A model generated the notes under the pieces. The model saw only the letters and a list, made by a program, of their open reading frames with translations, ran no database searches and was not told the DNA's origin. Below are positions 1-64,000 of a stretch of 64,000 nucleotides of DNA, piece by piece. The first letter of the stretch is position 1. Each line of letters starts with the position of its first letter. The stretch is taken from assembly GCA_017306155.1 (NCBI GenBank), contig JAFKJB010000017.1, positions 32,045 to 96,044 of the forward strand, in the 5' to 3' direction. Both the position numbers and the translations under genes were made by a program. Source of the stretch: Nitrosospira multiformis (GTDB lineage: Bacteria > Pseudomonadota > Gammaproteobacteria > Burkholderiales > Nitrosomonadaceae).

Positions 1-205
1 ATCTGGAGCCGCTGAGCATGAAATTCAGTGACGTCTGGCAGATTTCCGCGCAATTCATCATGAGCCGGAGGTGGTCGGCCTCGACATGTTTGCCGCCTGA
101 TTCCAGGCAATGGTTCATGGCCATTTGCAGGCAGGTACGATGACAATGGTTGCACGCATCGATACAGGCTTGCAGATTCTGGTTGGTTTCGGTGTATAAA
201 AACAT
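1..205 (-). CDS. Four-helix-bundle copper-binding protein (Csp/DUF326-like), partial
   Basis: The reverse strand starts at an ATG at 205 preceded by an AAAAGGAG ribosome binding site, and it runs off the left edge of the window. The visible 68 residues are rich in regularly spaced Cys, His and Met (ACIDACNHCHRTC, then NCAEICQTS). This is the pattern of the copper storage protein family, in which Cys residues line the core of a four-helix bundle and bind many Cu(I) ions. No signal peptide is visible, so a cytosolic copper store is likely. The next gene, divergent, is a CDF metal exporter, which fits a metal-homeostasis context. The C-terminus is missing only because the window ends. Confidence 0.8.
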   Translation of the reverse strand, partial: MFLYTETNQNLQACIDACNHCHRTCLQMAMNHCLESGGKHVEADHLRLMMNCAEICQTSLNFMLSGSR

Positions 206-430
206 GGCCGTCTCCTTTTCCGTTTTTGGGAAATTTTTCGGGGGTCGATGAAGCTCGTCAAACCCGCTAGCGCATAATGTGCGCCAGCCACCGCTTCACA
301 TTCTGTACGCTAGCAGACATAAAATCCTGGACCGGAAAGGAAATGGGCGATGACGGAGCAGAATAGGGAATAGGAATGGATTGTTGCTATCATTGTTCGG
401 ATTACGCGTCTTTCATCCAAATTGAGACAG

Positions 431-1396
431 ATGGGAAATCATCACAGTTGCGGACACGGTTTTTCCAGCAGGTCATCTCATACCGGGCATTCCGCACCTC
501 ACAACCATTCTCCCGCACGCAACCATGGACGTGCGTTCGTTATTGCCATCGCTTTGAACGCCGGCTTTGTCGTAGTCGAGTTCGGTTACGGCTTTGCCGC
601 CAACTCGACAGCGCTCATGGCGGATGCAGGGCACAACTTATCGGATGTGCTCGGGCTTGCGTTAGCCTGGGGCGCGGAAATTTTGAGCCGCAAGGCCCCC
701 AGCGAACGCTATACCTATGGCTTGCGCAGCACTTCGATACTTGCCGCACTGGCAAATGCTGTTTTGCTCCTGGTGGCATGCGGTGCAATCGCCTGGGAAG
801 CTTTTCAGCGGTTTTTGCAACCTCCGATAGTGGCCGGCCTCACCGTTGCAGTCGTCGCAACCGCCGGTCTTCTGATCAACGGCCTGTCTGCCTGGCTGTT
901 TTTAAAGGGGAGCAAGGAGGATCTGAATATTCGCGGCGCCTTCCTGCACATGGCGGCGGATGCCGCGGTTTCGGCCGGCGTTCTGGTATCCGGAGTGGCG
1001 ATCCTTTTCACGCAATGGTACTGGCTCGACCCGGCGATCAGCCTGATGGTCGTTGCCGTCATTATTTTCAATACATGGGGACTCCTGCGCGACTCGGTTC
1101 AGCTTGCGTTAAGCGCCGTGCCCCCGCATATCGACATTGCCGCGATCGAAGCTTTTCTGCGTGACCAGCCGGGTGTAACAGACGTCCATGACCTGCATGT
1201 ATGGGGCTTGAGCACGACCGAGAGCGCGCTCACTGTCCACCTGGTCATGCCGGATGGATATCCGGGCGATCCTTTCATGGACAGCATCAGGACGACCCTG
1301 GAGGCGCGCTATGCCATTCATCACAGCACCCTGGAAATCGAACAGGGAACCATCAGTCATTATTGTCCGGTGGGAATCAGTAGGGCCAATCATTGA
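431..1396 (+). CDS. Cation diffusion facilitator (CDF) exporter, zinc type
   Basis: Proton-coupled inner-membrane exporter of Zn(II) or similar divalent ions (CzcD/ZitB/DmeF-like). The N-terminal 30 residues are His-rich. The membrane region holds the two paired metal-site motifs of zinc-type CDFs, HNLSD in TM2 and HMAAD in TM5. About six hydrophobic segments precede a cytoplasmic ferredoxin-like C-terminal domain containing the HDLHVW motif. The reading frame is open from a TTG at 422, but the ATG at 431 is the more usual start. The length of about 321 residues is normal for the family. It diverges from the copper-storage-like gene across a gap of about 225 bp, where promoters for both would lie. 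Confidence 0.9.
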   Translation: MGNHHSCGHGFSSRSSHTGHSAPHNHSPARNHGRAFVIAIALNAGFVVVEFGYGFAANSTALMADAGHNLSDVLGLALAWGAEILSRKAPSERYTYGLRSTSILAALANAVLLLVACGAIAWEAFQRFLQPPIVAGLTVAVVATAGLLINGLSAWLFLKGSKEDLNIRGAFLHMAADAAVSAGVLVSGVAILFTQWYWLDPAISLMVVAVIIFNTWGLLRDSVQLALSAVPPHIDIAAIEAFLRDQPGVTDVHDLHVWGLSTTESALTVHLVMPDGYPGDPFMDSIRTTLEARYAIHHSTLEIEQGTISHYCPVGISRANH

Positions 1397-1477
1397 GCTA
1401 CATTGATCTTGTTGCCATAAAAGCCCCTGCCAGGTCTGTTATCATTCCCTGCTTACAAAAACAAATAACGACGACCA

Positions 1478-3082
1478 GTGCCACAGCTTAATTTCGATAC
1501 CCTGATAATTGGCAGCGGCCTGGCCGGACTCACCCTTGCGCTCAATCTGGCGCAAAACAGGAAAGTAGGTCTCATCACCAAGCGTGCCTTGCTCGATGGG
1601 GCAAGCGGATGGGCGCAGGGAGGAATCGCCGCAACGTTATCGGAAGAGGACTCGCTCGAAGCTCACCTCCACGATACGCTCGTCGCAGGCGCAGGGCTCT
1701 GCAACGAAGAGGTGACGCGGTATGTAGTGGAAAACGGTCCCCAGGCGATCCAATGGCTGATCGAGCAGGGAGTGCCTTTCACGCGCGATGGCGGCAACGG
1801 AACGGGCTATCATCTGACCCGTGAAGGCGGGCATAGCGTGCGCCGCATCATTCATGCGGCGGATGCGACCGGGAGGGCGGTGCAATTGACCCTGATCGAA
1901 AGAGCGCATGCCCACCCGAATATCACCGTGCTGGAGTACCATGTCGCGATCGACCTGATCACCAGTGCCAAACTGGCTGGCCGTGGTGAGCGCCCCGGCA
2001 GGAACGGTAATCGCTGTCTTGGCGCTTACGTGCTGGACAGCAGGGAAGGGCGGGTGCGCACCATAGCGGCGAGCAACACCGTGCTGGCAACAGGTGGAGC
2101 CGGTAAAGTCTATCTCTACACCACCAATCCGGATACTTCGACCGGCGATGGCATCGCCATGGGCTGGCGGGCAGGCTGCCGCATAGCGAATATGGAGTTC
2201 ATCCAGTTTCATCCCACTTGCCTTTATCATCCTCACGCCAAATCGTTCCTTATCAGCGAAGCGGTGCGAGGCGAGGGAGGTCTGCTGAAACTGCCCGATG
2301 GCAGGCGTTTCATGCCTGCGCACGATGTGCGCGCGGAGCTTGCTCCACGTGACATCGTAGCGCGCGCCATCGACTTCGAAATGAAGAAGCGCGGGCTCGA
2401 CTGTGTGTACCTGGATATTTCGCACAAGCCGGCAAACTTCCTGAAGGAGTATTTTCCGACCATTTACCAGCGTTGCCTGGAATTCGGCATCGATATCACC
2501 AGAACGCCGATTCCCGTCGTGCCTGCGGCTCACTATACATGTGGCGGTGTCGTCACCGACTGGAACGGGAAGACCGACCTGGATAATCTTTATGCGATTG
2601 GCGAAACCGCGCACACCGGTCTGCACGGAGCCAATCGCCTGGCAAGTAATTCGCTGCTCGAATGCCTGGTATTCGGACAGGCCGCGGCGCGGGATATCAT
2701 GCAGCAGATGCCCGAACCCATCCCTGCATTGCCGCCATGGGATGAAAGCCGCGTGACCAATGCCGATGAGGAAATTGTCATATCCCATAACTGGGATGAG
2801 TTGCGGCGCTTCATGTGGAGTTACGTTGGCATCGTCCGCACCACTAAACGCTTACAGCGCGCGCAGCACCGCATCCATCTTTTGCATGAAGAGATCAGCG
2901 AATATTACGCGAATTTCCATGTCACCAATGATCTGCTGGAATTGCGCAACCTGGTGGATACTGCGGATCTGATCGTGCAAAGCGCCATGTTGCGCCATGA
3001 AAGCCGGGGCCTGCACTACAGCAAGGATTATCCGGAGTTGCTGCCGGAAGCGAGGGATACGGTGTTGAAGCGGGGTGCTTGA
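1478..3082 (+). CDS. nadB: L-aspartate oxidase
   Basis: First step of de novo NAD synthesis: FAD-dependent oxidation of L-aspartate to iminoaspartate, which NadA condenses to quinolinate. The 534 residues match the family length. An N-terminal Rossmann dinucleotide site ([13 protein letters not shown]) is present, followed by typical NadB segments: [36 protein letters not shown] and [12 protein letters not shown], with a helical C-terminal domain. The start is GTG at 1478; no strong ribosome binding site is visible. nadA and nadC are not adjacent, so the gene stands alone here. Assignment rests on strong family-wide motifs. Confidence 0.96.
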
Positions 3083-3170
3083 AATAGATAAATCGAAATA
3101 CTTATCCAAACCGGTAGCCCAGATTTGCCTTGCAAACCTCACTTCAATAATCCAACGCCGGTACTGAAGT

Positions 3171-3470
3171 ATGAATTTGGCAGAAAAACTCCGGCTGCAT
3201 TACTACTTAGACGGTGGTTCACATTCAATGGATGCACTTGTTCGGAACAAGTGCGAAGCCGAAATTTTAGCGCTGATTCAAGAAGCTTCCAACGAGTTTG
3301 GATTTCAACTGACTATTGAGTCAGAAGCTTTTCAAGAAGGGGGACTGAAAGAAATATGACAGTTCATCGGAGAAAATAAAGATCAGTTAACTGTCTTACT
3401 CAGCAACTTCTTTTCATCGAACCCGGACAGGGGATTCCACCGATTGTTTTCGAAGACGCCCTGGCGATGA
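3171..3470 (+). pseudogene. Small conserved-looking gene broken by an in-frame TGA
   Basis: An ATG at 3171 opens a 62-residue frame that stops at TGA 3357-3359, directly after GGLKEI. The same frame continues with plausible protein (QFIGENKDQLTVLLSNFF) to a second stop at 3468-3470. The TGA therefore sits where a TGG (Trp) codon would keep the frame open, as expected for a one-base nonsense mutation. The first part looks like a soluble alpha/beta domain with an acidic Glu-rich end. I do not recognise a function. It could be a recently decayed gene, a sequencing error, or a genuine 62-residue protein. Confidence 0.5.
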
Positions 3471-3745
3471 GCAATCAGGTAACAGGAATATTCTCCAGGG
3501 CATGATCAAATATCGCATCATAGCTCATCGCTTCAAGCGGGGTCGATCCAGATTTTCCGCCAGACCTGTCTCACCGATATCCAATGTGGAGAACAATGTT
3601 ATTGTATATCTTGCCTCGATTTCGGAAAGTGTTCAGACAGCAGGCGGAATATCTCTTTCCCTGGTGGTCACACAGTCCAGCAAAAATCGAATCCGGTCAC
3701 ACCGGATTTGGCACGATTCGCTATAGATTGCCTACAGTGGTTTAA
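3471..3745. other. Intergenic stretch without a convincing gene
   Basis: Between the broken gene and the ABC exporter. A 74-codon open frame at 3502-3726 exists but has low-complexity basic content, no ribosome binding site and no recognisable domain, so it is not annotated. The promoter of the ABC exporter probably lies here, though no clear -35/-10 pair was identified. Confidence 0.4.
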
Positions 3746-5575
3746 ATGCTCAGCTATTTCGAGAAACTGATTCACCCCTATCCCGATCCCGCCGACAGGA
3801 TTCCTCCAAAAGGTTTTTTTACCTTTATCTGGGAAGCAACCGAGGGCGTAAGACGATACCTGGTGGCGATGACGCTGCTTACCGCATCAATCGGTGCGTT
3901 CGAAGCCTTGTTGTTCGCGATGCTGGGAAAAGTCGTCGACTGGCTCAACCAGATACCACCCTCTCTTCTATGGGAGCAGGAGCGGAATACGCTTCTTCTG
4001 TTCGCCGGGTTGCTGGTTGCAAGCCCCCTGTTGGTCTGGATACAGAATCTCGTCAAGCATCAGGTGCTGGGCGGGAATTTTCCAATGCGCCTGCGCTGGA
4101 ATTTTCATCGGCTGATGCTGAACCAGAGCATGCACTTCTATCAGGACGAATTTGCGGGGCGGGTGGCGGCCAAGGTGATGCAAACCGCTCTCGCGCTGCG
4201 CGATGTCTGCTTTATTCTCGGCGATATTCTCGTCTATGTAACGATTTATTTTTTTACCCTGGTTGCCGTGGTGGGCACATTCAATCTCTGGATATTGATA
4301 CCTTTCGCAGGGTGGTTCGCTCTCTATATCTGCGCGCTGTGCTATTTCGTGCCCAAGCTCAGCCAGGTATCCCAATCCCAGGCGGATGCGCGCGCCTTGA
4401 TGACGGGACGCATCAGTGATGCCTATACCAATATCGCCACCGTAAAACTCTTCTCTCACGCGGGCAGGGAGGCCGGTTATGCCAAACTGGCGATGCAGGA
4501 GTTTCTGGGGACGGTACATAACCAGATGAGGCTGATCACCTGGTTTGAAACCGTGAACCAGGTGATGGGGGCAAGCCTCATCATCTGTGTGGTAGCAGTT
4601 GCTTTGCTGCTATGGGTGGATGGGCAGATCGGCGTGGGCGCGGTGGCAGCCGTTGGCGCCATGTCGTTGCGGCTTAACGGGATGTCGCATTGGGTCATGT
4701 GGGAAATGACTTCATTGTTCGAACAGGTAGGCACTGTACGGGATGGAATCACCACCTTGTCACGTCCCCATCTGGTGACCGACCATCCCGATGCAAAACG
4801 TCTTCAGATCAGAAATGCCGAGATACGGTTTGAGGACGTGGTTTTCTGTTACGGGGGCGACGTCCCCGTAATAGATCATCTTTCGCTGCATATCAGGCCG
4901 GGTGAAAAGATCGGTCTGGTCGGGCGCTCGGGCGCGGGTAAATCCACTCTCGTCAACTTGCTGCTTCGCTTTTATGATGTGGAGGAGGGGCGCCTGCTGA
5001 TCGACGGGCAGGACATCCGGTATGTTACCCAGGACAGTTTGCGTGCCAATATCGGCATGGTCACGCAGGATACGTCCCTCATGCATCGTTCAGTAAGGGA
5101 CAACATCGCGTATGGACGGCCTGACGCAACGGATGCGGAAACGATCGCCGCTGCAAAAAAGGCGGAGGCGCACGATTTCATCATGGGTCTGACAGACCCT
5201 GCGGGACGCCGCGGCTATGATGCACATGTAGGGGAGCGCGGGATAAAGCTTTCGGGCGGTCAGCGCCAGCGGGTCGCCATAGCGAGGGTAATGCTGAAAA
5301 ACGCACCGATTCTTCTGCTCGATGAAGCGACCAGTGCACTGGACTCTGAGGTGGAGTCAGTCATCCAGTCCAGCCTCTATCGCCTGATGGAGGGCAAGAC
5401 GGTGATCGCCATAGCCCATCGCCTGTCGACCATCGCGGCCATGGACCGGTTGATCGTGATCGACAAGGGCCGGATCGTAGAGGAAGGAACACATCAAAGC
5501 CTGATCGCAATGAACGGCCTCTATGCCGGACTCTGGGAGCACCAGAGTGGGGGGTTTCTGGGGGAAGATGTATAG
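3746..5575 (+). CDS. ABC exporter, fused permease and ATPase
   Basis: A half-transporter of 609 residues (MsbA/lipid or multidrug exporter type) that would act as a homodimer in the inner membrane. Residues about 35-330 form six membrane helices. The ATPase half carries Walker A GRSGAGKST near residue 393, the signature LSGGQRQR near 502, Walker B ILLLDEATSALD near 525-536 and the H-loop IAIAHRLST. The substrate cannot be read from sequence. The long N-terminal stretch before TM1 and the lack of a peptidase domain argue against a bacteriocin exporter. It stands alone, with the convergent cysB about 70 bp downstream. Confidence 0.93.
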   Translation: MLSYFEKLIHPYPDPADRIPPKGFFTFIWEATEGVRRYLVAMTLLTASIGAFEALLFAMLGKVVDWLNQIPPSLLWEQERNTLLLFAGLLVASPLLVWIQNLVKHQVLGGNFPMRLRWNFHRLMLNQSMHFYQDEFAGRVAAKVMQTALALRDVCFILGDILVYVTIYFFTLVAVVGTFNLWILIPFAGWFALYICALCYFVPKLSQVSQSQADARALMTGRISDAYTNIATVKLFSHAGREAGYAKLAMQEFLGTVHNQMRLITWFETVNQVMGASLIICVVAVALLLWVDGQIGVGAVAAVGAMSLRLNGMSHWVMWEMTSLFEQVGTVRDGITTLSRPHLVTDHPDAKRLQIRNAEIRFEDVVFCYGGDVPVIDHLSLHIRPGEKIGLVGRSGAGKSTLVNLLLRFYDVEEGRLLIDGQDIRYVTQDSLRANIGMVTQDTSLMHRSVRDNIAYGRPDATDAETIAAAKKAEAHDFIMGLTDPAGRRGYDAHVGERGIKLSGGQRQRVAIARVMLKNAPILLLDEATSALDSEVESVIQSSLYRLMEGKTVIAIAHRLSTIAAMDRLIVIDKGRIVEEGTHQSLIAMNGLYAGLWEHQSGGFLGEDV

Positions 5576-5646
5576 GAGCATTCCATTTGAGGAAGCCGAC
5601 ATCTCTCTCCTGCAGATTCAAATGGCTTTCCAGATCATTCCAGCAG

Positions 5647-6591
5647 TCAGTTACCGAGTTCCCCTCCCGCTCGCGGCCTCACACCCGCCCGGATAACGGC
5701 TTCCGTCAGGGAAGGAAGGCAAAGTTCGATGAATCGGTAGGCGTATCCCCGCAGGTAATGGCCGCGGCGGATCGAGATGTTTGTAGTGTTTTGCTCGAAC
5801 AAGTGTGAACTGTCCAGCAGGGTCAGTCGGGTGTCCCGCGCGGAATTGAAGGCCATTGACGCAACAAGGCCCACCCCCAGCCCCAGTTCCACGTACGTTT
5901 TAATGACGTCTGCATCGAGTGCGGACATGGCGATATCCAGGACCAATCCTGCCCTGGCAAACGCCTGATCGATTCCTGCCCGGGCGGTAAAGCCTTCGTG
6001 ATAAGTGATGATGGGGAACTCTGCGATGGCTTCAAGCGTGAGCGGCTGCATTGCTTCCAGCGGGTGTCCGTGGGGCACAATGACAGCGTGGTGCCAGGAG
6101 TAATAAGGAAAGGAGGCCAGTTCTGCAACACTCTCCAATGCTTCGGTGGCAATGCCGATATCGGCCATTCCATCCAGCAGCATCGATACGATTTCGCCGG
6201 GGCTGGCCTGGTGCAGGACGAGATGCACCTGGGGAAAGGTTTTCTTGAATTGCGTGACCACCGCGGGGAGTGCGTACTGTGCCTGCGTGTGCGTAGTGGC
6301 GATGACCAGCCGTCCTTTGTCCCGCTTGCTGAACTGCTCAGCCAGGCGCTTGACATTCTTTGCATCCAGAAGGATGCGCTCGACAATCTCTATCAGTTCC
6401 TTGCCCGGATTGGTCAAGCCGAGCAGCCGTTTGCCTTTGCGCACGAACAATTCGACGCCCAGTTCATCTTCCAGATCCTTGATGTGCTTGCTGACACCGG
6501 ACTGGGAGGTAAACAAGGCGTTGGCCGCTTCGGTCAGATTATAGTTCTGGCGAACTGTCTCATGGATGATGCGCAATTGTTGAAAGTTCAT
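5647..6591 (-). CDS. cysB: LysR-family regulator CysB
   Basis: Transcriptional activator of sulfate assimilation and cysteine synthesis, responding to N-acetylserine in enterobacteria. The N-terminal winged helix-turn-helix (MNFQQLRIIHETVRQNYNLT, then ALFTSQSGVSKHIKDLEDE) and the co-inducer segment TTHTQAQYALP are hallmarks of CysB/Cbl rather than generic LysR proteins. The 314 residues compare with about 324 in E. coli. No sulfate-assimilation gene is adjacent, so it probably acts in trans. It converges with the ABC exporter. The region upstream (6592-6986) is long enough for an autoregulated promoter. Confidence 0.92.
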   Translation of the reverse strand: MNFQQLRIIHETVRQNYNLTEAANALFTSQSGVSKHIKDLEDELGVELFVRKGKRLLGLTNPGKELIEIVERILLDAKNVKRLAEQFSKRDKGRLVIATTHTQAQYALPAVVTQFKKTFPQVHLVLHQASPGEIVSMLLDGMADIGIATEALESVAELASFPYYSWHHAVIVPHGHPLEAMQPLTLEAIAEFPIITYHEGFTARAGIDQAFARAGLVLDIAMSALDADVIKTYVELGLGVGLVASMAFNSARDTRLTLLDSSHLFEQNTTNISIRRGHYLRGYAYRFIELCLPSLTEAVIRAGVRPRAGGELGN

Positions 6592-6986
6592 ATTTATAAG
6601 CCTGTAGCCTGTTATTGTCGTGACCCGTTCGAGCGGTGATGGATGCGGAACTTGATTGAGAAATCATTATGGCTTTTCCCAGGGGAGCGATAAAGAAAGG
6701 TGTTAAGCCGGTGGTCAGCGCCTTGAAAATCACAACAACAACGGAGAATAACCACACCTGAAAGTTATCAGTTCTATTTTCTCCAGTGAACCAACATTGA
6801 TTCATTTGTATATGTTTTTATGCATAACCAACCGGTGGGAGAGGGCGCGCCTGGCACCCACGGGCAGGAAGAACAGGAGACCATGAACCTACGGCGGCTG
6901 GCAGAAAGCCGAGAGAACGCATTTTGCCAGAAGTGCAATCCTTGAACATTCACAGTAATTGATGCGGATTATTGCAGAAGCAGCGG
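6592..6986. other. Intergenic region upstream of cysB
   Basis: About 395 bp between the start of cysB and the end of ygfX, both on the minus strand. An 81-codon open frame on the minus strand at 6560-6805 overlaps cysB and has no recognisable domain. No RNA gene or hairpin was identified with confidence. This is where the cysB promoter should lie. Confidence 0.4.
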
Positions 6987-7502
6987 CTATTCAGGCCGCC
7001 TCAATTCACCTCTCTGGTTTCTCCACTTCCACCGCAACAGCACCCGTAACTGCCTGAACTCCTCAGGGTTTATTCCATCGGGAAGGATTACAATGCTGCG
7101 CGAAAAGTATCGGCTCAATTGTCGCGAGGACATGTCCGTTTTATCGATTTTCAGGGGGTTCAAGTCGAGCACGGTCAGATAGGGTGCGACGAAACTGCTG
7201 CCAAGCAAGGCGCAGGTGATCTGCCGGCCATCGCAGGTATTTAGAATGCATACCATTTCATCAGTTACTTCGAGACTGGAAACGGAATCCGGCGAGTGCA
7301 ACAATGCGTAGCGCCTCAGGTAGAAAACAAGGCTGATGACGAGCAAAGCGGATCCCGCCAATTTGGCTGAAGGGGGCATCATCAGGGGCCACAACAATAC
7401 AATAGCCGCAAAGTGCGCGAAGCCGAGCACTGTTCCTAATGTTCGGGATGATTTCAGGTGGACGACGAGGAAAGGCGCAGGAGGTTGCATAATGGGTTGC
7501 AT
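6987..7502 (-). CDS. ygfX: YgfX-like inner-membrane protein
   Basis: A 171-residue protein with two adjacent membrane helices near the N-terminus (about residues 22-60), followed by a soluble part ending in a basic stretch (LLRWKWRNQRGELRRPE). The layout and the R/W-rich C-terminus fit the YgfX family, whose E. coli member sits beside sdhE and has been described as a membrane toxin (CptA) affecting cytoskeletal proteins. Its divergent neighbour here is ygfZ. No sdhE is next to it. The assignment rests on architecture, context and partial similarity, so it is less sure than its neighbours. Confidence 0.7.
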   Translation of the reverse strand: MQPIMQPPAPFLVVHLKSSRTLGTVLGFAHFAAIVLLWPLMMPPSAKLAGSALLVISLVFYLRRYALLHSPDSVSSLEVTDEMVCILNTCDGRQITCALLGSSFVAPYLTVLDLNPLKIDKTDMSSRQLSRYFSRSIVILPDGINPEEFRQLRVLLRWKWRNQRGELRRPE

Positions 7503-7614
7503 GTTTTAAAATATTGATGAACTATCGTCCTAGTACGGGTGGTTTGCCGCCCGGTTGGAGTGTATGCTTTATAATTAACCTTTTTTCGGGCATTTTTTGA
7601 GCACCTGCCTTTAC

Positions 7615-8664
7615 ATGAATCCTGTCTGGCGCTCTTATCTGCAAAGCCGTGGTGCGATTTTCCGGGAAGACTGCATTGTCGGCTACGGCAATGCTGCCGC
7701 CGAACTTGAGAGCACCCAGTCTGCCAACGTGCTGAGTGATCTTTCGCATTTTGGTCTGATTCACTTTTGGGGAGAGGATGCGGGCGCTTTTCTGCAAGGA
7801 CAGTTGAGTTGCGACATAAGGCGTGTCACTGCCTCAGCAGCCTCCTATGGAAGTTATTGCAATCCGAAAGGCAGAATTCTCGCGACTTTTCTTATTTTGC
7901 GCGCGGCTGATGACAGCTATCTCATGCAGTTGCCTGCAATGCTGCTCGCGGGGATCCAGAAGCGCCTGGCCATGTATGTGCTGCGGACCAGGGTCAAATT
8001 GGCGGACAGCAGCGGAACCTGGGTCCGCATGGGGGTTGCGGGCAGCCATGCTGCGGCCCTGCTAGGGGAAATTCTGGGTGAAATTCCTGCCGTGCCTCTG
8101 GGAGTGAGGCATGGCGAAAGAGGAAGCATCATTCGTCTTGCAGAGAATCGTTTTCAACTCCTCATTCTTCCGGAGCAGGCGCCGGCGATATGGGAAGATT
8201 TGAGCAGGAATGCGGTGCCGGTAGGGAAGCCCTGTTGGGATTGGCTGGAAATCCGGGCGGGTATTCCCCACATCCTGCCCGCAACCCAGGAACAATTCGT
8301 GCCGCAGATGGTGAACCTGGATGCTCTCGGCGGGATAAGCTTTCAGAAAGGCTGTTATCCCGGCCAGGAAATCGTTGCCCGTACGCAGTATCTCGGCAAA
8401 GTAAAGCGGCGTATGTATCTTGCAAATGTTCGTGCGGAAACGTGTGAACTGCCAATCGAAGCGGGGGATGAGTTGTTCAGCACCGGTTTGGGAGGGGAAC
8501 AATCCGCGGGTATGGTAGTCAACCCGGCATCGTCCTCCGACGGAGGAACTGATCTGCTGGCTGTCATTCAGGCCAGCAGTGTCGAGGCGGGTGAAATTCA
8601 CTGGAAATCGCTGGAGGGTCCCGCGCTGGGAATTATGCCGCTACCCTATTCCGCAAATCAATAA
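7615..8664 (+). CDS. ygfZ: tRNA-modifying / Fe-S cluster protein YgfZ
   Basis: A folate-binding protein of the aminomethyltransferase fold that helps maintain certain Fe-S enzymes such as MiaB. The diagnostic motif KGCYPGQE is present in the C-terminal half, followed by IVARTQYLGKVKRR, which is highly typical. The frame is open from a TTG at 7597, but the ATG at 7615 gives the N-terminus expected for the family (MNPVWRSYLQ). Neither start has a strong ribosome binding site. The length of about 349 residues is normal. It is transcribed away from ygfX across a gap of about 110 bp. Confidence 0.9.
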   Translation: MNPVWRSYLQSRGAIFREDCIVGYGNAAAELESTQSANVLSDLSHFGLIHFWGEDAGAFLQGQLSCDIRRVTASAASYGSYCNPKGRILATFLILRAADDSYLMQLPAMLLAGIQKRLAMYVLRTRVKLADSSGTWVRMGVAGSHAAALLGEILGEIPAVPLGVRHGERGSIIRLAENRFQLLILPEQAPAIWEDLSRNAVPVGKPCWDWLEIRAGIPHILPATQEQFVPQMVNLDALGGISFQKGCYPGQEIVARTQYLGKVKRRMYLANVRAETCELPIEAGDELFSTGLGGEQSAGMVVNPASSSDGGTDLLAVIQASSVEAGEIHWKSLEGPALGIMPLPYSANQ

Positions 8665-8801
8665 AGAGTATAAAACGGTATGCGCTCGATTTTGTCATTA
8701 TCAAATAGCAGCATGTCTCTCGATGAGTTCTGCCCTGACGGTCAGGCTCCCCATCAGGAAACCAGACAGAAGGAACATTTCCTGTTACCTTACGAAGTAC
8801 T

Positions 8802-11792
8802 TTGATACAAAATGCATTCCGGTACGTCCCACCGGCCTCCGGAGCAGAAAGGATATCTCAACAAGTTTTGCAAACTGCTACACGCAACCCCATTATTCCG
8901 GGCATTGACATCGGAGGCGGAGGTGTCCTGCGTATCTGTAAAGATCGCAAAGGCCATGGCGGCCTCCATGACAACCTGTTTCAATTATCCGGACTCCGCT
9001 TCCTGTTCTATTTTTCCGGTGCGATCCGGAGCAAAGTATCGTCGCTCTGTTCAGGCATCGGGCGGCTGCTTCTGTCATTGATGCTGATGGCATTCGCGGC
9101 CCACGCAGATGGACTGGAACTGGAGAAACGCGATATTGCTTTCTACTATGGCAGCAGGCCGCCCACCGAAGATCTGCGCCATTTCGACCAGATCGTCATT
9201 CAGCCAAGCCAGATTCTGCCACATGAGAAAACAGCATTGCTGAATCTGGATTCTTCACTCGTCTTCGCCTATGTCTCGTTTGGTGAAATTGCCCGCAACA
9301 GCGAAGATATGGCGCGCATCGACACGGATTGGTCGATAGGCGTCAATCCTGCCTGGAACAGCCTGGTAATGGACATGACCGATCCTGCCTGGCGCGAGTA
9401 CCTGCTGAAGCAGCATTTCGAACGCTTGTGGCGTGACGGCTATCGCGCTTTTTTTCTCGATACGGTCGACAGTTACCTGATCGTGACGAAGGAAGGCAAG
9501 CAACGCGAAGAGCAGGAAGAAGGGCTGGTTTCGCTGCTCGCGGAAGTCAAGCAGCGTTTTCCAGGATGCAAGCTCATCCTCAACCGTGGCTTCGAAGTGC
9601 TGGACCGGGCCAGCCAGTATGCTGATGGCATGGTAGCGGAATCACTTTTTCATGGCTTTGACCCGGTTAGCGGCAAGCACGCTCCAACCAAGGAAGAAAA
9701 CAGAAAGTGGCTGCTCGACCAGTTGGCGCGGGCGCAAAACGAGTTCAAGGTGCCCATTACGGTGCTCGACTATGTCGACCCGGGAAATTGGGTGGATGCG
9801 GAAAAAACGGCGCGCGACATCCTCAAGCTGGGATTCATGCCCTGGGTCGCCAATGGAGACCTGACATGGCTGGGGCACGGACGGATGCGCCTTGCTCCCC
9901 GCAAGCTGCTGGCTATCGTCAACGGAACGCCTGCGCAGCAGATGGAGCATGATCTGTTTCGGCGTGCGGCTATGCCGCTCGAATATCTTGGCCTGGCGCT
10001 CGACTATTGGTACGTCGATCAGCTTCCCCTGCCGATTGAACCGCTCGTCGGACGATATGCCGGGATTATCGCGTGGCTGGGGGAGGACAGTGCGAACGGT
10101 ACCGAACGGTATGAGAGTGTCTGCGCACGGCTGCAGTCAGAAGCGAATGCGGGACTGCCGATAGTGTTCATGGGTTATCTGCCCGCAGGTGTTGCGTGCC
10201 GGAATCTGCTGGATTATCAGGGCGAGTTACGGCCGACGACCGGTATCCTGAAATTCGATGCGATGAACGAGCGCCTGGGGCGCCCCGAATCCGCTCCGGT
10301 GATCGGCAGCGGCACGCCCGATGTGCGTGTTCGGGACCGCAATAACGCGTGGCTCACTCTGAGCAGTGCTGACAAAATATTTCATCCGGTCGCGGTGACG
10401 AGCTGGGGGGGTTATGCGTTACACCCTCACATACTGAACGAGAGTGCATCCGGGCGCCACGAATGGCTGCTCGATCCTTTTGTTTTTTTTCAGGCGGCGT
10501 TGCGCCTGCCGGTGCAGCCGGTGTTTGACATGACAATGGAAAACGGGCGGCGCCTGGGGATTATCGAGGTGAGGGGAGATCGCCTGTTTGCGAAGGATGA
10601 GCAGGGTGTGGAAGCGATCGATCGGCTCAAGGGCTGGATGGAAAAAAATCCGCTGCCGATCACATTGGGCGTCATCGAAGCGGAGGTGGCAACCGAAGAG
10701 CAGCAGAGCAAGCTGCGCGAGGTAGCCAGTTTGCCTCAGGTGCGTCTGGCCAGTCATACGTACAGCCATCCTTTTTATTGGGGGGTATTCGAAGGCAAGA
10801 CAGACGCGAATCAGCAACCCTACCGTTACAGCGTATTCATGAAGGATTACGCGGCGGAAATGGGGCGCGAAACGGGCGGTACTCTTCCATTCCTGCGCAC
10901 GATGGCACCGGATTCTCCCCCGCTGTTGATCTGGTCCGGGGATGGCAAGCCAGGACCCGCTGTCCTGGCAGCTGCGCAGAAAGCCGGGCTGCCGCATTAT
11001 GGCGGAGGGGGGCTGCACTGGCAGAGCGGTCAGATGTCGCTTGCAGACCTTGATCCGGCACTTCGTCCGACCGAATGGGGCATTCAGGTGATGACGCCGC
11101 TGGTTGCCGAACCTCTGTTCGCTCAGCTCTGGTACGGCGAAGCTCTGAATTTCGGCAAGGTTGGCGAGTGGAACCGCGAGCTCGACCTTGCCCGCCGGTT
11201 GCGTATTTCGTCCATATCGATCCATGCCGATGCATTCCTGAACGAACGGGGGAGGGAGCTTCTGGAGCAGATGACGGAGGCGCAGCGCAAGGAAAATGTG
11301 CTCGGCATCTGGGTCGATGAATATGCCACCCGTGCGCGCGCGTTCCAGACAGCGAGTATCGCACGCGATCTCGATGGCAACTGGTTTCTTTTCGGGGATG
11401 CGCTTAGAACAGTGCGGTTGCCCCCGACTGAAATGACGCCGGAAATCTCCGGCGATGTAGTCGGATATAATGACTACAATGATAACCGCTACATCTACCT
11501 TGCCAGGAATCACGCAATCCTGAAAGCCGCCCAGGGTAAACGGAACAGAAATCCGGGCCTGAGGTTGATCGAGGCCAGCGCACCCCTGAAATCCTGGCAT
11601 ATCAACAATGATGGCTCCGCCACGCTTTTATTCGAATCACGGGGACGTCTGGCTCCCTTGTCTGTCACGACTTCCGCTTCCTGCGCCTTGAGCATAAATG
11701 ATGCCAGATTGACGCCGCAGATGAAGGGTACACATTCCGTTTATACAGTTTCAGGAAACCTGGCAGCGGGAAAATTCCGGCTTGAGTGTTGA
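8802..11792 (+). CDS. pelA: Pel polysaccharide hydrolase/deacetylase PelA
   Basis: First gene of the pel operon; a periplasmic enzyme with hydrolase and deacetylase activities on the Pel polymer. A hydrophobic export signal lies near residues 85-101 (RLLLSLMLMAFAAHA). The N-terminal TIM-barrel-like hydrolase carries the conserved Glu in VAESLFHGF (residue 280 of the open frame). The C-terminal deacetylase carries the paired metal His residues in SHTYSHPFYW (652 and 656). The start is uncertain: the frame opens with TTG at 8802, there is no ATG or GTG between there and the signal peptide, and the internal ATG at 9081 would truncate the signal. The gene overlaps pelB by 11 bp. Confidence 0.93.
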   Translation: MIQNAFRYVPPASGAERISQQVLQTATRNPIIPGIDIGGGGVLRICKDRKGHGGLHDNLFQLSGLRFLFYFSGAIRSKVSSLCSGIGRLLLSLMLMAFAAHADGLELEKRDIAFYYGSRPPTEDLRHFDQIVIQPSQILPHEKTALLNLDSSLVFAYVSFGEIARNSEDMARIDTDWSIGVNPAWNSLVMDMTDPAWREYLLKQHFERLWRDGYRAFFLDTVDSYLIVTKEGKQREEQEEGLVSLLAEVKQRFPGCKLILNRGFEVLDRASQYADGMVAESLFHGFDPVSGKHAPTKEENRKWLLDQLARAQNEFKVPITVLDYVDPGNWVDAEKTARDILKLGFMPWVANGDLTWLGHGRMRLAPRKLLAIVNGTPAQQMEHDLFRRAAMPLEYLGLALDYWYVDQLPLPIEPLVGRYAGIIAWLGEDSANGTERYESVCARLQSEANAGLPIVFMGYLPAGVACRNLLDYQGELRPTTGILKFDAMNERLGRPESAPVIGSGTPDVRVRDRNNAWLTLSSADKIFHPVAVTSWGGYALHPHILNESASGRHEWLLDPFVFFQAALRLPVQPVFDMTMENGRRLGIIEVRGDRLFAKDEQGVEAIDRLKGWMEKNPLPITLGVIEAEVATEEQQSKLREVASLPQVRLASHTYSHPFYWGVFEGKTDANQQPYRYSVFMKDYAAEMGRETGGTLPFLRTMAPDSPPLLIWSGDGKPGPAVLAAAQKAGLPHYGGGGLHWQSGQMSLADLDPALRPTEWGIQVMTPLVAEPLFAQLWYGEALNFGKVGEWNRELDLARRLRISSISIHADAFLNERGRELLEQMTEAQRKENVLGIWVDEYATRARAFQTASIARDLDGNWFLFGDALRTVRLPPTEMTPEISGDVVGYNDYNDNRYIYLARNHAILKAAQGKRNRNPGLRLIEASAPLKSWHINNDGSATLLFESRGRLAPLSVTTSASCALSINDARLTPQMKGTHSVYTVSGNLAAGKFRLEC

Positions 11793-14529
11793 AACGCAAC
11801 GCGAATCACTGCTAAACGCACCCGCGTTGCTGTTCATGAGCGCGGTGGTTCTCATTGCCTTCTGGGTATTGTTTCCGCGTCAGCCCGCTTTCAGGGATCC
11901 AGCCAACCTGTCAGCAAAAGATGCCTTGTCAGTCGCTTATCTTCGCGTTCTCGTGCAGTCCGACCCGCGTAACGCTCCGCTACGCCTGTCGTTCGTGCAG
12001 GTGTTGACGGAAGCGGGCATGACCGATGAGGCTATTCTTGCCATGGAACCCCTGCAGAATGCTCCCGAGTCGAGATTGACTTACGAAATTCGCCTGGCGG
12101 AGCTGAAGCTGGCACTGCAGCAGCTCTACAGACATCCTCCCCAGGATGTCGAGGCATTGCTGCGAAGGCGTATCGGGGAGCTGGTCCCTTCTTTGCTGCG
12201 CCTGGCAGAGAATGACAAAGAGTCGAATCAGGTGGTGTTGCTGGCAGAGCAGTTTGGCGAACCCTTGGTCATAGCGGAAACCTTCGAGCAGCTGGTTCGC
12301 ATGCAGAATGAAACCCGGCAGACAAAATCGCGCTGGCTGGCTTTTGCTGCCAAACAGCGGCTTGCGGCCGCGCAGCCCAGAGCTGCGGCACAAGATTTCT
12401 GTCAGGCTTTCACTTTCGAACGAGTCGTCAGGAAGAAAACAGAATTGGCGAAAGCATGTTTAGGTGCCTATCTTCAGGCGGGTGTCGACCGGGAGGCCCT
12501 GAAAGCTGCGATAAAGATACTTTCCGCTTATAGCGAACCGGCTAATGTCGCGAATCCTGGTAATTCCGGCCCGGTTGCTCCCTCCAGCGCCGAGGCGCAG
12601 CTGCTGATGCTGGCGGCCGACATTGCCCAGCCGATGGGTGATCATGACCATGCACTGGTTTGGCTGGAGCAGGCAAGTGCACATCTGCCTGCGGATCAGA
12701 AACTTGCGGAACGTATTATCCGGTTGCAGGTTTCGATGGGTCTCCTCGGCGAAGGTCTTGCCCGGGCGGACGTGCTGCGGGCTTCCCTTGTTCCTGGAAG
12801 CGAGCGTCAGCGACTGCTTGCCTATTTGTATGACTGGAACGGTCAGGCCGATGAAGCACTCGCCTTGTGGCTGTCTTTTGCGCGCCATAAGGCTGATGAG
12901 GAGGCTGAAACCCGGGCCTTCGCACTGGCTCAGGCAAAGCCGGATAACGAGGCGATTGTGCAGCTTCTTGAGGCAGTCATGTCCCGTCGCAAGCTGACGG
13001 CTACCGAAGCGGAAGCTTATGTCAGGGCGGGTCTCGCTGTTGCCCAGCCGTCTCGTGTGGAAAAGCAGCTGCGACGTCACGCGGAGCGATTCGACAACCC
13101 TCCGCCCATACTCAAAGCACTGGTGGAGGTCCTTGTTCTTCAGGGCAAACCGGATGCGGCACTCACGTTATATGAGGATATGCCGCAAATTCAGGATGGG
13201 CAGCAGAGGCTTGCATTGGCAAGGCTATATGAGGAAGCCGGCAATACGCAAAAGAGCTTTCAGTTACTGCTCCGGGACATCGATTCGCCAGATCCCGCTT
13301 CTGTGGAAGAATACTGGCTGCTGCTGGCGAAAGTTTCCACGCAACTGGGGCAGGATGCATACGCCAGCAAAGCCTACGAAAAAGCGCTGGCCCTTCGGCC
13401 GAACGACGTGGAAATTCTGGAGAACCTGCAGCGTCTGGCCCTGCGTCATCACGATGATAAAAAAAGCGAGCGGCTTGCACGCTATGGATGGGAAAAATTG
13501 AAGCGCATCGAGGATTTGCAGCGCCTGATGCGTTTTTCCTGGAAGCGGGGAAATTGGGATGAACTGGATCACTGGCTCAAGGCTGCGGAGAAACTTCCTT
13601 CAGCGGCACAGGCGCCGGATTACTGGTATTTTCAGGCGATGCGCAAGATGGCGCACGGGGAGAAAAGCGCTGCACGTGATGCGCTGCATGAGATCCTGAG
13701 ATTGCAGGCCGCAGATCCGGAAGTAACCGAAGCCATGATCTGGCTATTGCTGTCATATGAGAAAATTGATCATGCGCTGCTTGAATCCGTCGTTGCACCC
13801 TATCATGCCCAGTCAACCAATCAGTCCACGGTCAATCCGGCTTTAGCCGAAGCCCTCGCGGCAGCGGAGCAAAGCTTGGGCAGGCCGGTTCAGGCAGCGG
13901 CCTGGTTTTTGCGATCGCTTTCGACCCGGCCCGGGGATTTTTTGTGGATACTGACACTGGCGGACAATATGGAATGGGCGGGTTGTCCGGCTCACGCCAA
14001 TTATGTCCGCCTTCAGGCGCTCGAAATATTCGCTTCAAGGCAGAATTCCCAAACCGAAGTGAAATATCCGCCGCGCCTGGCCGAATACTTTTTCGGATCA
14101 AAGTATTTTCCAGCCAAAAGGGATGATGCCGATGACGCGAAGAAACAGGAGGAATTACAGTCGATTCGGAACCGGTGGGGTTTAGGAGGAAAACTGGATA
14201 ATGCCGACTATTTCGCATTGCGCAGAGAGATGGAACGGCTTGATCTGTCGCAATGGAAAGCCTTCGCAAAGGCAGTCAGGAACAGGAATGAGCGTGAAGT
14301 GGCGCAGCAGCTGGCGCTCATTTCAGATCACCTGAAGCGTCAGCCTGCAGCCGCATCGCATGCGGACATGCTCCCCTTATCCATAGACGATGTGGATCGC
14401 GCGAATCGCTGGCTGGCTGGCGAACCGAAACCCAACCCGAGCGATCTGGCGACGGAACTGGATATCTGCCGCGAGACGCTGACCAAGATCCGGGAATTTC
14501 CTGCAAACAGTGAGCCTGCAAAGCGATGA
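11782..14529 (+). CDS. pelB: PelB-like TPR protein lacking a porin-like C-terminal region
   Basis: In Pseudomonas PelB is an inner-membrane-anchored tetratricopeptide scaffold that ends in an outer-membrane beta-barrel exporting Pel. Here the TTG start at 11782 overlaps pelA. One N-terminal membrane helix (about residues 14-30) is followed by roughly 800 residues of helical TPR-like repeats (for example KAYEKALALRPNDVEILENL). The protein ends at 915 residues in a charged helical segment; no alternating hydrophobic strands of a barrel are visible. Pseudomonas PelB is about 1,190 residues. The stop overlaps the pelD start (ATGA), so the gene is not obviously broken. Export must differ here, or a separate porin exists elsewhere. 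Confidence 0.85.
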   Translation: MSVETQRESLLNAPALLFMSAVVLIAFWVLFPRQPAFRDPANLSAKDALSVAYLRVLVQSDPRNAPLRLSFVQVLTEAGMTDEAILAMEPLQNAPESRLTYEIRLAELKLALQQLYRHPPQDVEALLRRRIGELVPSLLRLAENDKESNQVVLLAEQFGEPLVIAETFEQLVRMQNETRQTKSRWLAFAAKQRLAAAQPRAAAQDFCQAFTFERVVRKKTELAKACLGAYLQAGVDREALKAAIKILSAYSEPANVANPGNSGPVAPSSAEAQLLMLAADIAQPMGDHDHALVWLEQASAHLPADQKLAERIIRLQVSMGLLGEGLARADVLRASLVPGSERQRLLAYLYDWNGQADEALALWLSFARHKADEEAETRAFALAQAKPDNEAIVQLLEAVMSRRKLTATEAEAYVRAGLAVAQPSRVEKQLRRHAERFDNPPPILKALVEVLVLQGKPDAALTLYEDMPQIQDGQQRLALARLYEEAGNTQKSFQLLLRDIDSPDPASVEEYWLLLAKVSTQLGQDAYASKAYEKALALRPNDVEILENLQRLALRHHDDKKSERLARYGWEKLKRIEDLQRLMRFSWKRGNWDELDHWLKAAEKLPSAAQAPDYWYFQAMRKMAHGEKSAARDALHEILRLQAADPEVTEAMIWLLLSYEKIDHALLESVVAPYHAQSTNQSTVNPALAEALAAAEQSLGRPVQAAAWFLRSLSTRPGDFLWILTLADNMEWAGCPAHANYVRLQALEIFASRQNSQTEVKYPPRLAEYFFGSKYFPAKRDDADDAKKQEELQSIRNRWGLGGKLDNADYFALRREMERLDLSQWKAFAKAVRNRNEREVAQQLALISDHLKRQPAAASHADMLPLSIDDVDRANRWLAGEPKPNPSDLATELDICRETLTKIREFPANSEPAKR

Positions 14530-15797
14530 AAAAACCCTGGCTGGAAGGTATAGAGGTGGTCGATGTAAACACCCCGGCATCGAGATGGGGCGGCTGGTTT
14601 GAAACATTCGTTATAACTGCTGCCGTAATTGCGGCATCATTCATTACCCAGCAGACGGACCCTTTCCGGTTGAGTGGCGGATTTCCGTGGGCAGTGCTGG
14701 CGCCCCTGCTCGCGGGATTGCGGTACGGGTTTGTCTTTGGTTTTGTCAGCGCCCTGCTGACACTCGCCGTGCTTGGTGTTGCCATCGATCAGCAATGGCA
14801 GGTCGCGAAGAGCTTTCCGCTGCCTTGGGCGATCGGCGTTGTAGTGGTGGCGATGGTGGCAGGGGAGTTTCGTGACATGTGGGGGCGCCGCCTGCACCGG
14901 CTGGAGGGCGCATATCAATATCGCGCCGAGCGTCTTGAGGAATTCACGCGTAGTTACCAGTTATTGCGCCTGTCGCATGACCGTCTCGAACAGACCGTCG
15001 CTAACAGCGGCTTTTCCCTGCGTGAAGGTATCATGCACCTTCAATCGACTCTGGATGGCATCGATGGCTTGACGGAAAGTTCGCTGCAAAAGCTTATTGA
15101 ATTTGTGGCGGAATACGGTGCATTGACGCAGGCCTGCATTGTCGGTATTACTGCCGAGCGCATTGATACCTCCCAGGTTCTGGCTTGCGTGGGAGAGCGA
15201 TTTCCTGTCGATGAGGCCGATCCAGTGCTGAGAATGTCGCTCGATAGCGGCGAACTGGCCACGCTGAATCTTCTGGAGGATTCAGTGATGGATCAGGCCC
15301 GGCTTCTGGCCGCGGTACCTTTGGCCGACTCCAGCGGTGAAATAAATGCTGTGCTGGCAGTGCGTTCCATGCCTTTTTTTTCGTTTCATGAAAGCAATCT
15401 CAAGCTTATCGCCGTGCTGGTAGCGCATGGCGTGGACCATCTCCGCTTCGGAACAGCGAGACCGTCGGTTCTCCGGTTTATTGCTTCGTTTGAACGGGCT
15501 TATCAGGATTTTTCGCGCTTCAGGCTCGATACGGTACTCCTGAGATTATCCGGAAATCCGGATGAGATGCGGGGCATTGACGAAAAGCTGCGGTTTTCGA
15601 TTCGTGCTACCGACTTTATCTGCCTTGCGCGTGAAAAGGATCAGCATGTTGTCTGGGTGATGCTGCCACTGACGGATATTGCTGGCGCACGGGCATGGGC
15701 GCAGCGAGTAGCCGGTATTCCTGCAACATCCGCACAGGAATGGATGCCTATCAACGAAATCGATCCGCAACGGATCCGTTCCCTGGAGCAGGGATGA
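14526..15797 (+). CDS. pelD: c-di-GMP receptor PelD
   Basis: Inner-membrane receptor that activates Pel synthesis on binding c-di-GMP. Four N-terminal membrane helices (about residues 26-115) are followed by a coiled segment, a GAF domain (about 165-300) and a degenerate GGDEF domain. The inhibitory-site RxxD motif that binds c-di-GMP in Pseudomonas PelD is visible as RATD (R360, D363), whereas no catalytic GGDEF signature is present, as expected for the family. The start codon overlaps the pelB stop in ATGA, implying translational coupling. It sits directly after pelB, where pelC would be expected. Confidence 0.93.
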   Translation: MKKPWLEGIEVVDVNTPASRWGGWFETFVITAAVIAASFITQQTDPFRLSGGFPWAVLAPLLAGLRYGFVFGFVSALLTLAVLGVAIDQQWQVAKSFPLPWAIGVVVVAMVAGEFRDMWGRRLHRLEGAYQYRAERLEEFTRSYQLLRLSHDRLEQTVANSGFSLREGIMHLQSTLDGIDGLTESSLQKLIEFVAEYGALTQACIVGITAERIDTSQVLACVGERFPVDEADPVLRMSLDSGELATLNLLEDSVMDQARLLAAVPLADSSGEINAVLAVRSMPFFSFHESNLKLIAVLVAHGVDHLRFGTARPSVLRFIASFERAYQDFSRFRLDTVLLRLSGNPDEMRGIDEKLRFSIRATDFICLAREKDQHVVWVMLPLTDIAGARAWAQRVAGIPATSAQEWMPINEIDPQRIRSLEQG

Positions 15798-16936
15798 TGC
15801 GTCGCATGCATCGCCTGCTTGCGCTGTCAGGAGTGACTGCTGAAGTAGTAGCCGTTCTCCTGGTGGGGTTGAGCGCGGATGATGCGATGGCAGCCTGGCA
15901 GGAAAGTGCGCTGCTGTTCACGGCGGTTATATTTCATTCTGCTTCCTCATATTACCTTGCGCGCATGTTCTGGCAGTCGTTGCCGCGTCGCTACAAGCTT
16001 CCTCCTCGCAGAAGCCTGGGGTTGCTGTTTGTCTTTCTATGGATTCTGCCGGTTTTCGGGACGCTGGGCGTGCTGTGGAGCATAACACGTGCATTGAAGC
16101 GGCCCCGGACCCGTTCCGCGAAGAATGTAAAGATTATAATCCTGCCTGAGCTGCCTTTTTCACCCCCTGTCATTTTCCCAGTTCCCCCTTACAGTCAGGG
16201 AGCCCTGCGCCAGATTGTCCATTTTGCCGGGCGCTCGCTCAAGCGGTTGAAAGCGGTGATGGCAACACGGCACATGGCGCCGAGGGAAGCCATGGAGATC
16301 TGGTCGAAAGCTACCCGCGACCCGGTCGATGATGTCAGGCTGCTTGCCTATGCGATGAAGGATGCCCATGAAAAGAAGCTTACCGACCGCGTCCTGTCTT
16401 TAACCGAAGCGCTGCCACAACTTCCCCCGCGAGCGCAGAACGCCTGCCGCAAAACGATCGCCGCGCTATGCTGGGAACTGGTATATCACAAGCTGGTACA
16501 GGGCGCGGTCAGACAGCACTGGCTGAAAAACGCCCGCACACAAATGGAGAGTGTATTGACCTCGTCATCCATTAAGCCAGGCGACGCCCTCTCTGACTCT
16601 GCATCGGCCCCTGTGCGTACTGCATCCAAATCATCCCCGATGTCGCCCAAGCATGGAAGGAGTGAAGCATCCTCTCTATCGCGCGGCACGGACCCCGACA
16701 GTTGGCTGTTGTATGGCCGGATTTTATTGGAATCAGGTGAAGCCACCCTGGCGAGAAAGGCTTTTGTCAACGCACAAACTCATGGTGCAGATCAGCAACA
16801 ACTGCTGCCATGGTTTGCCGAAATCGCTTTCCGGGAGCGGAGGTTTTCCGAGGTGAAGCGCTGTTTATCCATGCTTGCACGTGCTGGGGAGAAGGGGCGG
16901 GAACTGGCCCTGGTAAGAGCGTGGTGGAATAAATGA
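15794..16936 (+). CDS. pelE: Pel synthesis membrane/TPR protein PelE
   Basis: An inner-membrane partner of PelD and PelG in the Pel synthase complex. Two membrane helices near the N-terminus (about residues 8-60 and 75-95) are followed by a basic linker and helical repeat regions. The frame is open further upstream, but the ATG at 15794 overlaps the pelD stop (ATGATG at 15794-15799) and gives a 380-residue protein. A low-complexity Ser/Pro-rich linker around residues 255-300 separates two helical parts. The stop overlaps the pelF ATG. Identity rests mainly on operon position and architecture. Confidence 0.85.
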   Translation: MMRRMHRLLALSGVTAEVVAVLLVGLSADDAMAAWQESALLFTAVIFHSASSYYLARMFWQSLPRRYKLPPRRSLGLLFVFLWILPVFGTLGVLWSITRALKRPRTRSAKNVKIIILPELPFSPPVIFPVPPYSQGALRQIVHFAGRSLKRLKAVMATRHMAPREAMEIWSKATRDPVDDVRLLAYAMKDAHEKKLTDRVLSLTEALPQLPPRAQNACRKTIAALCWELVYHKLVQGAVRQHWLKNARTQMESVLTSSSIKPGDALSDSASAPVRTASKSSPMSPKHGRSEASSLSRGTDPDSWLLYGRILLESGEATLARKAFVNAQTHGADQQQLLPWFAEIAFRERRFSEVKRCLSMLARAGEKGRELALVRAWWNK

Positions 16937-18516
16937 GCATGATCCGGGCAGGGGCGGAGAAATTCTCGATGGTACGGGCAGCAGGATCGATTGTGGAACC
17001 GGTGGCGGATATCGCTCTGCTGCTGGAAGGCACCTATCCCTATGTCCGTGGCGGGGTATCTTCATGGGTCCACCAGATCATAAGCGGTTTGCCGGAATTT
17101 ACCTTCGCTGTGATCTTCATAGGCGGCCAGAAGGAAATGTATGGACCGGCACAGTATCAGTTTCCGCCGAATGTGACGCATGTCGAGACACACTATCTGC
17201 TGCACCGGAGCAGCCTTGCGAAGCCGCATCCCCGCAAGGGCAGTCGTCAGCCTTTCAAGGAAATGGAAGAATTGCACGCCATCCTGCGGCAGCCTGGGAA
17301 GTTGGCTGAGGGGAAAATGATCGATGCGTTTGCGCGACTGGGCGCCAAGGGCGGCATCAGCCAGGAAGATTTTCTATATAGTGAAGCTTCCTGGGATTAC
17401 ATTACCCGACAGTATAAAGAGCGCTGTACCGAGCCCTCGTTTGTGGATTATTTCTGGGCGATACGTGCAATGCATACGCCGCTGTTCGTGTTGGCCGATA
17501 TCGCGGCCGGCCTCCCCCCGGTGCGGGCAGTGCATGCCATCTCGACCGGTTATGCAGGACTGCTGGGTGCGATGATAAGGCTGCGGCGAAACATTCCCTT
17601 TGTGCTCACCGAGCATGGTATTTATACCAAGGAGCGGAAAATCGACCTGGCGCAGGCAACCTGGATCCATGATCACAATGACGACGTGTGCAATACCCTG
17701 CACGATGAAATGGGGTATATCCGCGGTCTCTGGATCAGATTCTATGAGCAGCTCGGGCGTATGGCGTACGCGCAGGCCTTACCCATTATCAGCCTGTATG
17801 AGGGGAACCGGTTGAGGCAGGTTGCCGATGGGGCGGCCCCGGAAAAAACACGGGTTATTACCAACGGAATCAATGTGGAACGTTATCGCGACGCACTCGA
17901 AAAAAGACCGGAAAAGATCCCACCGGTGCTGGGGCTGGTCGGGCGCGTGGTGCCGATCAAGGATATCAAGACGTTCATCCGGACATTGCGGATGCTGATC
18001 AAGGAGCGTCCTGATGCGCAAGGGTGGATTGTCGGTCCGGAAGACGAAGATCCGTCGTATGTGAATGAATGCAAGGAACTGGCCGAAAGCCTCGGCTTGG
18101 AGAATCACCTCAGATTCATGGGCTTTCAGAACATGCTGGAAATTCTGCCCCAGCTTGGGCTGATGGTGCTGACCTCGATCAGTGAAGCCCTGCCGCTGGT
18201 AATACTCGAGGCTTTCGCCAGTGGTGTTCCCTGTCTCGCCACGGATGTGGGGTCCTGCCGCGAGCTCATCGAAGGAACCGCCGAGCAGGATCGGGCACTG
18301 GGGGCAGCGGGCAGTGTCGTGCACATCGCCGATCCCGAAGGTACGGCAAAAGCAGCGCTCGAGCTGCTGAACAATCCGGCAAAGTGGCGCGTTGCGCAGC
18401 AGGCGGGGCTTGCACGCGTGAAACGCTACTATGACGACCAGCTCATGTTTTCATCTTATCGGGAAGTCTACTCGGAAGCCTTGGGCGTATCGCGGCATCC
18501 GGCAGTAGCGGACTGA
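16933..18516 (+). CDS. pelF: Pel glycosyltransferase PelF
   Basis: The cytosolic GT4-family glycosyltransferase that polymerises the Pel backbone from UDP-sugars. The N-terminal motif LLLEGTYPYVRGGVSSWVH is characteristic of PelF. The C-terminal GT-B half has the GLVGRVVPIKD segment and the E-x7-E donor-site motif EALPLVILE (E418 and E426). The 527 residues are close to the roughly 507 of Pseudomonas PelF, with a short N-terminal extension. The ATG overlaps the pelE stop in ATGA, and pelG follows after 20 bp. Confidence 0.95.
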   Translation: MSMIRAGAEKFSMVRAAGSIVEPVADIALLLEGTYPYVRGGVSSWVHQIISGLPEFTFAVIFIGGQKEMYGPAQYQFPPNVTHVETHYLLHRSSLAKPHPRKGSRQPFKEMEELHAILRQPGKLAEGKMIDAFARLGAKGGISQEDFLYSEASWDYITRQYKERCTEPSFVDYFWAIRAMHTPLFVLADIAAGLPPVRAVHAISTGYAGLLGAMIRLRRNIPFVLTEHGIYTKERKIDLAQATWIHDHNDDVCNTLHDEMGYIRGLWIRFYEQLGRMAYAQALPIISLYEGNRLRQVADGAAPEKTRVITNGINVERYRDALEKRPEKIPPVLGLVGRVVPIKDIKTFIRTLRMLIKERPDAQGWIVGPEDEDPSYVNECKELAESLGLENHLRFMGFQNMLEILPQLGLMVLTSISEALPLVILEAFASGVPCLATDVGSCRELIEGTAEQDRALGAAGSVVHIADPEGTAKAALELLNNPAKWRVAQQAGLARVKRYYDDQLMFSSYREVYSEALGVSRHPAVAD

Positions 18517-18536
18517 TGTAACTGGTAACTATATAT

Positions 18537-19907
18537 ATGGCCGGTATTGGTTTCGAAATCCGCAAAATCCTGGAGCGCGACAATTACTGGTCGGTGTTGC
18601 GAGCCTATGGTTATGCCGGTCTGGTCAGCGGTGGTCCATGGGTGCTCTCGATTCTGAGCATCATGATGATAGGCGTTCTTGCCGTCATGCTGGGGGTGGA
18701 ACAGCATGAAGTGAATGCCTTTCAGATCTGCGTTACCTACATGATGGCGGGTTCGCTGATCTGGACCGGGGGTATGCAGCTCATGTTCACGCGGTTTGTC
18801 GCGGACCGGACTTATGCCGATGACAAGGCAGAGGTGCTGCCCAATCTGTTCGGCGTCCTGATGCTGACCATGGTGGGCGGCTTTATGTGGGCGGCACCCT
18901 TCATCTTCTCGCTTTTCACCGGACCGTTTTTCCAGCAACTGTTGCTCCTGTGCAATTTTGTCGTGCTGAGCGGGATGTGGATTGTCCTCATCTTCCTGTC
19001 AGGAATGAAGGCTTATAAGCGCATCATCTGGACCCTGGCCAAGGGTTATTCCCTGGGAATTGCAGTCGGACTCCTGGCATCGCCGTGGGAACTCAACGGG
19101 TTGTTGCTAGGCGTACTGACCGGTCACGGCTATCTGCTGTTTTCATTCCTGCATCATATCGTGCGGGAATATCCTGGAAATTCCCTGCTCAAGTTCGATT
19201 TTCTCGATCGAAGCCAGAGCTTTTACAGTCTGTTTGCGGTGGGCACGCTCTATTACCTGGCGGTGTGGATTGACAAATTCATCTTCTGGTTCGTGCCCTA
19301 CACTTCCGAGGCAGTTATTGGTCCATTGCGCGCGTCCATCATCTACGATCTTCCCATTTTTCTGGCCTATCTGTTCATCCTGCCGGGGATGGCCGTATTT
19401 CTGGTGAGCATAGAAGCGGATTTCGCCGAACAGCACGAACGTTTTTACCGTGCTGTGCGTGAAGGCGACACACTGATGCATATCGAATACAGACGTAACC
19501 AGATGGTATATGCCGCGCGGCAGGGCATCTACGAAATCTTCAAAGTGCAGGGCTTGACGGTAGTGCTGTGCCTTCTGTGGGGCAGGGGCCTGCTGCAAAC
19601 CATTGGCATATCTCCGCTCTACATTCATTTGTTTTATATCGATGTGGTTGCAGTCAGTGTGCAGGTACTGCTGATGGCGATACTCAACATACTTTTTTAT
19701 CTCGACGCCCGGCGGGAAGTGCTGATCGTTACGGCATGTTTTTTTATAACCAACCTGCTGTTCACCGTTGCCACACTGCAACTGGGAGCTGAATCTTTCG
19801 GATACGGTTTTGCGGCATCCGTTACGTTGTCCGCATTTCTCGGCCTCTTCATCCTCTCGCACAAATTCAACCGGCTGGAGTATGAAACATTCATGCTGCA
19901 GGGCTAG
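18537..19907 (+). CDS. pelG: Pel membrane protein PelG
   Basis: A MOP-superfamily (Wzx-like) inner-membrane protein, thought to pass the growing Pel polymer across the membrane together with PelD and PelE. The 456 residues form about 12 hydrophobic helices, and the opening MAGIGFEIRKIL is typical of PelG. It is the last gene of the operon; the next plus-strand gene starts about 550 bp away. A short palindrome (GGGCTAGCCC) overlaps the stop region, but no T-run follows, so termination here is uncertain. Confidence 0.94.
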   Translation: MAGIGFEIRKILERDNYWSVLRAYGYAGLVSGGPWVLSILSIMMIGVLAVMLGVEQHEVNAFQICVTYMMAGSLIWTGGMQLMFTRFVADRTYADDKAEVLPNLFGVLMLTMVGGFMWAAPFIFSLFTGPFFQQLLLLCNFVVLSGMWIVLIFLSGMKAYKRIIWTLAKGYSLGIAVGLLASPWELNGLLLGVLTGHGYLLFSFLHHIVREYPGNSLLKFDFLDRSQSFYSLFAVGTLYYLAVWIDKFIFWFVPYTSEAVIGPLRASIIYDLPIFLAYLFILPGMAVFLVSIEADFAEQHERFYRAVREGDTLMHIEYRRNQMVYAARQGIYEIFKVQGLTVVLCLLWGRGLLQTIGISPLYIHLFYIDVVAVSVQVLLMAILNILFYLDARREVLIVTACFFITNLLFTVATLQLGAESFGYGFAASVTLSAFLGLFILSHKFNRLEYETFMLQG

Positions 19908-20461
19908 CCCGGGTCCCTCATAAATACGAGATCCAGTGCGACTCGAATCATGTGAAAATCGTTTCGTGATAATGACTTGAATCATGAAATGGAGAGCCTA
20001 GCCCGTACCGGCGCCGACGTCCGGCACCGGATTCTGCGACATTGGTGAACTCCCTCGCGCCACGCCGTGCAATGAGTGCCTCCACTTCGATCAGCATTTT
20101 CCTTCCAGTACTTCCTTCTCTGGCACTTCCCCCTCTCATACGGACTTCTATAACTGTCCACACTTTTTGACGTGAGTGATCAGGTCTGCAGTATTCACAA
20201 AATGACCACCTATACATCATAGTTCTCTTACAACGTGTGTGGTAATTTGATCTCACACTGGCCGTTGGCATCCTCTAAACCTATGCTGATCAGTCGAAGA
20301 AAGGCCACTGAGGAAAGTGTCGAGTTTGACCGCTGAATCGATCCGATTATTCGTATTTCATAATAGCCGGTCCATCAGCCGTGATAGCACGAAGCCAGAT
20401 GCTTTCGGTATGCGAGTTACCTGCTTATCCTGGAAGGGGGAAAACTTGGAAGCTCATCACC
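19908..20461. other. Gap after the pel operon, no convincing gene
   Basis: About 550 bp. A 107-codon minus-strand frame (19948-20271) is rich in Arg and Ser, has no recognisable domain and is probably not coding. The plus-strand frame of the next gene is open from 20381, but its domain starts at 20462. No RNA gene or strong terminator was identified. Confidence 0.4.
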
Positions 20462-21457
20462 ATGCAACTCACTATCCATACGATTGACGTCGAGCAGGGA
20501 GAAAGTGCGCTCGTGGTTGCGGCAGACGTGGCAACCGGGCGGCACCGGACGATATTGATCGAGGGCGGGCTGCTCGGGTATGCCGAGACAGTTCACAATT
20601 TTATCGATCCCATCCTCAGGGGTTACGGCTACTCCCTCGATCACGTTCTCGTCAGTCACTATGACAAGGATCATTCAGGGGAAGTCATAGGACTCCTGAA
20701 TGCGGACAACATGCGAGTCGTAAGCGAAACCATCTCGAACGCGGTGGCAAATGCAGCGCAATGGGCTGCAGCAGGCACTCGTCCCCAGCAGATCGCCTGT
20801 GGTGCCGTGGCCGCATCGGCAACGATCCTCGGAGCTTGCGGCCGGAACGTGAACCAGATCCTGGCAATGTGCCAGGCTGTTTTTCCCAGGGCTGCCGGGA
20901 AGACAGACGACGAGGCGGCCGAGATTGGATTTAACTATGCCCTGGAGCATACCAACGAGGTTCAGAGCTTTCCCGCTCTTGAAGTCGGCAAAACCGGAAG
21001 ACGCAGAAATATCGCAAAAATATCCGCGGTCGCTGCGGCAATTGCCATCGCGTCGGGAAACAACCCGGCTGCCGCAGCCTTCGGCGCCATCTTCCTCCTG
21101 ATTGCCAAGACGCTTCCCAATCCGCTGCGGCTCGATACCGGCGGCCGGTACTGCAACGTCCATCTTATCGATATCGAGCAGCCAGTCTGGCCATCACGAT
21201 CTGCCGAGACATACGCCGGCACGGCGCTCGGACAACACATAACGAAGGACGAGATTCTCGGGAACAGTGGAGCCGGTATGGCTCTCCCTTCCCTCCATTC
21301 TCCCGGGATGTTCTGCCGTGTGATCAGTTTCTGGGTTTGGCAAGGGATTGGCAGTAATCCCGTTCAGACCGTCTGGAGACGCAAGGCGGGAGACTGCACA
21401 TCCAACCTTGTAAGGATTTGTCAGAGAATCGTCTCATCCTTACGTGCAATATTCTAG
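20462..21457 (+). CDS. Metallo-beta-lactamase-fold hydrolase with an abnormal C-terminus
   Basis: The N-terminal half resembles the MBL-fold domain of ComEC/Rec2-type and stand-alone hydrolases: IDVEQGESALVV, then the metal motif SHYDKDH (HxDxDH). The ATG at 20462 has a GGAAG upstream and starts directly at the domain; the frame is also open upstream from 20381. The middle (about residues 90-230) is an Ala-rich insertion with a hydrophobic stretch. After NSGAGMALPS the sequence turns basic and irregular. The last codons run into the leader sequence that is duplicated in front of both RND pump genes. I infer that the 3' end was lost or shifted when that segment arose. Activity is doubtful. Confidence 0.6.
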   Translation: MQLTIHTIDVEQGESALVVAADVATGRHRTILIEGGLLGYAETVHNFIDPILRGYGYSLDHVLVSHYDKDHSGEVIGLLNADNMRVVSETISNAVANAAQWAAAGTRPQQIACGAVAASATILGACGRNVNQILAMCQAVFPRAAGKTDDEAAEIGFNYALEHTNEVQSFPALEVGKTGRRRNIAKISAVAAAIAIASGNNPAAAAFGAIFLLIAKTLPNPLRLDTGGRYCNVHLIDIEQPVWPSRSAETYAGTALGQHITKDEILGNSGAGMALPSLHSPGMFCRVISFWVWQGIGSNPVQTVWRRKAGDCTSNLVRICQRIVSSLRAIF

Positions 21458-21498
21458 GTAAATGAATTTTTTACCGAAGGCATAAGAGGGAACATAGT
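21437..21498 (+). repeat. Duplicated RND leader, copy 1
   Basis: A stretch of about 62 bp directly upstream of RND pump 1, beginning TCCTTACGTGCA and ending at the start codon, that recurs with few changes at 28392-28452 before RND pump 2. Both copies contain AGGTAAATGAATTTTTTACC and an AAGAGG(G) ribosome binding site. Its first 21 bp overlap the 3' end of the metallo-beta-lactamase-fold gene. Confidence 0.85.
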
Positions 21499-24400
21499 AT
21501 GAATCAGATCGTAATTGTCGCGTTACGGAAACCTTACACCTTCGTGGTCATGTCAATTCTGATCGTCATATTTGGGATCAGGGCGATACGGCACTCGCCG
21601 ACAGACGTCTTTCCCACCATCAAGATTCCCGTGATCTCCGTAGTCTGGGCGTACGCCGGCATGCTGCCGCTGGATGTGTCGGGTCGTATCACTTTTTACT
21701 TCGAACGCTTCCTGACTTCGACGGTGGAAGGTATCTCGGACATCGTCAGCCAGTGTTACTACGGCATCAGCATCACGAATATCTTTCTTCAGCCCCACAC
21801 CAATCTCCCTGGCGCGGAAGCGGAAGTCACAGCCATAGCCCAGACAGTTGTCAAGCAGTTGCCACCGGATATTTCCCCGCCGATGATCATGCGCCTGGAA
21901 GCCTCCCAGGTAGCGGTAGCCAGCCTGCAGGTTACCTCGGAAGAGATGACCCCGGCAGACCTCTACAACCTTTCCTATAACCAGCTCAGGCCCCTGATTG
22001 TCGTGATCCCGGGGGCGATCGTTCCGCATCCTTACGGCGGAAAGCCCAAGCAGCTTCTGGTATCCCTCGATCAGGACAAGATGCTGGCCCGCAATGTAGC
22101 GCCGACTGATGTCCATGCGGCTTTCGATCGACAGAATATCGTGCTGCCCGCGGGTGACATGAAGATCAAGCAGACCGACTGGATGGTGGCGACAAACGCG
22201 ATGCCCCCGGAGATCGAGGATTTCAACAAGATCCCGGTAAAAAGAGACGGAAATTCGTTCGTTTTCCTGCGTGACGTCGCGGATGTTCAGCTGGCAGGGC
22301 CCCCGCAAACGAACTCCGTCATCGTGGACGGGAAGCAGGCCGTCATTATTGTCGTCATGAAAAGCGGCGAGGCCTCGACCCTGGACGTGGTCGACGGCAT
22401 CAGGGCCACCCTCCCGCGGATCAAGGAGATCGTGCCGTCCCATGTGGACGTCAGGATCATCACCGATGCGTCGGTCTTCGTGCGGGAATCCATCAACGAG
22501 GTGATGCATGAGATGATGATCGCCGGCCTGCTTGTCGGCTTCATCGTCATGCTCATGCTTGGCTCATGGCGTCCCATGATAGTCGTTACGACTTCAATTC
22601 CGTTGTGTATCTTAACCTCCCTCATCTGCCTGCAGGCGCTGGGCGAATCGATGAACGTCATGACCCTGGGGGGGCTGGCGCTGGCGGTAGGGATTCTTGT
22701 CGACGACGCGACGGTGATGATCGAGAACATCGATACTCACCTGGAGATGGGCAAGGAACTCGATGAGGCAATCATCGATGCGGCAAACCAGATCGTCATT
22801 CCGACGCTGCTTGCCACATTATGCATATGCATCGTCTGGCTGCCGCTGTTCACGCTTTCCGGCGTCTCGGGCTATCTGTTCAAGCCCATGGCGCTGGCGG
22901 TGATATTCGCCATGCTGGCATCCTTCATCCTGTCGCGCACGCTCGTGCCGACCATGGCGAAATATATTATCAAGCATCCTCACGCGGAAGGGCACGGCGA
23001 AGGGCACGGCGAAGGACACGGCCAAGGACACGAAAAGGAAGGCCACCATGGCGAGGAAAAACCAGCAGGGAAGCTTGCCGGTTTTAAGCAGAAGCTACTG
23101 AGCCCCCTGGCGTTTTTTACCCATGCCCAGAAGGCTTTCGAAACACGTTTTCTTCAGTTCTGTGCCTGGTATGGCGGATTGCTCGAACGAACGATTGAAA
23201 ATCGTCGCGTGTTCGCAACGGTCATGCTGATCTTCGCGCTTTCCTCTCTGGTTCTGTTCTACTTCAACGGCCGCGATTTTTTCCCCGAGGTCAGGTCAGG
23301 AACCATCCAGATGCACATGCGGGCGCCTCTCGGCACGCGTATGGAATCCGTAAACCGCATCACCACGCTCGTTGCGAATGATATCCACGAAATGCTTCCC
23401 GGGCAGGTTGAAGGCGTCATCAGCAATTGCGGACTGCCCGTCGGCCCGCATAATCTGGCGTTTATTCCGACCCCCACGATCGGAACGCAGGATTGCGATC
23501 TGACCGTCACCCTGTTCAACGAGAAATCAGCAATATGGGATCTTCGGAAAATTCTCCATGAGGGTCTGAAGGAGCGCTATCCGGGCTCTGAATTCACCTT
23601 TCAGCCGGCCGATCTGATCGCAAAAATCCTGAATTTCGGCGCCCCTTCCCCGATTACTGTTCAGGTCAACGGGATGGATATATACGGAAACTACGAATAC
23701 GCACGCAAGCTGCAAGCCAGGCTGCGTGAAATTCCCGGTTCCTCCGATGTGGTGATCCAGCAAACCATGCGCACGCCAACCATGTTTATGGAAGGCCAAA
23801 GGACTTATGGGCTCGGTGTTGACAGAACCGAAGAGGATATCTTCCTGAATATGCTGATAACGACTAACGGAACCCAGCAGATCGACCAGAAATACTGGCT
23901 GGATCTGAGGACCGGCATGTCATACCAGATCAACATCTATCAGCCTCAACCTCAAGTTTCAAGCATCAATGAGTTGAACAGGATTCCTGTCAAATCAATG
24001 GAGAGCGGCGACCCGGATCAGAAATATCAGCTCCTCGGCAATCTGACGCAGAAATCGCCGATAGGCACGCCCGGCCTGGTCACCCACCGGGGCATCATGC
24101 CATTGATTGAAGTCTATGTTTCCGCCGAAGGACGGGGGCTGGGCGACGTGCTCGCGGATACCCAGAAAATTGTCGACGAGATGGATGAAGAAGTCCCGCG
24201 CGGCTCCGAAGTCCAAATCGCCGGGCAGGCCGCGAACATGGTCACGACCTATGGCGAACTGCTTGTCGGCCTCCTAGCGGCTGTCGTGCTGATCTATCTC
24301 ATGCTTGTCATCAACTTTCAGTCGTGGCTGATTCCCTTCATCATCATCACGGCCCTGCCCGGCGCCCTGGCAGGCATTGCCTGGGCCCTGTTCCTGACCC

Positions 24401-24801
24401 ACACGAATATTTCCGTTCCGGCCCTGACAGGCGCCATCATGGCCATGGGAACGGCCACGGCAAATTCCATACTTGTCGTGTCCTATGCGCTGGAGCGGAT
24501 CGAGATGCATGGCGATCCGCTGCTGGCCGCCGTTGAGTCCGGAAAAGCCCGTATTCGTCCTGTTCTCATGACCGCGGCCGCCATGATCATGGGCATGCTG
24601 CCGATGGCGATGGGAGGGTCCACCAATGCGCCGCTGGGCCGCGCGGTTATCGGCGGCTTGATGTTTGCAACGATATATACCCTGTTCTTTGTTCCCGTTG
24701 TGTATGCCATCATCTATTACACACGAAGCACTCCAAAAGACAAGGAAAGCGTTCAACAGGACGTTCCACTACACGGCGCTCCTCAACCGGGAGATCTCTG
24801 A
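21499..24801 (+). CDS. RND efflux pump subunit 1 (HAE-1 type)
   Basis: Inner-membrane proton-driven pump of the resistance-nodulation-division superfamily, 1,100 residues with the usual 12-helix, two-porter-domain layout. The TM4 segment holds the paired acidic residues of the proton relay (ALAVGILVDDATVMIEN). An unusual cytoplasmic loop after TM6 (about residues 492-525) is made of GEGHGEGHGQGH-type His/Gly/Glu repeats. The substrate is unknown. Such loops can bind metals, but the ligand set of heavy-metal CusA pumps is not evident. Adaptor and outer-membrane genes follow in the same operon. A near-identical paralogue starts at 28453. Confidence 0.93.
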   Translation: MNQIVIVALRKPYTFVVMSILIVIFGIRAIRHSPTDVFPTIKIPVISVVWAYAGMLPLDVSGRITFYFERFLTSTVEGISDIVSQCYYGISITNIFLQPHTNLPGAEAEVTAIAQTVVKQLPPDISPPMIMRLEASQVAVASLQVTSEEMTPADLYNLSYNQLRPLIVVIPGAIVPHPYGGKPKQLLVSLDQDKMLARNVAPTDVHAAFDRQNIVLPAGDMKIKQTDWMVATNAMPPEIEDFNKIPVKRDGNSFVFLRDVADVQLAGPPQTNSVIVDGKQAVIIVVMKSGEASTLDVVDGIRATLPRIKEIVPSHVDVRIITDASVFVRESINEVMHEMMIAGLLVGFIVMLMLGSWRPMIVVTTSIPLCILTSLICLQALGESMNVMTLGGLALAVGILVDDATVMIENIDTHLEMGKELDEAIIDAANQIVIPTLLATLCICIVWLPLFTLSGVSGYLFKPMALAVIFAMLASFILSRTLVPTMAKYIIKHPHAEGHGEGHGEGHGQGHEKEGHHGEEKPAGKLAGFKQKLLSPLAFFTHAQKAFETRFLQFCAWYGGLLERTIENRRVFATVMLIFALSSLVLFYFNGRDFFPEVRSGTIQMHMRAPLGTRMESVNRITTLVANDIHEMLPGQVEGVISNCGLPVGPHNLAFIPTPTIGTQDCDLTVTLFNEKSAIWDLRKILHEGLKERYPGSEFTFQPADLIAKILNFGAPSPITVQVNGMDIYGNYEYARKLQARLREIPGSSDVVIQQTMRTPTMFMEGQRTYGLGVDRTEEDIFLNMLITTNGTQQIDQKYWLDLRTGMSYQINIYQPQPQVSSINELNRIPVKSMESGDPDQKYQLLGNLTQKSPIGTPGLVTHRGIMPLIEVYVSAEGRGLGDVLADTQKIVDEMDEEVPRGSEVQIAGQAANMVTTYGELLVGLLAAVVLIYLMLVINFQSWLIPFIIITALPGALAGIAWALFLTHTNISVPALTGAIMAMGTATANSILVVSYALERIEMHGDPLLAAVESGKARIRPVLMTAAAMIMGMLPMAMGGSTNAPLGRAVIGGLMFATIYTLFFVPVVYAIIYYTRSTPKDKESVQQDVPLHGAPQPGDL

Positions 24802-24802
24802 C

Positions 24803-26119
24803 ATGAAAATGAAAGCATTAAGTAAAAAAACCACGACGATTATCGCGAGCGTTCTCCTTGTTTTTCTCATCTATATCGGTTACCGGGTCACTGAATCCAG
24901 GAAGCATATGGATAATTTAAAATCACAGGCGACGCAAAATGACACTCCAAGCGTGGCTATCGTCCATGCCGAACCGCTGCCCGCCAAAGAAACCATCATG
25001 CTTCCAGGGACCATCGAGGCCTGGTTTCAGGCGCCGATCTATGCCCAGGTATCCGGTTATGTCAAGATGTGGTATAAGGACTGGGGCGCGAGAGTCAAAA
25101 AAGGAGATATTCTGGCCGAAATCTACGCGCCGGCGCTCGATGCCCAGTACCGGCAAAGCAAGGCGGATCTGGCGTCGGAAATCGCGCTCAATGATCTCGC
25201 CAAACTTACCGCGGACCGGTGGATAGCCTTGCGCAAAAACCAGGCGGTATCCGAGCAATCGATTTCGGTAAAGGTGGCCGAGGCAAAAGCCCAGCAGGCA
25301 AAGGTCAATGCCGCCCGGCAAAATGTCAGTAATTTCGAGGCATTGATCAACTTCAAGACAATCGTCGCACCCTATGACGGCGTGGTCATCAACCGCGCCA
25401 TCAATGTGGGGGATTACATCAATAAGGAAGGCACTATCAGTACGCCGCAAGGTGAGGTCCGCAATCTTTATACGGTCGCGGACATCAGCCGGCTGCGGTT
25501 GTTTGTCAGCGTGCCCGAGCGGTTCGGCGCCCTGATGCATGACGGCCTGAAAGCCGATCTGACGGTGCCGCAATTTCCCAACCGGCATTTTACCGCCGAG
25601 TTTCTGACCACTGCCCGCGGCTTCAATGTGAGTACGCGTACGGTGACTACCCAGTTCGTGATTGAAAATATAGAGAAGGATCTGTGGCCCGGCTCCTATG
25701 CATCAGTCAACCTGACCGTGGATGTCGAGAATACACACCTCTCCATTCCATCCAGTTCACTGGTATTCGATGAGATGGGAACGCGAGTGGCTGTTGTAGA
25801 TGACGACAGCCGTGTTCACTTCAAGCCCATCAAAATAACCAGAATTCTCGACGCTACTGTCGAATTGAGCGAGGGCGTCACGACAGAAGACCGGATTATA
25901 AACAATCCCAGCGCGGCCCTGCTGGAAGGTGACAAGGTGACCATTGTAACGCCTGCGCCGGGATATGACATGATCAATGCTCCCCATAAGCCGGCTTCGG
26001 AGTCATCGAAACCAGCCTCACATGCAGAAACACCTCCGGAGTCATCGAAACCAGCCTCAAATGCAGAAACACCAAACCCGGAGTTAACACAAGCGTTAAA
26101 GGCATCACATGTACGATGA
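24803..26119 (+). CDS. RND membrane fusion protein (periplasmic adaptor)
   Basis: Links the RND pump to the outer-membrane channel. The frame is open far upstream, but the ATG at 24803, one base after the pump stop, gives the usual N-terminus: a basic stretch, one membrane anchor (TTTIIASVLLVFLIYIGYRV), then the lipoyl/barrel-sandwich region (MLPGTIEAWFQAPIYAQVSG), a helical hairpin (about residues 110-170) and a beta-barrel. The last 45 residues are a Pro/Ser/Glu-rich tail built from a 13-residue tandem repeat, unusual for an adaptor. It overlaps the outer-membrane factor gene by 11 bp. Confidence 0.92.
   Translation: MKMKALSKKTTTIIASVLLVFLIYIGYRVTESRKHMDNLKSQATQNDTPSVAIVHAEPLPAKETIMLPGTIEAWFQAPIYAQVSGYVKMWYKDWGARVKKGDILAEIYAPALDAQYRQSKADLASEIALNDLAKLTADRWIALRKNQAVSEQSISVKVAEAKAQQAKVNAARQNVSNFEALINFKTIVAPYDGVVINRAINVGDYINKEGTISTPQGEVRNLYTVADISRLRLFVSVPERFGALMHDGLKADLTVPQFPNRHFTAEFLTTARGFNVSTRTVTTQFVIENIEKDLWPGSYASVNLTVDVENTHLSIPSSSLVFDEMGTRVAVVDDDSRVHFKPIKITRILDATVELSEGVTTEDRIINNPSAALLEGDKVTIVTPAPGYDMINAPHKPASESSKPASHAETPPESSKPASNAETPNPELTQALKASHVR
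25999..26076 (+). repeat. 39-bp tandem repeat (two units) in the adaptor gene
   Basis: Units at 25999-26037 and 26038-26076 begin GGAGTCATCGAAACCAGCCT and differ at only a few positions. They encode the ESSKPAS(H/N)AETP repeat of the adaptor tail. The unit is a multiple of three, so copy-number change would keep the frame. Confidence 0.85.
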
Positions 26120-27920
26120 CACTCATTTGACCGTGATTGGCTTGCGGCATAAAAAAAGAATTCCTGTTTCAAACCTCTGTCGTCTCGGCGCCAGGTTTGG
26201 GGGTTCTTTACTTCTGGCAGCCAGTCTGGGGGCTTGCAACAGTCTCCCTACCCTTCCTTTTCCTGCATTCGATCTGACGCCTGCTTATCAGCCGCCTGAA
26301 TTTGTCGTTCCGGATTCCTGGGAGGGGACGAGTTCTTTCGTCAAGGCTAATCCGTCGGATGATGCGCTCCGGCCCGACTGGTGGAAGCTATATGACGATC
26401 CGGTTCTAAACAGTCTTGTAGAGCAGGGGCTTGCAGCCAATCCGGATTTGCACGCAGCGGCCGAACGGTTCGTTCAAGCGCGCAATTCAATGATGAAGGC
26501 ACGCTCTCAATATTTCCCCCAGCTCGGTTTTTCGTATGGTGGCAGCAATAACAAACAGTCCGATAAAACTCTCTTTCGTGCTCCTGGAGAACCTGACAGC
26601 GATACTCAGCATATTTTCGGCGGAATTGCATCCTGGGAACCGGATTTCTGGTCGAAATATCGGAATGCGGCACAATCCAAAATCTATCGTGCTGAAGAAC
26701 GTGCAGCCGATTATGGACTGGCACGCCTTATTCTGCAGGCGGAAATTGCATCGAATTATTTCATGCTGCGTGGACTGGATGCGCAAATTGCGATTTACCA
26801 GCAGTCGATCGGTCTCTATAAGTACTCACTGGATGTCGTGGTGACTCAATTCGAAGGCAAGATCGCCTCCAATCTCGACGTGGCGCGGGCTCAGTCGCTG
26901 CTGTTCGCTACCGAGGCGACACTGGCCCTGATGCAGGGTGACCGCAAGGTGGCGGAGCAGGCCATTGCAATTCTCCTTAATCTCGTTCCAGCCAGCTTCA
27001 AGATCGAGCCGGTACCTAACCTCCTTACCACGCATTTTAGCCTTCCAAAGACAATTCCATCCACTTTGCTTGAACGCCGCCCCGATATTGCCGCCATGGA
27101 GCGCCAGATGGCACAGGCCAATCGCAGCATTGGAATTGCACGCGCCGCCTTTTTTCCCGATGTAGCCTTCCGGCTGGGAGGAGGAATGGAAGATTCCGGG
27201 TTCAATCTGATCAGTGCAGCGAACAGTTTCTGGGCTTATGGCTCCTCTTTTTCCATTCCGCTTTTCCAGGGCGGATATCGCCGGGCTCAATTGCAGCAAT
27301 CCTGGTCGATCTATCGCGAGACAGAGAACCTATATCGTTCCACAGTGTTGAAGGCCTTTCGTGAAGTCGAAAATAACCTGGCACAGACTTATTGGATGTC
27401 TATTGCCGCCGAGCGGCAGGACGCTGCCGTCGAAGCCGCGCGTACGACACAGAACCTTACCATGGACCTCTATAAGGGCGGTCTGGCCTCCAGCCTTGAG
27501 CTCATTTATGCCCAGCTCGGCACCCTGACGGCAAGCATCGATTCTGTACAGATCAAGACTAATCGCCTGGTAGCATCGGTGGCGCTTATTCGTGCGCTTG
27601 GAGGAGGCTGGGACCGCACGCAATTACCCGCTGACGATCAGATTCAACCCTTTGGGACACTCCAATATACTGATCTTGATAAGCCAGTACCAGCCGGAGG
27701 AATTGACGTCAATGCGGATTTTGTCGATAGAGCCAACAAAAACAATAACTTGACAAGACCTTTGGTTCCGGTGAGCGGCGATGCCAATGTGGATGATCAA
27801 AGCGATGAAAGCAACAAAAACAGTACTTCGGCAACGCCTCCGGTTCTATATAGAGATCAGAGCGATGCAAGCGATACAAATAATAATCTGACAAAAGCCT
27901 CGGCTGCCCCGGTTCCATAA
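26109..27920 (+). CDS. Outer-membrane factor lipoprotein (TolC/OprM/NodT family)
   Basis: The outer-membrane channel of the tripartite pump. A signal peptide with lipobox (LAASLGAC) predicts lipidation. Two outer-membrane-efflux repeats follow, with typical segments such as DWWKLYDDPVLNSLV and LLERRPDIAAMERQMAQAN. The length of 603 residues exceeds the usual 470-500. The excess is a C-terminal tail (about residues 520-603) rich in Asn, Asp, Ser and Pro with imperfect repeats (NKNNNLT, NKNSTSATPP, TNNNLTK). Such a tail is not part of the channel fold. The ATG at 26109 overlaps the adaptor stop. Confidence 0.92.
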   Translation: MYDDTHLTVIGLRHKKRIPVSNLCRLGARFGGSLLLAASLGACNSLPTLPFPAFDLTPAYQPPEFVVPDSWEGTSSFVKANPSDDALRPDWWKLYDDPVLNSLVEQGLAANPDLHAAAERFVQARNSMMKARSQYFPQLGFSYGGSNNKQSDKTLFRAPGEPDSDTQHIFGGIASWEPDFWSKYRNAAQSKIYRAEERAADYGLARLILQAEIASNYFMLRGLDAQIAIYQQSIGLYKYSLDVVVTQFEGKIASNLDVARAQSLLFATEATLALMQGDRKVAEQAIAILLNLVPASFKIEPVPNLLTTHFSLPKTIPSTLLERRPDIAAMERQMAQANRSIGIARAAFFPDVAFRLGGGMEDSGFNLISAANSFWAYGSSFSIPLFQGGYRRAQLQQSWSIYRETENLYRSTVLKAFREVENNLAQTYWMSIAAERQDAAVEAARTTQNLTMDLYKGGLASSLELIYAQLGTLTASIDSVQIKTNRLVASVALIRALGGGWDRTQLPADDQIQPFGTLQYTDLDKPVPAGGIDVNADFVDRANKNNNLTRPLVPVSGDANVDDQSDESNKNSTSATPPVLYRDQSDASDTNNNLTKASAAPVP

Positions 27921-27962
27921 TGGCGTCTGCGGCAACATCATGACCATCAAGCAGTACCCTGA

Positions 27963-27989
27963 AAGGGTCGGCCCCTGAGGCCGACCCTT
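27963..27989 (+). terminator. Strong hairpin after the outer-membrane factor gene
   Basis: A perfect 11-bp stem (AAGGGTCGGCC paired with GGCCGACCCTT) with a 5-base loop, 43 bp after the stop of the operon. There is no T-run after it, so it may be a factor-dependent terminator or an mRNA-stabilising stem. It lies at the junction with the transposase relic. Confidence 0.6.
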
Positions 27990-27993
27990 CGTC

Positions 27994-28140
27994 CATCCGG
28001 CTATCGGCAAATGGATGCTCCGGATGCCAGTGCATCGATCCGGTGCATCAATACCAAGTCAGCTTCGTTGAATTCCTGCATCCGATAATAAGCGCTCGGG
28101 CTCGCCAGCGACAGCATCTGATATTGCCGGCAACCGGCAG
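27994..28140 (-). mobile_element. IS3-family OrfB transposase relic
   Basis: Read on the minus strand, 28130 to about 28030 encodes RQYQMLSLASPSAYYR followed by EFNEADLVLMHRIDAL. This matches the start of IS3-group OrfB proteins (RQCxLLGLSRSSxYY, then DLALMRRIDEL). After a frameshift the next segment in the family order appears as HWHPEHPFADSRM (28035-27994), equivalent to the usual LHLEHPFxGSRM. No start, catalytic DDE residues or terminal repeats remain. It is a short, frameshifted fragment lying between the two RND units. Confidence 0.75.
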
Positions 28141-28391
28141 ACCGTACATACGGTCCGTCATCTCTTTGATCTCTTTGTGCTCAACAATCCCGCCTTGTTG
28201 AGCGCCGCTCGAAAAATCGCTTTCCAGCGCCTGCTATCCAATCTTTAGCACTTTAATAAGATCCGAAAAATCTGAACCATCCTCCTTGTCCGCCGGCAAA
28301 GCTCCCGCTTATCAAACTGCCCGAATTTCCGGGGCGACTTCCATGTCAAAGCCTATAATTACCGATAAGGGTTTGCAGAAGAAACGCCTCC

Positions 28392-28452
28392 TCCTTACGT
28401 GCAGTATCGTAGGTAAATGAATTTTTTACCGAAGGCATAAGAGGAACATAGT
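28392..28452 (+). repeat. Duplicated RND leader, copy 2
   Basis: A stretch of about 61 bp in front of RND pump 2 that matches 21437-21498, with four or so substitutions and one deleted G in the ribosome binding site region. Similarity stops abruptly upstream of TCCTTACGTGCA, marking the duplication boundary. Confidence 0.85.
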
Positions 28453-31400
28453 ATGAATCAGATCGTACTTATCGCGTTACGGAGACCTTATACCTTCGTG
28501 GTTCTTTCCATTATGATCGTCATATTTGGAATCAGGGCCATACGGCACTCGCCGACGGACGTCTTTCCCGCCATCAAGATTCCCGTGATCTCCGTAGTCT
28601 GGGCTTACGCCGGCATGCTGCCGCTGGACGTGTCCGGTCGTATCACTTTCTACTTCGAGCGTGCATTGACCTCGACAGTGGAAGGTATCTCAGACATCGT
28701 CAGTCAATCGTACTACGGCATCAGCATCACGAATATCTTTCTTCAGCCCCAAACCAACCTCCCTGGCGCAGAAGCGGAAGTCGCAGCGATAAGCCAGACG
28801 ATCGTCAAGGCATTGCCACCGGATATTTCCCCGCCCATGATCATGCGCCTGGAAGCCTCTTCAGTGCCGGTTGTCATGCTGCAGCTTACTTCGGAAGAGA
28901 TGACCCCGGCACAACTCTATAATCTTGCTTTTACGCAACTCAGACCCCTGCTTGTCGTGATCCCGGGGGCGATCGTTCCGCATCCTTACGGCGGAAAGCC
29001 CATGCAGCTTCTGGTATCCCTCGATAGAAACAGAATGCTGGCTCACGATGTGTCGCCAACCGATGTCCATGCGGCTTTCGATCGCCAGAATATCGTGCTG
29101 CCCGCGGGTGACATGAAGATCAAGCAGACCGACTGGATGGTCGAGACAAACGCGATGCCGCCGAATATCGAGGATTTCAACCGTATCCCGATAAAGAAGA
29201 AAAAAAATTCGTTCATTTTCCTGCGTGACGTCGCCGACGTTCAGCTGGCAGGGCCGCCGCAAACAAACTCCGTCATCGTGGACGGGAAGCAGGCTGTCGT
29301 CATGGTCGTCATGAAAAGTGGTGATGCGTCGACCCTGGATGTGGTCGACGGCGTCAAGGCAGCCATTCCACTTATCAAGGAGATAGTCCCGTCCAGTGTG
29401 GACGTTAAGATCATCACCGACGCATCGGTCTTCGTGCGGGAATCCATCAACGAGGTGATGCATGAGATGCTGATCGCCGGCCTGCTTGTCGGTTTCATCG
29501 TCATGCTCTTGCTCGGCTCATGGCGTCCCATGATAGTCGTTACGATTTCAATTCCATTGTGTATCTTAACCTCCGTCATCTGCCTGCAGGCGCTGGGCGA
29601 ATCGATGAACGTCATGACGCTGGGGGGACTGGCGCTGGCGGTAGGAATTCTTGTCGACGACGCGACAGTGATGATCGAGAACATCGATACTCACCTGGAG
29701 ATGGGCAAGGAACTCGATAAAGCCATCATCGATGCGGCGAATCAGATCATTATTCCGACGCTGCTCGCCACATTATGCATATCCGTTGCCTGGCTGCCGC
29801 TGTTCACGCTTTCCGGCGTCTCGGGCTATCTCTTCAGGCCGATGGCACTGGCGGTGATATTCGCCATGCTGGCATCCTTCATCCTGTCGCGCACACTCGT
29901 GCCGACCCTGGCGAAATACCTTATCAAGCCTCCTCACGGAGAAGAACATGGAAAGGAAGGCCACCATGGTGAGGAAAAGCCGGAAGGTCAGCATGGCGAG
30001 GAAAAGCCGGCGGGGAAGCTTGCCCGTTTTTGGCAGAAGTTAAAGCGTCATTTGGCGATTTTCTCCCGTTTTGGGCAGAAATTAAAGCATCATTTAGAGA
30101 TTTTCTCCCGTTTTCAGGAAGGATTCGAGAGCCGCTTTACCCGTTTCTGTGCCGGGTATGGCAATCTGCTCGAACGAACGATTGAAAATCGCCGCATGTT
30201 CGCAATGGTCATGCTCACCTTCGCACTCGCCTCTCTCGTGCTGTTCTACTTCAATGGCCGCGATTTTTTCCCGGAGGTCAAGTCAGGTGCCATTCAGATG
30301 CACATGCGGGCGCCTCTTGGCACACGTATGGAAGCCACAAACCGCATCACCACGCTCGTTGCGGAGGATATCAGGCGAATGCTTCCGGGGCAGGTTGAAG
30401 ACATCGTTAGCAATTGCGGCATACCTGTCGGGCCGCATAATCTGGCGTTTATTCCGACCCCCACGATCGGATCTCAGGACTGCGATCTGACGATCACCCT
30501 GTTCAATGGGAAATCGGCTGTGTGGGATATTCGGAAAATTCTTCACGAGGGGCTGAAAGAGCGTTATCCCGGGACTGAATTCACCTTTCAGCCAGCGGAT
30601 CTGATAGCAAAAATTCTGAATTTCGGCTCCCCTTCTCCGATTGATGTTCAGGTTAACGGGATGGATATATACGGAAACTACGCATTCGCGCGCAAGTTGC
30701 AAGCCAGGCTGCGTGAAATTCCCGGTTCCTCCGATGTAGTGATCCAGCAAACCATGCGCACGCCAACCCTGCTTGTTGAAGGTCAAAGAACATTTGGATT
30801 CGGTGTTGACAGGAACGAAGAGGATATCGCCCTGAACATGCTGATAACGACTAGCGGCAGCCAGCAGATCGACCAGAAATACTGGCTCGATACAAAGACC
30901 GGCATGTCATACCAGATCAATATATATGATCCTCAACCTGAAGTCGCCAGTATCAATGACTTGAACGAAGTTCCTGTCAAGCCAGTGGGGGAAGATGGCC
31001 TGTATGAGGATTATCAGCTCCTGAGCAATGTGGCGGAGGAATCGCCGGTAGGCACGCCAGGCCTGGTCACTCACAGGGGGGTCAGGCCGCTGGTTGAAGT
31101 CTATGTATCCGCCGAAGGGCGGGGGCTGGGCGGCGTGCTGAAGGACGTCCAGAAAATTGTCGACGAGATGAAAGATAAACTTCCCCGCGGCTCCACTATT
31201 AAAATCGCCGGCCAAGCCGAGACTATGGTCGCCACCTATACCGAACTGATTATCGGCCTCGTCGCGGCTGTCGTGCTGATCTATCTCATGCTTGTCATCA
31301 ATTTTCAATCGTGGCTGATTCCTTTCATCATCATCACAGCCTTGCCCGGCGCCCTGGCAGGCATTGCCTGGGCCCTGTTCCTGACCCACACGAATATTTC

Positions 31401-31866
31401 CGTTCCGGCCCTGACAGGCGCCATCATGGCCATGGGAACGGCCACGGCGAATTCCATACTTGTCGTGTCCTATGCGCTGGAGCGCATCGCAGAGCATGGC
31501 GACACGCTGCGAGCCGCCATCGAGTCCGGCAAAGCCCGGATTCGTCCTGTTCTCATGACCGCATCAGCCATGATCATGGGCATGCTTCCGATGGCAATGG
31601 GAGGGTCCACCAATGCGCCGCTGGGCCGCGCGGTTATCGGCGGCTTGACGTTTGCAACGATATATACCCTGTTTTTTGTTCCCTGCATGTATGCCATTAT
31701 GTATTCCAAACGAGGCGTTCCTAAAGACAGGGAAAGCGTTCCTCAACCGGAAAATTCCTCACATGAAAACATTTTTGCTTCGGCCAGAAAATACTATGAA
31801 TCCCGTCGTTCCGGACCTGCCTCAGATCCAGCAAAACGGAATCTGTTTCAGGACGATTCAGGATGA
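28453..31866 (+). CDS. RND efflux pump subunit 2 (paralogue of pump 1)
   Basis: A 1,137-residue HAE-1 type pump, very similar to the one at 21499 along its whole length, including the DNA-level match across the membrane helices. The TM4 proton-relay acids are kept (VGILVDDATVMIEN). The loop after TM6 differs: HGEEKPEGQHGEEKP followed by two copies of a 14-residue amphipathic repeat. The C-terminus is longer by about 32 residues because the codon corresponding to the TGA stop of pump 1 is TCA here, so translation runs into sequence resembling the start of the adaptor gene. No adaptor or channel follows; it presumably shares those of pump 1. Confidence 0.92.
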   Translation: MNQIVLIALRRPYTFVVLSIMIVIFGIRAIRHSPTDVFPAIKIPVISVVWAYAGMLPLDVSGRITFYFERALTSTVEGISDIVSQSYYGISITNIFLQPQTNLPGAEAEVAAISQTIVKALPPDISPPMIMRLEASSVPVVMLQLTSEEMTPAQLYNLAFTQLRPLLVVIPGAIVPHPYGGKPMQLLVSLDRNRMLAHDVSPTDVHAAFDRQNIVLPAGDMKIKQTDWMVETNAMPPNIEDFNRIPIKKKKNSFIFLRDVADVQLAGPPQTNSVIVDGKQAVVMVVMKSGDASTLDVVDGVKAAIPLIKEIVPSSVDVKIITDASVFVRESINEVMHEMLIAGLLVGFIVMLLLGSWRPMIVVTISIPLCILTSVICLQALGESMNVMTLGGLALAVGILVDDATVMIENIDTHLEMGKELDKAIIDAANQIIIPTLLATLCISVAWLPLFTLSGVSGYLFRPMALAVIFAMLASFILSRTLVPTLAKYLIKPPHGEEHGKEGHHGEEKPEGQHGEEKPAGKLARFWQKLKRHLAIFSRFGQKLKHHLEIFSRFQEGFESRFTRFCAGYGNLLERTIENRRMFAMVMLTFALASLVLFYFNGRDFFPEVKSGAIQMHMRAPLGTRMEATNRITTLVAEDIRRMLPGQVEDIVSNCGIPVGPHNLAFIPTPTIGSQDCDLTITLFNGKSAVWDIRKILHEGLKERYPGTEFTFQPADLIAKILNFGSPSPIDVQVNGMDIYGNYAFARKLQARLREIPGSSDVVIQQTMRTPTLLVEGQRTFGFGVDRNEEDIALNMLITTSGSQQIDQKYWLDTKTGMSYQINIYDPQPEVASINDLNEVPVKPVGEDGLYEDYQLLSNVAEESPVGTPGLVTHRGVRPLVEVYVSAEGRGLGGVLKDVQKIVDEMKDKLPRGSTIKIAGQAETMVATYTELIIGLVAAVVLIYLMLVINFQSWLIPFIIITALPGALAGIAWALFLTHTNISVPALTGAIMAMGTATANSILVVSYALERIAEHGDTLRAAIESGKARIRPVLMTASAMIMGMLPMAMGGSTNAPLGRAVIGGLTFATIYTLFFVPCMYAIMYSKRGVPKDRESVPQPENSSHENIFASARKYYESRRSGPASDPAKRNLFQDDSG
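30031..30114 (+). repeat. 42-bp tandem repeat (two units) in RND pump 2
   Basis: Units at 30031-30072 and 30073-30114 encode WQKLKRHLAIFSRF and GQKLKHHLEIFSRF in the cytoplasmic loop after TM6. Pump 1 has a single, diverged equivalent. The unit is in frame and amphipathic. Confidence 0.85.
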
Positions 31867-32444
31867 TCTTCGGATGGCCAATCCCGGTCTTTAAACACAC
31901 TTTTCACTCTTTTGGAGAGATAGAAGTAAGGAATCCAGATGATTGGCCAGATCATGGTTGCGATATTGAAAAAAGTTGTAGAGTCCTCCTCAAAGTACTT
32001 ATTCTTAATCACCATAGCAATAAGCGAAGATGCGAGAGCTGCGAAGAGTATGTATCTCAGGATGTGAACATAGAAATAGTTTCTGGACGTTCTGAGCTTT
32101 TCCGCCACTGCAAATTCCGTACAGTACAATAGCAGGCCAGGAACTGTGGACCAAAGAAAGAATGGATACAGGTCTGGCTTATCTGCCCATGCTTCAGGCA
32201 GATAATTATCATAGGAGCTCGCTGTCACCAGCACTACTATAATTACCCCTATATAGAGCCGAATATAGTAATAGAGCAACCAACCACCAATTTCTTTTTT
32301 CCTGCGGCTCGCACAAACGTACCATATGAGCAGTGTGAGCAGAGCGCCGACCCAGCCCGCCTGAAATGACGCATCCGACGTATCGGTTGATGCGAAGGCG
32401 GGCAGCGATAATGCAAGCAAGCCAAAAGCTGTTATACCAATCAT
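31848..32444 (-). CDS. Small integral membrane protein, DUF2569-like
   Basis: 198 residues with a signal-like first segment and about five membrane helices. The motif KEIGGWLLYYYIRLYIG resembles the conserved IGGWL opening of DUF2569 membrane proteins, whose function is unknown. Its 3' end overlaps the end of RND pump 2 by 19 bp on the opposite strand, so the pump tail and this gene share sequence. Base use is more AT-rich than its neighbours, suggesting acquisition from elsewhere. Confidence 0.6.
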   Translation of the reverse strand: MIGITAFGLLALSLPAFASTDTSDASFQAGWVGALLTLLIWYVCASRRKKEIGGWLLYYYIRLYIGVIIVVLVTASSYDNYLPEAWADKPDLYPFFLWSTVPGLLLYCTEFAVAEKLRTSRNYFYVHILRYILFAALASSLIAMVIKNKYFEEDSTTFFNIATMIWPIIWIPYFYLSKRVKSVFKDRDWPSEDHPESS

Positions 32445-32936
32445 GTTGTGAATTATGTTTTTAACGACGTATGGTTTATGGAGACAGAGCGATATAGCAA
32501 TGCAGGTGTTTTCTGTATCGGGTTGGTTCTCAGCAGAACATTTATCGAATTACGCCAAAATTAACATATCCTTTATTATTGATAAAATACATTATCGATA
32601 GTCTGCCCATGAGCCAGTTCAGAGAATTCCCGCCCAAATCACGATTTTTCTACCGCCTTGCAAAAGGTTGATGATTCCAGAAGAACCACCAAGAATACAC
32701 TGCCTTCCTTTCTTGTCATACACAAATTCTGAGCATAACCCTGACAGAATAGAGGATATCAAGCGCAGGCTCAATTCCGGAAATCGAAGAAGCTGTACAA
32801 TACCTGGTGTAATTGCCAGCCGAAAAGGATATAAAAGGGATATAAAGCATATTTATCGGGTCGGCGGGCAAACAGTACAAACATCATACCGGCGGAAGGC
32901 GGTATCCAGCGACGTTCAAAGCATGCCGTTATTGGA
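32445..32936. other. AT-rich gap, no convincing gene
   Basis: About 490 bp upstream of the hypothetical gene at 32937. A 90-codon plus-strand frame at 32668-32940 has no recognisable domain. An AT-rich segment around 32570-32600 (TTATTGATAAAATACATTATCGATAG) is partly palindromic and promoter-like, but nothing can be assigned firmly. Confidence 0.35.
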
Positions 32937-33776
32937 ATGAAAACGCTTACCAATGTTGTAACCATGAAGGAATTATCACCCAATGGTGGACAACTGAATT
33001 ATCTGATCAGCGGCGGACGTGTATATGCGTCGGCAAAATCATGGGGCAGGGCATTACAGGTGCCGGACGCCATGAAAGTCTGGTTTGAAACAGGTCTGAT
33101 CAGGACAGCTTTGCTGAACAAGAACGTGATGGATGGCGAACTGGAAATGATCTACAAGGGTGTGCTGGTCTATCGCTGGCATATCGTTGCTGAACAGTTG
33201 CGCGTCTTCGACAGACAATGGTATCAAACCCAGTTTAAAGGCAAGCCCAAACAGGAACAGCGGGATATTGAAAGATTTCATGATAACTACGAACGCCTGG
33301 TTCATTGGGGGTATGATCTTCAGGAGCGGGCGCTGAGTCATGGGATAACTTCCAATGCCATGCCGGATTCACCTGTCACTCAAGAAACATTGCTTGAGGT
33401 TATCAGGCAGGTTATTGCGCCGCAGTTGGGAGATCACGATAAGAAATTGCATGAACAGGATGTTGTAATTGCGGAATTGAGAGAAGCCGTGGCTGCCCTG
33501 CGTGACCAGAACGCGTTCATTTCCGTCAAACAGGCGATTGCCGAGCGGGGTCTGGATTCAAGCCTCATGCCGCTGTATCCTGGCTCGAGGGAAAATCTTT
33601 CCAGTCTGATTGGCCGTTTTTTAAAAAGACGGGGAGTTGAGCAGGGGTCAAACATAGTGGCGCGGCTGGATGGAAGATCCCTGTCGGCCGAGATGAATAC
33701 TTACAGGCGCGGCGATATTTACGCGGCATTGAATGAGTTCAAGGACGTCAGGCAGCTGGATCTCAACATAGAATAG
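32937..33776 (+). CDS. Hypothetical protein with a coiled-coil segment
   Basis: 279 residues, not recognised. The N-terminal part (about 1-130) is mixed alpha/beta with many aromatic residues. Residues about 155-195 form a predicted coiled coil (HDKKLHEQDVVIAELREAV). The C-terminal 90 residues (VKQAIAERGLDSSLMPLYPG through YRRGDIYAALNEF) look like a small winged-helix-type fold. A second in-frame ATG at 32964 is an alternative start. The layout resembles phage or plasmid regulatory proteins, but this is only an impression. It is flanked by noncoding DNA and a monocistronic transferase gene. Confidence 0.6.
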   Translation: MKTLTNVVTMKELSPNGGQLNYLISGGRVYASAKSWGRALQVPDAMKVWFETGLIRTALLNKNVMDGELEMIYKGVLVYRWHIVAEQLRVFDRQWYQTQFKGKPKQEQRDIERFHDNYERLVHWGYDLQERALSHGITSNAMPDSPVTQETLLEVIRQVIAPQLGDHDKKLHEQDVVIAELREAVAALRDQNAFISVKQAIAERGLDSSLMPLYPGSRENLSSLIGRFLKRRGVEQGSNIVARLDGRSLSAEMNTYRRGDIYAALNEFKDVRQLDLNIE

Positions 33777-33888
33777 GGCAGTAAACATCAAAATGGCTGC
33801 CGGATACCGGGGAACAGCCGTGTGATCAAGATCGGTAACGGCCCGATTTGATCGTGCTGACCCGGCAAAACAGGAAGGAATCAGCAGA

Positions 33889-34869
33889 GTGGGTTTACTC
33901 GTTAAAGGCAAGTGGGTGGATGAGTGGTACGATACCGGATCGACCGGCGGCCGGTTCATCCGCACCAATGCACAGTTTCGCAACTGGATAACGGCCGATG
34001 GCGGTCCGGGGCCCAGCGGCGAAGGCGGGTTTCCCGCCGAGGCAGGGCGTTATCATCTATATGTTTCGCTCGCTTGTCCCTGGGCTTCCCGCACGCTGAT
34101 TTTTCGCATGCTCAAAGGGCTTGAGAGCATGATCAGTGTTTCCGTGGTGCACCCCTGCATGGGCGAGCATGGCTGGACTTTTGATGAGGCGCCGGGAGTA
34201 ATACCTGATCCCGTTGGCGGTGCATCCTATCTTTATGAAGTCTACCTCCGGTCGATGCATGACTACAGCGGGCGCGTGACAGTACCCGTGCTCTGGGATT
34301 TACAGCGGAATACCATTGTCAGCAATGAATCGGCCGATATCATCCGCATGATGAACTCGGCTTTCGATGGAGCAGGCGCTTTGCTCGGGAATTATGCGCC
34401 TGAGGTGTTGCTTCCGCAGATCGATGAGACCAATGCGCGCACTTACGCTGACGTCAATAATGGTGTTTACAAGGCAGGTTTTGCCACCAGGCAATCAGTG
34501 TACGAGAAGGCGGTGAGGGTGCTGTTCGGATGCATGGATGAGCTGGAACAACTGCTTTCACGTCAGCGTTATCTCATCGGCAACTGTCTCACTGAAGCCG
34601 ACTGGCGGATATTCACCACGCTGATTCGCTTTGATTCGGTCTATCACGGCCATTTCAAGTGCAATCTCAGGCGTCTCGTGGATTATCCCAATCTCTGGGC
34701 CTATACCCGGGAGTTGTATCAGTGGCCGGGCGTGGCAGAGACGGTGAACATGCAGCACATCAAGGAGCATTATTACCGCAGTCATCCCACCATCAATCCG
34801 AATGGCATTGTGCCGGTCGGCCCGATTCTGAATCTCGATGAACCCCATGATCGCGCCAGGCTGGGATAG
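33889..34869 (+). CDS. yqjG: Glutathionyl-hydroquinone reductase (Xi-class glutathione transferase)
   Basis: Reduces glutathionyl-quinones and related conjugates using glutathione. The catalytic CPWA motif is present (SLACPWASRTLIF), with the C-terminal helical domain ending NPNGIVPVGP, both typical of the YqjG/ECM4 group. 326 residues is the normal length. The start is GTG at 33889 with AGGAAGGA about 10 bases upstream. It stands alone. The expected role is detoxification of quinones in the cytosol. Confidence 0.92.
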   Translation: MGLLVKGKWVDEWYDTGSTGGRFIRTNAQFRNWITADGGPGPSGEGGFPAEAGRYHLYVSLACPWASRTLIFRMLKGLESMISVSVVHPCMGEHGWTFDEAPGVIPDPVGGASYLYEVYLRSMHDYSGRVTVPVLWDLQRNTIVSNESADIIRMMNSAFDGAGALLGNYAPEVLLPQIDETNARTYADVNNGVYKAGFATRQSVYEKAVRVLFGCMDELEQLLSRQRYLIGNCLTEADWRIFTTLIRFDSVYHGHFKCNLRRLVDYPNLWAYTRELYQWPGVAETVNMQHIKEHYYRSHPTINPNGIVPVGPILNLDEPHDRARLG

Positions 34870-35018
34870 CGCCGCGAAGAGAATCCCCGAATTTCAATTA
34901 CCCCAGGTTTTTCTGCGGCTGTTCCAAGAGTTTTGCACCGGTTATACCAGGACGGGTCTTATGCCCGCCCGTGGATGAAAGAGGTAACTCAGGGAAAATA
35001 GCGATCCCTGATTGAAAA

Positions 35019-35426
35019 CTACTTCAGTTCTTCAATAGCCAGCCGGTGGTATCGATGCGCGAACGCAAAGGGTACATTTCGAATAACGTTCATGGCGCGA
35101 TCGGATGAAAGTTTGTCAGGCGCATAGATTACAAGGAAGGAGCCTCCCTCTTTTGCTGTTTCCAGGTGCACTTTGATAGCTTCATCGGCCCAGCCTAAAC
35201 GCGGAAGGAAGCCTTCGTTTTTTTCGAGGTTATCCGTGGCAGCTTCCGTTACTTCCTTGCATGAGAAAAAGACGCAGTCATCGGGCTCGTATCCGCCAGT
35301 CTTCAGATCCTGCTGCACGCGTAGTGCGTCTTCTCTACTCTTAAATCCAACGACCAGATAGCCAACGGGATAAAAAAGACCAAAGCTAGTAGGATACTGA
35401 GGTTTTTCGCGTGTTTGCTCTGTCAT
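35019..35426 (-). CDS. Hypothetical soluble protein, stress-protein-like
   Basis: 135 residues, no signal peptide or membrane segment. The sequence alternates beta strands and helices (YLVVGFKSREDALRVQQDLK, GGSFLVIYAPD), compatible with a ferredoxin-like fold as in some general stress proteins. I do not recognise a named family. It converges with the transferase gene at 33889. An AAGAGGACTTATT upstream gives a plausible ribosome binding site. Confidence 0.65.
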   Translation of the reverse strand: MTEQTREKPQYPTSFGLFYPVGYLVVGFKSREDALRVQQDLKTGGYEPDDCVFFSCKEVTEAATDNLEKNEGFLPRLGWADEAIKVHLETAKEGGSFLVIYAPDKLSSDRAMNVIRNVPFAFAHRYHRLAIEELK

Positions 35427-35689
35427 AATAAGTCCTCTTCGTTTTTGTTTCAGTTAAATTTGCTTATAGCCCGCGTAAACCTTTGCCTGGCTATGAGGAA
35501 GAACTGTAGCACAGCTTTGGATTACATATAACACCGACTCTCTCCTCCATTGATATATCAGTAGAAATGTAGAGATCTGCGGACGTGTACAGGCTGGAGA
35601 GGTATATACTCCACATATCATTGCAGACACCAGACAGGCTTCCGGTCTATTTGATCAGAAATACAGTTTAGCCGCGAGGAGGAGCAGAC

Positions 35690-36781
35690 ATGGGCGATGC
35701 CGCCATTCAAGACCGTGCCGCTGGCGCCATCATGGGCGCATTCATCGGAGAGGCTCTGGGCCTTGGCCCCCACTGGTATTATGACCTGGAGGAACTGCGC
35801 CGCGATTATGGCGACTGGATTACGACTTATACAGATCCCAGGCCCGGACGCTACCATGAAGACCTCAAGGCAGGCCAATTGTCCCAGCCAGGCTTTATTC
35901 TCAAGCTCATGTTGCGTTCGCTGGTCGAGCGGGGCGGCTATGACGAGGCGGATTTCTGCAGGCGCATGGATGAAGAGCTGTTTCCCCTGCTGGACGGTAC
36001 GCCGGTAAACGGACCCGGCGGGTACACGAGCCAATCCATCCGCGAAGCCTGGCGCCGGCGTGTCCAGCAGAAACTGCCATGGGGACAGACCGGCGGTCAT
36101 GCCGATACCACCGAGGCCATCGAACGCACGCTCGCCCTTGCGGTTCGTTATGCATCTCAACCTCACGAACTTGCAACCGCTATTTCCAATAATGCCCGCC
36201 TTACCCAGACCGACGACATCGTGCTTTCAATGACAGTCGCATATGGAGCGGTGCTGAGCCTTCTGGTTCAGGGGCATAAGCTCGACAAGAACCTGTCCGG
36301 CAAGCTGATGGATCTGGTCAAGACCGGCCAGCTGCCTTTTCACGCGGTGACATACGCGGATCTGCAGCCGCCGCGTCCGGGCGACCCGGATCCGCCGCGG
36401 GCGGGACGGTTCGCATCCCCTGATGCGCTGCTCACGCCATCATCTGTTTCCACCGCGGTTGCCGATCCAGGTATCCCGATAGAGCCCGCGTGGAAGGTAT
36501 CCCTCATATACGGCATGCCCTGCGCCATCTATCACCAGCTTCCCGCAGCCTACTACCTGGCAGCCCGCTTCCCCCGGGACTTCGAGTTGGCTGTGCTGCA
36601 TGCAGTGAATGGGGGAGGGCAAAACCAGGCGCGCGCTATTTTGACCGGGGCTCTCGCCGGAGCCCAGACGGGGTTGTCGGCCATACCCCGGCGCTTCCTC
36701 GATGGCCTGGAAGAAGGTGAAACGCTCGTACAGCTTGCGCTGGACCTGGCCGCGCAAGTAAGCACCCCGGCCGGACCGTAA
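35690..36781 (+). CDS. ADP-ribosylglycohydrolase family protein
   Basis: Members remove ADP-ribose from proteins or nucleic acids, or hydrolyse related glycosides, using two Mg ions. Typical segments are GAIMGAFIGEALGLGPHWYYD at the N-terminus (shown in part by GAFIGEALG), LTQTDDIVLSMTVAYGAVL in the middle, and the Asn/Gln-rich GGGQNQARAILTGALAGAQ at the C-terminal metal site. The classical GDxxG metal motif is changed to GEALG, so substrate or activity may differ. The start at 35690 follows a GAGGAGGAGC ribosome binding site. No partner ADP-ribosyltransferase lies nearby. Confidence 0.85.
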   Translation: MGDAAIQDRAAGAIMGAFIGEALGLGPHWYYDLEELRRDYGDWITTYTDPRPGRYHEDLKAGQLSQPGFILKLMLRSLVERGGYDEADFCRRMDEELFPLLDGTPVNGPGGYTSQSIREAWRRRVQQKLPWGQTGGHADTTEAIERTLALAVRYASQPHELATAISNNARLTQTDDIVLSMTVAYGAVLSLLVQGHKLDKNLSGKLMDLVKTGQLPFHAVTYADLQPPRPGDPDPPRAGRFASPDALLTPSSVSTAVADPGIPIEPAWKVSLIYGMPCAIYHQLPAAYYLAARFPRDFELAVLHAVNGGGQNQARAILTGALAGAQTGLSAIPRRFLDGLEEGETLVQLALDLAAQVSTPAGP

Positions 36782-36910
36782 CGGATACTTCCCCTCCAGT
36801 ACGTTGAAAGGCTGTTCTTCAGGCATCGTCGTGGGAGCCAAGCATTGTGAAGAGGTACGACGGAACCCGGAACGCACTTCTGGGTGAAACTTAGAGGCTG
36901 CTGAACAAGG

Positions 36911-36929
36911 CCCTCGCTGGGCGCGAGGG
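36911..36929. terminator. Hairpin between the glycohydrolase and cytochrome genes
   Basis: A 7-bp perfect GC-rich stem (CCCTCGC with GCGAGGG) and a 5-base loop in the 240-bp gap, with no T-run. It may end the upstream transcript. Confidence 0.4.
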
Positions 36930-37020
36930 AAGCTCTGCCTGATTCTTGAATGGTCTGGCAGCTTGCTATAGCCTCATCAACGAAGTTTTTCTGGCAGAAT
37001 CTGGTTACTCATTAATCCTC

Positions 37021-37797
37021 ATGCGCCTTATGCGTCAATTTACTTCACTCCTGTTCCTGCTCATTGCTACTGCCGTATCAGGCGTATCGGGTCTCATCGC
37101 TGCCGCTTCGGATGCAATTCCGTCGAGCAAGGCTGCGGCGGCTGTTCCGGTGAACGTGCCGGATACCATGGCCGAGCGGGTCAAGCCCTGCACAGTGTGT
37201 CATGGCCAGGCAGACAGGGTGGGGAAGGACGCTTATTACCCCCGGATTGCCGGCAAGCCGGAGGGATATCTTTTCAATCAGCTGCGCGATTTTCGGGACG
37301 GGCGCCGTTATTACCGGCCGATGACGTTGCTGCTCGCAAACGTGAGCGACGAATACCTGCGGGAAATGGCAGCGTATTTTTCGGGACTCAGGCAATCTTA
37401 CCCTTCGCCGGAGCAGGTGATATCTTCCCCCGCCGAAATCAGGCAGGCCCAGAAGTTGATTCAGCAAGGCGATGCCAAGCGGGATATACCCGCGTGCGTC
37501 GAATGCCACGGCAAGCAGCTCATGGGCACCGCGCCCTTTATTCCCGGACTCCTGGGGCTTCCGCGCATCTATATCGCCGCCCAATTCGGTGCCTGGAAGA
37601 ATGGCGGAGTGATGCGGGGACAAGAGAGCAACTGCATGTCCGATATCGCCAGGCAACTTACGATCGAGGAGACAAATATAGTTGCGGCCTGGCTTGCCGC
37701 TCAGCCTGTTCCGGAAAATGCAGGCCCGGCAAATGTGCTGCCTCCCGAGATGGCGCAGCGCTGCAGGAGTATTGTCCAACGGAGCGCAGGCCGATGA
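37021..37797 (+). CDS. Di-haem cytochrome c (c4-like)
   Basis: A periplasmic electron carrier. The ATG at 37021 gives a signal peptide (LLFLLIATAVSGVSGLIAAA), although the frame is open from 36946. Two haem-binding CxxCH motifs occur (CTVCH at residue 57, CVECH at 159), each followed by a class-I cytochrome fold with distal Met regions, as in cytochrome c4 proteins. The stop overlaps the start of the next cytochrome gene (ATGA), so the two are co-translated and probably act together. Confidence 0.9.
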   Translation: MRLMRQFTSLLFLLIATAVSGVSGLIAAASDAIPSSKAAAAVPVNVPDTMAERVKPCTVCHGQADRVGKDAYYPRIAGKPEGYLFNQLRDFRDGRRYYRPMTLLLANVSDEYLREMAAYFSGLRQSYPSPEQVISSPAEIRQAQKLIQQGDAKRDIPACVECHGKQLMGTAPFIPGLLGLPRIYIAAQFGAWKNGGVMRGQESNCMSDIARQLTIEETNIVAAWLAAQPVPENAGPANVLPPEMAQRCRSIVQRSAGR

Positions 37798-39107
37798 GAA
37801 TTGCTGTCATCGCTGTCGCAGTGGCGGTTCTTGCGGGTATCAGCCTGTCTCCCGGGGTAACCGGCGCAACTTCCCCGAAAAAGGAAGCAAAGTCAGAAAA
37901 GAATGCCACGCCGTTATCCTCGGTTCTTTTGCAACAGCGGCAAGCGCGCGGAGCATATCTTGCGCGGGCAGGAAATTGCATAGGCTGCCATACAGCTCAA
38001 GGTGGACTCGCCTATGCCGGCGGGAGGAAGCTTTCGACCCCATTCGGTACGTTTGTCACGTCCAATATCACGCCGGATAAAGCAACCGGAATCGGTGGCT
38101 GGAATGAAGATGATTTCTGGAAAGCGCTGCATGAGGGTAAGTCGCGCGATGGGAGGCTTCTGTACCCCGCCTTTCCGTATACGGAGTATACGAAAATCAC
38201 CCGCGAGGATTCCGATGCAATTTTTGCCCATCTTGGCGCCCTCGAACCTGTCGTTCAACAGAATCCCCCAAGCCAGGTTGCTTCCCGATACGATTTTCAG
38301 CCACTGTTGACCCTTTGGCGCGCGGCTTATTTCAAGCCGGGCGTGTATCAGGCTGATCCCACCAAAAGCATCGAGTGGAACCGGGGTGCTTACCTGGTAC
38401 AGGGGCTGGGTCATTGCAGCGCCTGTCACGCCGAGCGAAATCCCCTGGGCGGCATGATCGGCCGCAAGGGAGATGATAAGCTGGGAGGCGGGCAGATCAT
38501 GGGCTCGAACTGGTACGCGCCATCGCTGACCTCGAGCCTGGAGGCAAGTACGGCCGGCTGGCCGATCGAAGAAATTGTCCAGCTGCTGACTACCGGAATT
38601 TCATCGCGAGCCACGACATCAGGACCAATGGCGGAGGTTGTCAGCCAAAGCCTCCAGTATCTGACCAAAGAGGATGCCCGAGCAATGGCGGTCTATCTGA
38701 AATCATTGCCTGAAACACAGTCGCACCAGAAGGTAAATCCTCCCGCGCAGACAGAACAGGTGCAGGCCTGGTTACGGTATGGGGCACGGATATACAAGGA
38801 ACACTGCAAGGATTGCCATGGCGACTCCGGACAGGGCGCCCCGGGAATTTACCCTCCGCTGGCCGGTAACAGAAGCGTTACCCTGACACCCCCGACGAAC
38901 CTCATTCGCAGCGTGCTCAATGGAGGTTATCCCCCCTCGACCGCAGGAAACCCTCGGCCTTATGGCATGCCTCCATTCGCCCAGGTTTTACGCGATGGCG
39001 AGGTTGCGCTGGTTCTATCGTATATCCGCAACGCATGGGGCAATCGCGCCAGCCTGGTGACAACCGCTCAGGTCGACAAGAGCCGCGAAGGGATAACGGA
39101 ACGCTGA
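37794..39107 (+). CDS. Tri-haem cytochrome c, alcohol-dehydrogenase-subunit-like
   Basis: A 437-residue periplasmic or membrane-associated cytochrome with three CxxCH motifs (CIGCH at 62, CSACH at 208, CKDCH at 338). The domain order and segments such as FGTFVTSNITPD and PFPYTEYTKI match cytochrome subunits of membrane-bound alcohol, aldehyde and gluconate dehydrogenases. No dehydrogenase subunit is adjacent; its partner here is the overlapping di-haem gene. The pair may relay electrons from an enzyme encoded elsewhere to a terminal oxidase. The start at 37794 is set by the overlap and the following signal peptide. Confidence 0.9.
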   Translation: MRIAVIAVAVAVLAGISLSPGVTGATSPKKEAKSEKNATPLSSVLLQQRQARGAYLARAGNCIGCHTAQGGLAYAGGRKLSTPFGTFVTSNITPDKATGIGGWNEDDFWKALHEGKSRDGRLLYPAFPYTEYTKITREDSDAIFAHLGALEPVVQQNPPSQVASRYDFQPLLTLWRAAYFKPGVYQADPTKSIEWNRGAYLVQGLGHCSACHAERNPLGGMIGRKGDDKLGGGQIMGSNWYAPSLTSSLEASTAGWPIEEIVQLLTTGISSRATTSGPMAEVVSQSLQYLTKEDARAMAVYLKSLPETQSHQKVNPPAQTEQVQAWLRYGARIYKEHCKDCHGDSGQGAPGIYPPLAGNRSVTLTPPTNLIRSVLNGGYPPSTAGNPRPYGMPPFAQVLRDGEVALVLSYIRNAWGNRASLVTTAQVDKSREGITER

Positions 39108-39113
39108 CAATAT

Positions 39114-40373
39114 CTATTTTGCGCGGCGTTTGACAGCATAGCCATACTGTACCGGCCATTCCGGTTCTATCGCTAACGCATGTTGCGCCTGGAGGGCCCA
39201 GTAAGGCTCCCGCAGCAACTCCCGGCCGATAAAAACGAGATCGGCCTGACCGCTGGTGATGATCTCATCGGCAAACTGCGGGTCGGTGATCAGTCCTACT
39301 CCTCCCGTATGGATTTGCGCTTCATTACGGATGCGCCTCGCAAATCGAATCTGATAACCTCTGGCGACGGGAATCCTGGCATCCGGTATCACACCTCCGG
39401 AGGAGACATCGATCAGATCCACTCCGAGCAGCTTCAGCTCTCGGCAAAGAATGATCGATTGTTCTATATCCCAACCGCCATCGACCCAGTCGGTTGCCGA
39501 GATTCGTACGAAGAGAGGCAGTTCGGACGGCAGGATAGCGCGGAGGTGACTGGCAGCCTCCAGCAAAAGCCGCATGCGATTTGTCAGGCTGCCACCATAA
39601 TTATCAGTGCGATGGTTGCTCAACGGCGATAGAAATTCATGCATGAGGTAACCATGCGCCGCGTGAAGTTCTATCACTTTGAAGCCGGCCTTCAGCGCAC
39701 GTCGAGCGGCTGCTCCCCATGCTTCGATGCATTCCTCGATATCTGTTTCCGACATGGCTACTGGGACTGGGTCATCGGCGGAAAACGGCAGGGAACTTGG
39801 GCCTATCACCGGCCATCCTCCTTCCGCTGGCGTTTTCAGGCTGTTGCCGCCATTCCAGGGGGTATCGCAACTGGCTTTGCGCCCGGCGTGTGCGAGCTGG
39901 ATGCCCGGAATCGCGCCCTGCGTCTCCACGAACCGGGCAATGCGGGCGAGCGGATCGATATGTTCATCCTTCCAGATTCCCATGTCTCCCGGTGAAATGC
40001 GTCCCGCAGCCGTGACTGCGGTGGCTTCAACCATCACAAGTCCTGTGCCGCCGATTGCCCGGCTGCCCAGATGGACAAGATGGAAGTCATTGGCAAAACC
40101 GTCCTCGGCGGAATACATGCACATGGGTGACATGGCGATCCGGTTGGGGAACGTAACGCCGCGAAGGATAAGCGGGGACAGCAGATCCACTTCCGGGATT
40201 TCCCGGTCGTGCTCGCTCTGACATTGTGGCTGGATGGCTGCATTGCTTGGTGGGGAGTCCCCGCCTGGAGCGGCTGCTGCAACTTCTGCGGGGGAGGGGG
40301 CGACGGGATTTGCCTTGATCAGGCGGCCAGGGTTTTCGGCTGCAGCGGGCTTGTTCTCGTCATAATGGGGCAT
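39114..40373 (-). CDS. Old yellow enzyme, YqjM-type NADPH:flavin oxidoreductase
   Basis: An FMN-dependent ene-reductase of the thermophilic-like OYE class. Characteristic residues are visible: SPMCMYS with the redox-tuning Cys, QLAHAGRKAS, and HAAHGYLMHEFLSPLSN. The first 65 residues are an extra Ala/Pro/Asn-rich, disordered-looking extension before the barrel begins at DLLSPLILRG. This is not seen in standard members of about 340-370 residues. The gene ends 6 bp from the tri-haem cytochrome gene, convergently. The physiological substrate is unknown. Confidence 0.92.
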   Translation of the reverse strand: MPHYDENKPAAAENPGRLIKANPVAPSPAEVAAAAPGGDSPPSNAAIQPQCQSEHDREIPEVDLLSPLILRGVTFPNRIAMSPMCMYSAEDGFANDFHLVHLGSRAIGGTGLVMVEATAVTAAGRISPGDMGIWKDEHIDPLARIARFVETQGAIPGIQLAHAGRKASCDTPWNGGNSLKTPAEGGWPVIGPSSLPFSADDPVPVAMSETDIEECIEAWGAAARRALKAGFKVIELHAAHGYLMHEFLSPLSNHRTDNYGGSLTNRMRLLLEAASHLRAILPSELPLFVRISATDWVDGGWDIEQSIILCRELKLLGVDLIDVSSGGVIPDARIPVARGYQIRFARRIRNEAQIHTGGVGLITDPQFADEIITSGQADLVFIGRELLREPYWALQAQHALAIEPEWPVQYGYAVKRRAK

Positions 40374-40513
40374 GGTTTTTTCCCACCGTCTGATTGGTGT
40401 TCGTTCAGTACTTCCCTGGCAGCAGAACCGCTTCGTGATTGCATCGCGGTGGAACTACTATCCTGTATCGACTCAGGTAAGACTCAACTGAGGAGTAAGA
40501 AGTTCTACTCCGA

Positions 40514-40777
40514 TCAAAGCAGAGGTTCATCCGCCGGATCGATGACAGGATCGCCGGGGGTGGGATCGGGATCGTAGGGACGAGGATCGACAGGCTTGTC
40601 GGGATTAAAGGGTTCCGGATCCCGTCCTGGCTTATCGGGGTCGAAGGGATGGGGCGGGTCCTGGATGGGTCGGTCCGGAGAAGGGGCCCGATCGGGGACA
40701 GGACCGGGCCTCGGACCATCCGGTTTATCCGGCTGCCCCGGTCCATCCGGTTCTTTCTGCATACGATATTCTGGCAT
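40514..40777 (-). CDS. Asp-Pro-rich repetitive small protein
   Basis: 87 residues made mainly of Pro, Asp, Gly and Arg in a loose DPDKP/DPxP pattern (for example NPDKPVDPRPYDPDPTPGDP). No signal peptide and no recognisable domain. The frame is clean, but the ribosome binding site is weak, so coding status is uncertain. If real it is an extended, disordered polypeptide, perhaps a linker or Ca-binding protein. It lies between the OYE gene and the CHRD gene on the same strand. Confidence 0.45.
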   Translation of the reverse strand: MPEYRMQKEPDGPGQPDKPDGPRPGPVPDRAPSPDRPIQDPPHPFDPDKPGRDPEPFNPDKPVDPRPYDPDPTPGDPVIDPADEPLL

Positions 40778-40882
40778 GAAGATGAGTCAGGTTTTTGGGC
40801 TGTCGGACTGGGATACGGCAGTCATGATAAACGCGCCGGTCCCCAGTCCGGTTTTTTCGCTTTTCGGAATAGGAATACTGTG

Positions 40883-41320
40883 TCAGCGTTTTAGCTGGCC
40901 GCGTATTTCTCCGTTCTTATGGGCATCGCTGTGGATATTGATATAAAGTCCGCCTGCCTTGAAGGCGTCATACTGCGCGTCCGTCAATTTCGCATCGTCA
41001 GGAATGGACCATTCGTTATCGGAGGTTTTTTTGAGTGTAATGATATCGGGACCGCTCTTGCCCACCGCAGCCTCGTGAACATGCGCACCGGTACCTTTTA
41101 TATCGGAGGTCATGACTTTGCCCTTGATGGATTTGTCATCCTCTACAGTTATGGTGCCATGGCCCATTGCGGAAGTCTGGACCGGAGGCACTTCCTGGTC
41201 GCCGGTGAGGTGCACGGTAATGTCTTTGGCGTTAGCCGCGGTGGCGCTTAAAGCCAGTACAGCCAGCAGCGCAACTGTCCACGCGGGGGGAGCGAAGGGG
41301 GTTTTGCGAACTTTATTCAT
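40883..41320 (-). CDS. Exported CHRD-domain protein
   Basis: A 145-residue protein with a clear signal peptide (LLAVLALSATAANA) and one CHRD domain (HLTGDQEVPPVQTSAMGHGT, then YINIHSDAHKNGEIRGQL), the typical bacterial version of this extracytoplasmic fold. Function is unknown for the family. The ATG is preceded by a strong GAGGAGG ribosome binding site. Confidence 0.9.
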   Translation of the reverse strand: MNKVRKTPFAPPAWTVALLAVLALSATAANAKDITVHLTGDQEVPPVQTSAMGHGTITVEDDKSIKGKVMTSDIKGTGAHVHEAAVGKSGPDIITLKKTSDNEWSIPDDAKLTDAQYDAFKAGGLYINIHSDAHKNGEIRGQLKR

Positions 41321-41473
41321 TTAACTACCTCCTCTAGAAATAAAATTTTGTAGTTTGATGGTCGTTTTGAATTGGAGCCTGCCATATTCTTTTGATTTTT
41401 CTGGCGAAAGCGCTGTGAGAAGTGCCGCGCATGAAGAATCCAGGCAATTCTATTTGTCATCCGGCATGATGTC

Positions 41474-41489
41474 CGTACGCTAGCGTACG
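41474..41489. repeat. Perfect 16-bp palindrome
   Basis: CGTACGCTAGCGTACG, a perfect inverted repeat in the gap between the CHRD and CreA genes, both on the minus strand. It could be a regulator operator or a short terminator stem upstream of the CHRD gene. Confidence 0.6.
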
Positions 41490-41613
41490 CAACTCCCGGT
41501 TTCTCGTTCAGCTTTGTTTTATCTGATTCATCATTTTTCTTTTTTACTTCCTTTATCCTTCAGCGCGAAGCGGTCGGGCGCAATCCCCGTTCTGAAAACG
41601 CCCAGGTTTCCGG

Positions 41614-42105
41614 CTATTTCATTGGAATGGGATTGCTCCGGCTGACAGGGACGGCTGTAACGCTGTTTTGCGGGCTGCCTTCTATAATTCTGTCCGAGTA
41701 TGTCAGATAGACAAGCGCGTTGCGCGCCGGGTCCACCACCCGGACTACGTGCAGGCGCTTGAATAAAATTGACATGCGTTCGGTAAACACGTCTTCCTGA
41801 CGAGGAAGTTTGCCGCGGAATTCGATCGGGTCGCTCACCTGCCGGCAGGCGATCGACGCCTCCGCCCTGTCTTCCGCCAACCCTACGGTGCCTTTGATTC
41901 CGCCGGTACGAGCTCGGGAAACATAGCAGGTTACGCCCCGAACTTTGGGGTCGTCATAAGCTTCTATCACTACCCGGTCATCCTTTCCCAGCCATCGGAA
42001 CGCGGTATCCACTTCACCGATGAGCTCTGCTTTTGCCATACCGCAAAAAGCTGTGGAAAATAATGTGACTGCCGTCATTCCCGCTATAAGTTTTTTTCGT
42101 AACAT
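41614..42105 (-). CDS. creA: CreA family periplasmic protein
   Basis: 163 residues with a signal peptide ending near GMAKA. The mature part matches CreA (EVDTAFRWLGKDDRVVIEAYDDPKV, GVTCYVSRARTGG, and VYLTYSDRIIEGSPQNSVTAVP in part). The function of CreA is unknown even in E. coli. AGGGAG precedes the ATG. No other cre gene is adjacent. Confidence 0.92.
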   Translation of the reverse strand: MLRKKLIAGMTAVTLFSTAFCGMAKAELIGEVDTAFRWLGKDDRVVIEAYDDPKVRGVTCYVSRARTGGIKGTVGLAEDRAEASIACRQVSDPIEFRGKLPRQEDVFTERMSILFKRLHVVRVVDPARNALVYLTYSDRIIEGSPQNSVTAVPVSRSNPIPMK

Positions 42106-42272
42106 TTTTTCTCCCTATCGGTCAAAATTGAAATACTTCATTATATCGGCGCATAATTGATTAAAGTGCCGGTATACAAGGTTGAATTACCAAAATGACA
42201 CGGAGAGGTGTTGTACGGTCATGACATCCGGCCTGGAAAACTGATCTTTTGCAAGAGGAGGCCAAGGCAGGA

Positions 42273-42626
42273 ATGAATCTGAAGCTCAAAAGGGTTTACG
42301 AACCGTCCGACAAGAACGACGGTACTCGCATCCTGGTCGACAGGCTTTGGCCGCGTGGGATGACAAAAGCAAAAGCAGGCGTGGATATCTGGTTGAAGGA
42401 ACTGGCGCCGAGCGCCGGACTTCGAAAATGGTTCGGACATGATCCGGACAAGTGGACCGAGTTCAAGAAGCGTTACCGGGTCGAGCTTGAGGAGAATGAT
42501 GAGCAGCTGGCGCGACTGCGGGAGGAAATAAAGAAAGGGGCTGTTACATTGCTCTATGGCGCTAAAGACGAGGAGCACAACGACGCCGTTGTTCTAGTGG
42601 AATTTCTGAGCAGCCAGAAGAAGTAA
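42273..42626 (+). CDS. DUF488 family protein
   Basis: 117 residues, cytosolic. The sequence LKRVYEPSDKNDGTRILVDR followed by LWPRGMTK and LYGAKDEEHNDAVVL is the conserved core of DUF488 (YeaO-like) proteins, of unknown function. The frame opens at 42249, but the ATG at 42273 matches the usual N-terminus (MNLKLKRVYEP) and follows AAGGCAGGA. Confidence 0.9.
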   Translation: MNLKLKRVYEPSDKNDGTRILVDRLWPRGMTKAKAGVDIWLKELAPSAGLRKWFGHDPDKWTEFKKRYRVELEENDEQLARLREEIKKGAVTLLYGAKDEEHNDAVVLVEFLSSQKK

Positions 42627-42777
42627 ATGGCGTTTGCTGCCATCATTCCATGCTCCGGCGCGACCGGAGTCGACAAGTATCCTGCTTCTTTCATCTGATC
42701 GGGAAGGAGTGAAGCGCGGCACAGGAGAGGGTGCCAACAGAGGAAACCTGCCGCCACTCATGTGCCGACAGATCTTC

Positions 42778-44424
42778 TCAGCGTTGCCTGAGTGTTTTCT
42801 GAATCTCCTGTGTTTCCTGGGCTTCCTTCCGGATATCCCCGGATTGCTGGCCTTCGCGCAGGGAATTGGGGAGTTCGATCACCTTATCCTGAGCCTCATC
42901 GGATGCAAGACTGGCGCTCTGGGCCGCGGCATCATTTTGCCCGTTTCTGTGCAGCCTGTAAGCCTGTATCAACAGTGAAACGCCGATCCATCCCGCAAGC
43001 AGCGAGAAAGGGATCACCATGAGCAGGGGCTCCAGTAATGCCAGCACCGTCAAGGCAAGCAGCGTAAGGCCCCCGAAAAGCATGATTTTTGCCTCGGCAG
43101 CTCCCAGGACGAGTCGACTCGTGATAGCCGCTCCCACAGTGTTGCCTACGCGCAGGGCGCCCGCTGTCAGCCGGCTCGCGCTTCCAGACCGGCGCCCGAC
43201 AGCCGCGGGCTGGCGACGGTCGCGGCGCGGGAGTTGATCTGCTACGGGGTGTACAGGACGAACCCGGTTTTTTTTGTTGAGAACGATTTCGGTCGAATTT
43301 TCCAGATCCTCCAGGTACATTTGCTCCATTTTCTGGCCAAAATCAAGATTTTCCACTGCAACATCCAGCTCCCAGTTTCCCAGCCAGCTCGCCATGTTGA
43401 GATTGCTTGAACCGACGCGTCCCCAGCGCCCGTCGGCAATTGCTGTCTTGGCGTGCAGCATGGAGCCATTCCATTCGAACACGCGTACGCCGGCTTCCAG
43501 CAGCGGACGATAACCGGCACGCGAAATCGGCCTGAGAAGCTTGAGATCTCCACTTGATCCCGGGACCAGCAAGCGGACATCTACATCGTCCATTGCCGCG
43601 CCTATCAACGCTTGCACATAACTCGTAGTCCCAACGAAATAGGCATCGGTAAGCCAGAGCGTTTTTTGCGCCAGGACTGCGATCAGTTGCTCCAGCCGGT
43701 ATAAGCCCGCAGTCGCTGCAAAATTTCCCAATACCCTCACATCGATGTGACCCGAAATCGGAATTGAATCGGGAGCCGGCAGCTCATTCGCAGGTATTTC
43801 CGGTCCCGTCTCCGCCCATGCGCGCGCAAAGGATTTTATGACATCCGCTACCACGGGCCCTCGCAGTTCGACACCCGTATCCCGCCAGGGTGCAATATTC
43901 CGCTCGGGGTATCCATCCCACATCTGGCCGACGCATAATCCGCTGACAAATGCAACACGATTATCCACGCAGACCGATTTGCGATGCAGCCTGCTCAGCC
44001 ATGCCAGAGGACTGTCGAAGCGTATCGGATTGAAACATCGAACTTCCACGCCGCCATCACTCAGATAATGCCAGAAACTGGATGACGTTTCAGTCAGTCC
44101 TCCAAGCCAGTCATAAAGTAATCTTACCCGTACGCCTTCTTTTGCTTTCGCAATGAGCGCATCAGCAAATCGGTGGCCAATGGTGTCATCACGAATAATA
44201 TAATTTTCAAAATAGACGTTCTTTTCAGCCGACCGGATCGCCTCGAGCCATGCAGGATAATTCTCGCTTGCATCCTTGAGAAGGCGGATGCTGTTGCCAT
44301 GCACGAGAGGCGCACCTCCGGCGCGTGAAAACGCCTGGGCTGCCATGATTCTGGTAGAAGCATCCTCACGCGGGGTTTCACGGGAAGTATCGCGCAGCAG
44401 GTTTGTCAGCTTCAACTTGGCCAT
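42778..44424 (-). CDS. Phospholipase D family / cardiolipin-synthase-like protein
   Basis: 548 residues with two HKD phosphatidyltransferase motifs (HRKSVCVD and HAKTAIAD, each followed by the usual Gly/Ser-Asn context such as VGSSNLN). This is the arrangement of ClsB-type enzymes that make cardiolipin or phosphatidylglycerol derivatives. No N-terminal membrane helices are present. Instead two hydrophobic helices (about residues 445-490) lie near the C-terminus, followed by an acidic tail. This topology differs from ClsA. Confidence 0.88.
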
Positions 44425-44521
44425 ATGCTATTTGATCTGTTCTCCCCCGGGTATGTTCCCTGGCAGATCTTTCTCTTGAATTTCCCCACTTTTTTTTTTA
44501 TTTCCTCAATCCTCGTAATGT

Positions 44522-44836
44522 TTAGTCCGTAACCTCTTCCCCAAACTTGGAGTCTACATAGCAACGCATTGCGGCGATCAGGGGAGTAAGCCCTTTTTGC
44601 CGGTTTCTGCCTGATCGCATGAATGCCGTGCAGTGCTCGGAACCCGGTTCCAGGCTGTGGCTGAGATTTATTCCTTCTCTTTCGATGATCGGTCCTCCCT
44701 GAGACCAGTCTACCGAAGGTTTCCAGCGTTGATGGTTGATCACGCAGTGAGAATCGATAACATGCACTTCTTCCACATCATTGGCTTTTGCCACCCAGTA
44801 GTCGAGCAGTTCGTCTTTAAGCTCAGAAACTTTCAT
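44522..44836 (-). CDS. Phage NinX-like protein (DUF2591)
   Basis: 104 residues. The opening MKVSELKDELLDYWVAKAN and the later SVDWSQGGPIIEREGI plus TPLIAAMRCYVDSKFG are characteristic of DUF2591, a family mostly found in phages (NinX) and in scattered bacterial chromosomes. Function unknown. A longer frame opens at 44908, but the ATG at 44836 has GGGAGAACGGTC before it and gives the family N-terminus. It is a likely remnant of phage exchange in an otherwise non-phage neighbourhood. Confidence 0.85.
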   Translation of the reverse strand: MKVSELKDELLDYWVAKANDVEEVHVIDSHCVINHQRWKPSVDWSQGGPIIEREGINLSHSLEPGSEHCTAFMRSGRNRQKGLTPLIAAMRCYVDSKFGEEVTD

Positions 44837-44877
44837 GACCGTTCTCCCTGTGAGCTCCCTCTGAGCTTCGGGCAAGG

Positions 44878-45747
44878 TTACAGCTTTTCCGATCCAAAGG
44901 TATTGCAATCCGCCCGGTTTCCCGTTTGCAATCCCCGCATGAACCAGCGAGTACGCTGGGCGCTTGTGCCGTGCGTGAAACTTTCCGGCACAATCGTGCC
45001 GCGTGTCCTGCGCTGCAACGTATCATCGCCGATCTGCTCTGCGGCGTTCATGGCCTCCTCGATATCGCCTTCCTCCAGCCACCCCTTGGAATGCTGGGAA
45101 TGGTAGGCCCAGACTCCGGCCAGACAGTCAGCCTGCAATTCGACATGTACCGACAAGGAATTGGCCTGTGAGCGCGGCAGATGCGCGCGCGCGGCATTCA
45201 CCCGGTCAGAAATGCCAAGGAGATTCTGTACATGATGCCCGACCTCATGCGAAATGACGTATGCCTGCGCGAAGTCGCCTCCCGCCCCGAGTTGGTTTGC
45301 CATCGTATCGAAGAAGTTCAGGTCGATATAGATGCGCTGGTCCTCCGGGCAGTAGAAGGGACCCATTGCAGCACTTCCCTGGCCGCATGCCGTTAGAGCA
45401 GCACCTCGAAACAGCACAAGTTTGGGTGGCTCATAAACCTTATTTTCCTGCCTCAGAAGGCCCGTCCATACATCCTCGGTATCGGCGAGGACCGTAGAAA
45501 CAAAGGCTGCCTGCATGTCCCCCGGGGGCGCCGGAGGTGCAGGCCCTTGTTCCTGAACCAGGCTGCTGCCGCCTCCGCCGGTGATCACGCTGAGCATGGT
45601 GAGGGGGTCGATACCGAACAACAGGCCGCCGACCAGCGCTATGACAATCACCCCGGCGCTGATTCTGCCGCCACCCAGCCCAAATCCACTGCCTGAATTC
45701 CGGCGATCCTCGACGTTACTACTTTGGCGGTAACCTTCCCACTTCAT
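44878..45747 (-). CDS. ypfJ: YpfJ-like neutral zinc metallopeptidase
   Basis: 289 residues with an N-terminal membrane anchor (VIVIALVGGLLFGIDP) and the zinc-binding motif HEVGHH (VISHEVGHHVQNLLG) followed by the ligand region ELQADCLAGVWAYHS, all typical of the YpfJ/KPN_02809 family. The peptidase faces the periplasm by topology. The opening MKWEGYRQSSNVEDRR is the usual start. Substrate unknown. Confidence 0.92.
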   Translation of the reverse strand: MKWEGYRQSSNVEDRRNSGSGFGLGGGRISAGVIVIALVGGLLFGIDPLTMLSVITGGGGSSLVQEQGPAPPAPPGDMQAAFVSTVLADTEDVWTGLLRQENKVYEPPKLVLFRGAALTACGQGSAAMGPFYCPEDQRIYIDLNFFDTMANQLGAGGDFAQAYVISHEVGHHVQNLLGISDRVNAARAHLPRSQANSLSVHVELQADCLAGVWAYHSQHSKGWLEEGDIEEAMNAAEQIGDDTLQRRTRGTIVPESFTHGTSAQRTRWFMRGLQTGNRADCNTFGSEKL

Positions 45748-46054
45748 TTTCGGCTCCAGGTACGATCAGTTCTCGGGTAATTGCGTAATCCTTGTCAGTT
45801 TTTTAGCAGTCTGCCCTTAGTCTTTTTCCACTCAGTCCACTCCGGCTCGCTCAAGTCGCGCTAATCATCGACGGAATCCAAAGGCGCGTGGCCTTGTGAT
45901 CGGTGTGCGGAACCCGTGAGCATCAGCGCTCACCCTGTAATTTCAGTATACTATGTTCGCATGAGGACAAATGTTCGTGATCGTACAGACTTTGTAATTA
46001 CCAGGATATATTGTTCTTCTTTCCCTGATTTCGATGATTACCACAGGAGATAAT
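45748..46054. other. Intergenic region, no gene seen
   Basis: About 307 bp between the divergent ypfJ-like gene and the small lipoprotein gene. It presumably contains the promoters of both. No hairpin or RNA gene was identified. Confidence 0.4.
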
Positions 46055-46243
46055 ATGAAGGGCGCGCGTAAACTGCTTTACCTGGCAATGTTTTTATTGG
46101 CAGCGCCAGGTCTGTCCGGCTGCTGGTTACTCGCGGCAGGGGGTGCAGGAGCTTATGGTGGTTATAAAATGAAAGAGGAAGGATACACGCTGCAAAATCC
46201 GGTTACAAAGGAGAAACGCAGCGATCAGAAGGAGAAAGACTGA
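46055..46243 (+). CDS. Small lipoprotein
   Basis: 62 residues. A signal peptide with lipobox (APGLSGC) is followed by a Gly/Ala-rich segment (GGAGAYGGYKMKEEGY) and a charged Lys-rich tail. The ATG at 46055 follows ACAGGAGATAAT; an earlier in-frame ATG at 46034 is less likely. The Gly-zipper-like part is reminiscent of small outer-membrane lipoproteins. Function unknown. Confidence 0.8.
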   Translation: MKGARKLLYLAMFLLAAPGLSGCWLLAAGGAGAYGGYKMKEEGYTLQNPVTKEKRSDQKEKD

Positions 46244-46293
46244 AGAAATAAAAGCCTGTATTCGCCCAGTCCTCGCGTTTTTGGATATCCCGG

Positions 46294-49200
46294 CTAGGAC
46301 GTGCTTCCTGCGTGATTTTGCCACGCGCCTATCCATGTTTCAAACTCATCGGCAGTCATGGGCCAGGCATAAAGATAACCCTGGCCTTCCTTACATAAGA
46401 CACTTTGCAGGAACTCCGCCTGCGCTTCCGTTTCTACGCCTTCGGCAATGATGCGCAAGCCCAGGTTGAGACCCATTGCCACAATTGCCGCCGCGATGGC
46501 CTCGGCATCATTATTACCCGGCACATCGCGCACGAATGACTGGTCGATTTTCAGGCGGTCAACAGTAAATTGCCGTAAATAGGCAAGACTTGAGTAACCT
46601 GTGCCAAAATCGTCGATTGCAACTTTCACTCCAAGTTCATCCAGTTGGCGCAGCTTGTTCAGCGCAGGTTCCGCGCCCTGCATCACCGCGCTTTCAGTAA
46701 GCTCCAGCTCCAGGCGCGCGGGAGTCAAACCGGACGCCTGCAGCGCATTTTCAATAACCTCGACAAAATCAGTCTGGCGGAACTGCACTGCCGAAACATT
46801 GACCGAGATACCAGCGTCCAGCAATCCGTCGTCATACCACAGTCGCGCCTGCCTGCATGATTCGCGCAAACCCCATTCGCCGATCGGAAGGATCAGTCCC
46901 GTATCCTCCGCAACGGGAATAAAGCGAACAGGGGAAATCAATCCACGTGCAGGATGGTGCCAGCGCATCAACACCTCCACTCCGATGATACGGCCGGTCG
47001 CAAGCTCGATCTGGGGCTGATAAACCAGAAACATTTCACCGCGTTCGACCGCGCCGCGGAGGTCATGTTCCAGGCTGAGCCGTTCGATTGCGCGGGCTGT
47101 CATGTCTTCCGAATAGAACTGGTAACGGTTGCATCCCGCTTCCTTTGCTGCGTACATGGACGCATCCGCATTGCGCAGGAGGATACCCGCTTCCGTACCG
47201 TTATCAGGATAGATGCAGATGCCAACACTTCCAGTCAGCAGCAGTTCATGCTTTTCGATCCGGTATGGTTGAGAAAGACCATCTATGATTTTTTGCGCTA
47301 CGCGGGCTGCATCCTCCACGGTTTCGATCTCGCTCAGGAGTACGACAAATTCGTCACCTCCCACGCGGCTTACCGTATCGACACTGCGTATCGAGGTCTG
47401 CATCCGTTCGGCCACTGCCTTGAGCAGGTGGTCGCCAATATCATGGCCAAGAGAATCATTGATTGCCTTGAAACGATCGAGGTCTAAGAACAGTACAGCG
47501 AGGCGTTTGGCTTGCCGCGACGCACGGTTGATGGCTACCCTCATCCGGTCGGCCAGCAGGGAGCGGTTTGGCAGGCCGGTGAGCGAATCGTAATGGGCCA
47601 GATGCAATATTCTTTGTTCTGACGCCTTGCGTTCTGTGATATCCCGCGCAAGAACGATAAAACGGGGACCCGTTGCGGGATCGACGTGCTTGCGCGAGAC
47701 GGAAAGCTCAAACCACCACTTGTCTTCCCGGCCGGGAAGGCGAAGTTCCAGTTGCTTCCCGGAGGAGAGTCCTTTCTCCTGCGCCTCCGACATTGCTGAC
47801 AGGATGATATCCACGGCCTCACCCGGGAGAACATCCGCAATTTTTTTGCCTAAAAGGTTTTCACCGGACAAAGTCGGAAACTCGGTACGCCGGACCGAAT
47901 GCCATGCATGAACCCGGCCGTCTGCATCGAGCTCGAACAGCAAATCGGGAATGGCATCGAGCGTGGCCTGGAGCTGGCGTCGTGCCGCCAGAATTTCAGT
48001 TTTCTGGCGTTCCTGCTCGGTAATATCCCGGATCATGGAAACAAAATAATGCACCGTGCCATCGTCCTTGCGGACGCATTTGACATCCACGTTGGCGAAG
48101 ATTATTGAACCATCCTTACGGATGAAGCGCTTGTTCATCGCATAGCCTTCAGACTCACCTTTCACGATGCGCTGGCGCTCGGCAGTGCCTTTAGCGACAT
48201 CATCCGGATGCGTTACCTCAATCCAGGTTTTTTTCGCCAACTCCTCACCTGAGTATCCCATCATCTCGCAAAACTGATCATTGAACCGCAGCCAGTGTTT
48301 CGTATCGGGAGAGGTGATTGCCATGCCGATGAATGGCAACTCATAGAAATACTTGAGAAGGCGATCCTGCTCGGCGGTGTGAACGATCAGCGCCAGCTGG
48401 TGGGCGCGTTGCTGTTGACGCCATAGCAGCAGCAGCACGACGCTTACCGCAGTAACTGCGATGAGAATGATGGCGCTGATCCAGAATACAAGCGTCCATA
48501 ACTGCGTCAGTACTTCATTCTGGTCGATTTTTGCAAGCAAGCGCCAACCGGTACCGGTAAGGGGCCGATACGCCGCCAGCACTTGCTCGCCCCGATAGTC
48601 AATTCCATGTATGGTTCCCTGTTGTTCGGCACGCGTGGCCAGGGCCCCGGGGAGTTCATCGGTGGCAGCGAGCGCATGATATCCATCGGCTGTGTGTGTC
48701 CATTGAGAGGGACGCAGCTTATTAAGATAAGTAACAGTTTCATTCTTTTGTACGATAAGCAGTATCTCTCCGCTGGGACTGATACGCGGCCACTTCTCGA
48801 CGAGTGGAAGAAGGAATTGCTCCAGATCCGCTCTTAAAAGCACGACGGCAACAGGTTCCTGATCTGTTTTCTCCGCCACCAAAGGCACTGCAATATCCAG
48901 CAGGGCTTTTCCGTTTTCATCCAGAAAGAAATCGGTGCTCTGTATCTGGCGTGTCCGTAGTGCGCTAGCCAGTAATTCCCGGGTAACGGATGGCAGTTCA
49001 TGTTTTTCGCCCAACATGAGCAGAGGGTGACTTTTGGCATCAAGCAATATCACTGACTCATAGCTGTAGGCTTGCCGTACTGCCTCCAGGCGATTACGGA
49101 TGAGGTCCAGTGCATGTCCGTCTATTCTTTCCTGGAGATTGACCACTCGCTCGATGAGCGCCTGGCTCGCCAGCAATGCTTGTGCATCGTTATACCGTTC

Positions 49201-49632
49201 AGCGAGCCAGAGTTCAACCTGCTCTGCCTTAAGATCGACGATGGTTTGCAGATCAGCATAAGCCCCTCGCTCTATCTCCGGACCATACACTTTTACGATC
49301 ATTATGCTGATAATGGGCGCTACCATCGCCAGCGAGAAGAACGCCAGCATCAACCGGTTCAGCCAGAAGCCTGCCGAAGCCGAAGCCGGAGGTGTCGCAC
49401 CTCCTTCACGGGCAGTGGTATCCCGACTCAGCTTGAGCAGCGTATAAAAGAGGATACTGCTGATGGCAATAAGAACCAGTTCCCTTGCCAGAAAAGCCTG
49501 GTCCCGTAAAACGGGATCTTCGAGCATGAGAGATATCAGATAGCTCGCAACAGCCATCCAGAGAGTCGATAAAGCGACGTAAAGCAAGACGATGAGCCAG
49601 GGAGAACGACTCATCGTATAACTGCTGAGCAA
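46294..49632 (-). CDS. Membrane sensor with PAS, GGDEF and EAL domains
   Basis: A 1,112-residue c-di-GMP enzyme. Order: membrane helices (about 10-35, 45-65 and 90-115), a periplasmic dCache-like sensor (about 120-380), another helix, two PAS/PAC domains (about 430-550 and 555-680), a GGDEF domain with intact RVGGDEF near 753, and an EAL domain. The EAL signature reads EVL, with the other key elements AIDDFGTGYSSL, KIDQSFVR and IAEGVETEAQ present. Both synthase and phosphodiesterase activity are possible. It may tune the c-di-GMP sensed by PelD in the pel operon; this is inference. Confidence 0.93.
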   Translation of the reverse strand: MLSSYTMSRSPWLIVLLYVALSTLWMAVASYLISLMLEDPVLRDQAFLARELVLIAISSILFYTLLKLSRDTTAREGGATPPASASAGFWLNRLMLAFFSLAMVAPIISIMIVKVYGPEIERGAYADLQTIVDLKAEQVELWLAERYNDAQALLASQALIERVVNLQERIDGHALDLIRNRLEAVRQAYSYESVILLDAKSHPLLMLGEKHELPSVTRELLASALRTRQIQSTDFFLDENGKALLDIAVPLVAEKTDQEPVAVVLLRADLEQFLLPLVEKWPRISPSGEILLIVQKNETVTYLNKLRPSQWTHTADGYHALAATDELPGALATRAEQQGTIHGIDYRGEQVLAAYRPLTGTGWRLLAKIDQNEVLTQLWTLVFWISAIILIAVTAVSVVLLLLWRQQQRAHQLALIVHTAEQDRLLKYFYELPFIGMAITSPDTKHWLRFNDQFCEMMGYSGEELAKKTWIEVTHPDDVAKGTAERQRIVKGESEGYAMNKRFIRKDGSIIFANVDVKCVRKDDGTVHYFVSMIRDITEQERQKTEILAARRQLQATLDAIPDLLFELDADGRVHAWHSVRRTEFPTLSGENLLGKKIADVLPGEAVDIILSAMSEAQEKGLSSGKQLELRLPGREDKWWFELSVSRKHVDPATGPRFIVLARDITERKASEQRILHLAHYDSLTGLPNRSLLADRMRVAINRASRQAKRLAVLFLDLDRFKAINDSLGHDIGDHLLKAVAERMQTSIRSVDTVSRVGGDEFVVLLSEIETVEDAARVAQKIIDGLSQPYRIEKHELLLTGSVGICIYPDNGTEAGILLRNADASMYAAKEAGCNRYQFYSEDMTARAIERLSLEHDLRGAVERGEMFLVYQPQIELATGRIIGVEVLMRWHHPARGLISPVRFIPVAEDTGLILPIGEWGLRESCRQARLWYDDGLLDAGISVNVSAVQFRQTDFVEVIENALQASGLTPARLELELTESAVMQGAEPALNKLRQLDELGVKVAIDDFGTGYSSLAYLRQFTVDRLKIDQSFVRDVPGNNDAEAIAAAIVAMGLNLGLRIIAEGVETEAQAEFLQSVLCKEGQGYLYAWPMTADEFETWIGAWQNHAGSTS

Positions 49633-49903
49633 TGGGGAAACTTTATCATCTGAATTCAGAAACCCGGCGTCACCGGTACCAATAGGAGGACAAAGGACTT
49701 CCGATTATTTGTTATTGATTGGCAGAGGCTAAGTTCAAGATCAGTTCAGCATAAGTTTAGACAGTTGTCTGTGTGATTGATTACAGAGTAGATGTGTTTT
49801 CTGATCGCCGAATCTTCCTTAAGGCAAAGCTTTTTCTGGGCAAAGCCTTCTTCTGGCCGGGTAACATCTTGTATATAATATGCCAGCCTTCTGGAGGAGT
49901 ATC

Positions 49904-50776
49904 ATGAAAAAGGAATATATTTCCACGCTTATTCTGTCCGTCGCCCTGATCTGGCCGATTCCGTCAGGGAATGTGTTTGCCGGCGAAACGTGCCATGCCT
50001 CTCTGGCAAATGGATTTTATGACGAATACCAGAGGATCGTCCCGTCCCTGAGAGATCGGGCAATGTATGCGGAATTGTGCTCATTGAAGTACGAGGATGC
50101 GCAAAAGGCGATCAAGCGCGCTCAGCAGTTCGGTAAGGATAAATCGCTGGGGCTGACGTACGGACTTGTCAATCTGGATGATCTGCCGCCTGACAACAGT
50201 CCGGATTCAGACTCGAGCCCGGCAGATACGATGAGCGATATGCGATTCGGTCAATGGAAGGGGGGGTATTGCGCACAAAATGCGACGCTCGATCCTTCCC
50301 AGGCTTCGGAGTTTTTTATGCAACGGGCAGTGGCCGGCAATAGCGATGCTTCCCGGGCAGTCGAAAACTGGTCAGCATGCCTGCGCAAGCTGCCGGGACT
50401 GACCTGTTGGGCAACTCCGGCCAAGGTATCCGCCGCAGAACAGGGAGAAGAGTTTGTGCTCAATGTCAATTGGGCATCAGGCGGGATTTCAGGATCCCAG
50501 GACCAGCCCGAGATCGAGTATTCCTATCTTACGAGAGGGGGGGTTGCGAAGTTCGAAGGTGTGGCTGCCTCCCGGATATTACCTGACCGTTATAAGTTGA
50601 AAGCAGGAACGCTGCAGATCCCTGTTATCCGACCCGCAGATAAGGGCGTGTTTGCAACCCTCAAGGTAAGCCATGCCGGAACGGAACACAGCTGCAAGGT
50701 TTTCGTACCGGGCGACAGGGACTTTTCATTGTCTGAGCCATTCATTAACCGGTTGAAGCTTAAATACCCGGGTTGA
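49904..50776 (+). CDS. Exported hypothetical protein
   Basis: 290 residues with a signal peptide (ILSVALIWPIPSGNVFA) and several Cys residues suggesting disulfides. The C-terminal half looks like a beta-sandwich domain (LTCWATPAKVSAAEQGEEFV, then IPVIRPADKGVFATLKVSH). No family recognised. The ATG at 49904 has CTGGAGGAG upstream; the frame is open from 49880. It stands alone between the sensor gene (divergent) and the convergent HAD hydrolase gene. Confidence 0.7.
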   Translation: MKKEYISTLILSVALIWPIPSGNVFAGETCHASLANGFYDEYQRIVPSLRDRAMYAELCSLKYEDAQKAIKRAQQFGKDKSLGLTYGLVNLDDLPPDNSPDSDSSPADTMSDMRFGQWKGGYCAQNATLDPSQASEFFMQRAVAGNSDASRAVENWSACLRKLPGLTCWATPAKVSAAEQGEEFVLNVNWASGGISGSQDQPEIEYSYLTRGGVAKFEGVAASRILPDRYKLKAGTLQIPVIRPADKGVFATLKVSHAGTEHSCKVFVPGDRDFSLSEPFINRLKLKYPG

Positions 50777-50823
50777 GAGCGACTTTCCCCAGCTATCCTT
50801 TCTTTTATCTCCTTTTTCATAGG

Positions 50824-50839
50824 GGGGAATCGATTCCCC
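50824..50839. terminator. Perfect palindrome between convergent genes
   Basis: GGGGAATCGATTCCCC is a perfect 16-bp inverted repeat between the stop codons at 50776 and 50855, in the right place for a bidirectional terminator. On the plus strand no T-run follows; T-rich sequence lies before it, which would follow it on the minus strand. Confidence 0.5.
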
Positions 50840-50854
50840 GCGTTGCGCTCGACG

Positions 50855-51583
50855 CTAACGTTGCGCCAGTTGAGCTATGCCAGTGAGGATATCCTCGAAT
50901 TGTTGGGCCCGATACGCGGGTACAACGTTCTCGTAAGTTTTGGCGCCCTGATTGGAGTCAAAAAAAATCGTTCTGATATCGAGAAGCTGGGCTCCATAGA
51001 TGTCCCGGAACATATCATTTCCCACCGTGATTGCCTCTGAGCGCGAGATACCCATTTTATCGAGTGCTTTGCTGAACAGGCGGGAATCGGGTTTTCTGAA
51101 ACCGTAGTAACTGGAAATGATGGCAGGATTGAAATAACCCTCAAGACCCACCGCCCGAATTTCAGGCAGTGCAAAACAGGGTTGTGCGTCAGACACCAGC
51201 GCGAGTTGATAGCGTGCCTGAAGCTCATTCAATACTTCCTTCACGTTTGGATAGAGTCGAAGGCGTTTGCGCGAGATGCCGCGATAAATATGGGCGATCA
51301 CTTTTGCCTGCTGCCCCCGGATATAGGCTGACTTGATGCCTTGCTGGAGGAGCAGTTCGTTCCATATGGCTTCCACATCGATTTCCGGGTATTCCTCATC
51401 CTTTGCATCCTTCTGTTGTCTCATGATGGCATAGTAACGCTCCCGCACCTGTCCCCGATGAAGATATACACCCTGGTAAACCAGGTAGTGTGCGATGGCG
51501 CGATAGATTTCATCATGGGATTCATCGGTTTCGATATCGATCAGGGTGCCATAGAGGTCAAACAGGATGCCTTTTATTGCCAT
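50855..51583 (-). CDS. HAD-superfamily hydrolase
   Basis: 242 residues with the catalytic DxxxT motif at the start (FDLYGTL), a helical cap (about 20-100), motif II (LVSDAQ) and the C-terminal acidic motif (VGNDMFRDIYGA), all in place for a phosphatase of the haloacid dehalogenase superfamily. The substrate is unknown. It lies 12 bp downstream of a kinase-like gene, and the two are probably one transcript with linked function. Confidence 0.88.
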   Translation of the reverse strand: MAIKGILFDLYGTLIDIETDESHDEIYRAIAHYLVYQGVYLHRGQVRERYYAIMRQQKDAKDEEYPEIDVEAIWNELLLQQGIKSAYIRGQQAKVIAHIYRGISRKRLRLYPNVKEVLNELQARYQLALVSDAQPCFALPEIRAVGLEGYFNPAIISSYYGFRKPDSRLFSKALDKMGISRSEAITVGNDMFRDIYGAQLLDIRTIFFDSNQGAKTYENVVPAYRAQQFEDILTGIAQLAQR

Positions 51584-51595
51584 AATAGATATCTC

Positions 51596-52591
51596 TCAGG
51601 CCAATGTCTTTCTGGCTTCATCCAGCAAGCGTTTCCTATATGTCCCATTGATCCACGCATTACGGCTGATGCGCAGGAGAGTGAGCGCGGCATAGAAGGG
51701 AAGACGACGGGTTATCGCAGCGAAGGCTGCATCGCGATCGGGAAAATGACAACTGTATTCCCACAGAAAATGCCCGATAAAGGGTTCGGCCCGCCACTTG
51801 TCGCCCGTCTGCTGCAAGAAGAAATGCTGGAGTTCGCCTGCGACGCGGCCCAGATCAAATACCCTGTCGGATGATTTCATCCGCTCCAGGTCGAGCAGGA
51901 TGACCCAGAGGCCATCGCCAAAAAGAACATTATCCGGAGTAACATCGCCATGGATCAGGACCTTGCAGTCTTCCCACATGCAGGCTTTATCCCTCCATCG
52001 GTTTTTTAGCCGGTAAAAGTCCTGCGCCTGATCCCATTCAACCCATGCTGCGCTTAGCAAGCGGTTCATGATCTGGTCAAAGTAATCGCATTCTTTGTTG
52101 AAATCCACTTTGCTATCGTGGGCTGTCCGGTTATGCAGCGTGGCAAGAAAATAAGCAAGCGCAGTAAGCTTCTGGAAAAGAACATCATGCACATTCTCGC
52201 GGATCGCCTTGAGGATGAAATGTTTAAAATGTGTGCCGTAGCAATATTCTTCCACAACCACGCGGTTAAGGCTGGCGTTGCGGCCAAGGGGACGCGCCAC
52301 ATAGTGGGGATAGGCATTGAAGCCGATGCTGCGCAGATAATTCAAATTATTGAACTCCTGCTCCATGTGACGCGACGCAGCGTCAAGGCCGATATGCGGA
52401 ACGCCGCCGAAAAATTTTCCGATAACCCGCGCTTTGCTGCTCCGCTCTTCGTAAAGGTAAACATGATTGGAGGCACGCAACTCATAAACCCTGAAATCCG
52501 GATGAGTCACCGCCTGCAGCGCCGGGAGGATGTCATGCCGGAGATATTCATAAAAGGGATCATCTGTCGACAGATGGCCTAGGTATTTCAT
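51596..52591 (-). CDS. Aminoglycoside-phosphotransferase-fold kinase
   Basis: 331 residues of the APH/choline-kinase fold. The catalytic loop HGDVTPDNVLF is intact and the metal motif reads LLDLERM in place of the usual IDFE/IDWE. Function is likely phosphorylation of a small metabolite rather than antibiotic resistance, since it lacks the AAC/APH resistance context and is paired with the HAD phosphatase gene. Confidence 0.85.
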   Translation of the reverse strand: MKYLGHLSTDDPFYEYLRHDILPALQAVTHPDFRVYELRASNHVYLYEERSSKARVIGKFFGGVPHIGLDAASRHMEQEFNNLNYLRSIGFNAYPHYVARPLGRNASLNRVVVEEYCYGTHFKHFILKAIRENVHDVLFQKLTALAYFLATLHNRTAHDSKVDFNKECDYFDQIMNRLLSAAWVEWDQAQDFYRLKNRWRDKACMWEDCKVLIHGDVTPDNVLFGDGLWVILLDLERMKSSDRVFDLGRVAGELQHFFLQQTGDKWRAEPFIGHFLWEYSCHFPDRDAAFAAITRRLPFYAALTLLRISRNAWINGTYRKRLLDEARKTLA

Positions 52592-52654
52592 TAACCTCTA
52601 CGATACCTCCGGTTTTAAAATGTGCCTCCACAAAGAACCCGTTGCATCGATCAG

Positions 52655-53335
52655 CTAGCCCCTGAAGACAATATCGAATACTGCCACCATGAACTCAGGC
52701 TCCTCTGCGGTCGGCGGAAGCAGCTTTACAATCAATGCGTCCGGATTGAGAACACTTTGGAGGAAGGAGTCTTTCTCATTGTAGGGGTCTCCCTCGAAGT
52801 ACATCTGAGTTACCAGTACATCACGACGGCCTCTGACATCGAAATGGATGTGAGCCGGCCGAATTCCGATGCTACCTGCCGGATAATGCAACGGTTTTAT
52901 TGTTTTAAACTGGTAGAAGCCGTCAGGACCTGTAGTCACTGCGCCAAAGCCCTGGAAATTGGGATCGAGGGGCGCGGGATTGGTATCGTCGGGATGCGCG
53001 TAGCGCCCCGCAGCATTGGCTTGCCAGATTTCAACCTCCGCGCCCGACACTGGTTTGCCGTCAGGATTGCATACTCTTCCCCTGACGATGATGGACTGTC
53101 CCTTGGCGCGTCCTGATCCTCCGGATACCCGTGTAAGGTCGCCGCTGCGATCGGGTTCGCTCATAATGGGATAAAAGGGGCCCAGGATCTGATCCTGGGT
53201 TCGCTCCAGGGCCTTCGCAAAAACTGCACTGGCAGGCGGCAATATACCCGCGGCAAACATGGCGGCAGACGCTTTTAAAATAGCGCGGCGACTGACAGGC
53301 TGGCATTCTTCTTGTATTCCTTTTCGAGCGCCCAT
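52655..53335 (-). CDS. Tat-exported intradiol ring-cleavage dioxygenase
   Basis: 226 residues. A twin-arginine signal (SRRAILKASAAMFAAG) predicts folded export. The domain has the Fe(III) ligand region: Tyr in AAGRYAHPDD, Tyr in LHYPAGS, and the His pair in RPAHIHFDV, as in protocatechuate/catechol 1,2-dioxygenase-like proteins. The ATG at 53335 follows AAGGAGTATCAA and gives a good Tat signal; the frame is open upstream. Exported intradiol dioxygenases are seen in many bacteria, with substrates mostly unknown. Confidence 0.9.
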   Translation of the reverse strand: MGARKGIQEECQPVSRRAILKASAAMFAAGILPPASAVFAKALERTQDQILGPFYPIMSEPDRSGDLTRVSGGSGRAKGQSIIVRGRVCNPDGKPVSGAEVEIWQANAAGRYAHPDDTNPAPLDPNFQGFGAVTTGPDGFYQFKTIKPLHYPAGSIGIRPAHIHFDVRGRRDVLVTQMYFEGDPYNEKDSFLQSVLNPDALIVKLLPPTAEEPEFMVAVFDIVFRG

Positions 53336-53511
53336 TTGATACTCCTTTTTAGCCGTGCCTGGTTCCGGGTTTCCAAGAATCAGGGAGAGAGAAACATGAA
53401 CCGGCAATTCTGCCAATTCTGCCTTGCGACATCACTATCCGGTTCTTCCCTATAAAATGACAGTAGTACAGAATAGCCCTGTTTGCCAGTAAAAAGAGCC
53501 GATAGCAGAAA

Positions 53512-54621
53512 ATGTTTCCGGACCGGAGGATATCGGATGTTGTCGTCATAGGTGGCGGACCTGCAGGCGCTGCCTGCGCCCTTACGCTCGCGCGTGCGGG
53601 TGTCGATGTAAAGCTGGTGTACTGGGGAGGCTACGCTCCGGGCGGCATCGAATTCGTATCGGGGCGGGCGCGCCATTTTATCGAGCAGTACTGTCCCGAT
53701 TTTTTTTCAGAGGCAGTGCACGGAATAGAGATTCATGAGACTGTCTCGCTGTGGGATATAGCCGAACCGGTAATATCCGATGCAATGTTTAGTCCATGGG
53801 GTGCGGGCATAGCGGTCGAGCGTCCGCTTCTGGATGAAGCTTTGCGAAATCTCGCTTCCAGCGCGGGCAGCACTATCATCTCCGATGCAAAAGTAGTGGG
53901 CGTGGAGCGTCAGCACGACAGATGGCGGCTGATCGCTCGCTCTTCCCAGGAGCCATCTTCCGGTGAAGCTATTTCTGGCGCAGGTGAATGCGCTATTTAT
54001 GGGCGTTTTATAGTGCTTGCGACAGGCCGTGTGCCGCTGCCGTTTTTTGACCACGTGCCTGTATCGGAGCCCTCGCAGATTGCCCTCATGACCTCGCTCC
54101 AGGCACGGATCGCATCCGGCCATACTCTCTATATCGAAGGTACAAGTAGAGGCTGGTGGTACGCTTTGCCTGACAAAAAAGGCTATTTTGCCGGCTTTTG
54201 TATCGAACGGAATGAACTCAAGCAGCGGCAGTCTCCCTTAAAGGATTTTTTCTTTCAGGAATTGCAGCGTACCCGTCTTCTCGCGCCATTGACGGCAGGA
54301 GCTTCCGATCAGCGGCCGATATCCGGACGGACGGCTGGTGCGACGACGTTTCCAGCAATGGGTGGAGATGCCTGGATTGCAGTCGGAGATGCAACGGCAG
54401 CGCCGGACCCTCTCAGCGGAACAGGGATCGAGTGGGCAATCGAATCCGCGCAACTCGGCGCAGACATGTTACTGGAAGCTTTGCAGAAATCTGAAGGGAA
54501 CGGTCTTTTCGATCTGCCTGCCTTTGAGAATGCGATGCGCCAACACGTCATCTCTTGGAAAAAGGCGGCCGCTTACCATTACCACGGGTTGGAAGAGATA
54601 AGGGAAACAAAGAAAACGTGA
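53512..54621 (+). CDS. FAD-dependent monooxygenase-like flavoprotein
   Basis: 369 residues. The N-terminal GGGPAGAACALTLARAG is the FAD Rossmann site, and GDATAAPDPLSGTGIEWA is the second FAD motif of the PHBH/tryptophan-halogenase/LodB superfamily. In LodB and QhpG such proteins modify a partner quinoprotein enzyme; no LodA-like or Qhp partner is adjacent here. The gene is divergent from the intradiol dioxygenase gene. The start at 53512 lacks a strong ribosome binding site. Confidence 0.82.
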   Translation: MFPDRRISDVVVIGGGPAGAACALTLARAGVDVKLVYWGGYAPGGIEFVSGRARHFIEQYCPDFFSEAVHGIEIHETVSLWDIAEPVISDAMFSPWGAGIAVERPLLDEALRNLASSAGSTIISDAKVVGVERQHDRWRLIARSSQEPSSGEAISGAGECAIYGRFIVLATGRVPLPFFDHVPVSEPSQIALMTSLQARIASGHTLYIEGTSRGWWYALPDKKGYFAGFCIERNELKQRQSPLKDFFFQELQRTRLLAPLTAGASDQRPISGRTAGATTFPAMGGDAWIAVGDATAAPDPLSGTGIEWAIESAQLGADMLLEALQKSEGNGLFDLPAFENAMRQHVISWKKAAAYHYHGLEEIRETKKT

Positions 54622-54687
54622 GGAAGGGCTCGTGGAGATGCACGGAAATACGCGGAGATACACTAACCCTCGCCGGATAAGCCGACC

Positions 54688-55467
54688 TTATACCCCGATC
54701 TGGATTGCCGTCATGGAAATTGATCCATCATCGAATCCTTCCACTGGAAAACTGATTTCCTCGTTGTGCTGCCTCTGAGCAAGAATATAGAGAAACGGGA
54801 GATAATGGTCAGGGGTCGGCACCGATAGCAACGCATCCTTTCCCAGCTTTTCATAGGTAATCAGGGATTCGACATTGCCTGATCTCAACGCTGTGCGCAC
54901 CATTTTTTCAAACCGCAGAGCCCAGTCATAGGGATCTGCATCATGCTTTCCCCATGAATAGGTGTGCAGATTGTGGACAATATTACCGCTTCCCAGGATA
55001 AGGACGCCGCGATCTCGCAACGGTGCCAGATTTCGTGCCATCTCATAATGGCATGCGGCCCCTTTGGTTTCATCTATACTCAATTGGATGACGGGAATAC
55101 CCGCATCCGGAAACATATGGACGAGGACCGACCAGGTGCCGTGATCGAGCCCCCAGGTCGTGTCCATGACCGCATCCGGCAGGAGTAAATCCGCAACTTC
55201 CGCTGCAAGTTTCGGGGACCCGGGCGCCGGGTACTGGACTTGATAAAGTTCCTGCGGAAATCCGCCGAAGTCATGAATCGTGGGTGGATTTTCCTGTGCA
55301 GTTACCGCTGTTTTCGGTATGTACCAATGTGCGGAGACACAGAGGATAGCTTCGGGTCTGGCCGGAAGGCCCATGCCAATAGCGGACCAGGCTTCAGTAT
55401 ATGCGTTGCGGGACAGGGCATTCATAGGGTTTCCGTGGCCTATGAAGATAGCGGGCATTGCGGTCAT
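54688..55467 (-). CDS. ygiD: 4,5-DOPA-extradiol-dioxygenase-like protein (YgiD)
   Basis: 259 residues of the LigB-superfamily non-haem dioxygenase fold. Conserved His motifs are present: GHGNPMNAL, SAHWYIP, IHDFGGFP and LDHGTWSVLVHMFP. E. coli YgiD cleaves L-DOPA extradiolically in vitro. A convergent flavoprotein gene and the exported intradiol dioxygenase gene lie close by, so aromatic chemistry is a theme, but no complete catabolic pathway is encoded here. Confidence 0.93.
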   Translation of the reverse strand: MTAMPAIFIGHGNPMNALSRNAYTEAWSAIGMGLPARPEAILCVSAHWYIPKTAVTAQENPPTIHDFGGFPQELYQVQYPAPGSPKLAAEVADLLLPDAVMDTTWGLDHGTWSVLVHMFPDAGIPVIQLSIDETKGAACHYEMARNLAPLRDRGVLILGSGNIVHNLHTYSWGKHDADPYDWALRFEKMVRTALRSGNVESLITYEKLGKDALLSVPTPDHYLPFLYILAQRQHNEEISFPVEGFDDGSISMTAIQIGV

Positions 55468-55606
55468 GAGATTGGGCAGGGGCTATGGAAGCGGGGAAAA
55501 TTGGACGGAGGCTGACGGGCTTGCTGGAACGCCATGATTATCGAAGTTACGCCGGAAGCACATTGGCAATCGCAGGATAGCGGTAGGCTCCTGGAACGTG
55601 AACTTC

Positions 55607-55795
55607 TTACACGTTTTCTCTGAAGTATATCACTCCATGATTTTTTCCCGCTTCCGGTAATTTTTCAACCGTTTTCCACTGCTTGCATTTATTCGCCTGA
55701 AAATGTTCAAACATTTTTTGCCGAAATGCCGCCGACCGGGGATCGAACGAAGCAAAGACATTGCCGAACAGAACCTGATCACGATGTTTTTTCAT
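55607..55795 (-). CDS. Small hypothetical protein
   Basis: 62 residues starting MKKHRDQVLFGNVFASF. The frame is also open upstream to 55894, but the ATG at 55795 is preceded by AGGAAACACAAA. No domain recognised. The sequence is basic and includes one Cys-Lys-Gln stretch (ANKCKQWKTVEK). It lies upstream of ygiD on the same strand, about 140 bp away. Confidence 0.55.
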   Translation of the reverse strand: MKKHRDQVLFGNVFASFDPRSAAFRQKMFEHFQANKCKQWKTVEKLPEAGKNHGVIYFRENV

Positions 55796-56101
55796 TTTGT
55801 GTTTCCTGAAAGGATTAAGAGGATGATTCTGATTTTGCGTACCGGTTTTGGTACAAATCCTATGTTTATCAAGTGTGCGATTGCTAACCGTCAAGTTAAA
55901 GTAAGCGTTTTACAATAGTATGAATATTGCTGCTTTTTTGGATGGGCCCATTGTCAGAGGATGAACCCTTTCCCGTTTGTGCGGCACCGTACAAAAGCTT
56001 CATTTATCGCGTGACATTTGTATCGAATCAATGGAAGAATTGCGCGAAGGAGTGTGGATGATAGATGGCGTGGTCGCGGCTGGCGCAGGGGAATTGCAGG
56101 C

Positions 56102-58087
56102 ATGATGAAAAACAGGGTCAATTTGCATTTTGGAGGCAATTCACACCAGATGGGGCGGATTGCTGATAAGAGCGAATTCCCTTGGTATCAATCTCGCAGG
56201 TTCAATATTTTCGGGCTCGTATTTATGACGAGCGCTGCTATCAGTCTCGCTTACGTTTACAGCCAGCCGGCAATTTATCGCAGCAGCGCGACATTGCTTA
56301 CTTCGGCCATGACGCCGATCGACCAGCAGAGCGATGATGCCGATATCCAGCACGTTGCAATCCAGCGCCAGATCCTGCTGGGACGGGAGCTTGCTGCCGA
56401 AACCCTGGCGAAATTGAAGGCTTCTTCCGCCGGCAAATCTCTATATCGGTTGACTGAATCCGATATTCAGACTTTATTGGCCGTCGAGCCCGTTCCCGAA
56501 ACCAACCTCGTCGAGGTCACGGCGGAAGGCCCGGATCCCCGTTTTTTGCCTTTGCTCATCAATACATGGATAGACGTATACCTGGAGGCGCGAGGTGACG
56601 AAGTAAAACGTTTGAAGAGCAATACTGAACGTATTGTCGAGGATGAGCTGGAGGGATTGGCTGACAAGGTTACTGCGGCGAGAGCGGCGCTGGAGGCCTT
56701 CCGCGAAAATAACAACATTCTATCGACGGAGCGCGATGAGAATGAACCGTCAGCCCGGTTAAAGGGGCTGAATGAGTCGCTTAACAAGGCTTCTGAGGCT
56801 GAGGTCAAGGCGAAAGCGGAACTGGATGCTATCAGGGCCGCAATTGCCCGGGGAAAGGCAGTGGTTCCGGACGACGAGAAAATCAGCCTGGCCGACCTCG
56901 AGAAGCGTCTGCATGATTCACGTGAAAAACTGGCGGAATTCGATAAAAAATTTACCCGCGAGTACTTAAATCTACAACCCGACTTGAAATCTCTCCCTGA
57001 GCAGATCAGGGAACTCGAGACTGCTATCGACAATAAGCGGTTGCGTGGTCAAAATGTAGTCCTGAACGAGGCCGAGGTAAATTATGCGGCCGCACGACAG
57101 ACTGTCAGGGATATTCGCGAGCAATTAGGCGAGCACAAGCAGCGGGCATCGGTCTTCGCGACAAAATTTACCCAGCACGAGGCGTTGAAGAGCGATCTGG
57201 AAGGGCTGGAAAAGCTGTACCGGGATACGCAGGAACGGCTGGTACAGGTAAAAACCGGCCGCAAGGACAAATATCCACAGGTCGATGTGATCAGCAGGGC
57301 GTATGAATCAAAGGAGCCGGTTAGGCCGAATTACAGTCGTGAAGCCTTGATAGCGCTCACCGGTTCCCTGCTGCTGGGGTTGATCAGCGTGTGGGTTTTT
57401 GAGTATTTGACCCAAAAGAAGGAACAACAGCCTTCCATTGCGGTATTCGGTGTGGAGAGATATACCCCGCCTGCTGCCGAACTGATCGATCATCCTCATA
57501 CCGCGCTCGGGGTCAAACCCGAACCGTTAGAGCAGAAAACAAACTTTGCCTTGTCAAAACCGGTGCACAGGGAACTTTCGAGTCATCAGTTACGGGTCCT
57601 GATCAACGCTGCCAGCCTGAAAGGAAAGCAGCTTATCGGCTTGCTGCTCAGTGGCCTCGACATCGATGAGGCGGCATCGTTGAAGGCGAATCAGCTCGAT
57701 GAGCGTGCCAATGTCATCAACCTCGACGGAAGGTCTCCGAGGACGGTGCCGCTCAGCAGCCCGCTCAAATCCCTGTTCCGGCAATCTGGCAATCGTCCGG
57801 TATGGGACCCGGATGATTCGCAGACCCGGGTCGATCTGTCAACAGCGCTGGTTTGCGCCGTAATCGATTCAGGATTGCCTGATCCCCGGGAAATCACGGC
57901 CGAGACAGTCCGGCATAGCTACATTACTTATCTTGTGCGCCAAGGCTTGCGGCTGTCCGATCTGGAGCAGATCGTCGGTCATCTGGATCCTTCGGTGATT
58001 TCGAGTTACAGCGCTTATTCGCCCCCACAGCAGGGCCGGCCGCTGTACGAGATCGAAGTGCTGCATCCTGCGTTGCTCGTAATCTGA
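56102..58087 (+). CDS. GumC/Wzz chain-length protein fused to a degenerate tyrosine-recombinase-like domain
   Basis: 661 residues from the ATG at 56102; the frame is open from 56018. The first part is a polysaccharide co-polymerase: TM1 at about 34-54, a long periplasmic coiled coil (about 180-390), a Wzz-type Pro motif (EPVRPNYS) and TM2 at about 414-435. Instead of the BY-kinase of Wzc proteins, the cytoplasmic part (about 491-650) resembles a phage-integrase catalytic domain: LLLSGLDIDEAASL, VRHSYITYLVRQGL, IVGHLDPSVISSY. In that alignment Arg I is replaced by Asp520 and the HxxR His by Glu601, while Arg604, His627 and Tyr636 are kept. Recombinase activity is therefore unlikely; a structural or DNA/protein-binding role is possible. 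No other polysaccharide gene is adjacent. Confidence 0.8.
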   Translation: MMKNRVNLHFGGNSHQMGRIADKSEFPWYQSRRFNIFGLVFMTSAAISLAYVYSQPAIYRSSATLLTSAMTPIDQQSDDADIQHVAIQRQILLGRELAAETLAKLKASSAGKSLYRLTESDIQTLLAVEPVPETNLVEVTAEGPDPRFLPLLINTWIDVYLEARGDEVKRLKSNTERIVEDELEGLADKVTAARAALEAFRENNNILSTERDENEPSARLKGLNESLNKASEAEVKAKAELDAIRAAIARGKAVVPDDEKISLADLEKRLHDSREKLAEFDKKFTREYLNLQPDLKSLPEQIRELETAIDNKRLRGQNVVLNEAEVNYAAARQTVRDIREQLGEHKQRASVFATKFTQHEALKSDLEGLEKLYRDTQERLVQVKTGRKDKYPQVDVISRAYESKEPVRPNYSREALIALTGSLLLGLISVWVFEYLTQKKEQQPSIAVFGVERYTPPAAELIDHPHTALGVKPEPLEQKTNFALSKPVHRELSSHQLRVLINAASLKGKQLIGLLLSGLDIDEAASLKANQLDERANVINLDGRSPRTVPLSSPLKSLFRQSGNRPVWDPDDSQTRVDLSTALVCAVIDSGLPDPREITAETVRHSYITYLVRQGLRLSDLEQIVGHLDPSVISSYSAYSPPQQGRPLYEIEVLHPALLVI

Positions 58088-58199
58088 GCGGAATATCTCT
58101 CGCGCAGGCAATAATACACTCCCCTTTCCTTAAACCTTTTCGTAAACCGGTCAATCTCCTTCGGCCAGAGGAGTCCCGAAGGAGTGCCTGGAGACAGAA

Positions 58200-58562
58200 T
58201 CAGCCCACTGTCTTCACCGGGCCATGATCGTCGCAATGGTCATCATGAGGATAGTGAAGATGGCCTCCGACCAGGTAATCCACATGATCTCCGTGAGGCA
58301 CGGCTTCGTGACCGCAGTCCGGGCCGTGTACATGTCCTTGCGCGTGACCTTCGCATTCATGTCCAGGGGTACAGCGCTGGGGGTTGGTCTTACTAACGTC
58401 TATGACATGCTCATCGATATGGTTGCCGTGCGGGTAGTGCAGATGGCCATCATGGAGGTAGCAGACATGGTCATCGTGGGTGACGCCAGTGTGACCGCAT
58501 TCCGGACCGTGGGGATGGGTATGATTTTCATGCTGTGGCAGGATACAATTAGAGTTTGCCAT
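58200..58562 (-). CDS. His-rich metal-binding protein with internal duplication
   Basis: 120 residues with no signal peptide. Two homologous halves each contain HGP(E/D)CGH, then DHV.YL..GHLHYPH and a final D(D/E)H cluster. Together they have over 30 His plus several Cys, so metal binding (Zn, Ni, Co or Cu) is very likely, as a cytosolic buffer or chaperone. The gene converges with the chain-length/recombinase fusion gene. A reasonable GGAGAAAAG precedes the ATG. Confidence 0.8.
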   Translation of the reverse strand: MANSNCILPQHENHTHPHGPECGHTGVTHDDHVCYLHDGHLHYPHGNHIDEHVIDVSKTNPQRCTPGHECEGHAQGHVHGPDCGHEAVPHGDHVDYLVGGHLHYPHDDHCDDHGPVKTVG

Positions 58563-59083
58563 TGCGCTTTTCTCCTTCTTTTCTCCTTAAGTCTCAATAA
58601 GGTGAATCGGTTCAAAAGCTGCCGCATCTAAATAACAATAAAAATGAAACAACATAATACTCTTGCATTCGGATCGATCCCCTTTTACCTCCATTTTACT
58701 TACGCATACCGCTCACCCTTGGTACGACGACGAGGCTGCGAAGTTGCATCCGCATCCGGCGGAGTCGCATGCGATTTGAATGGTTTGACCTTGTTTGACT
58801 CCGCCGGTTCCCGATCGAGAGAAATCCGTGCCGGAGAGACCGGCAGGAAGAGTATTTGCCGGGATGTTTGCAATCCTGGCGTGGTGGCAGTCAAAAGTGG
58901 AAAGAGTGGAGCGCGAATAGGGTAGATCTCAAGGAGCATCTGCGAAAAGGATTCTATCTGCGATAAATACCAGTGTGGATGATACGTGGATCGAAACCGA
59001 GAAGTTATGGGACAGAACGGATTGTCAGCTGGAAAGGGCAGTAACGGCAGTGACCGGCAATAAAGAGGAGGATTAATTTCGAT
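58563..59083. other. Gap upstream of homospermidine synthase
   Basis: About 520 bp between the divergent His-rich gene and hss. Open frames on both strands (58644-58925 plus, 58700-59128 minus) lack recognisable domains and ribosome binding sites. No riboswitch-like structure was recognised. It is a likely promoter region for both genes. Confidence 0.35.
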
Positions 59084-60520
59084 ATGGAAATGAAAGCACA
59101 CAAGCAGGCAGATACCAAACACGCGCATTTACAGGGGAATTTGATAATAGTGGGTTTTGGCAGCGTAGGCCAGGCTTTGCTTTCGTTACTGTTTCAGAAT
59201 ATCGAGATGCGTCCAGAGCAGGTAAGAATAATTACGGCCGATGAAAATGGCGGCGAGATCGCTCGCCATTTTGGCGTCTTATTCATGCACCATTCGCTGA
59301 CTGAGGAAAATTATCCTGCTGTGCTGGAGCCCTGGCTCGATGAGGGAGACTTCCTGCTTAATCTCGCAGTAGACGTTTCCAGCCTTGCCCTGATGGAGTT
59401 GTGCTGGCGGCGAGGCGCACTGTACCTGGACACCTGCATCGAACCCTGGGCCGGCGGATATGTCGACCGGTCCGTTTCTCCGTCTTTGCGGTCCAATTAT
59501 GCATTGCGTGAGCAAGCGCTCACTTTTGCCCGGGAAAAACGGGAAGGCCCCACTGCGCTTCTGTCGCACGGCGCAAATCCGGGTCTTGCCTCGACGTTTG
59601 CGAAGCAGGCATTACTGAATATTGCCGCTGACACCGGCATGGCAGTGAAAAAACCGGCAAGTTCCTGTGAATGGGCGCAACTTGCGCATCGGCTCAATAT
59701 AAAGGCGATCCACATTGCAGAGCGGGATACCCAGGTTGCTTCCCAACGCAAACAGCCCGATGAGTTTGTCAATACCTGGTCTGTGGATGGTTTTGTCGGG
59801 GAAAGTCTTCAGCCCTCGGAACTGGGATGGGGCAGTCATGAACGCCATTGGCCAGGGGATGGAGCGCATCATGGATTCGGATGTGATGCCGCTATCTATC
59901 TCAACCGCCCCGGCGCTTCTACCCGCGTGCGCAGCTGGACACCTCTCGGCGGGCCGTATCATGGTTTTCTGATAACCCATAACGAATCCATTTCGATAGC
60001 CGACCATCTGACATTGAGAGAAAAGGAAGAACTAATTTACCGTCCGACGGTGCATTATGCTTACCTTCCCTGTGACGATGCTGTGCTTTCAGTTCACGAG
60101 CTCGCGGGCAGAAATTGGCAGGTGCAGGCTAAAAAACGCATTCTTCGGGATGAGCTGGTGGATGGAACGGACGAGCTTGGCGTGCTGCTCATGGGTCACG
60201 CAAAATGCGCTTACTGGTATGGATCCCGGTTATCTGTACGGGAAGCACGCCGGCTTGCACAGTTCAATAGTGCTACCAGCTTGCAGGTCGTGGCTGGCAT
60301 TCTTGCCGGAATGATATGGGCTCTGCAGAACCCGAGATCGGGTGTGGTGGAACCTGAAGCAATCGACCACGAGCTTGTTCTGGAAGTGGCCAGGCCTTAT
60401 CTCGGAGAGCTTGTAGGAGTCTATTCGGGGTGGACTCCGTTGCAGGACCGAGGATGGTTGTTTGACGAGGATATCGACAGGGATGACCCCTGGCAATTCA
60501 AGAATGTCCGTGTAACATAA
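59084..60520 (+). CDS. hss: Homospermidine synthase
   Basis: NAD-dependent enzyme making sym-homospermidine from putrescine (or putrescine plus spermidine). 478 residues is normal. The N-terminal Rossmann motif IIVGFGSVGQALLSLL, the saccharopine-dehydrogenase-like core, and segments GANPGLAS, AYLPCDDA and GHAKCAYWYGS are typical of bacterial Hss. The ATG at 59084 follows GAGGAGGATTAATTTCGAT. It stands alone, with no polyamine transport or decarboxylase gene adjacent. Confidence 0.93.
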   Translation: MEMKAHKQADTKHAHLQGNLIIVGFGSVGQALLSLLFQNIEMRPEQVRIITADENGGEIARHFGVLFMHHSLTEENYPAVLEPWLDEGDFLLNLAVDVSSLALMELCWRRGALYLDTCIEPWAGGYVDRSVSPSLRSNYALREQALTFAREKREGPTALLSHGANPGLASTFAKQALLNIAADTGMAVKKPASSCEWAQLAHRLNIKAIHIAERDTQVASQRKQPDEFVNTWSVDGFVGESLQPSELGWGSHERHWPGDGAHHGFGCDAAIYLNRPGASTRVRSWTPLGGPYHGFLITHNESISIADHLTLREKEELIYRPTVHYAYLPCDDAVLSVHELAGRNWQVQAKKRILRDELVDGTDELGVLLMGHAKCAYWYGSRLSVREARRLAQFNSATSLQVVAGILAGMIWALQNPRSGVVEPEAIDHELVLEVARPYLGELVGVYSGWTPLQDRGWLFDEDIDRDDPWQFKNVRVT

Positions 60521-60669
60521 GACCTGCTGCTTTAATCTTTGAAATTTCGCGACTGGAACTTCTGCGGCTTCACTTTTCATGTGACAGTCCGGGAAGGCTG
60601 CCATTGCTGCTGCATGGGAAACAACTGCGGCAACAATTGCTGCCGCCGCATTCCTGAACCTTTGAAATG

Positions 60670-60867
60670 CTAAACTTTTTCTTTTCTTTCCTGGGAAAAA
60701 TTGGATCTGCTGGCAGACTTTGGAACTGACGAATTTTTCACCATGCTATCAGGTGTGTCAGCTTTCGATCTAGAATGTTCGAGTTTTTTCTTGGTAAAAA
60801 TTTCGGCTCCTTTATCGATCAAGTCAGAAAAAAGGATGTATTTGTGCGAAGTGACATGCTGTTTCAC
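60670..60867 (-). CDS. Small basic protein, unrecognised
   Basis: 65 residues on the minus strand, starting with GTG at 60867 behind an ideal ribosome binding site (AGGAGGTTGAAC then GTG). The sequence begins MKQHVTSHKYILFSDLIDKG and ends in a Lys/Ser-rich, probably disordered tail. No family recognised. It lies downstream of hss, convergently, in an AT-rich gap. The strong ribosome binding site is the main reason to call it. Confidence 0.6.
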   Translation of the reverse strand: MKQHVTSHKYILFSDLIDKGAEIFTKKKLEHSRSKADTPDSMVKNSSVPKSASRSNFSQERKEKV

Positions 60868-61045
60868 GTTCAACCTCCTGAAGTCCGTTATAACAACCGC
60901 TACACGCTCAAAACTCAAACAACAAGTGACAAGACGTCACCTGTAGAAATCTTAGGCACGGTCCGGACCCTTTTTGTTCCCGAGCATGTTCATTTGGTCA
61001 TTTATTGACGATTTCATGCTTATTTCACTTATGCCTGTCAAGGAC

Positions 61046-61272
61046 TCTGTTTTCCACAATAACTGTGGATAACTTTGTTGATAAGGTATGAGCACAATCG
61101 GTAAGTAACGTTTCCTTAACGGATTTTTTTATTCGCCCATTTTTTGCCTTCAAAAAAACAGATTTCTTTTCAGGCTCTTATAAATAACCCTTGTATCCGG
61201 AAAGTTTTGCTAAAGAGGTTTTTCGAAAATAAAGCATTTTTGTGACCTTGTGGATTAATTCAATTTGTCAAG
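61046..61272. repeat. DnaA-box-containing repeat, copy 1
   Basis: An AT-rich element of about 227 bp. It contains TTTTCCACA (61050-61058) facing a perfect DnaA box in inverted form, TGTGGATAA (61064-61072), then TTTGTTGATAAG, and ends near GTGGATTA and TGTCAAG. A diverged copy with the same order and almost the same length lies at 63376-63604. Confidence 0.6.
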
Positions 61273-61365
61273 CCCGTTTTGAATGGCCTGGCTGCGTCAT
61301 TTGTTGCGGTTGATATCGTCTTAATATGGGGAAGCGCCTGCTCAAAACCGCAGGGGTATTGTGAG

Positions 61366-61381
61366 CCCCTTGCGCAAGGGG
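61366..61381. terminator. Perfect 16-bp palindrome after the phosphatase gene
   Basis: CCCCTTGCGCAAGGGG, 35 bp beyond the stop of the minus-strand phosphatase gene. It is in the right place for a terminator stem, though no T-run follows. Confidence 0.5.
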
Positions 61382-61416
61382 TCGCGCCTGACAGAGCTTC
61401 CGGGGATACATAAAGG

Positions 61417-62652
61417 CTACTGGTCGGTACGGAAATATTTCATGACTGCCAGCTCGGCAATTCGCCTGCCCATGGCGGTGCCTACCTCGCCGGAGTTGCG
61501 GTAATGCACTCCGTCATATATGCGTGCGTTGGCTACTTCCTGTACGATCTCATCGATATTTTTCCAACTGCGCATCACGCCGCCCGCCGCGCGGCTGGTA
61601 GTAGCCAGAGGCGGCACGGTATCCGCACCGATCTCAGCTTTCAGTACCGTTCCTACCGCGCCTGCGACGATGCAGTGGGCGCACGGGTATTCAGGATGCA
61701 TGGGCGTATCGATAAAAGGAACCCATGAAGGGTCCCGTTCCGTTGCATTGTTTCTATCAAGATCGCCATTGCGGATGGCAGTGACTGGCCGCCAGAAGCC
61801 GTAATGATACTTGGCGTCGAATACCGCTATAAGCGCATCGGTCGAAGCCTGGGTTGCCGCTGCAAAGAGGCGCGCATTTCGGGTGATCTCTCTTCCCGGC
61901 GCTTCGGCAACCGAACGCATCACTCCATGGTAGATCGGAGGCATTACTTCTTCCCAGAAACGGGCAATCTCGGTCTGGGCAGCAGTACGCTGGCTGTGCT
62001 TTCCGCCCAGCGCTTTGACTTCATTGTAGTCGCGTGCCCATAGCTCGCTTTCCAGTTGGGGAGGAGGTCCGGGACGAAATTGAGCAGGATTATCCATAAG
62101 CCAGGGCTTGATCTGCAACCAGTGCGGCGCTTCCGGTATTACAGTAGGGACATAGACGCCGGGAGAGGTGTGCGGGCGGTAGGATTCTCCTGCATCGGCA
62201 CCATCCTGTGCCCGCTGCGATAGAATTCCCGCTGCGGCTTTTTCGCCTATCGCAAGACCATCGCTTCTTGCGATGTCGTCCGGGATGGTAGCGAGCGCCT
62301 TGCGATAGGCAGTATCGATGGCTGTCCGTTGCGTCGGTGCCAGGACTGTAAGCGTAGCGCGGTTTGCCGCTGCGATGGCGGCCTCAACCGAGGCTTCCGG
62401 TTTACTTTTCAGCTTGAGATCGCTGGCCGGATACTGTTGGGTAATCGCGTTTGTTGCCTCATATACCGCGGTTTGCACGATTGCGAGAGCCCGGTCTGCC
62501 GGGAGCGGGCCCAATCCCGAATCCACGATAATATCGCCCGCCACGCGGTTCCAGTGCGTCACTGCGTCGGCTCGCGCCGCGGAACTGGCAAGAATAGGCA
62601 TGACGGCTATCGCCAGTACCAGTAACCGGTTTTTCCTTACATCTTGAGTCAT
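61417..62652 (-). CDS. Exported vanadium-haloperoxidase / PAP2-like protein
   Basis: 411 residues with a signal peptide (LLVLAIAVMPILASSAARA). The PAP2/haloperoxidase active-site triad is recognisable as KYHYGFWRPVTAIR, HPEYPCAHC (the usual PSGH is changed) and IYDGVHYRNSGEVG. Such proteins are phosphatases or vanadate-dependent haloperoxidases in the periplasm. Which applies cannot be read from sequence. It is flanked by two copies of a diverged DnaA-box repeat. Confidence 0.88.
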   Translation of the reverse strand: MTQDVRKNRLLVLAIAVMPILASSAARADAVTHWNRVAGDIIVDSGLGPLPADRALAIVQTAVYEATNAITQQYPASDLKLKSKPEASVEAAIAAANRATLTVLAPTQRTAIDTAYRKALATIPDDIARSDGLAIGEKAAAGILSQRAQDGADAGESYRPHTSPGVYVPTVIPEAPHWLQIKPWLMDNPAQFRPGPPPQLESELWARDYNEVKALGGKHSQRTAAQTEIARFWEEVMPPIYHGVMRSVAEAPGREITRNARLFAAATQASTDALIAVFDAKYHYGFWRPVTAIRNGDLDRNNATERDPSWVPFIDTPMHPEYPCAHCIVAGAVGTVLKAEIGADTVPPLATTSRAAGGVMRSWKNIDEIVQEVANARIYDGVHYRNSGEVGTAMGRRIAELAVMKYFRTDQ

Positions 62653-62977
62653 TGTTTTTTCCTTGCTGACGATTGGGCAGGATAGGATATATGAATCGAC
62701 ATAAAAGGCTCCTCCCTGCGAGGTGCATGCTGCTGAACATTGTTTCGATGGGACAACGAATTATGAAACAGGCGGGAGACTGAGGAGGGGCGGACATTGC
62801 TCGTAGTATTTCTGGCTTTGCCGGTTAACCAGCGCTTGCAGGTATTCACTCAATAGTGCTGGTTGGCTCAGGACCAGTGCAGAATGAAGCAATTGGTATT
62901 AGTATGAAAGTATAGCTGCTACAGTCTGAGTTCGATGGGTTATATTAACATTTTCAGACGCTGAGGAGTCTTAAACA

Positions 62978-63196
62978 ATGGATATTGAATGGAAGGTAGT
63001 TGATGAACATCATCAGGAGGTATTCGTAGAACAGCATGTAAGGGGGTTATTGTGGATCACAACCGCAGGGTTTTCTTTCTGGCATAGTTATCCCAATCCG
63101 GGAATCGATCTGTCGCACGTAAAGAGCATCGAGGAGGCTAAGGAAGTCGTGGAAGCGGCATTACGGCAAGAGGAGTATGAAAAGCCCGTGCGATAG
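62978..63196 (+). CDS. Small hypothetical protein
   Basis: 72 residues, cytosolic, starting MDIEWKVVDEHHQEVF with GAGGAGTCTTAAACA upstream. The Trp/Phe/His-rich middle (LLWITTAGFSFWHSYPNPG) and acidic helical end (SIEEAKEVVEAALRQEEYE) suggest a small alpha/beta fold. No family recognised. It lies between the haloperoxidase-like gene and the second DnaA-box repeat. Confidence 0.65.
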   Translation: MDIEWKVVDEHHQEVFVEQHVRGLLWITTAGFSFWHSYPNPGIDLSHVKSIEEAKEVVEAALRQEEYEKPVR

Positions 63197-63854
63197 AAAC
63201 AGACGGACGCTTAATGCTGTTTGATACTTTAACGAGGCTTCAGGAAATGTCTTCAATCAGGAACTCTAAATGCTGAAGCAGGCGAAATGGGCATGGATTC
63301 GTGATGCATAAGTGTTCGTGTGAATTCCTCGTATGCAGCACCTTTGCATTTCCTGGCACCCGTTACATCAGACATTTTATTTTCCACAATTGCTGTGGAT
63401 AAGTTTGTTGATAAGTTGATGAAAGGAAGAGTAAGTCATCCTCCTGTAACAGCTTTTCCTTAGCTGGCTATTTTTTGAACATTTCTAAAAAAGCTTTACT
63501 ATCAACAAATTAAAATAAAGTCAAGCTCTGCTGCAACCTCCGAAGAGCAGGCGATTCCAGATCATGAGCTCAGATCGGAACTGTGGATTACTCTAAATGT
63601 CAAGAGAAATATCCCCGGCAGATATGTTTCTCCGTCGGTACTCGTATGGATACAATGAAAACATGCTTGTCAAGAATGTGTGCTAACGAGCGGTTTTAGT
63701 TACAGCTTTCCCCTAACGTAGGAACGTGGCGCAGCGCGGTTTATGCGCAAGCCAATCGCGTAAACTGATACTTCATTAAATGGGTCGTCCAATATTAAAT
63801 GTGTTCCTTTTACGGAAGTTTAATACTGGATGAGCAAAGAAGTAGCTTGGACTA
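63197..63854. other. AT-rich gap before the insertion sequence
   Basis: About 660 bp. It contains the second DnaA-box repeat (63376-63604) and no convincing gene. The remainder shows no recognisable feature. Confidence 0.4.
63376..63604. repeat. DnaA-box-containing repeat, copy 2
   Basis: About 229 bp, with TTTTCCACA (63380-63388) facing the perfect inverted DnaA box TGTGGATAA (63394-63402), then GTTTGTTGATAAG, a TTTTCCTTA segment and a final GTGGATTA/TGTCAAG, in the same order as copy 1. Confidence 0.6.
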
Positions 63855-64000
63855 GGGCCTGTTGACGTTTTGATCTAAAGGTTTTGTGATTAGGAAGAAA
63901 ACTCGTATTGTTAAAGCTCTCATACAGTAACAACACGAGTTTTCGATGCCCCGATTGCTGCTCAGTGACGAGTATTGGTCGAAGCTGCACAAGATTCTGC
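63855..64000 (+). mobile_element. Left end of an IS5-type insertion sequence, cut by the window
   Basis: Starts with a terminal-repeat-like GGGCCTGTTGACGTTTTGAT, preceded by CTA/CTAG as a possible target duplication. A 15-bp stem with one mismatch (63898-63912 with 63929-63943) lies directly before the transposase ATG. The element continues beyond the window. Confidence 0.8.
63946..64000 (+). CDS. IS5-family transposase, partial
   Basis: The visible residues MPRLLLSDEYWSKLHKIL match the N-terminus of IS5-type DDE transposases. The rest lies outside the window. Translation starts 3 bases after a strong hairpin, which would limit read-in from outside promoters. Confidence 0.8.
   Translation, partial: MPRLLLSDEYWSKLHKIL

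What the first reader, a model, noticed from the sequence alone, without database searches (positions are those of the whole stretch)
56102..58087. Polysaccharide chain-length protein fused to a degenerate tyrosine-recombinase-like domain
A GumC/Wzz-type inner-membrane co-polymerase carries, in place of the usual C-terminal tyrosine kinase, a cytoplasmic domain that aligns with the integrase catalytic region (GLDIDEA, VRHSY, IVGH, then Tyr636). Arg I (Asp520) and the HxxR His (Glu601) are replaced while Arg604, His627 and Tyr636 remain. This would place a DNA-recombinase fold at the membrane with a polysaccharide assembly factor, perhaps as a binding or regulatory module. I do not recall a described system with this architecture. 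No frameshift or stop separates the halves.
Basis: partly seen in the sequence, partly recalled or inferred. Interest (0 to 1): 0.88.

Follow-up and report, generated by a model that had tools for sequence, protein, structure and literature searches.

The report
Dead recombinase fused to polysaccharide co-polymerase
A membrane protein of the kind that helps bacteria build surface polysaccharides carries, at its inner end, what looks like a disabled copy of a DNA-cutting recombinase domain; the fusion is conserved in ammonia- and methane-oxidising bacteria and may have been recruited for something other than handling DNA.

Summary
Window 56102-58087 (+) encodes one 661-aa protein: a polysaccharide co-polymerase of the Wzz/Wzc type, a disordered linker, and a tyrosine-recombinase catalytic fold (model pLDDT 95; best PDB hits XerA and P2 integrase). 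It is no assembly error: the architecture recurs in Nitrosospira, part of Nitrosomonas, many methanotrophs of one gammaproteobacterial order, and a few other genomes. The domain is under purifying selection but looks catalytically dead: in 102 aligned rows (some identical) Arg I and the HxxR histidine are never kept, while Arg II (94) and the Tyr (91) mostly are. It is acidic (mean net charge -5.5, against +6.1 in 30 true recombinases) and lacks a core-binding domain, so DNA binding seems unlikely. The gene is an orphan, yet in Nitrosomonadaceae its presence matches exosortase XrtA almost perfectly (47 both, 1 fusion only, 2 XrtA only, 75 neither). The tie is looser in the methanotroph order (52/25/15/109). 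Best reading: an extra co-polymerase of XrtA-type exopolysaccharide systems, in which a domesticated pseudo-recombinase fills the cytoplasmic slot usually held by a tyrosine kinase, acting as a protein-binding or oligomerisation module. That last step is inference. My searches of open-licence papers found no description of this architecture.

The parts
56102..58087 (+). whole gene: Wzz-type co-polymerase fused to a pseudo tyrosine-recombinase domain (661 aa plus stop)
   Evidence: single open frame; most relatives of the same genus align from residue 1-3 to 658-661
56195..56263 (+). first transmembrane helix, residues 32-54
   Evidence: helix 32-54 in the AlphaFold2 model and hydrophobic sequence; membrane placement inferred from the family
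56264..57331 (+). periplasmic part, residues 55-410, mostly long helices; most conserved part
   Evidence: profile of 41 sequences hits Wzc in PDB; full model hits Wzc, WzzE and KpsE, with low TM-scores; dN/dS 0.05-0.10 for residues 27-439 in 13 pairs
57317..57412 (+). Pro-rich motif (P406, P409) and second transmembrane helix, residues 406-437
   Evidence: P406 in 98%, P409 in 100% of 56 sequences; helix 411-437
57413..57568 (+). flexible cytoplasmic linker, residues 438-489
   Evidence: pLDDT under 50 for 439-486; least conserved part
57569..58084 (+). tyrosine-recombinase catalytic domain, apparently dead, with C-terminal tail, residues 490-661
   Evidence: model pLDDT 95.1, pTM 0.91; Foldseek XerA 5hxy E 7.2e-6, P2 integrase 5c6k 3.9e-5
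57659..57661 (+). Asp520 at the Arg I position
   Evidence: no Arg in any of 102 rows (T 56, S 35, D 4, N 2, A 2, K 1, L 1, G 1)
57902..57904 (+). Glu601 at the HxxR histidine position
   Evidence: no His in any of 102 rows, one of them a gap
57911..57913 (+). Arg604 at the Arg II position
   Evidence: Arg in 94 of 102 rows
58007..58009 (+). Tyr636 at the nucleophile position
   Evidence: Tyr in 91 of 102 rows, Phe in 6

Best explanation
It is an extra polysaccharide co-polymerase that works with XrtA (exosortase A, PEP-CTERM) exopolysaccharide systems. Two membrane helices hold a long helical periplasmic body of the Wzz/Wzc type. The cytoplasmic slot that carries a tyrosine kinase in Wzc carries instead, on a flexible 50-residue linker, a tyrosine-recombinase catalytic domain that apparently lost recombination before the sampled lineages split and was kept for its fold. 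Shown by computation here: the architecture and its spread, the absence of Arg I and of the HxxR His, purifying selection on the domain, its acidic charge, and the phyletic tie to XrtA in Nitrosomonadaceae. Inferred: the domain faces the cytoplasm, does not bind DNA, and acts as a protein-binding or oligomerisation module (recombinases assemble as cyclic tetramers by handing their C-terminal tail to a neighbour, which is recalled; the tail here holds a conserved Pro656), so tuning assembly of the co-polymerase and hence of the XrtA-linked polysaccharide. The domain is not needed for every member: one clade keeps the co-polymerase half without it.
For: Fold of both halves. Arg I and HxxR His absent in 102 of 102 rows, and in 56 of 56 sequences that are under 95% alike. 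Purifying selection: in 13 close pairs (some share a sequence) dN/dS of the domain is 0.03-0.21, lower than that of the linker (0.08-0.37) in 13 of 13, higher than that of the Wzz half (0.05-0.10) in 12 of 13. Charge: family -5.5, sd 3.0 (102 rows, 2 above zero) against +6.1, sd 2.5 in 30 recombinases from five genomes, picked by an intact HxxR-H/W-Y pattern. XrtA: of 125 Nitrosomonadaceae genomes 47 have both, 1 fusion only, 2 XrtA only, 75 neither; the 1 (G033) has its XrtA match split over two adjoining frames, the 2 are 75% and 80% complete; the 40 genomes with only weaker exosortase hits all lack the fusion. On a single-gene rpoB tree of 79 of the 125 the fusion needs 7 changes, at least 5 forced by supported branches, and XrtA differs from it in one genome, G061. 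Class sample of 369: XrtA over cut-off in 73, and in 5 of the 6 genomes with both halves. Four carriers of other families (G438, G215, G179, G1010) all have XrtA over cut-off. The XrtA locus of the own genome has its own chain-length protein and kinase, so this gene is additional. In Methylomonas LW13 disruption of exosortase epsH lowers EPS (PMC11072679, passages, which cite earlier work).
Against: The gene is not beside XrtA: different contigs in the own genome, and at least about 130 kb apart in the nine genomes that I saw with both on one contig (G013, G075, G079, G088, G094, G096, G097, G100, G105; coordinates compared by eye). Its neighbours are shared only among near relatives. So the link is statistical. 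In the methanotroph order it is loose: 52 both, 25 relative only, 15 XrtA only, 109 neither; 5 of the 25 have no exosortase hit at all; 15 of the 52 are relatives whose match stops before the domain. The class sample's sixth carrier, G373, has only an exosortase hit below the cut-off. No expression, mutant or interaction data. Arg II and Tyr are kept more than a dead enzyme needs, which the reading explains only as fold stability or a new role. Oligomerisation was not modelled. The full-length model has a pTM of 0.38 and its Wzc hits have TM-scores of 0.2-0.3. No catalytically dead but DNA-binding recombinase such as MrpR was used as a charge control. No convincing sigma-54 site.
Confidence: 0.55

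Rival explanations
1. Membrane-tethered DNA-binding regulator: the pseudo-recombinase binds operator DNA, as the SPbeta repressor MrpR does, and the periplasmic Wzz part senses polysaccharide.
For: Recombinase folds without catalysis can be repressors: MrpR (PMC10516654, passages); MrpR, YopR and SroF structures are among the fold hits, at weak E-values of 0.007-0.04.
Against: Domain net charge is above zero in only 2 of 102 rows, against 28 of 30 recombinases (the other two are zero); there is no core-binding domain, only a disordered linker; neighbours are not conserved, so there is no evident target.
Confidence: 0.15
2. Working site-specific recombinase anchored in the membrane.
For: Arg II is kept in 94 and the nucleophile Tyr in 91 of 102 rows.
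Against: Arg I and the HxxR His are absent in 102 of 102 rows, and the hairpin position that I take for the catalytic Lys (recalled) is mostly Ser, Thr or Val.
Confidence: 0.01
3. Passive passenger: the domain was fused by accident and has no role of its own beyond stabilising the protein.
For: One clade kept the Wzz half without the domain (7 proteins read, one clade in the tree).
Against: dN/dS of 0.03-0.21; Gly518, Glu523, Arg547, Asp589 and Gly626 invariant in 56 sequences under 95% alike, with Gly626 kept in 102 and Glu523 and Arg547 in 101 of 102 rows.
Confidence: 0.12
4. Generic exopolysaccharide co-polymerase with no special tie to XrtA; the match in Nitrosomonadaceae reflects shared lifestyle (biofilm against plankton).
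For: Loose match in the methanotroph order; in nine methanotroph loci a glycosyltransferase of family 2 follows directly; streamlined planktonic Nitrosospira lack exosortase together with other matrix genes (PMC9239080, one passage).
Against: Weaker exosortase hits, which I take for other exosortase types, do not follow the fusion in Nitrosomonadaceae: the 40 genomes with only such hits lack it.
Confidence: 0.25

Closest known systems
Wzc / GumC polysaccharide co-polymerases (PCP-2a)
   Same: two membrane helices, long helical periplasmic part, Pro-rich motif before the second helix, C-terminal cytoplasmic domain in the same place; PDB profile and fold hits
   Different: cytoplasmic domain is a recombinase fold without the catalytic set, not a Walker-type tyrosine kinase
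TIGR03007, XrtA-system chain-length determinant
   Same: closest NCBIfam model of the N-terminal half (E 1.1e-13); shares genomes with XrtA
   Different: 50 bits against a cut-off of 279; not in the XrtA locus, which has its own TIGR03007 protein (722 bits); extra C-terminal domain
XerA / XerD / P2 integrase catalytic domain
   Same: fold and core residues
   Different: lacks Arg I, HxxR His and core-binding domain; acidic; part of a membrane protein
MrpR (YopR), SPbeta repressor
   Same: recombinase fold that lost catalysis and took another job
   Different: MrpR keeps a core-binding domain and binds DNA; no membrane part

Membership tests
Polysaccharide co-polymerase (Wzz/Wzc) | two transmembrane helices around a long helical periplasmic domain | tested here: met
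   helices 32-54 and 411-437 with long helices between; profile hit to Wzc. Membrane insertion itself inferred
Polysaccharide co-polymerase (Wzz/Wzc) | Pro-rich motif before the second membrane helix (recalled) | tested here: met
   P406 in 98%, P409 in 100% of 56
Polysaccharide co-polymerase (Wzz/Wzc) | Pfam Wzz / GNVR match | tested here: inconclusive
   absent in P0001 at E up to 1; at E up to 0.01 GNVR in 7 and Wzz in 5 of 46 members
Polysaccharide co-polymerase (Wzz/Wzc) | changes polysaccharide chain length or export | not testable with these tools
   needs a mutant
Bacterial tyrosine kinase (BY-kinase) | Walker A/B kinase domain at the C terminus | tested here: not met
   domain is a recombinase fold
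Active tyrosine recombinase | catalytic Arg I, His (HxxR), Arg II, Tyr | tested here: not met
   Arg I 0, HxxR His 0, Arg II 94, Tyr 91 of 102 rows
Active tyrosine recombinase | core-binding domain | tested here: not met
   only a stretch of pLDDT under 50 at 439-486 before the domain
Active tyrosine recombinase | catalytic-domain fold | tested here: met
XrtA / PEP-CTERM system component | phyletic match with XrtA | tested here: met
   Nitrosomonadaceae 47/1/2/75 of 125; but loose in the methanotroph order, 52/25/15/109 of 201
XrtA / PEP-CTERM system component | encoded in the XrtA locus | tested here: not met
   different contigs in the own genome (C24 and C10); neighbours not conserved

The most novel reading that the evidence does not exclude
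A tyrosine-recombinase fold has been domesticated as a membrane-tethered protein-assembly module: it fills the kinase slot of a polysaccharide co-polymerase, sets the oligomeric state or activity of that ring by recombinase-like cyclic tail exchange, and is a so far unrecognised outlying component of the XrtA exosortase system that moved between methane and ammonia oxidisers.
Probability: 0.3. Interest if true: 0.8.

Novelty: new variant of a known kind. Interest (0 to 1): 0.66.

Why it matters
Recombinase folds recruited for other work are known as phage repressors; my searches found no report of one built into a membrane polysaccharide protein. If the reading holds, it shows a DNA enzyme turned into a cytoplasmic switch or clamp for matrix assembly, adds an unlinked gene to the XrtA/PEP-CTERM system, and gives a shared surface factor of two groups that drive nitrification and methane oxidation. 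Methylotuvimicrobium buryatense carries it, so it can be tested.

Tried and rejected
Active recombinase: rejected on lost catalytic residues. Assembly artefact: rejected by recurrence. Viral or plasmid origin: no relative in viral contigs (20 stretches matched a pattern, none confirmed; this search finds close relatives only) or in 72,556 plasmid records. Tie to ammonia/methane monooxygenase as such: of 11 genomes searched PF02461 hits 5; it is not found in carriers G438, G215, G179 and G562, nor in G000 itself, where I suspect an assembly gap; G1010 was not tested. Sigma-54 promoter as a sign of a PEP-CTERM regulon: only 2 of 56 upstream regions have a best site that fewer than 5% of shuffles reach. 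A first search for control recombinases in held loci printed none, and a first regular expression picked some wrong stretches; the counts used are those. Its 30 controls are the 30 loci given for 63 matches, and the pattern itself demands an intact motif.

Rows dropped: L079 and L082 (broken or cut) before the first alignment. Before the 110-row alignment I left out L086, L088, L122-L124 and L148 (repeats of rows already in) and L092, L125, L127 and L128 (matches to the Wzz half only, from G139, G924 and G723). The 102 rows with the domain are not thinned and include identical ones, such as L126 and L140, and pieces of two broken copies; the eight rows without it are seven domain-less proteins and the first piece of one broken copy. 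L138 and L139 were left out of the tree. rpoB was fetched for 80 of 125 genomes, and G040 (very long branch) was dropped before the counts. The 48 fusion genomes include G017, whose contig edge cuts off the domain. The 77 include 15 whose match stops before the domain (7 of them read, 8 judged by the match end alone) and others cut by contig ends or broken.

Full report
WHAT IS THERE. The frame 56102-58087 (+) is open throughout and encodes 661 aa. By single-sequence scans the C-terminal part matches Phage_integrase just above its cut-off, and the N-terminal part matches the XrtA-system chain-length model TIGR03007 well below its cut-off. Profiles made from relatives help: the C-terminal profile (56 sequences) finds tyrosine recombinases in the PDB with E down to 2.7e-9; the N-terminal profile (41 sequences) finds Wzc at 8.9e-7 over positions 227-430, with coiled-coil proteins behind it at weaker E-values. 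AlphaFold2 gives the C-terminal 172 residues a mean pLDDT of 95.1. Foldseek places this model with XerA (E 7.2e-6, TM 0.69-0.70 by query), P2 integrase and Xer or integron recombinases; lower down, at E 0.007-0.04, come the SPbeta-phage repressors MrpR, YopR and SroF, which have the same fold. The full-length model (mean pLDDT 79.6, pTM 0.38) has confident halves joined by a stretch of pLDDT under 50 at 439-486; it hits Wzc (E 2.5e-9, but TM only 0.2-0.3), WzzE and KpsE with one half and XerA with the other.

IT IS NOT AN ARTEFACT. In the same family 48 of 125 genomes carry it (one, G017, is cut by a contig end), 22 of 23 in the same genus. A scan of one genome per species found 54 loci, in records named Nitrosospira, Nitrosovibrio, Nitrosomonas, Methylobacter, Methylomicrobium, Methylotuvimicrobium, Methylicorpusculum, Methylomonas, methanotrophic symbionts and unclassified gammaproteobacteria. 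In the order of G373, 77 of 201 genomes have a relative; G373 matches Methylotuvimicrobium buryatense 5G by contig position, so I call this the methanotroph order and take it to be Methylococcales. In samples of the class (369) and phylum (398) there are few others: G438, G215 and G179 and G1010 have both halves; G139, G723 and G924 match the Wzz half only. The families of the four did not appear among the listed rows of the order search, but their order is unknown to me. None was found in viral contigs or plasmids.

THE DOMAIN LOOKS DEAD BUT KEPT. In 102 aligned rows that hold the domain (of 110; not thinned), Arg I is never Arg, the HxxR His is never His, the third His is His in 14 (Tyr in 47), Arg II is Arg in 94 and the nucleophile Tyr in 91; Gly626 is invariant, Glu523 and Arg547 are kept in 101. 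In the 56 sequences that are under 95% alike the picture is the same: Arg I 0, HxxR His 0, Arg II 51, Tyr 52. The hairpin position that I take to be the catalytic Lys is mostly Ser, Thr or Val. The naming of these positions is recalled, not computed. In 13 close pairs, some sharing a sequence, dN/dS is 0.05-0.10 for the Wzz half, 0.03-0.21 for the domain and 0.08-0.37 for the linker; the domain is below the linker in 13 of 13 and above the Wzz half in 12 of 13. So the domain is under selection, less strictly than the membrane half.

IT DOES NOT LOOK LIKE A DNA BINDER. Net charge over the matching 150 residues is -5.5 (sd 3.0, range -12 to +1, 2 of 102 above zero); 30 recombinases from five genomes, two Nitrosomonadaceae, two of the methanotroph order and G438, give +6.1 (sd 2.5, range 0 to 10). 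There is no core-binding domain. This argues against the MrpR-like reading but does not exclude it; MrpR itself was not used as a control.

DESCENT. A tree of the Wzz half (107 rows, 94 different) puts the 18 Nitrosospira rows in a fork of 29 (100/100) with Methylobacter-labelled and other methanotroph rows, and Nitrosomonas elsewhere, beside rows labelled Methylococcaceae and Methylomonas (92/90). Identity of the window protein is 61-64% to four of those methanotroph sequences but 45-49% to Nitrosomonas. This suggests transfer between methanotrophs and ammonia oxidisers, perhaps twice; the outermost rows have very long branches, so root and direction are unsure. Seven Wzz-only proteins from one unnamed genus, g283 (I guess Methylomonas), form one clade (100/98) inside the fusion family and stop soon after the linker: most simply a secondary loss.

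CONTEXT. Neighbours are shared only among near relatives. In nine methanotroph loci a family-2 glycosyltransferase follows directly; the one tested is TIGR04283. In the window the neighbours are a 4,5-DOPA-dioxygenase gene and a His-rich ORF, both on the other strand. So the gene probably acts in trans. The strongest clue is phyletic. In Nitrosomonadaceae, XrtA over its cut-off and the fusion occur together in 47 genomes, fusion alone in 1, XrtA alone in 2, neither in 75 of 125. The exceptions look technical: G033 has its XrtA match split over two adjoining frames; the two XrtA-only genomes are 75% and 80% complete. The 40 genomes with only weaker exosortase hits all lack the fusion, so the tie is to XrtA and not to exosortases at large. 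On a quick single-gene rpoB tree of 79 genomes the fusion label needs 7 changes, at least 5 of them forced by supported branches, and XrtA differs from it in one genome only. The four carriers of other families have XrtA, against 73 of 369 in the class sample, where 5 of 6 carriers have it and the sixth, G373, has only a weaker hit. In the methanotroph order the tie is weaker: 52 both, 25 relative only, 15 XrtA only, 109 neither; of the 52, 15 are relatives whose match stops before the domain; of the 25, 20 have a weaker exosortase hit and 5 none. In the own genome the XrtA locus carries its own chain-length protein (TIGR03007, 722 bits), kinase, ATPase and outer-membrane protein. The fusion is therefore an additional co-polymerase.

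HOW IT MOST LIKELY WORKS. Shown: the parts and their conservation. Inferred: the membrane topology puts the pseudo-recombinase in the cytoplasm where Wzc has its kinase; it serves as a docking or oligomerising module, perhaps by the cyclic exchange of C-terminal tails known from recombinases (recalled; the tail here has Pro656 in 98% of 56), and so affects assembly or timing of the XrtA-linked polysaccharide. Four tyrosines (607, 610, 636, 639) are Tyr in over 90% of 56 sequences (in the larger set Tyr639 is Tyr in 76 of 102); phosphorylation by the XrtA-locus kinase is a testable guess, no more.

LITERATURE. Searches for exosortase with chain-length determinant and integrase (none), two of exosortase / co-polymerase / tyrosine recombinase (three papers, listing only, none on this by title and start of abstract), PEP-CTERM with XrtA and chain length (none), Wzz with phage integrase and domain architecture (none), tyrosine recombinase with Wzc (six, listing only, unrelated by title) and chain-length determinant with integrase and Nitrosomonas (none) gave no description. 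Only open-licence PMC papers are searched. I saw passages of PMC11072679, PMC10516654, PMC9239080 and PMC1569441.

Noticed in passing
window 58200-58562 (-): Small ORF with His-rich stretches (HGPECGH-like); no NCBIfam match. ORFs of like size and place in several Nitrosospira relatives (cluster 12) are probably the same gene, though my neighbour script chose an overlapping frame in the window.
   Followed up: partly
L129-L134, L147 (unnamed genus g283): Relatives that keep the co-polymerase half and end soon after the linker: one clade, all seven genomes with XrtA.
   Followed up: yes
L057:9919-10605 and eight other methanotroph loci: Family-2 glycosyltransferase directly downstream (TIGR04283 in L057), in several followed by a fatty-acid-hydroxylase-family gene, and in L051 a TIGR04282 protein.
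   Followed up: partly
G033 contig 16, 19081-19849: XrtA match split over two adjoining frames in the one genome with the fusion but no XrtA over cut-off: frameshift or sequencing error.
   Followed up: no
own genome G000: No match to the ammonia monooxygenase family PF02461 although named close relatives are Nitrosospira; perhaps repeated genes lost in assembly.
   Followed up: no
G000 C4, 76652-80067: A second exosortase hit, below the XrtA cut-off, beside another Wzz-like protein and apart from the XrtA locus on C10.
   Followed up: partly
L139 (G570) and L138 (G626): Copies interrupted by a frame change or stop; described only.
   Followed up: no
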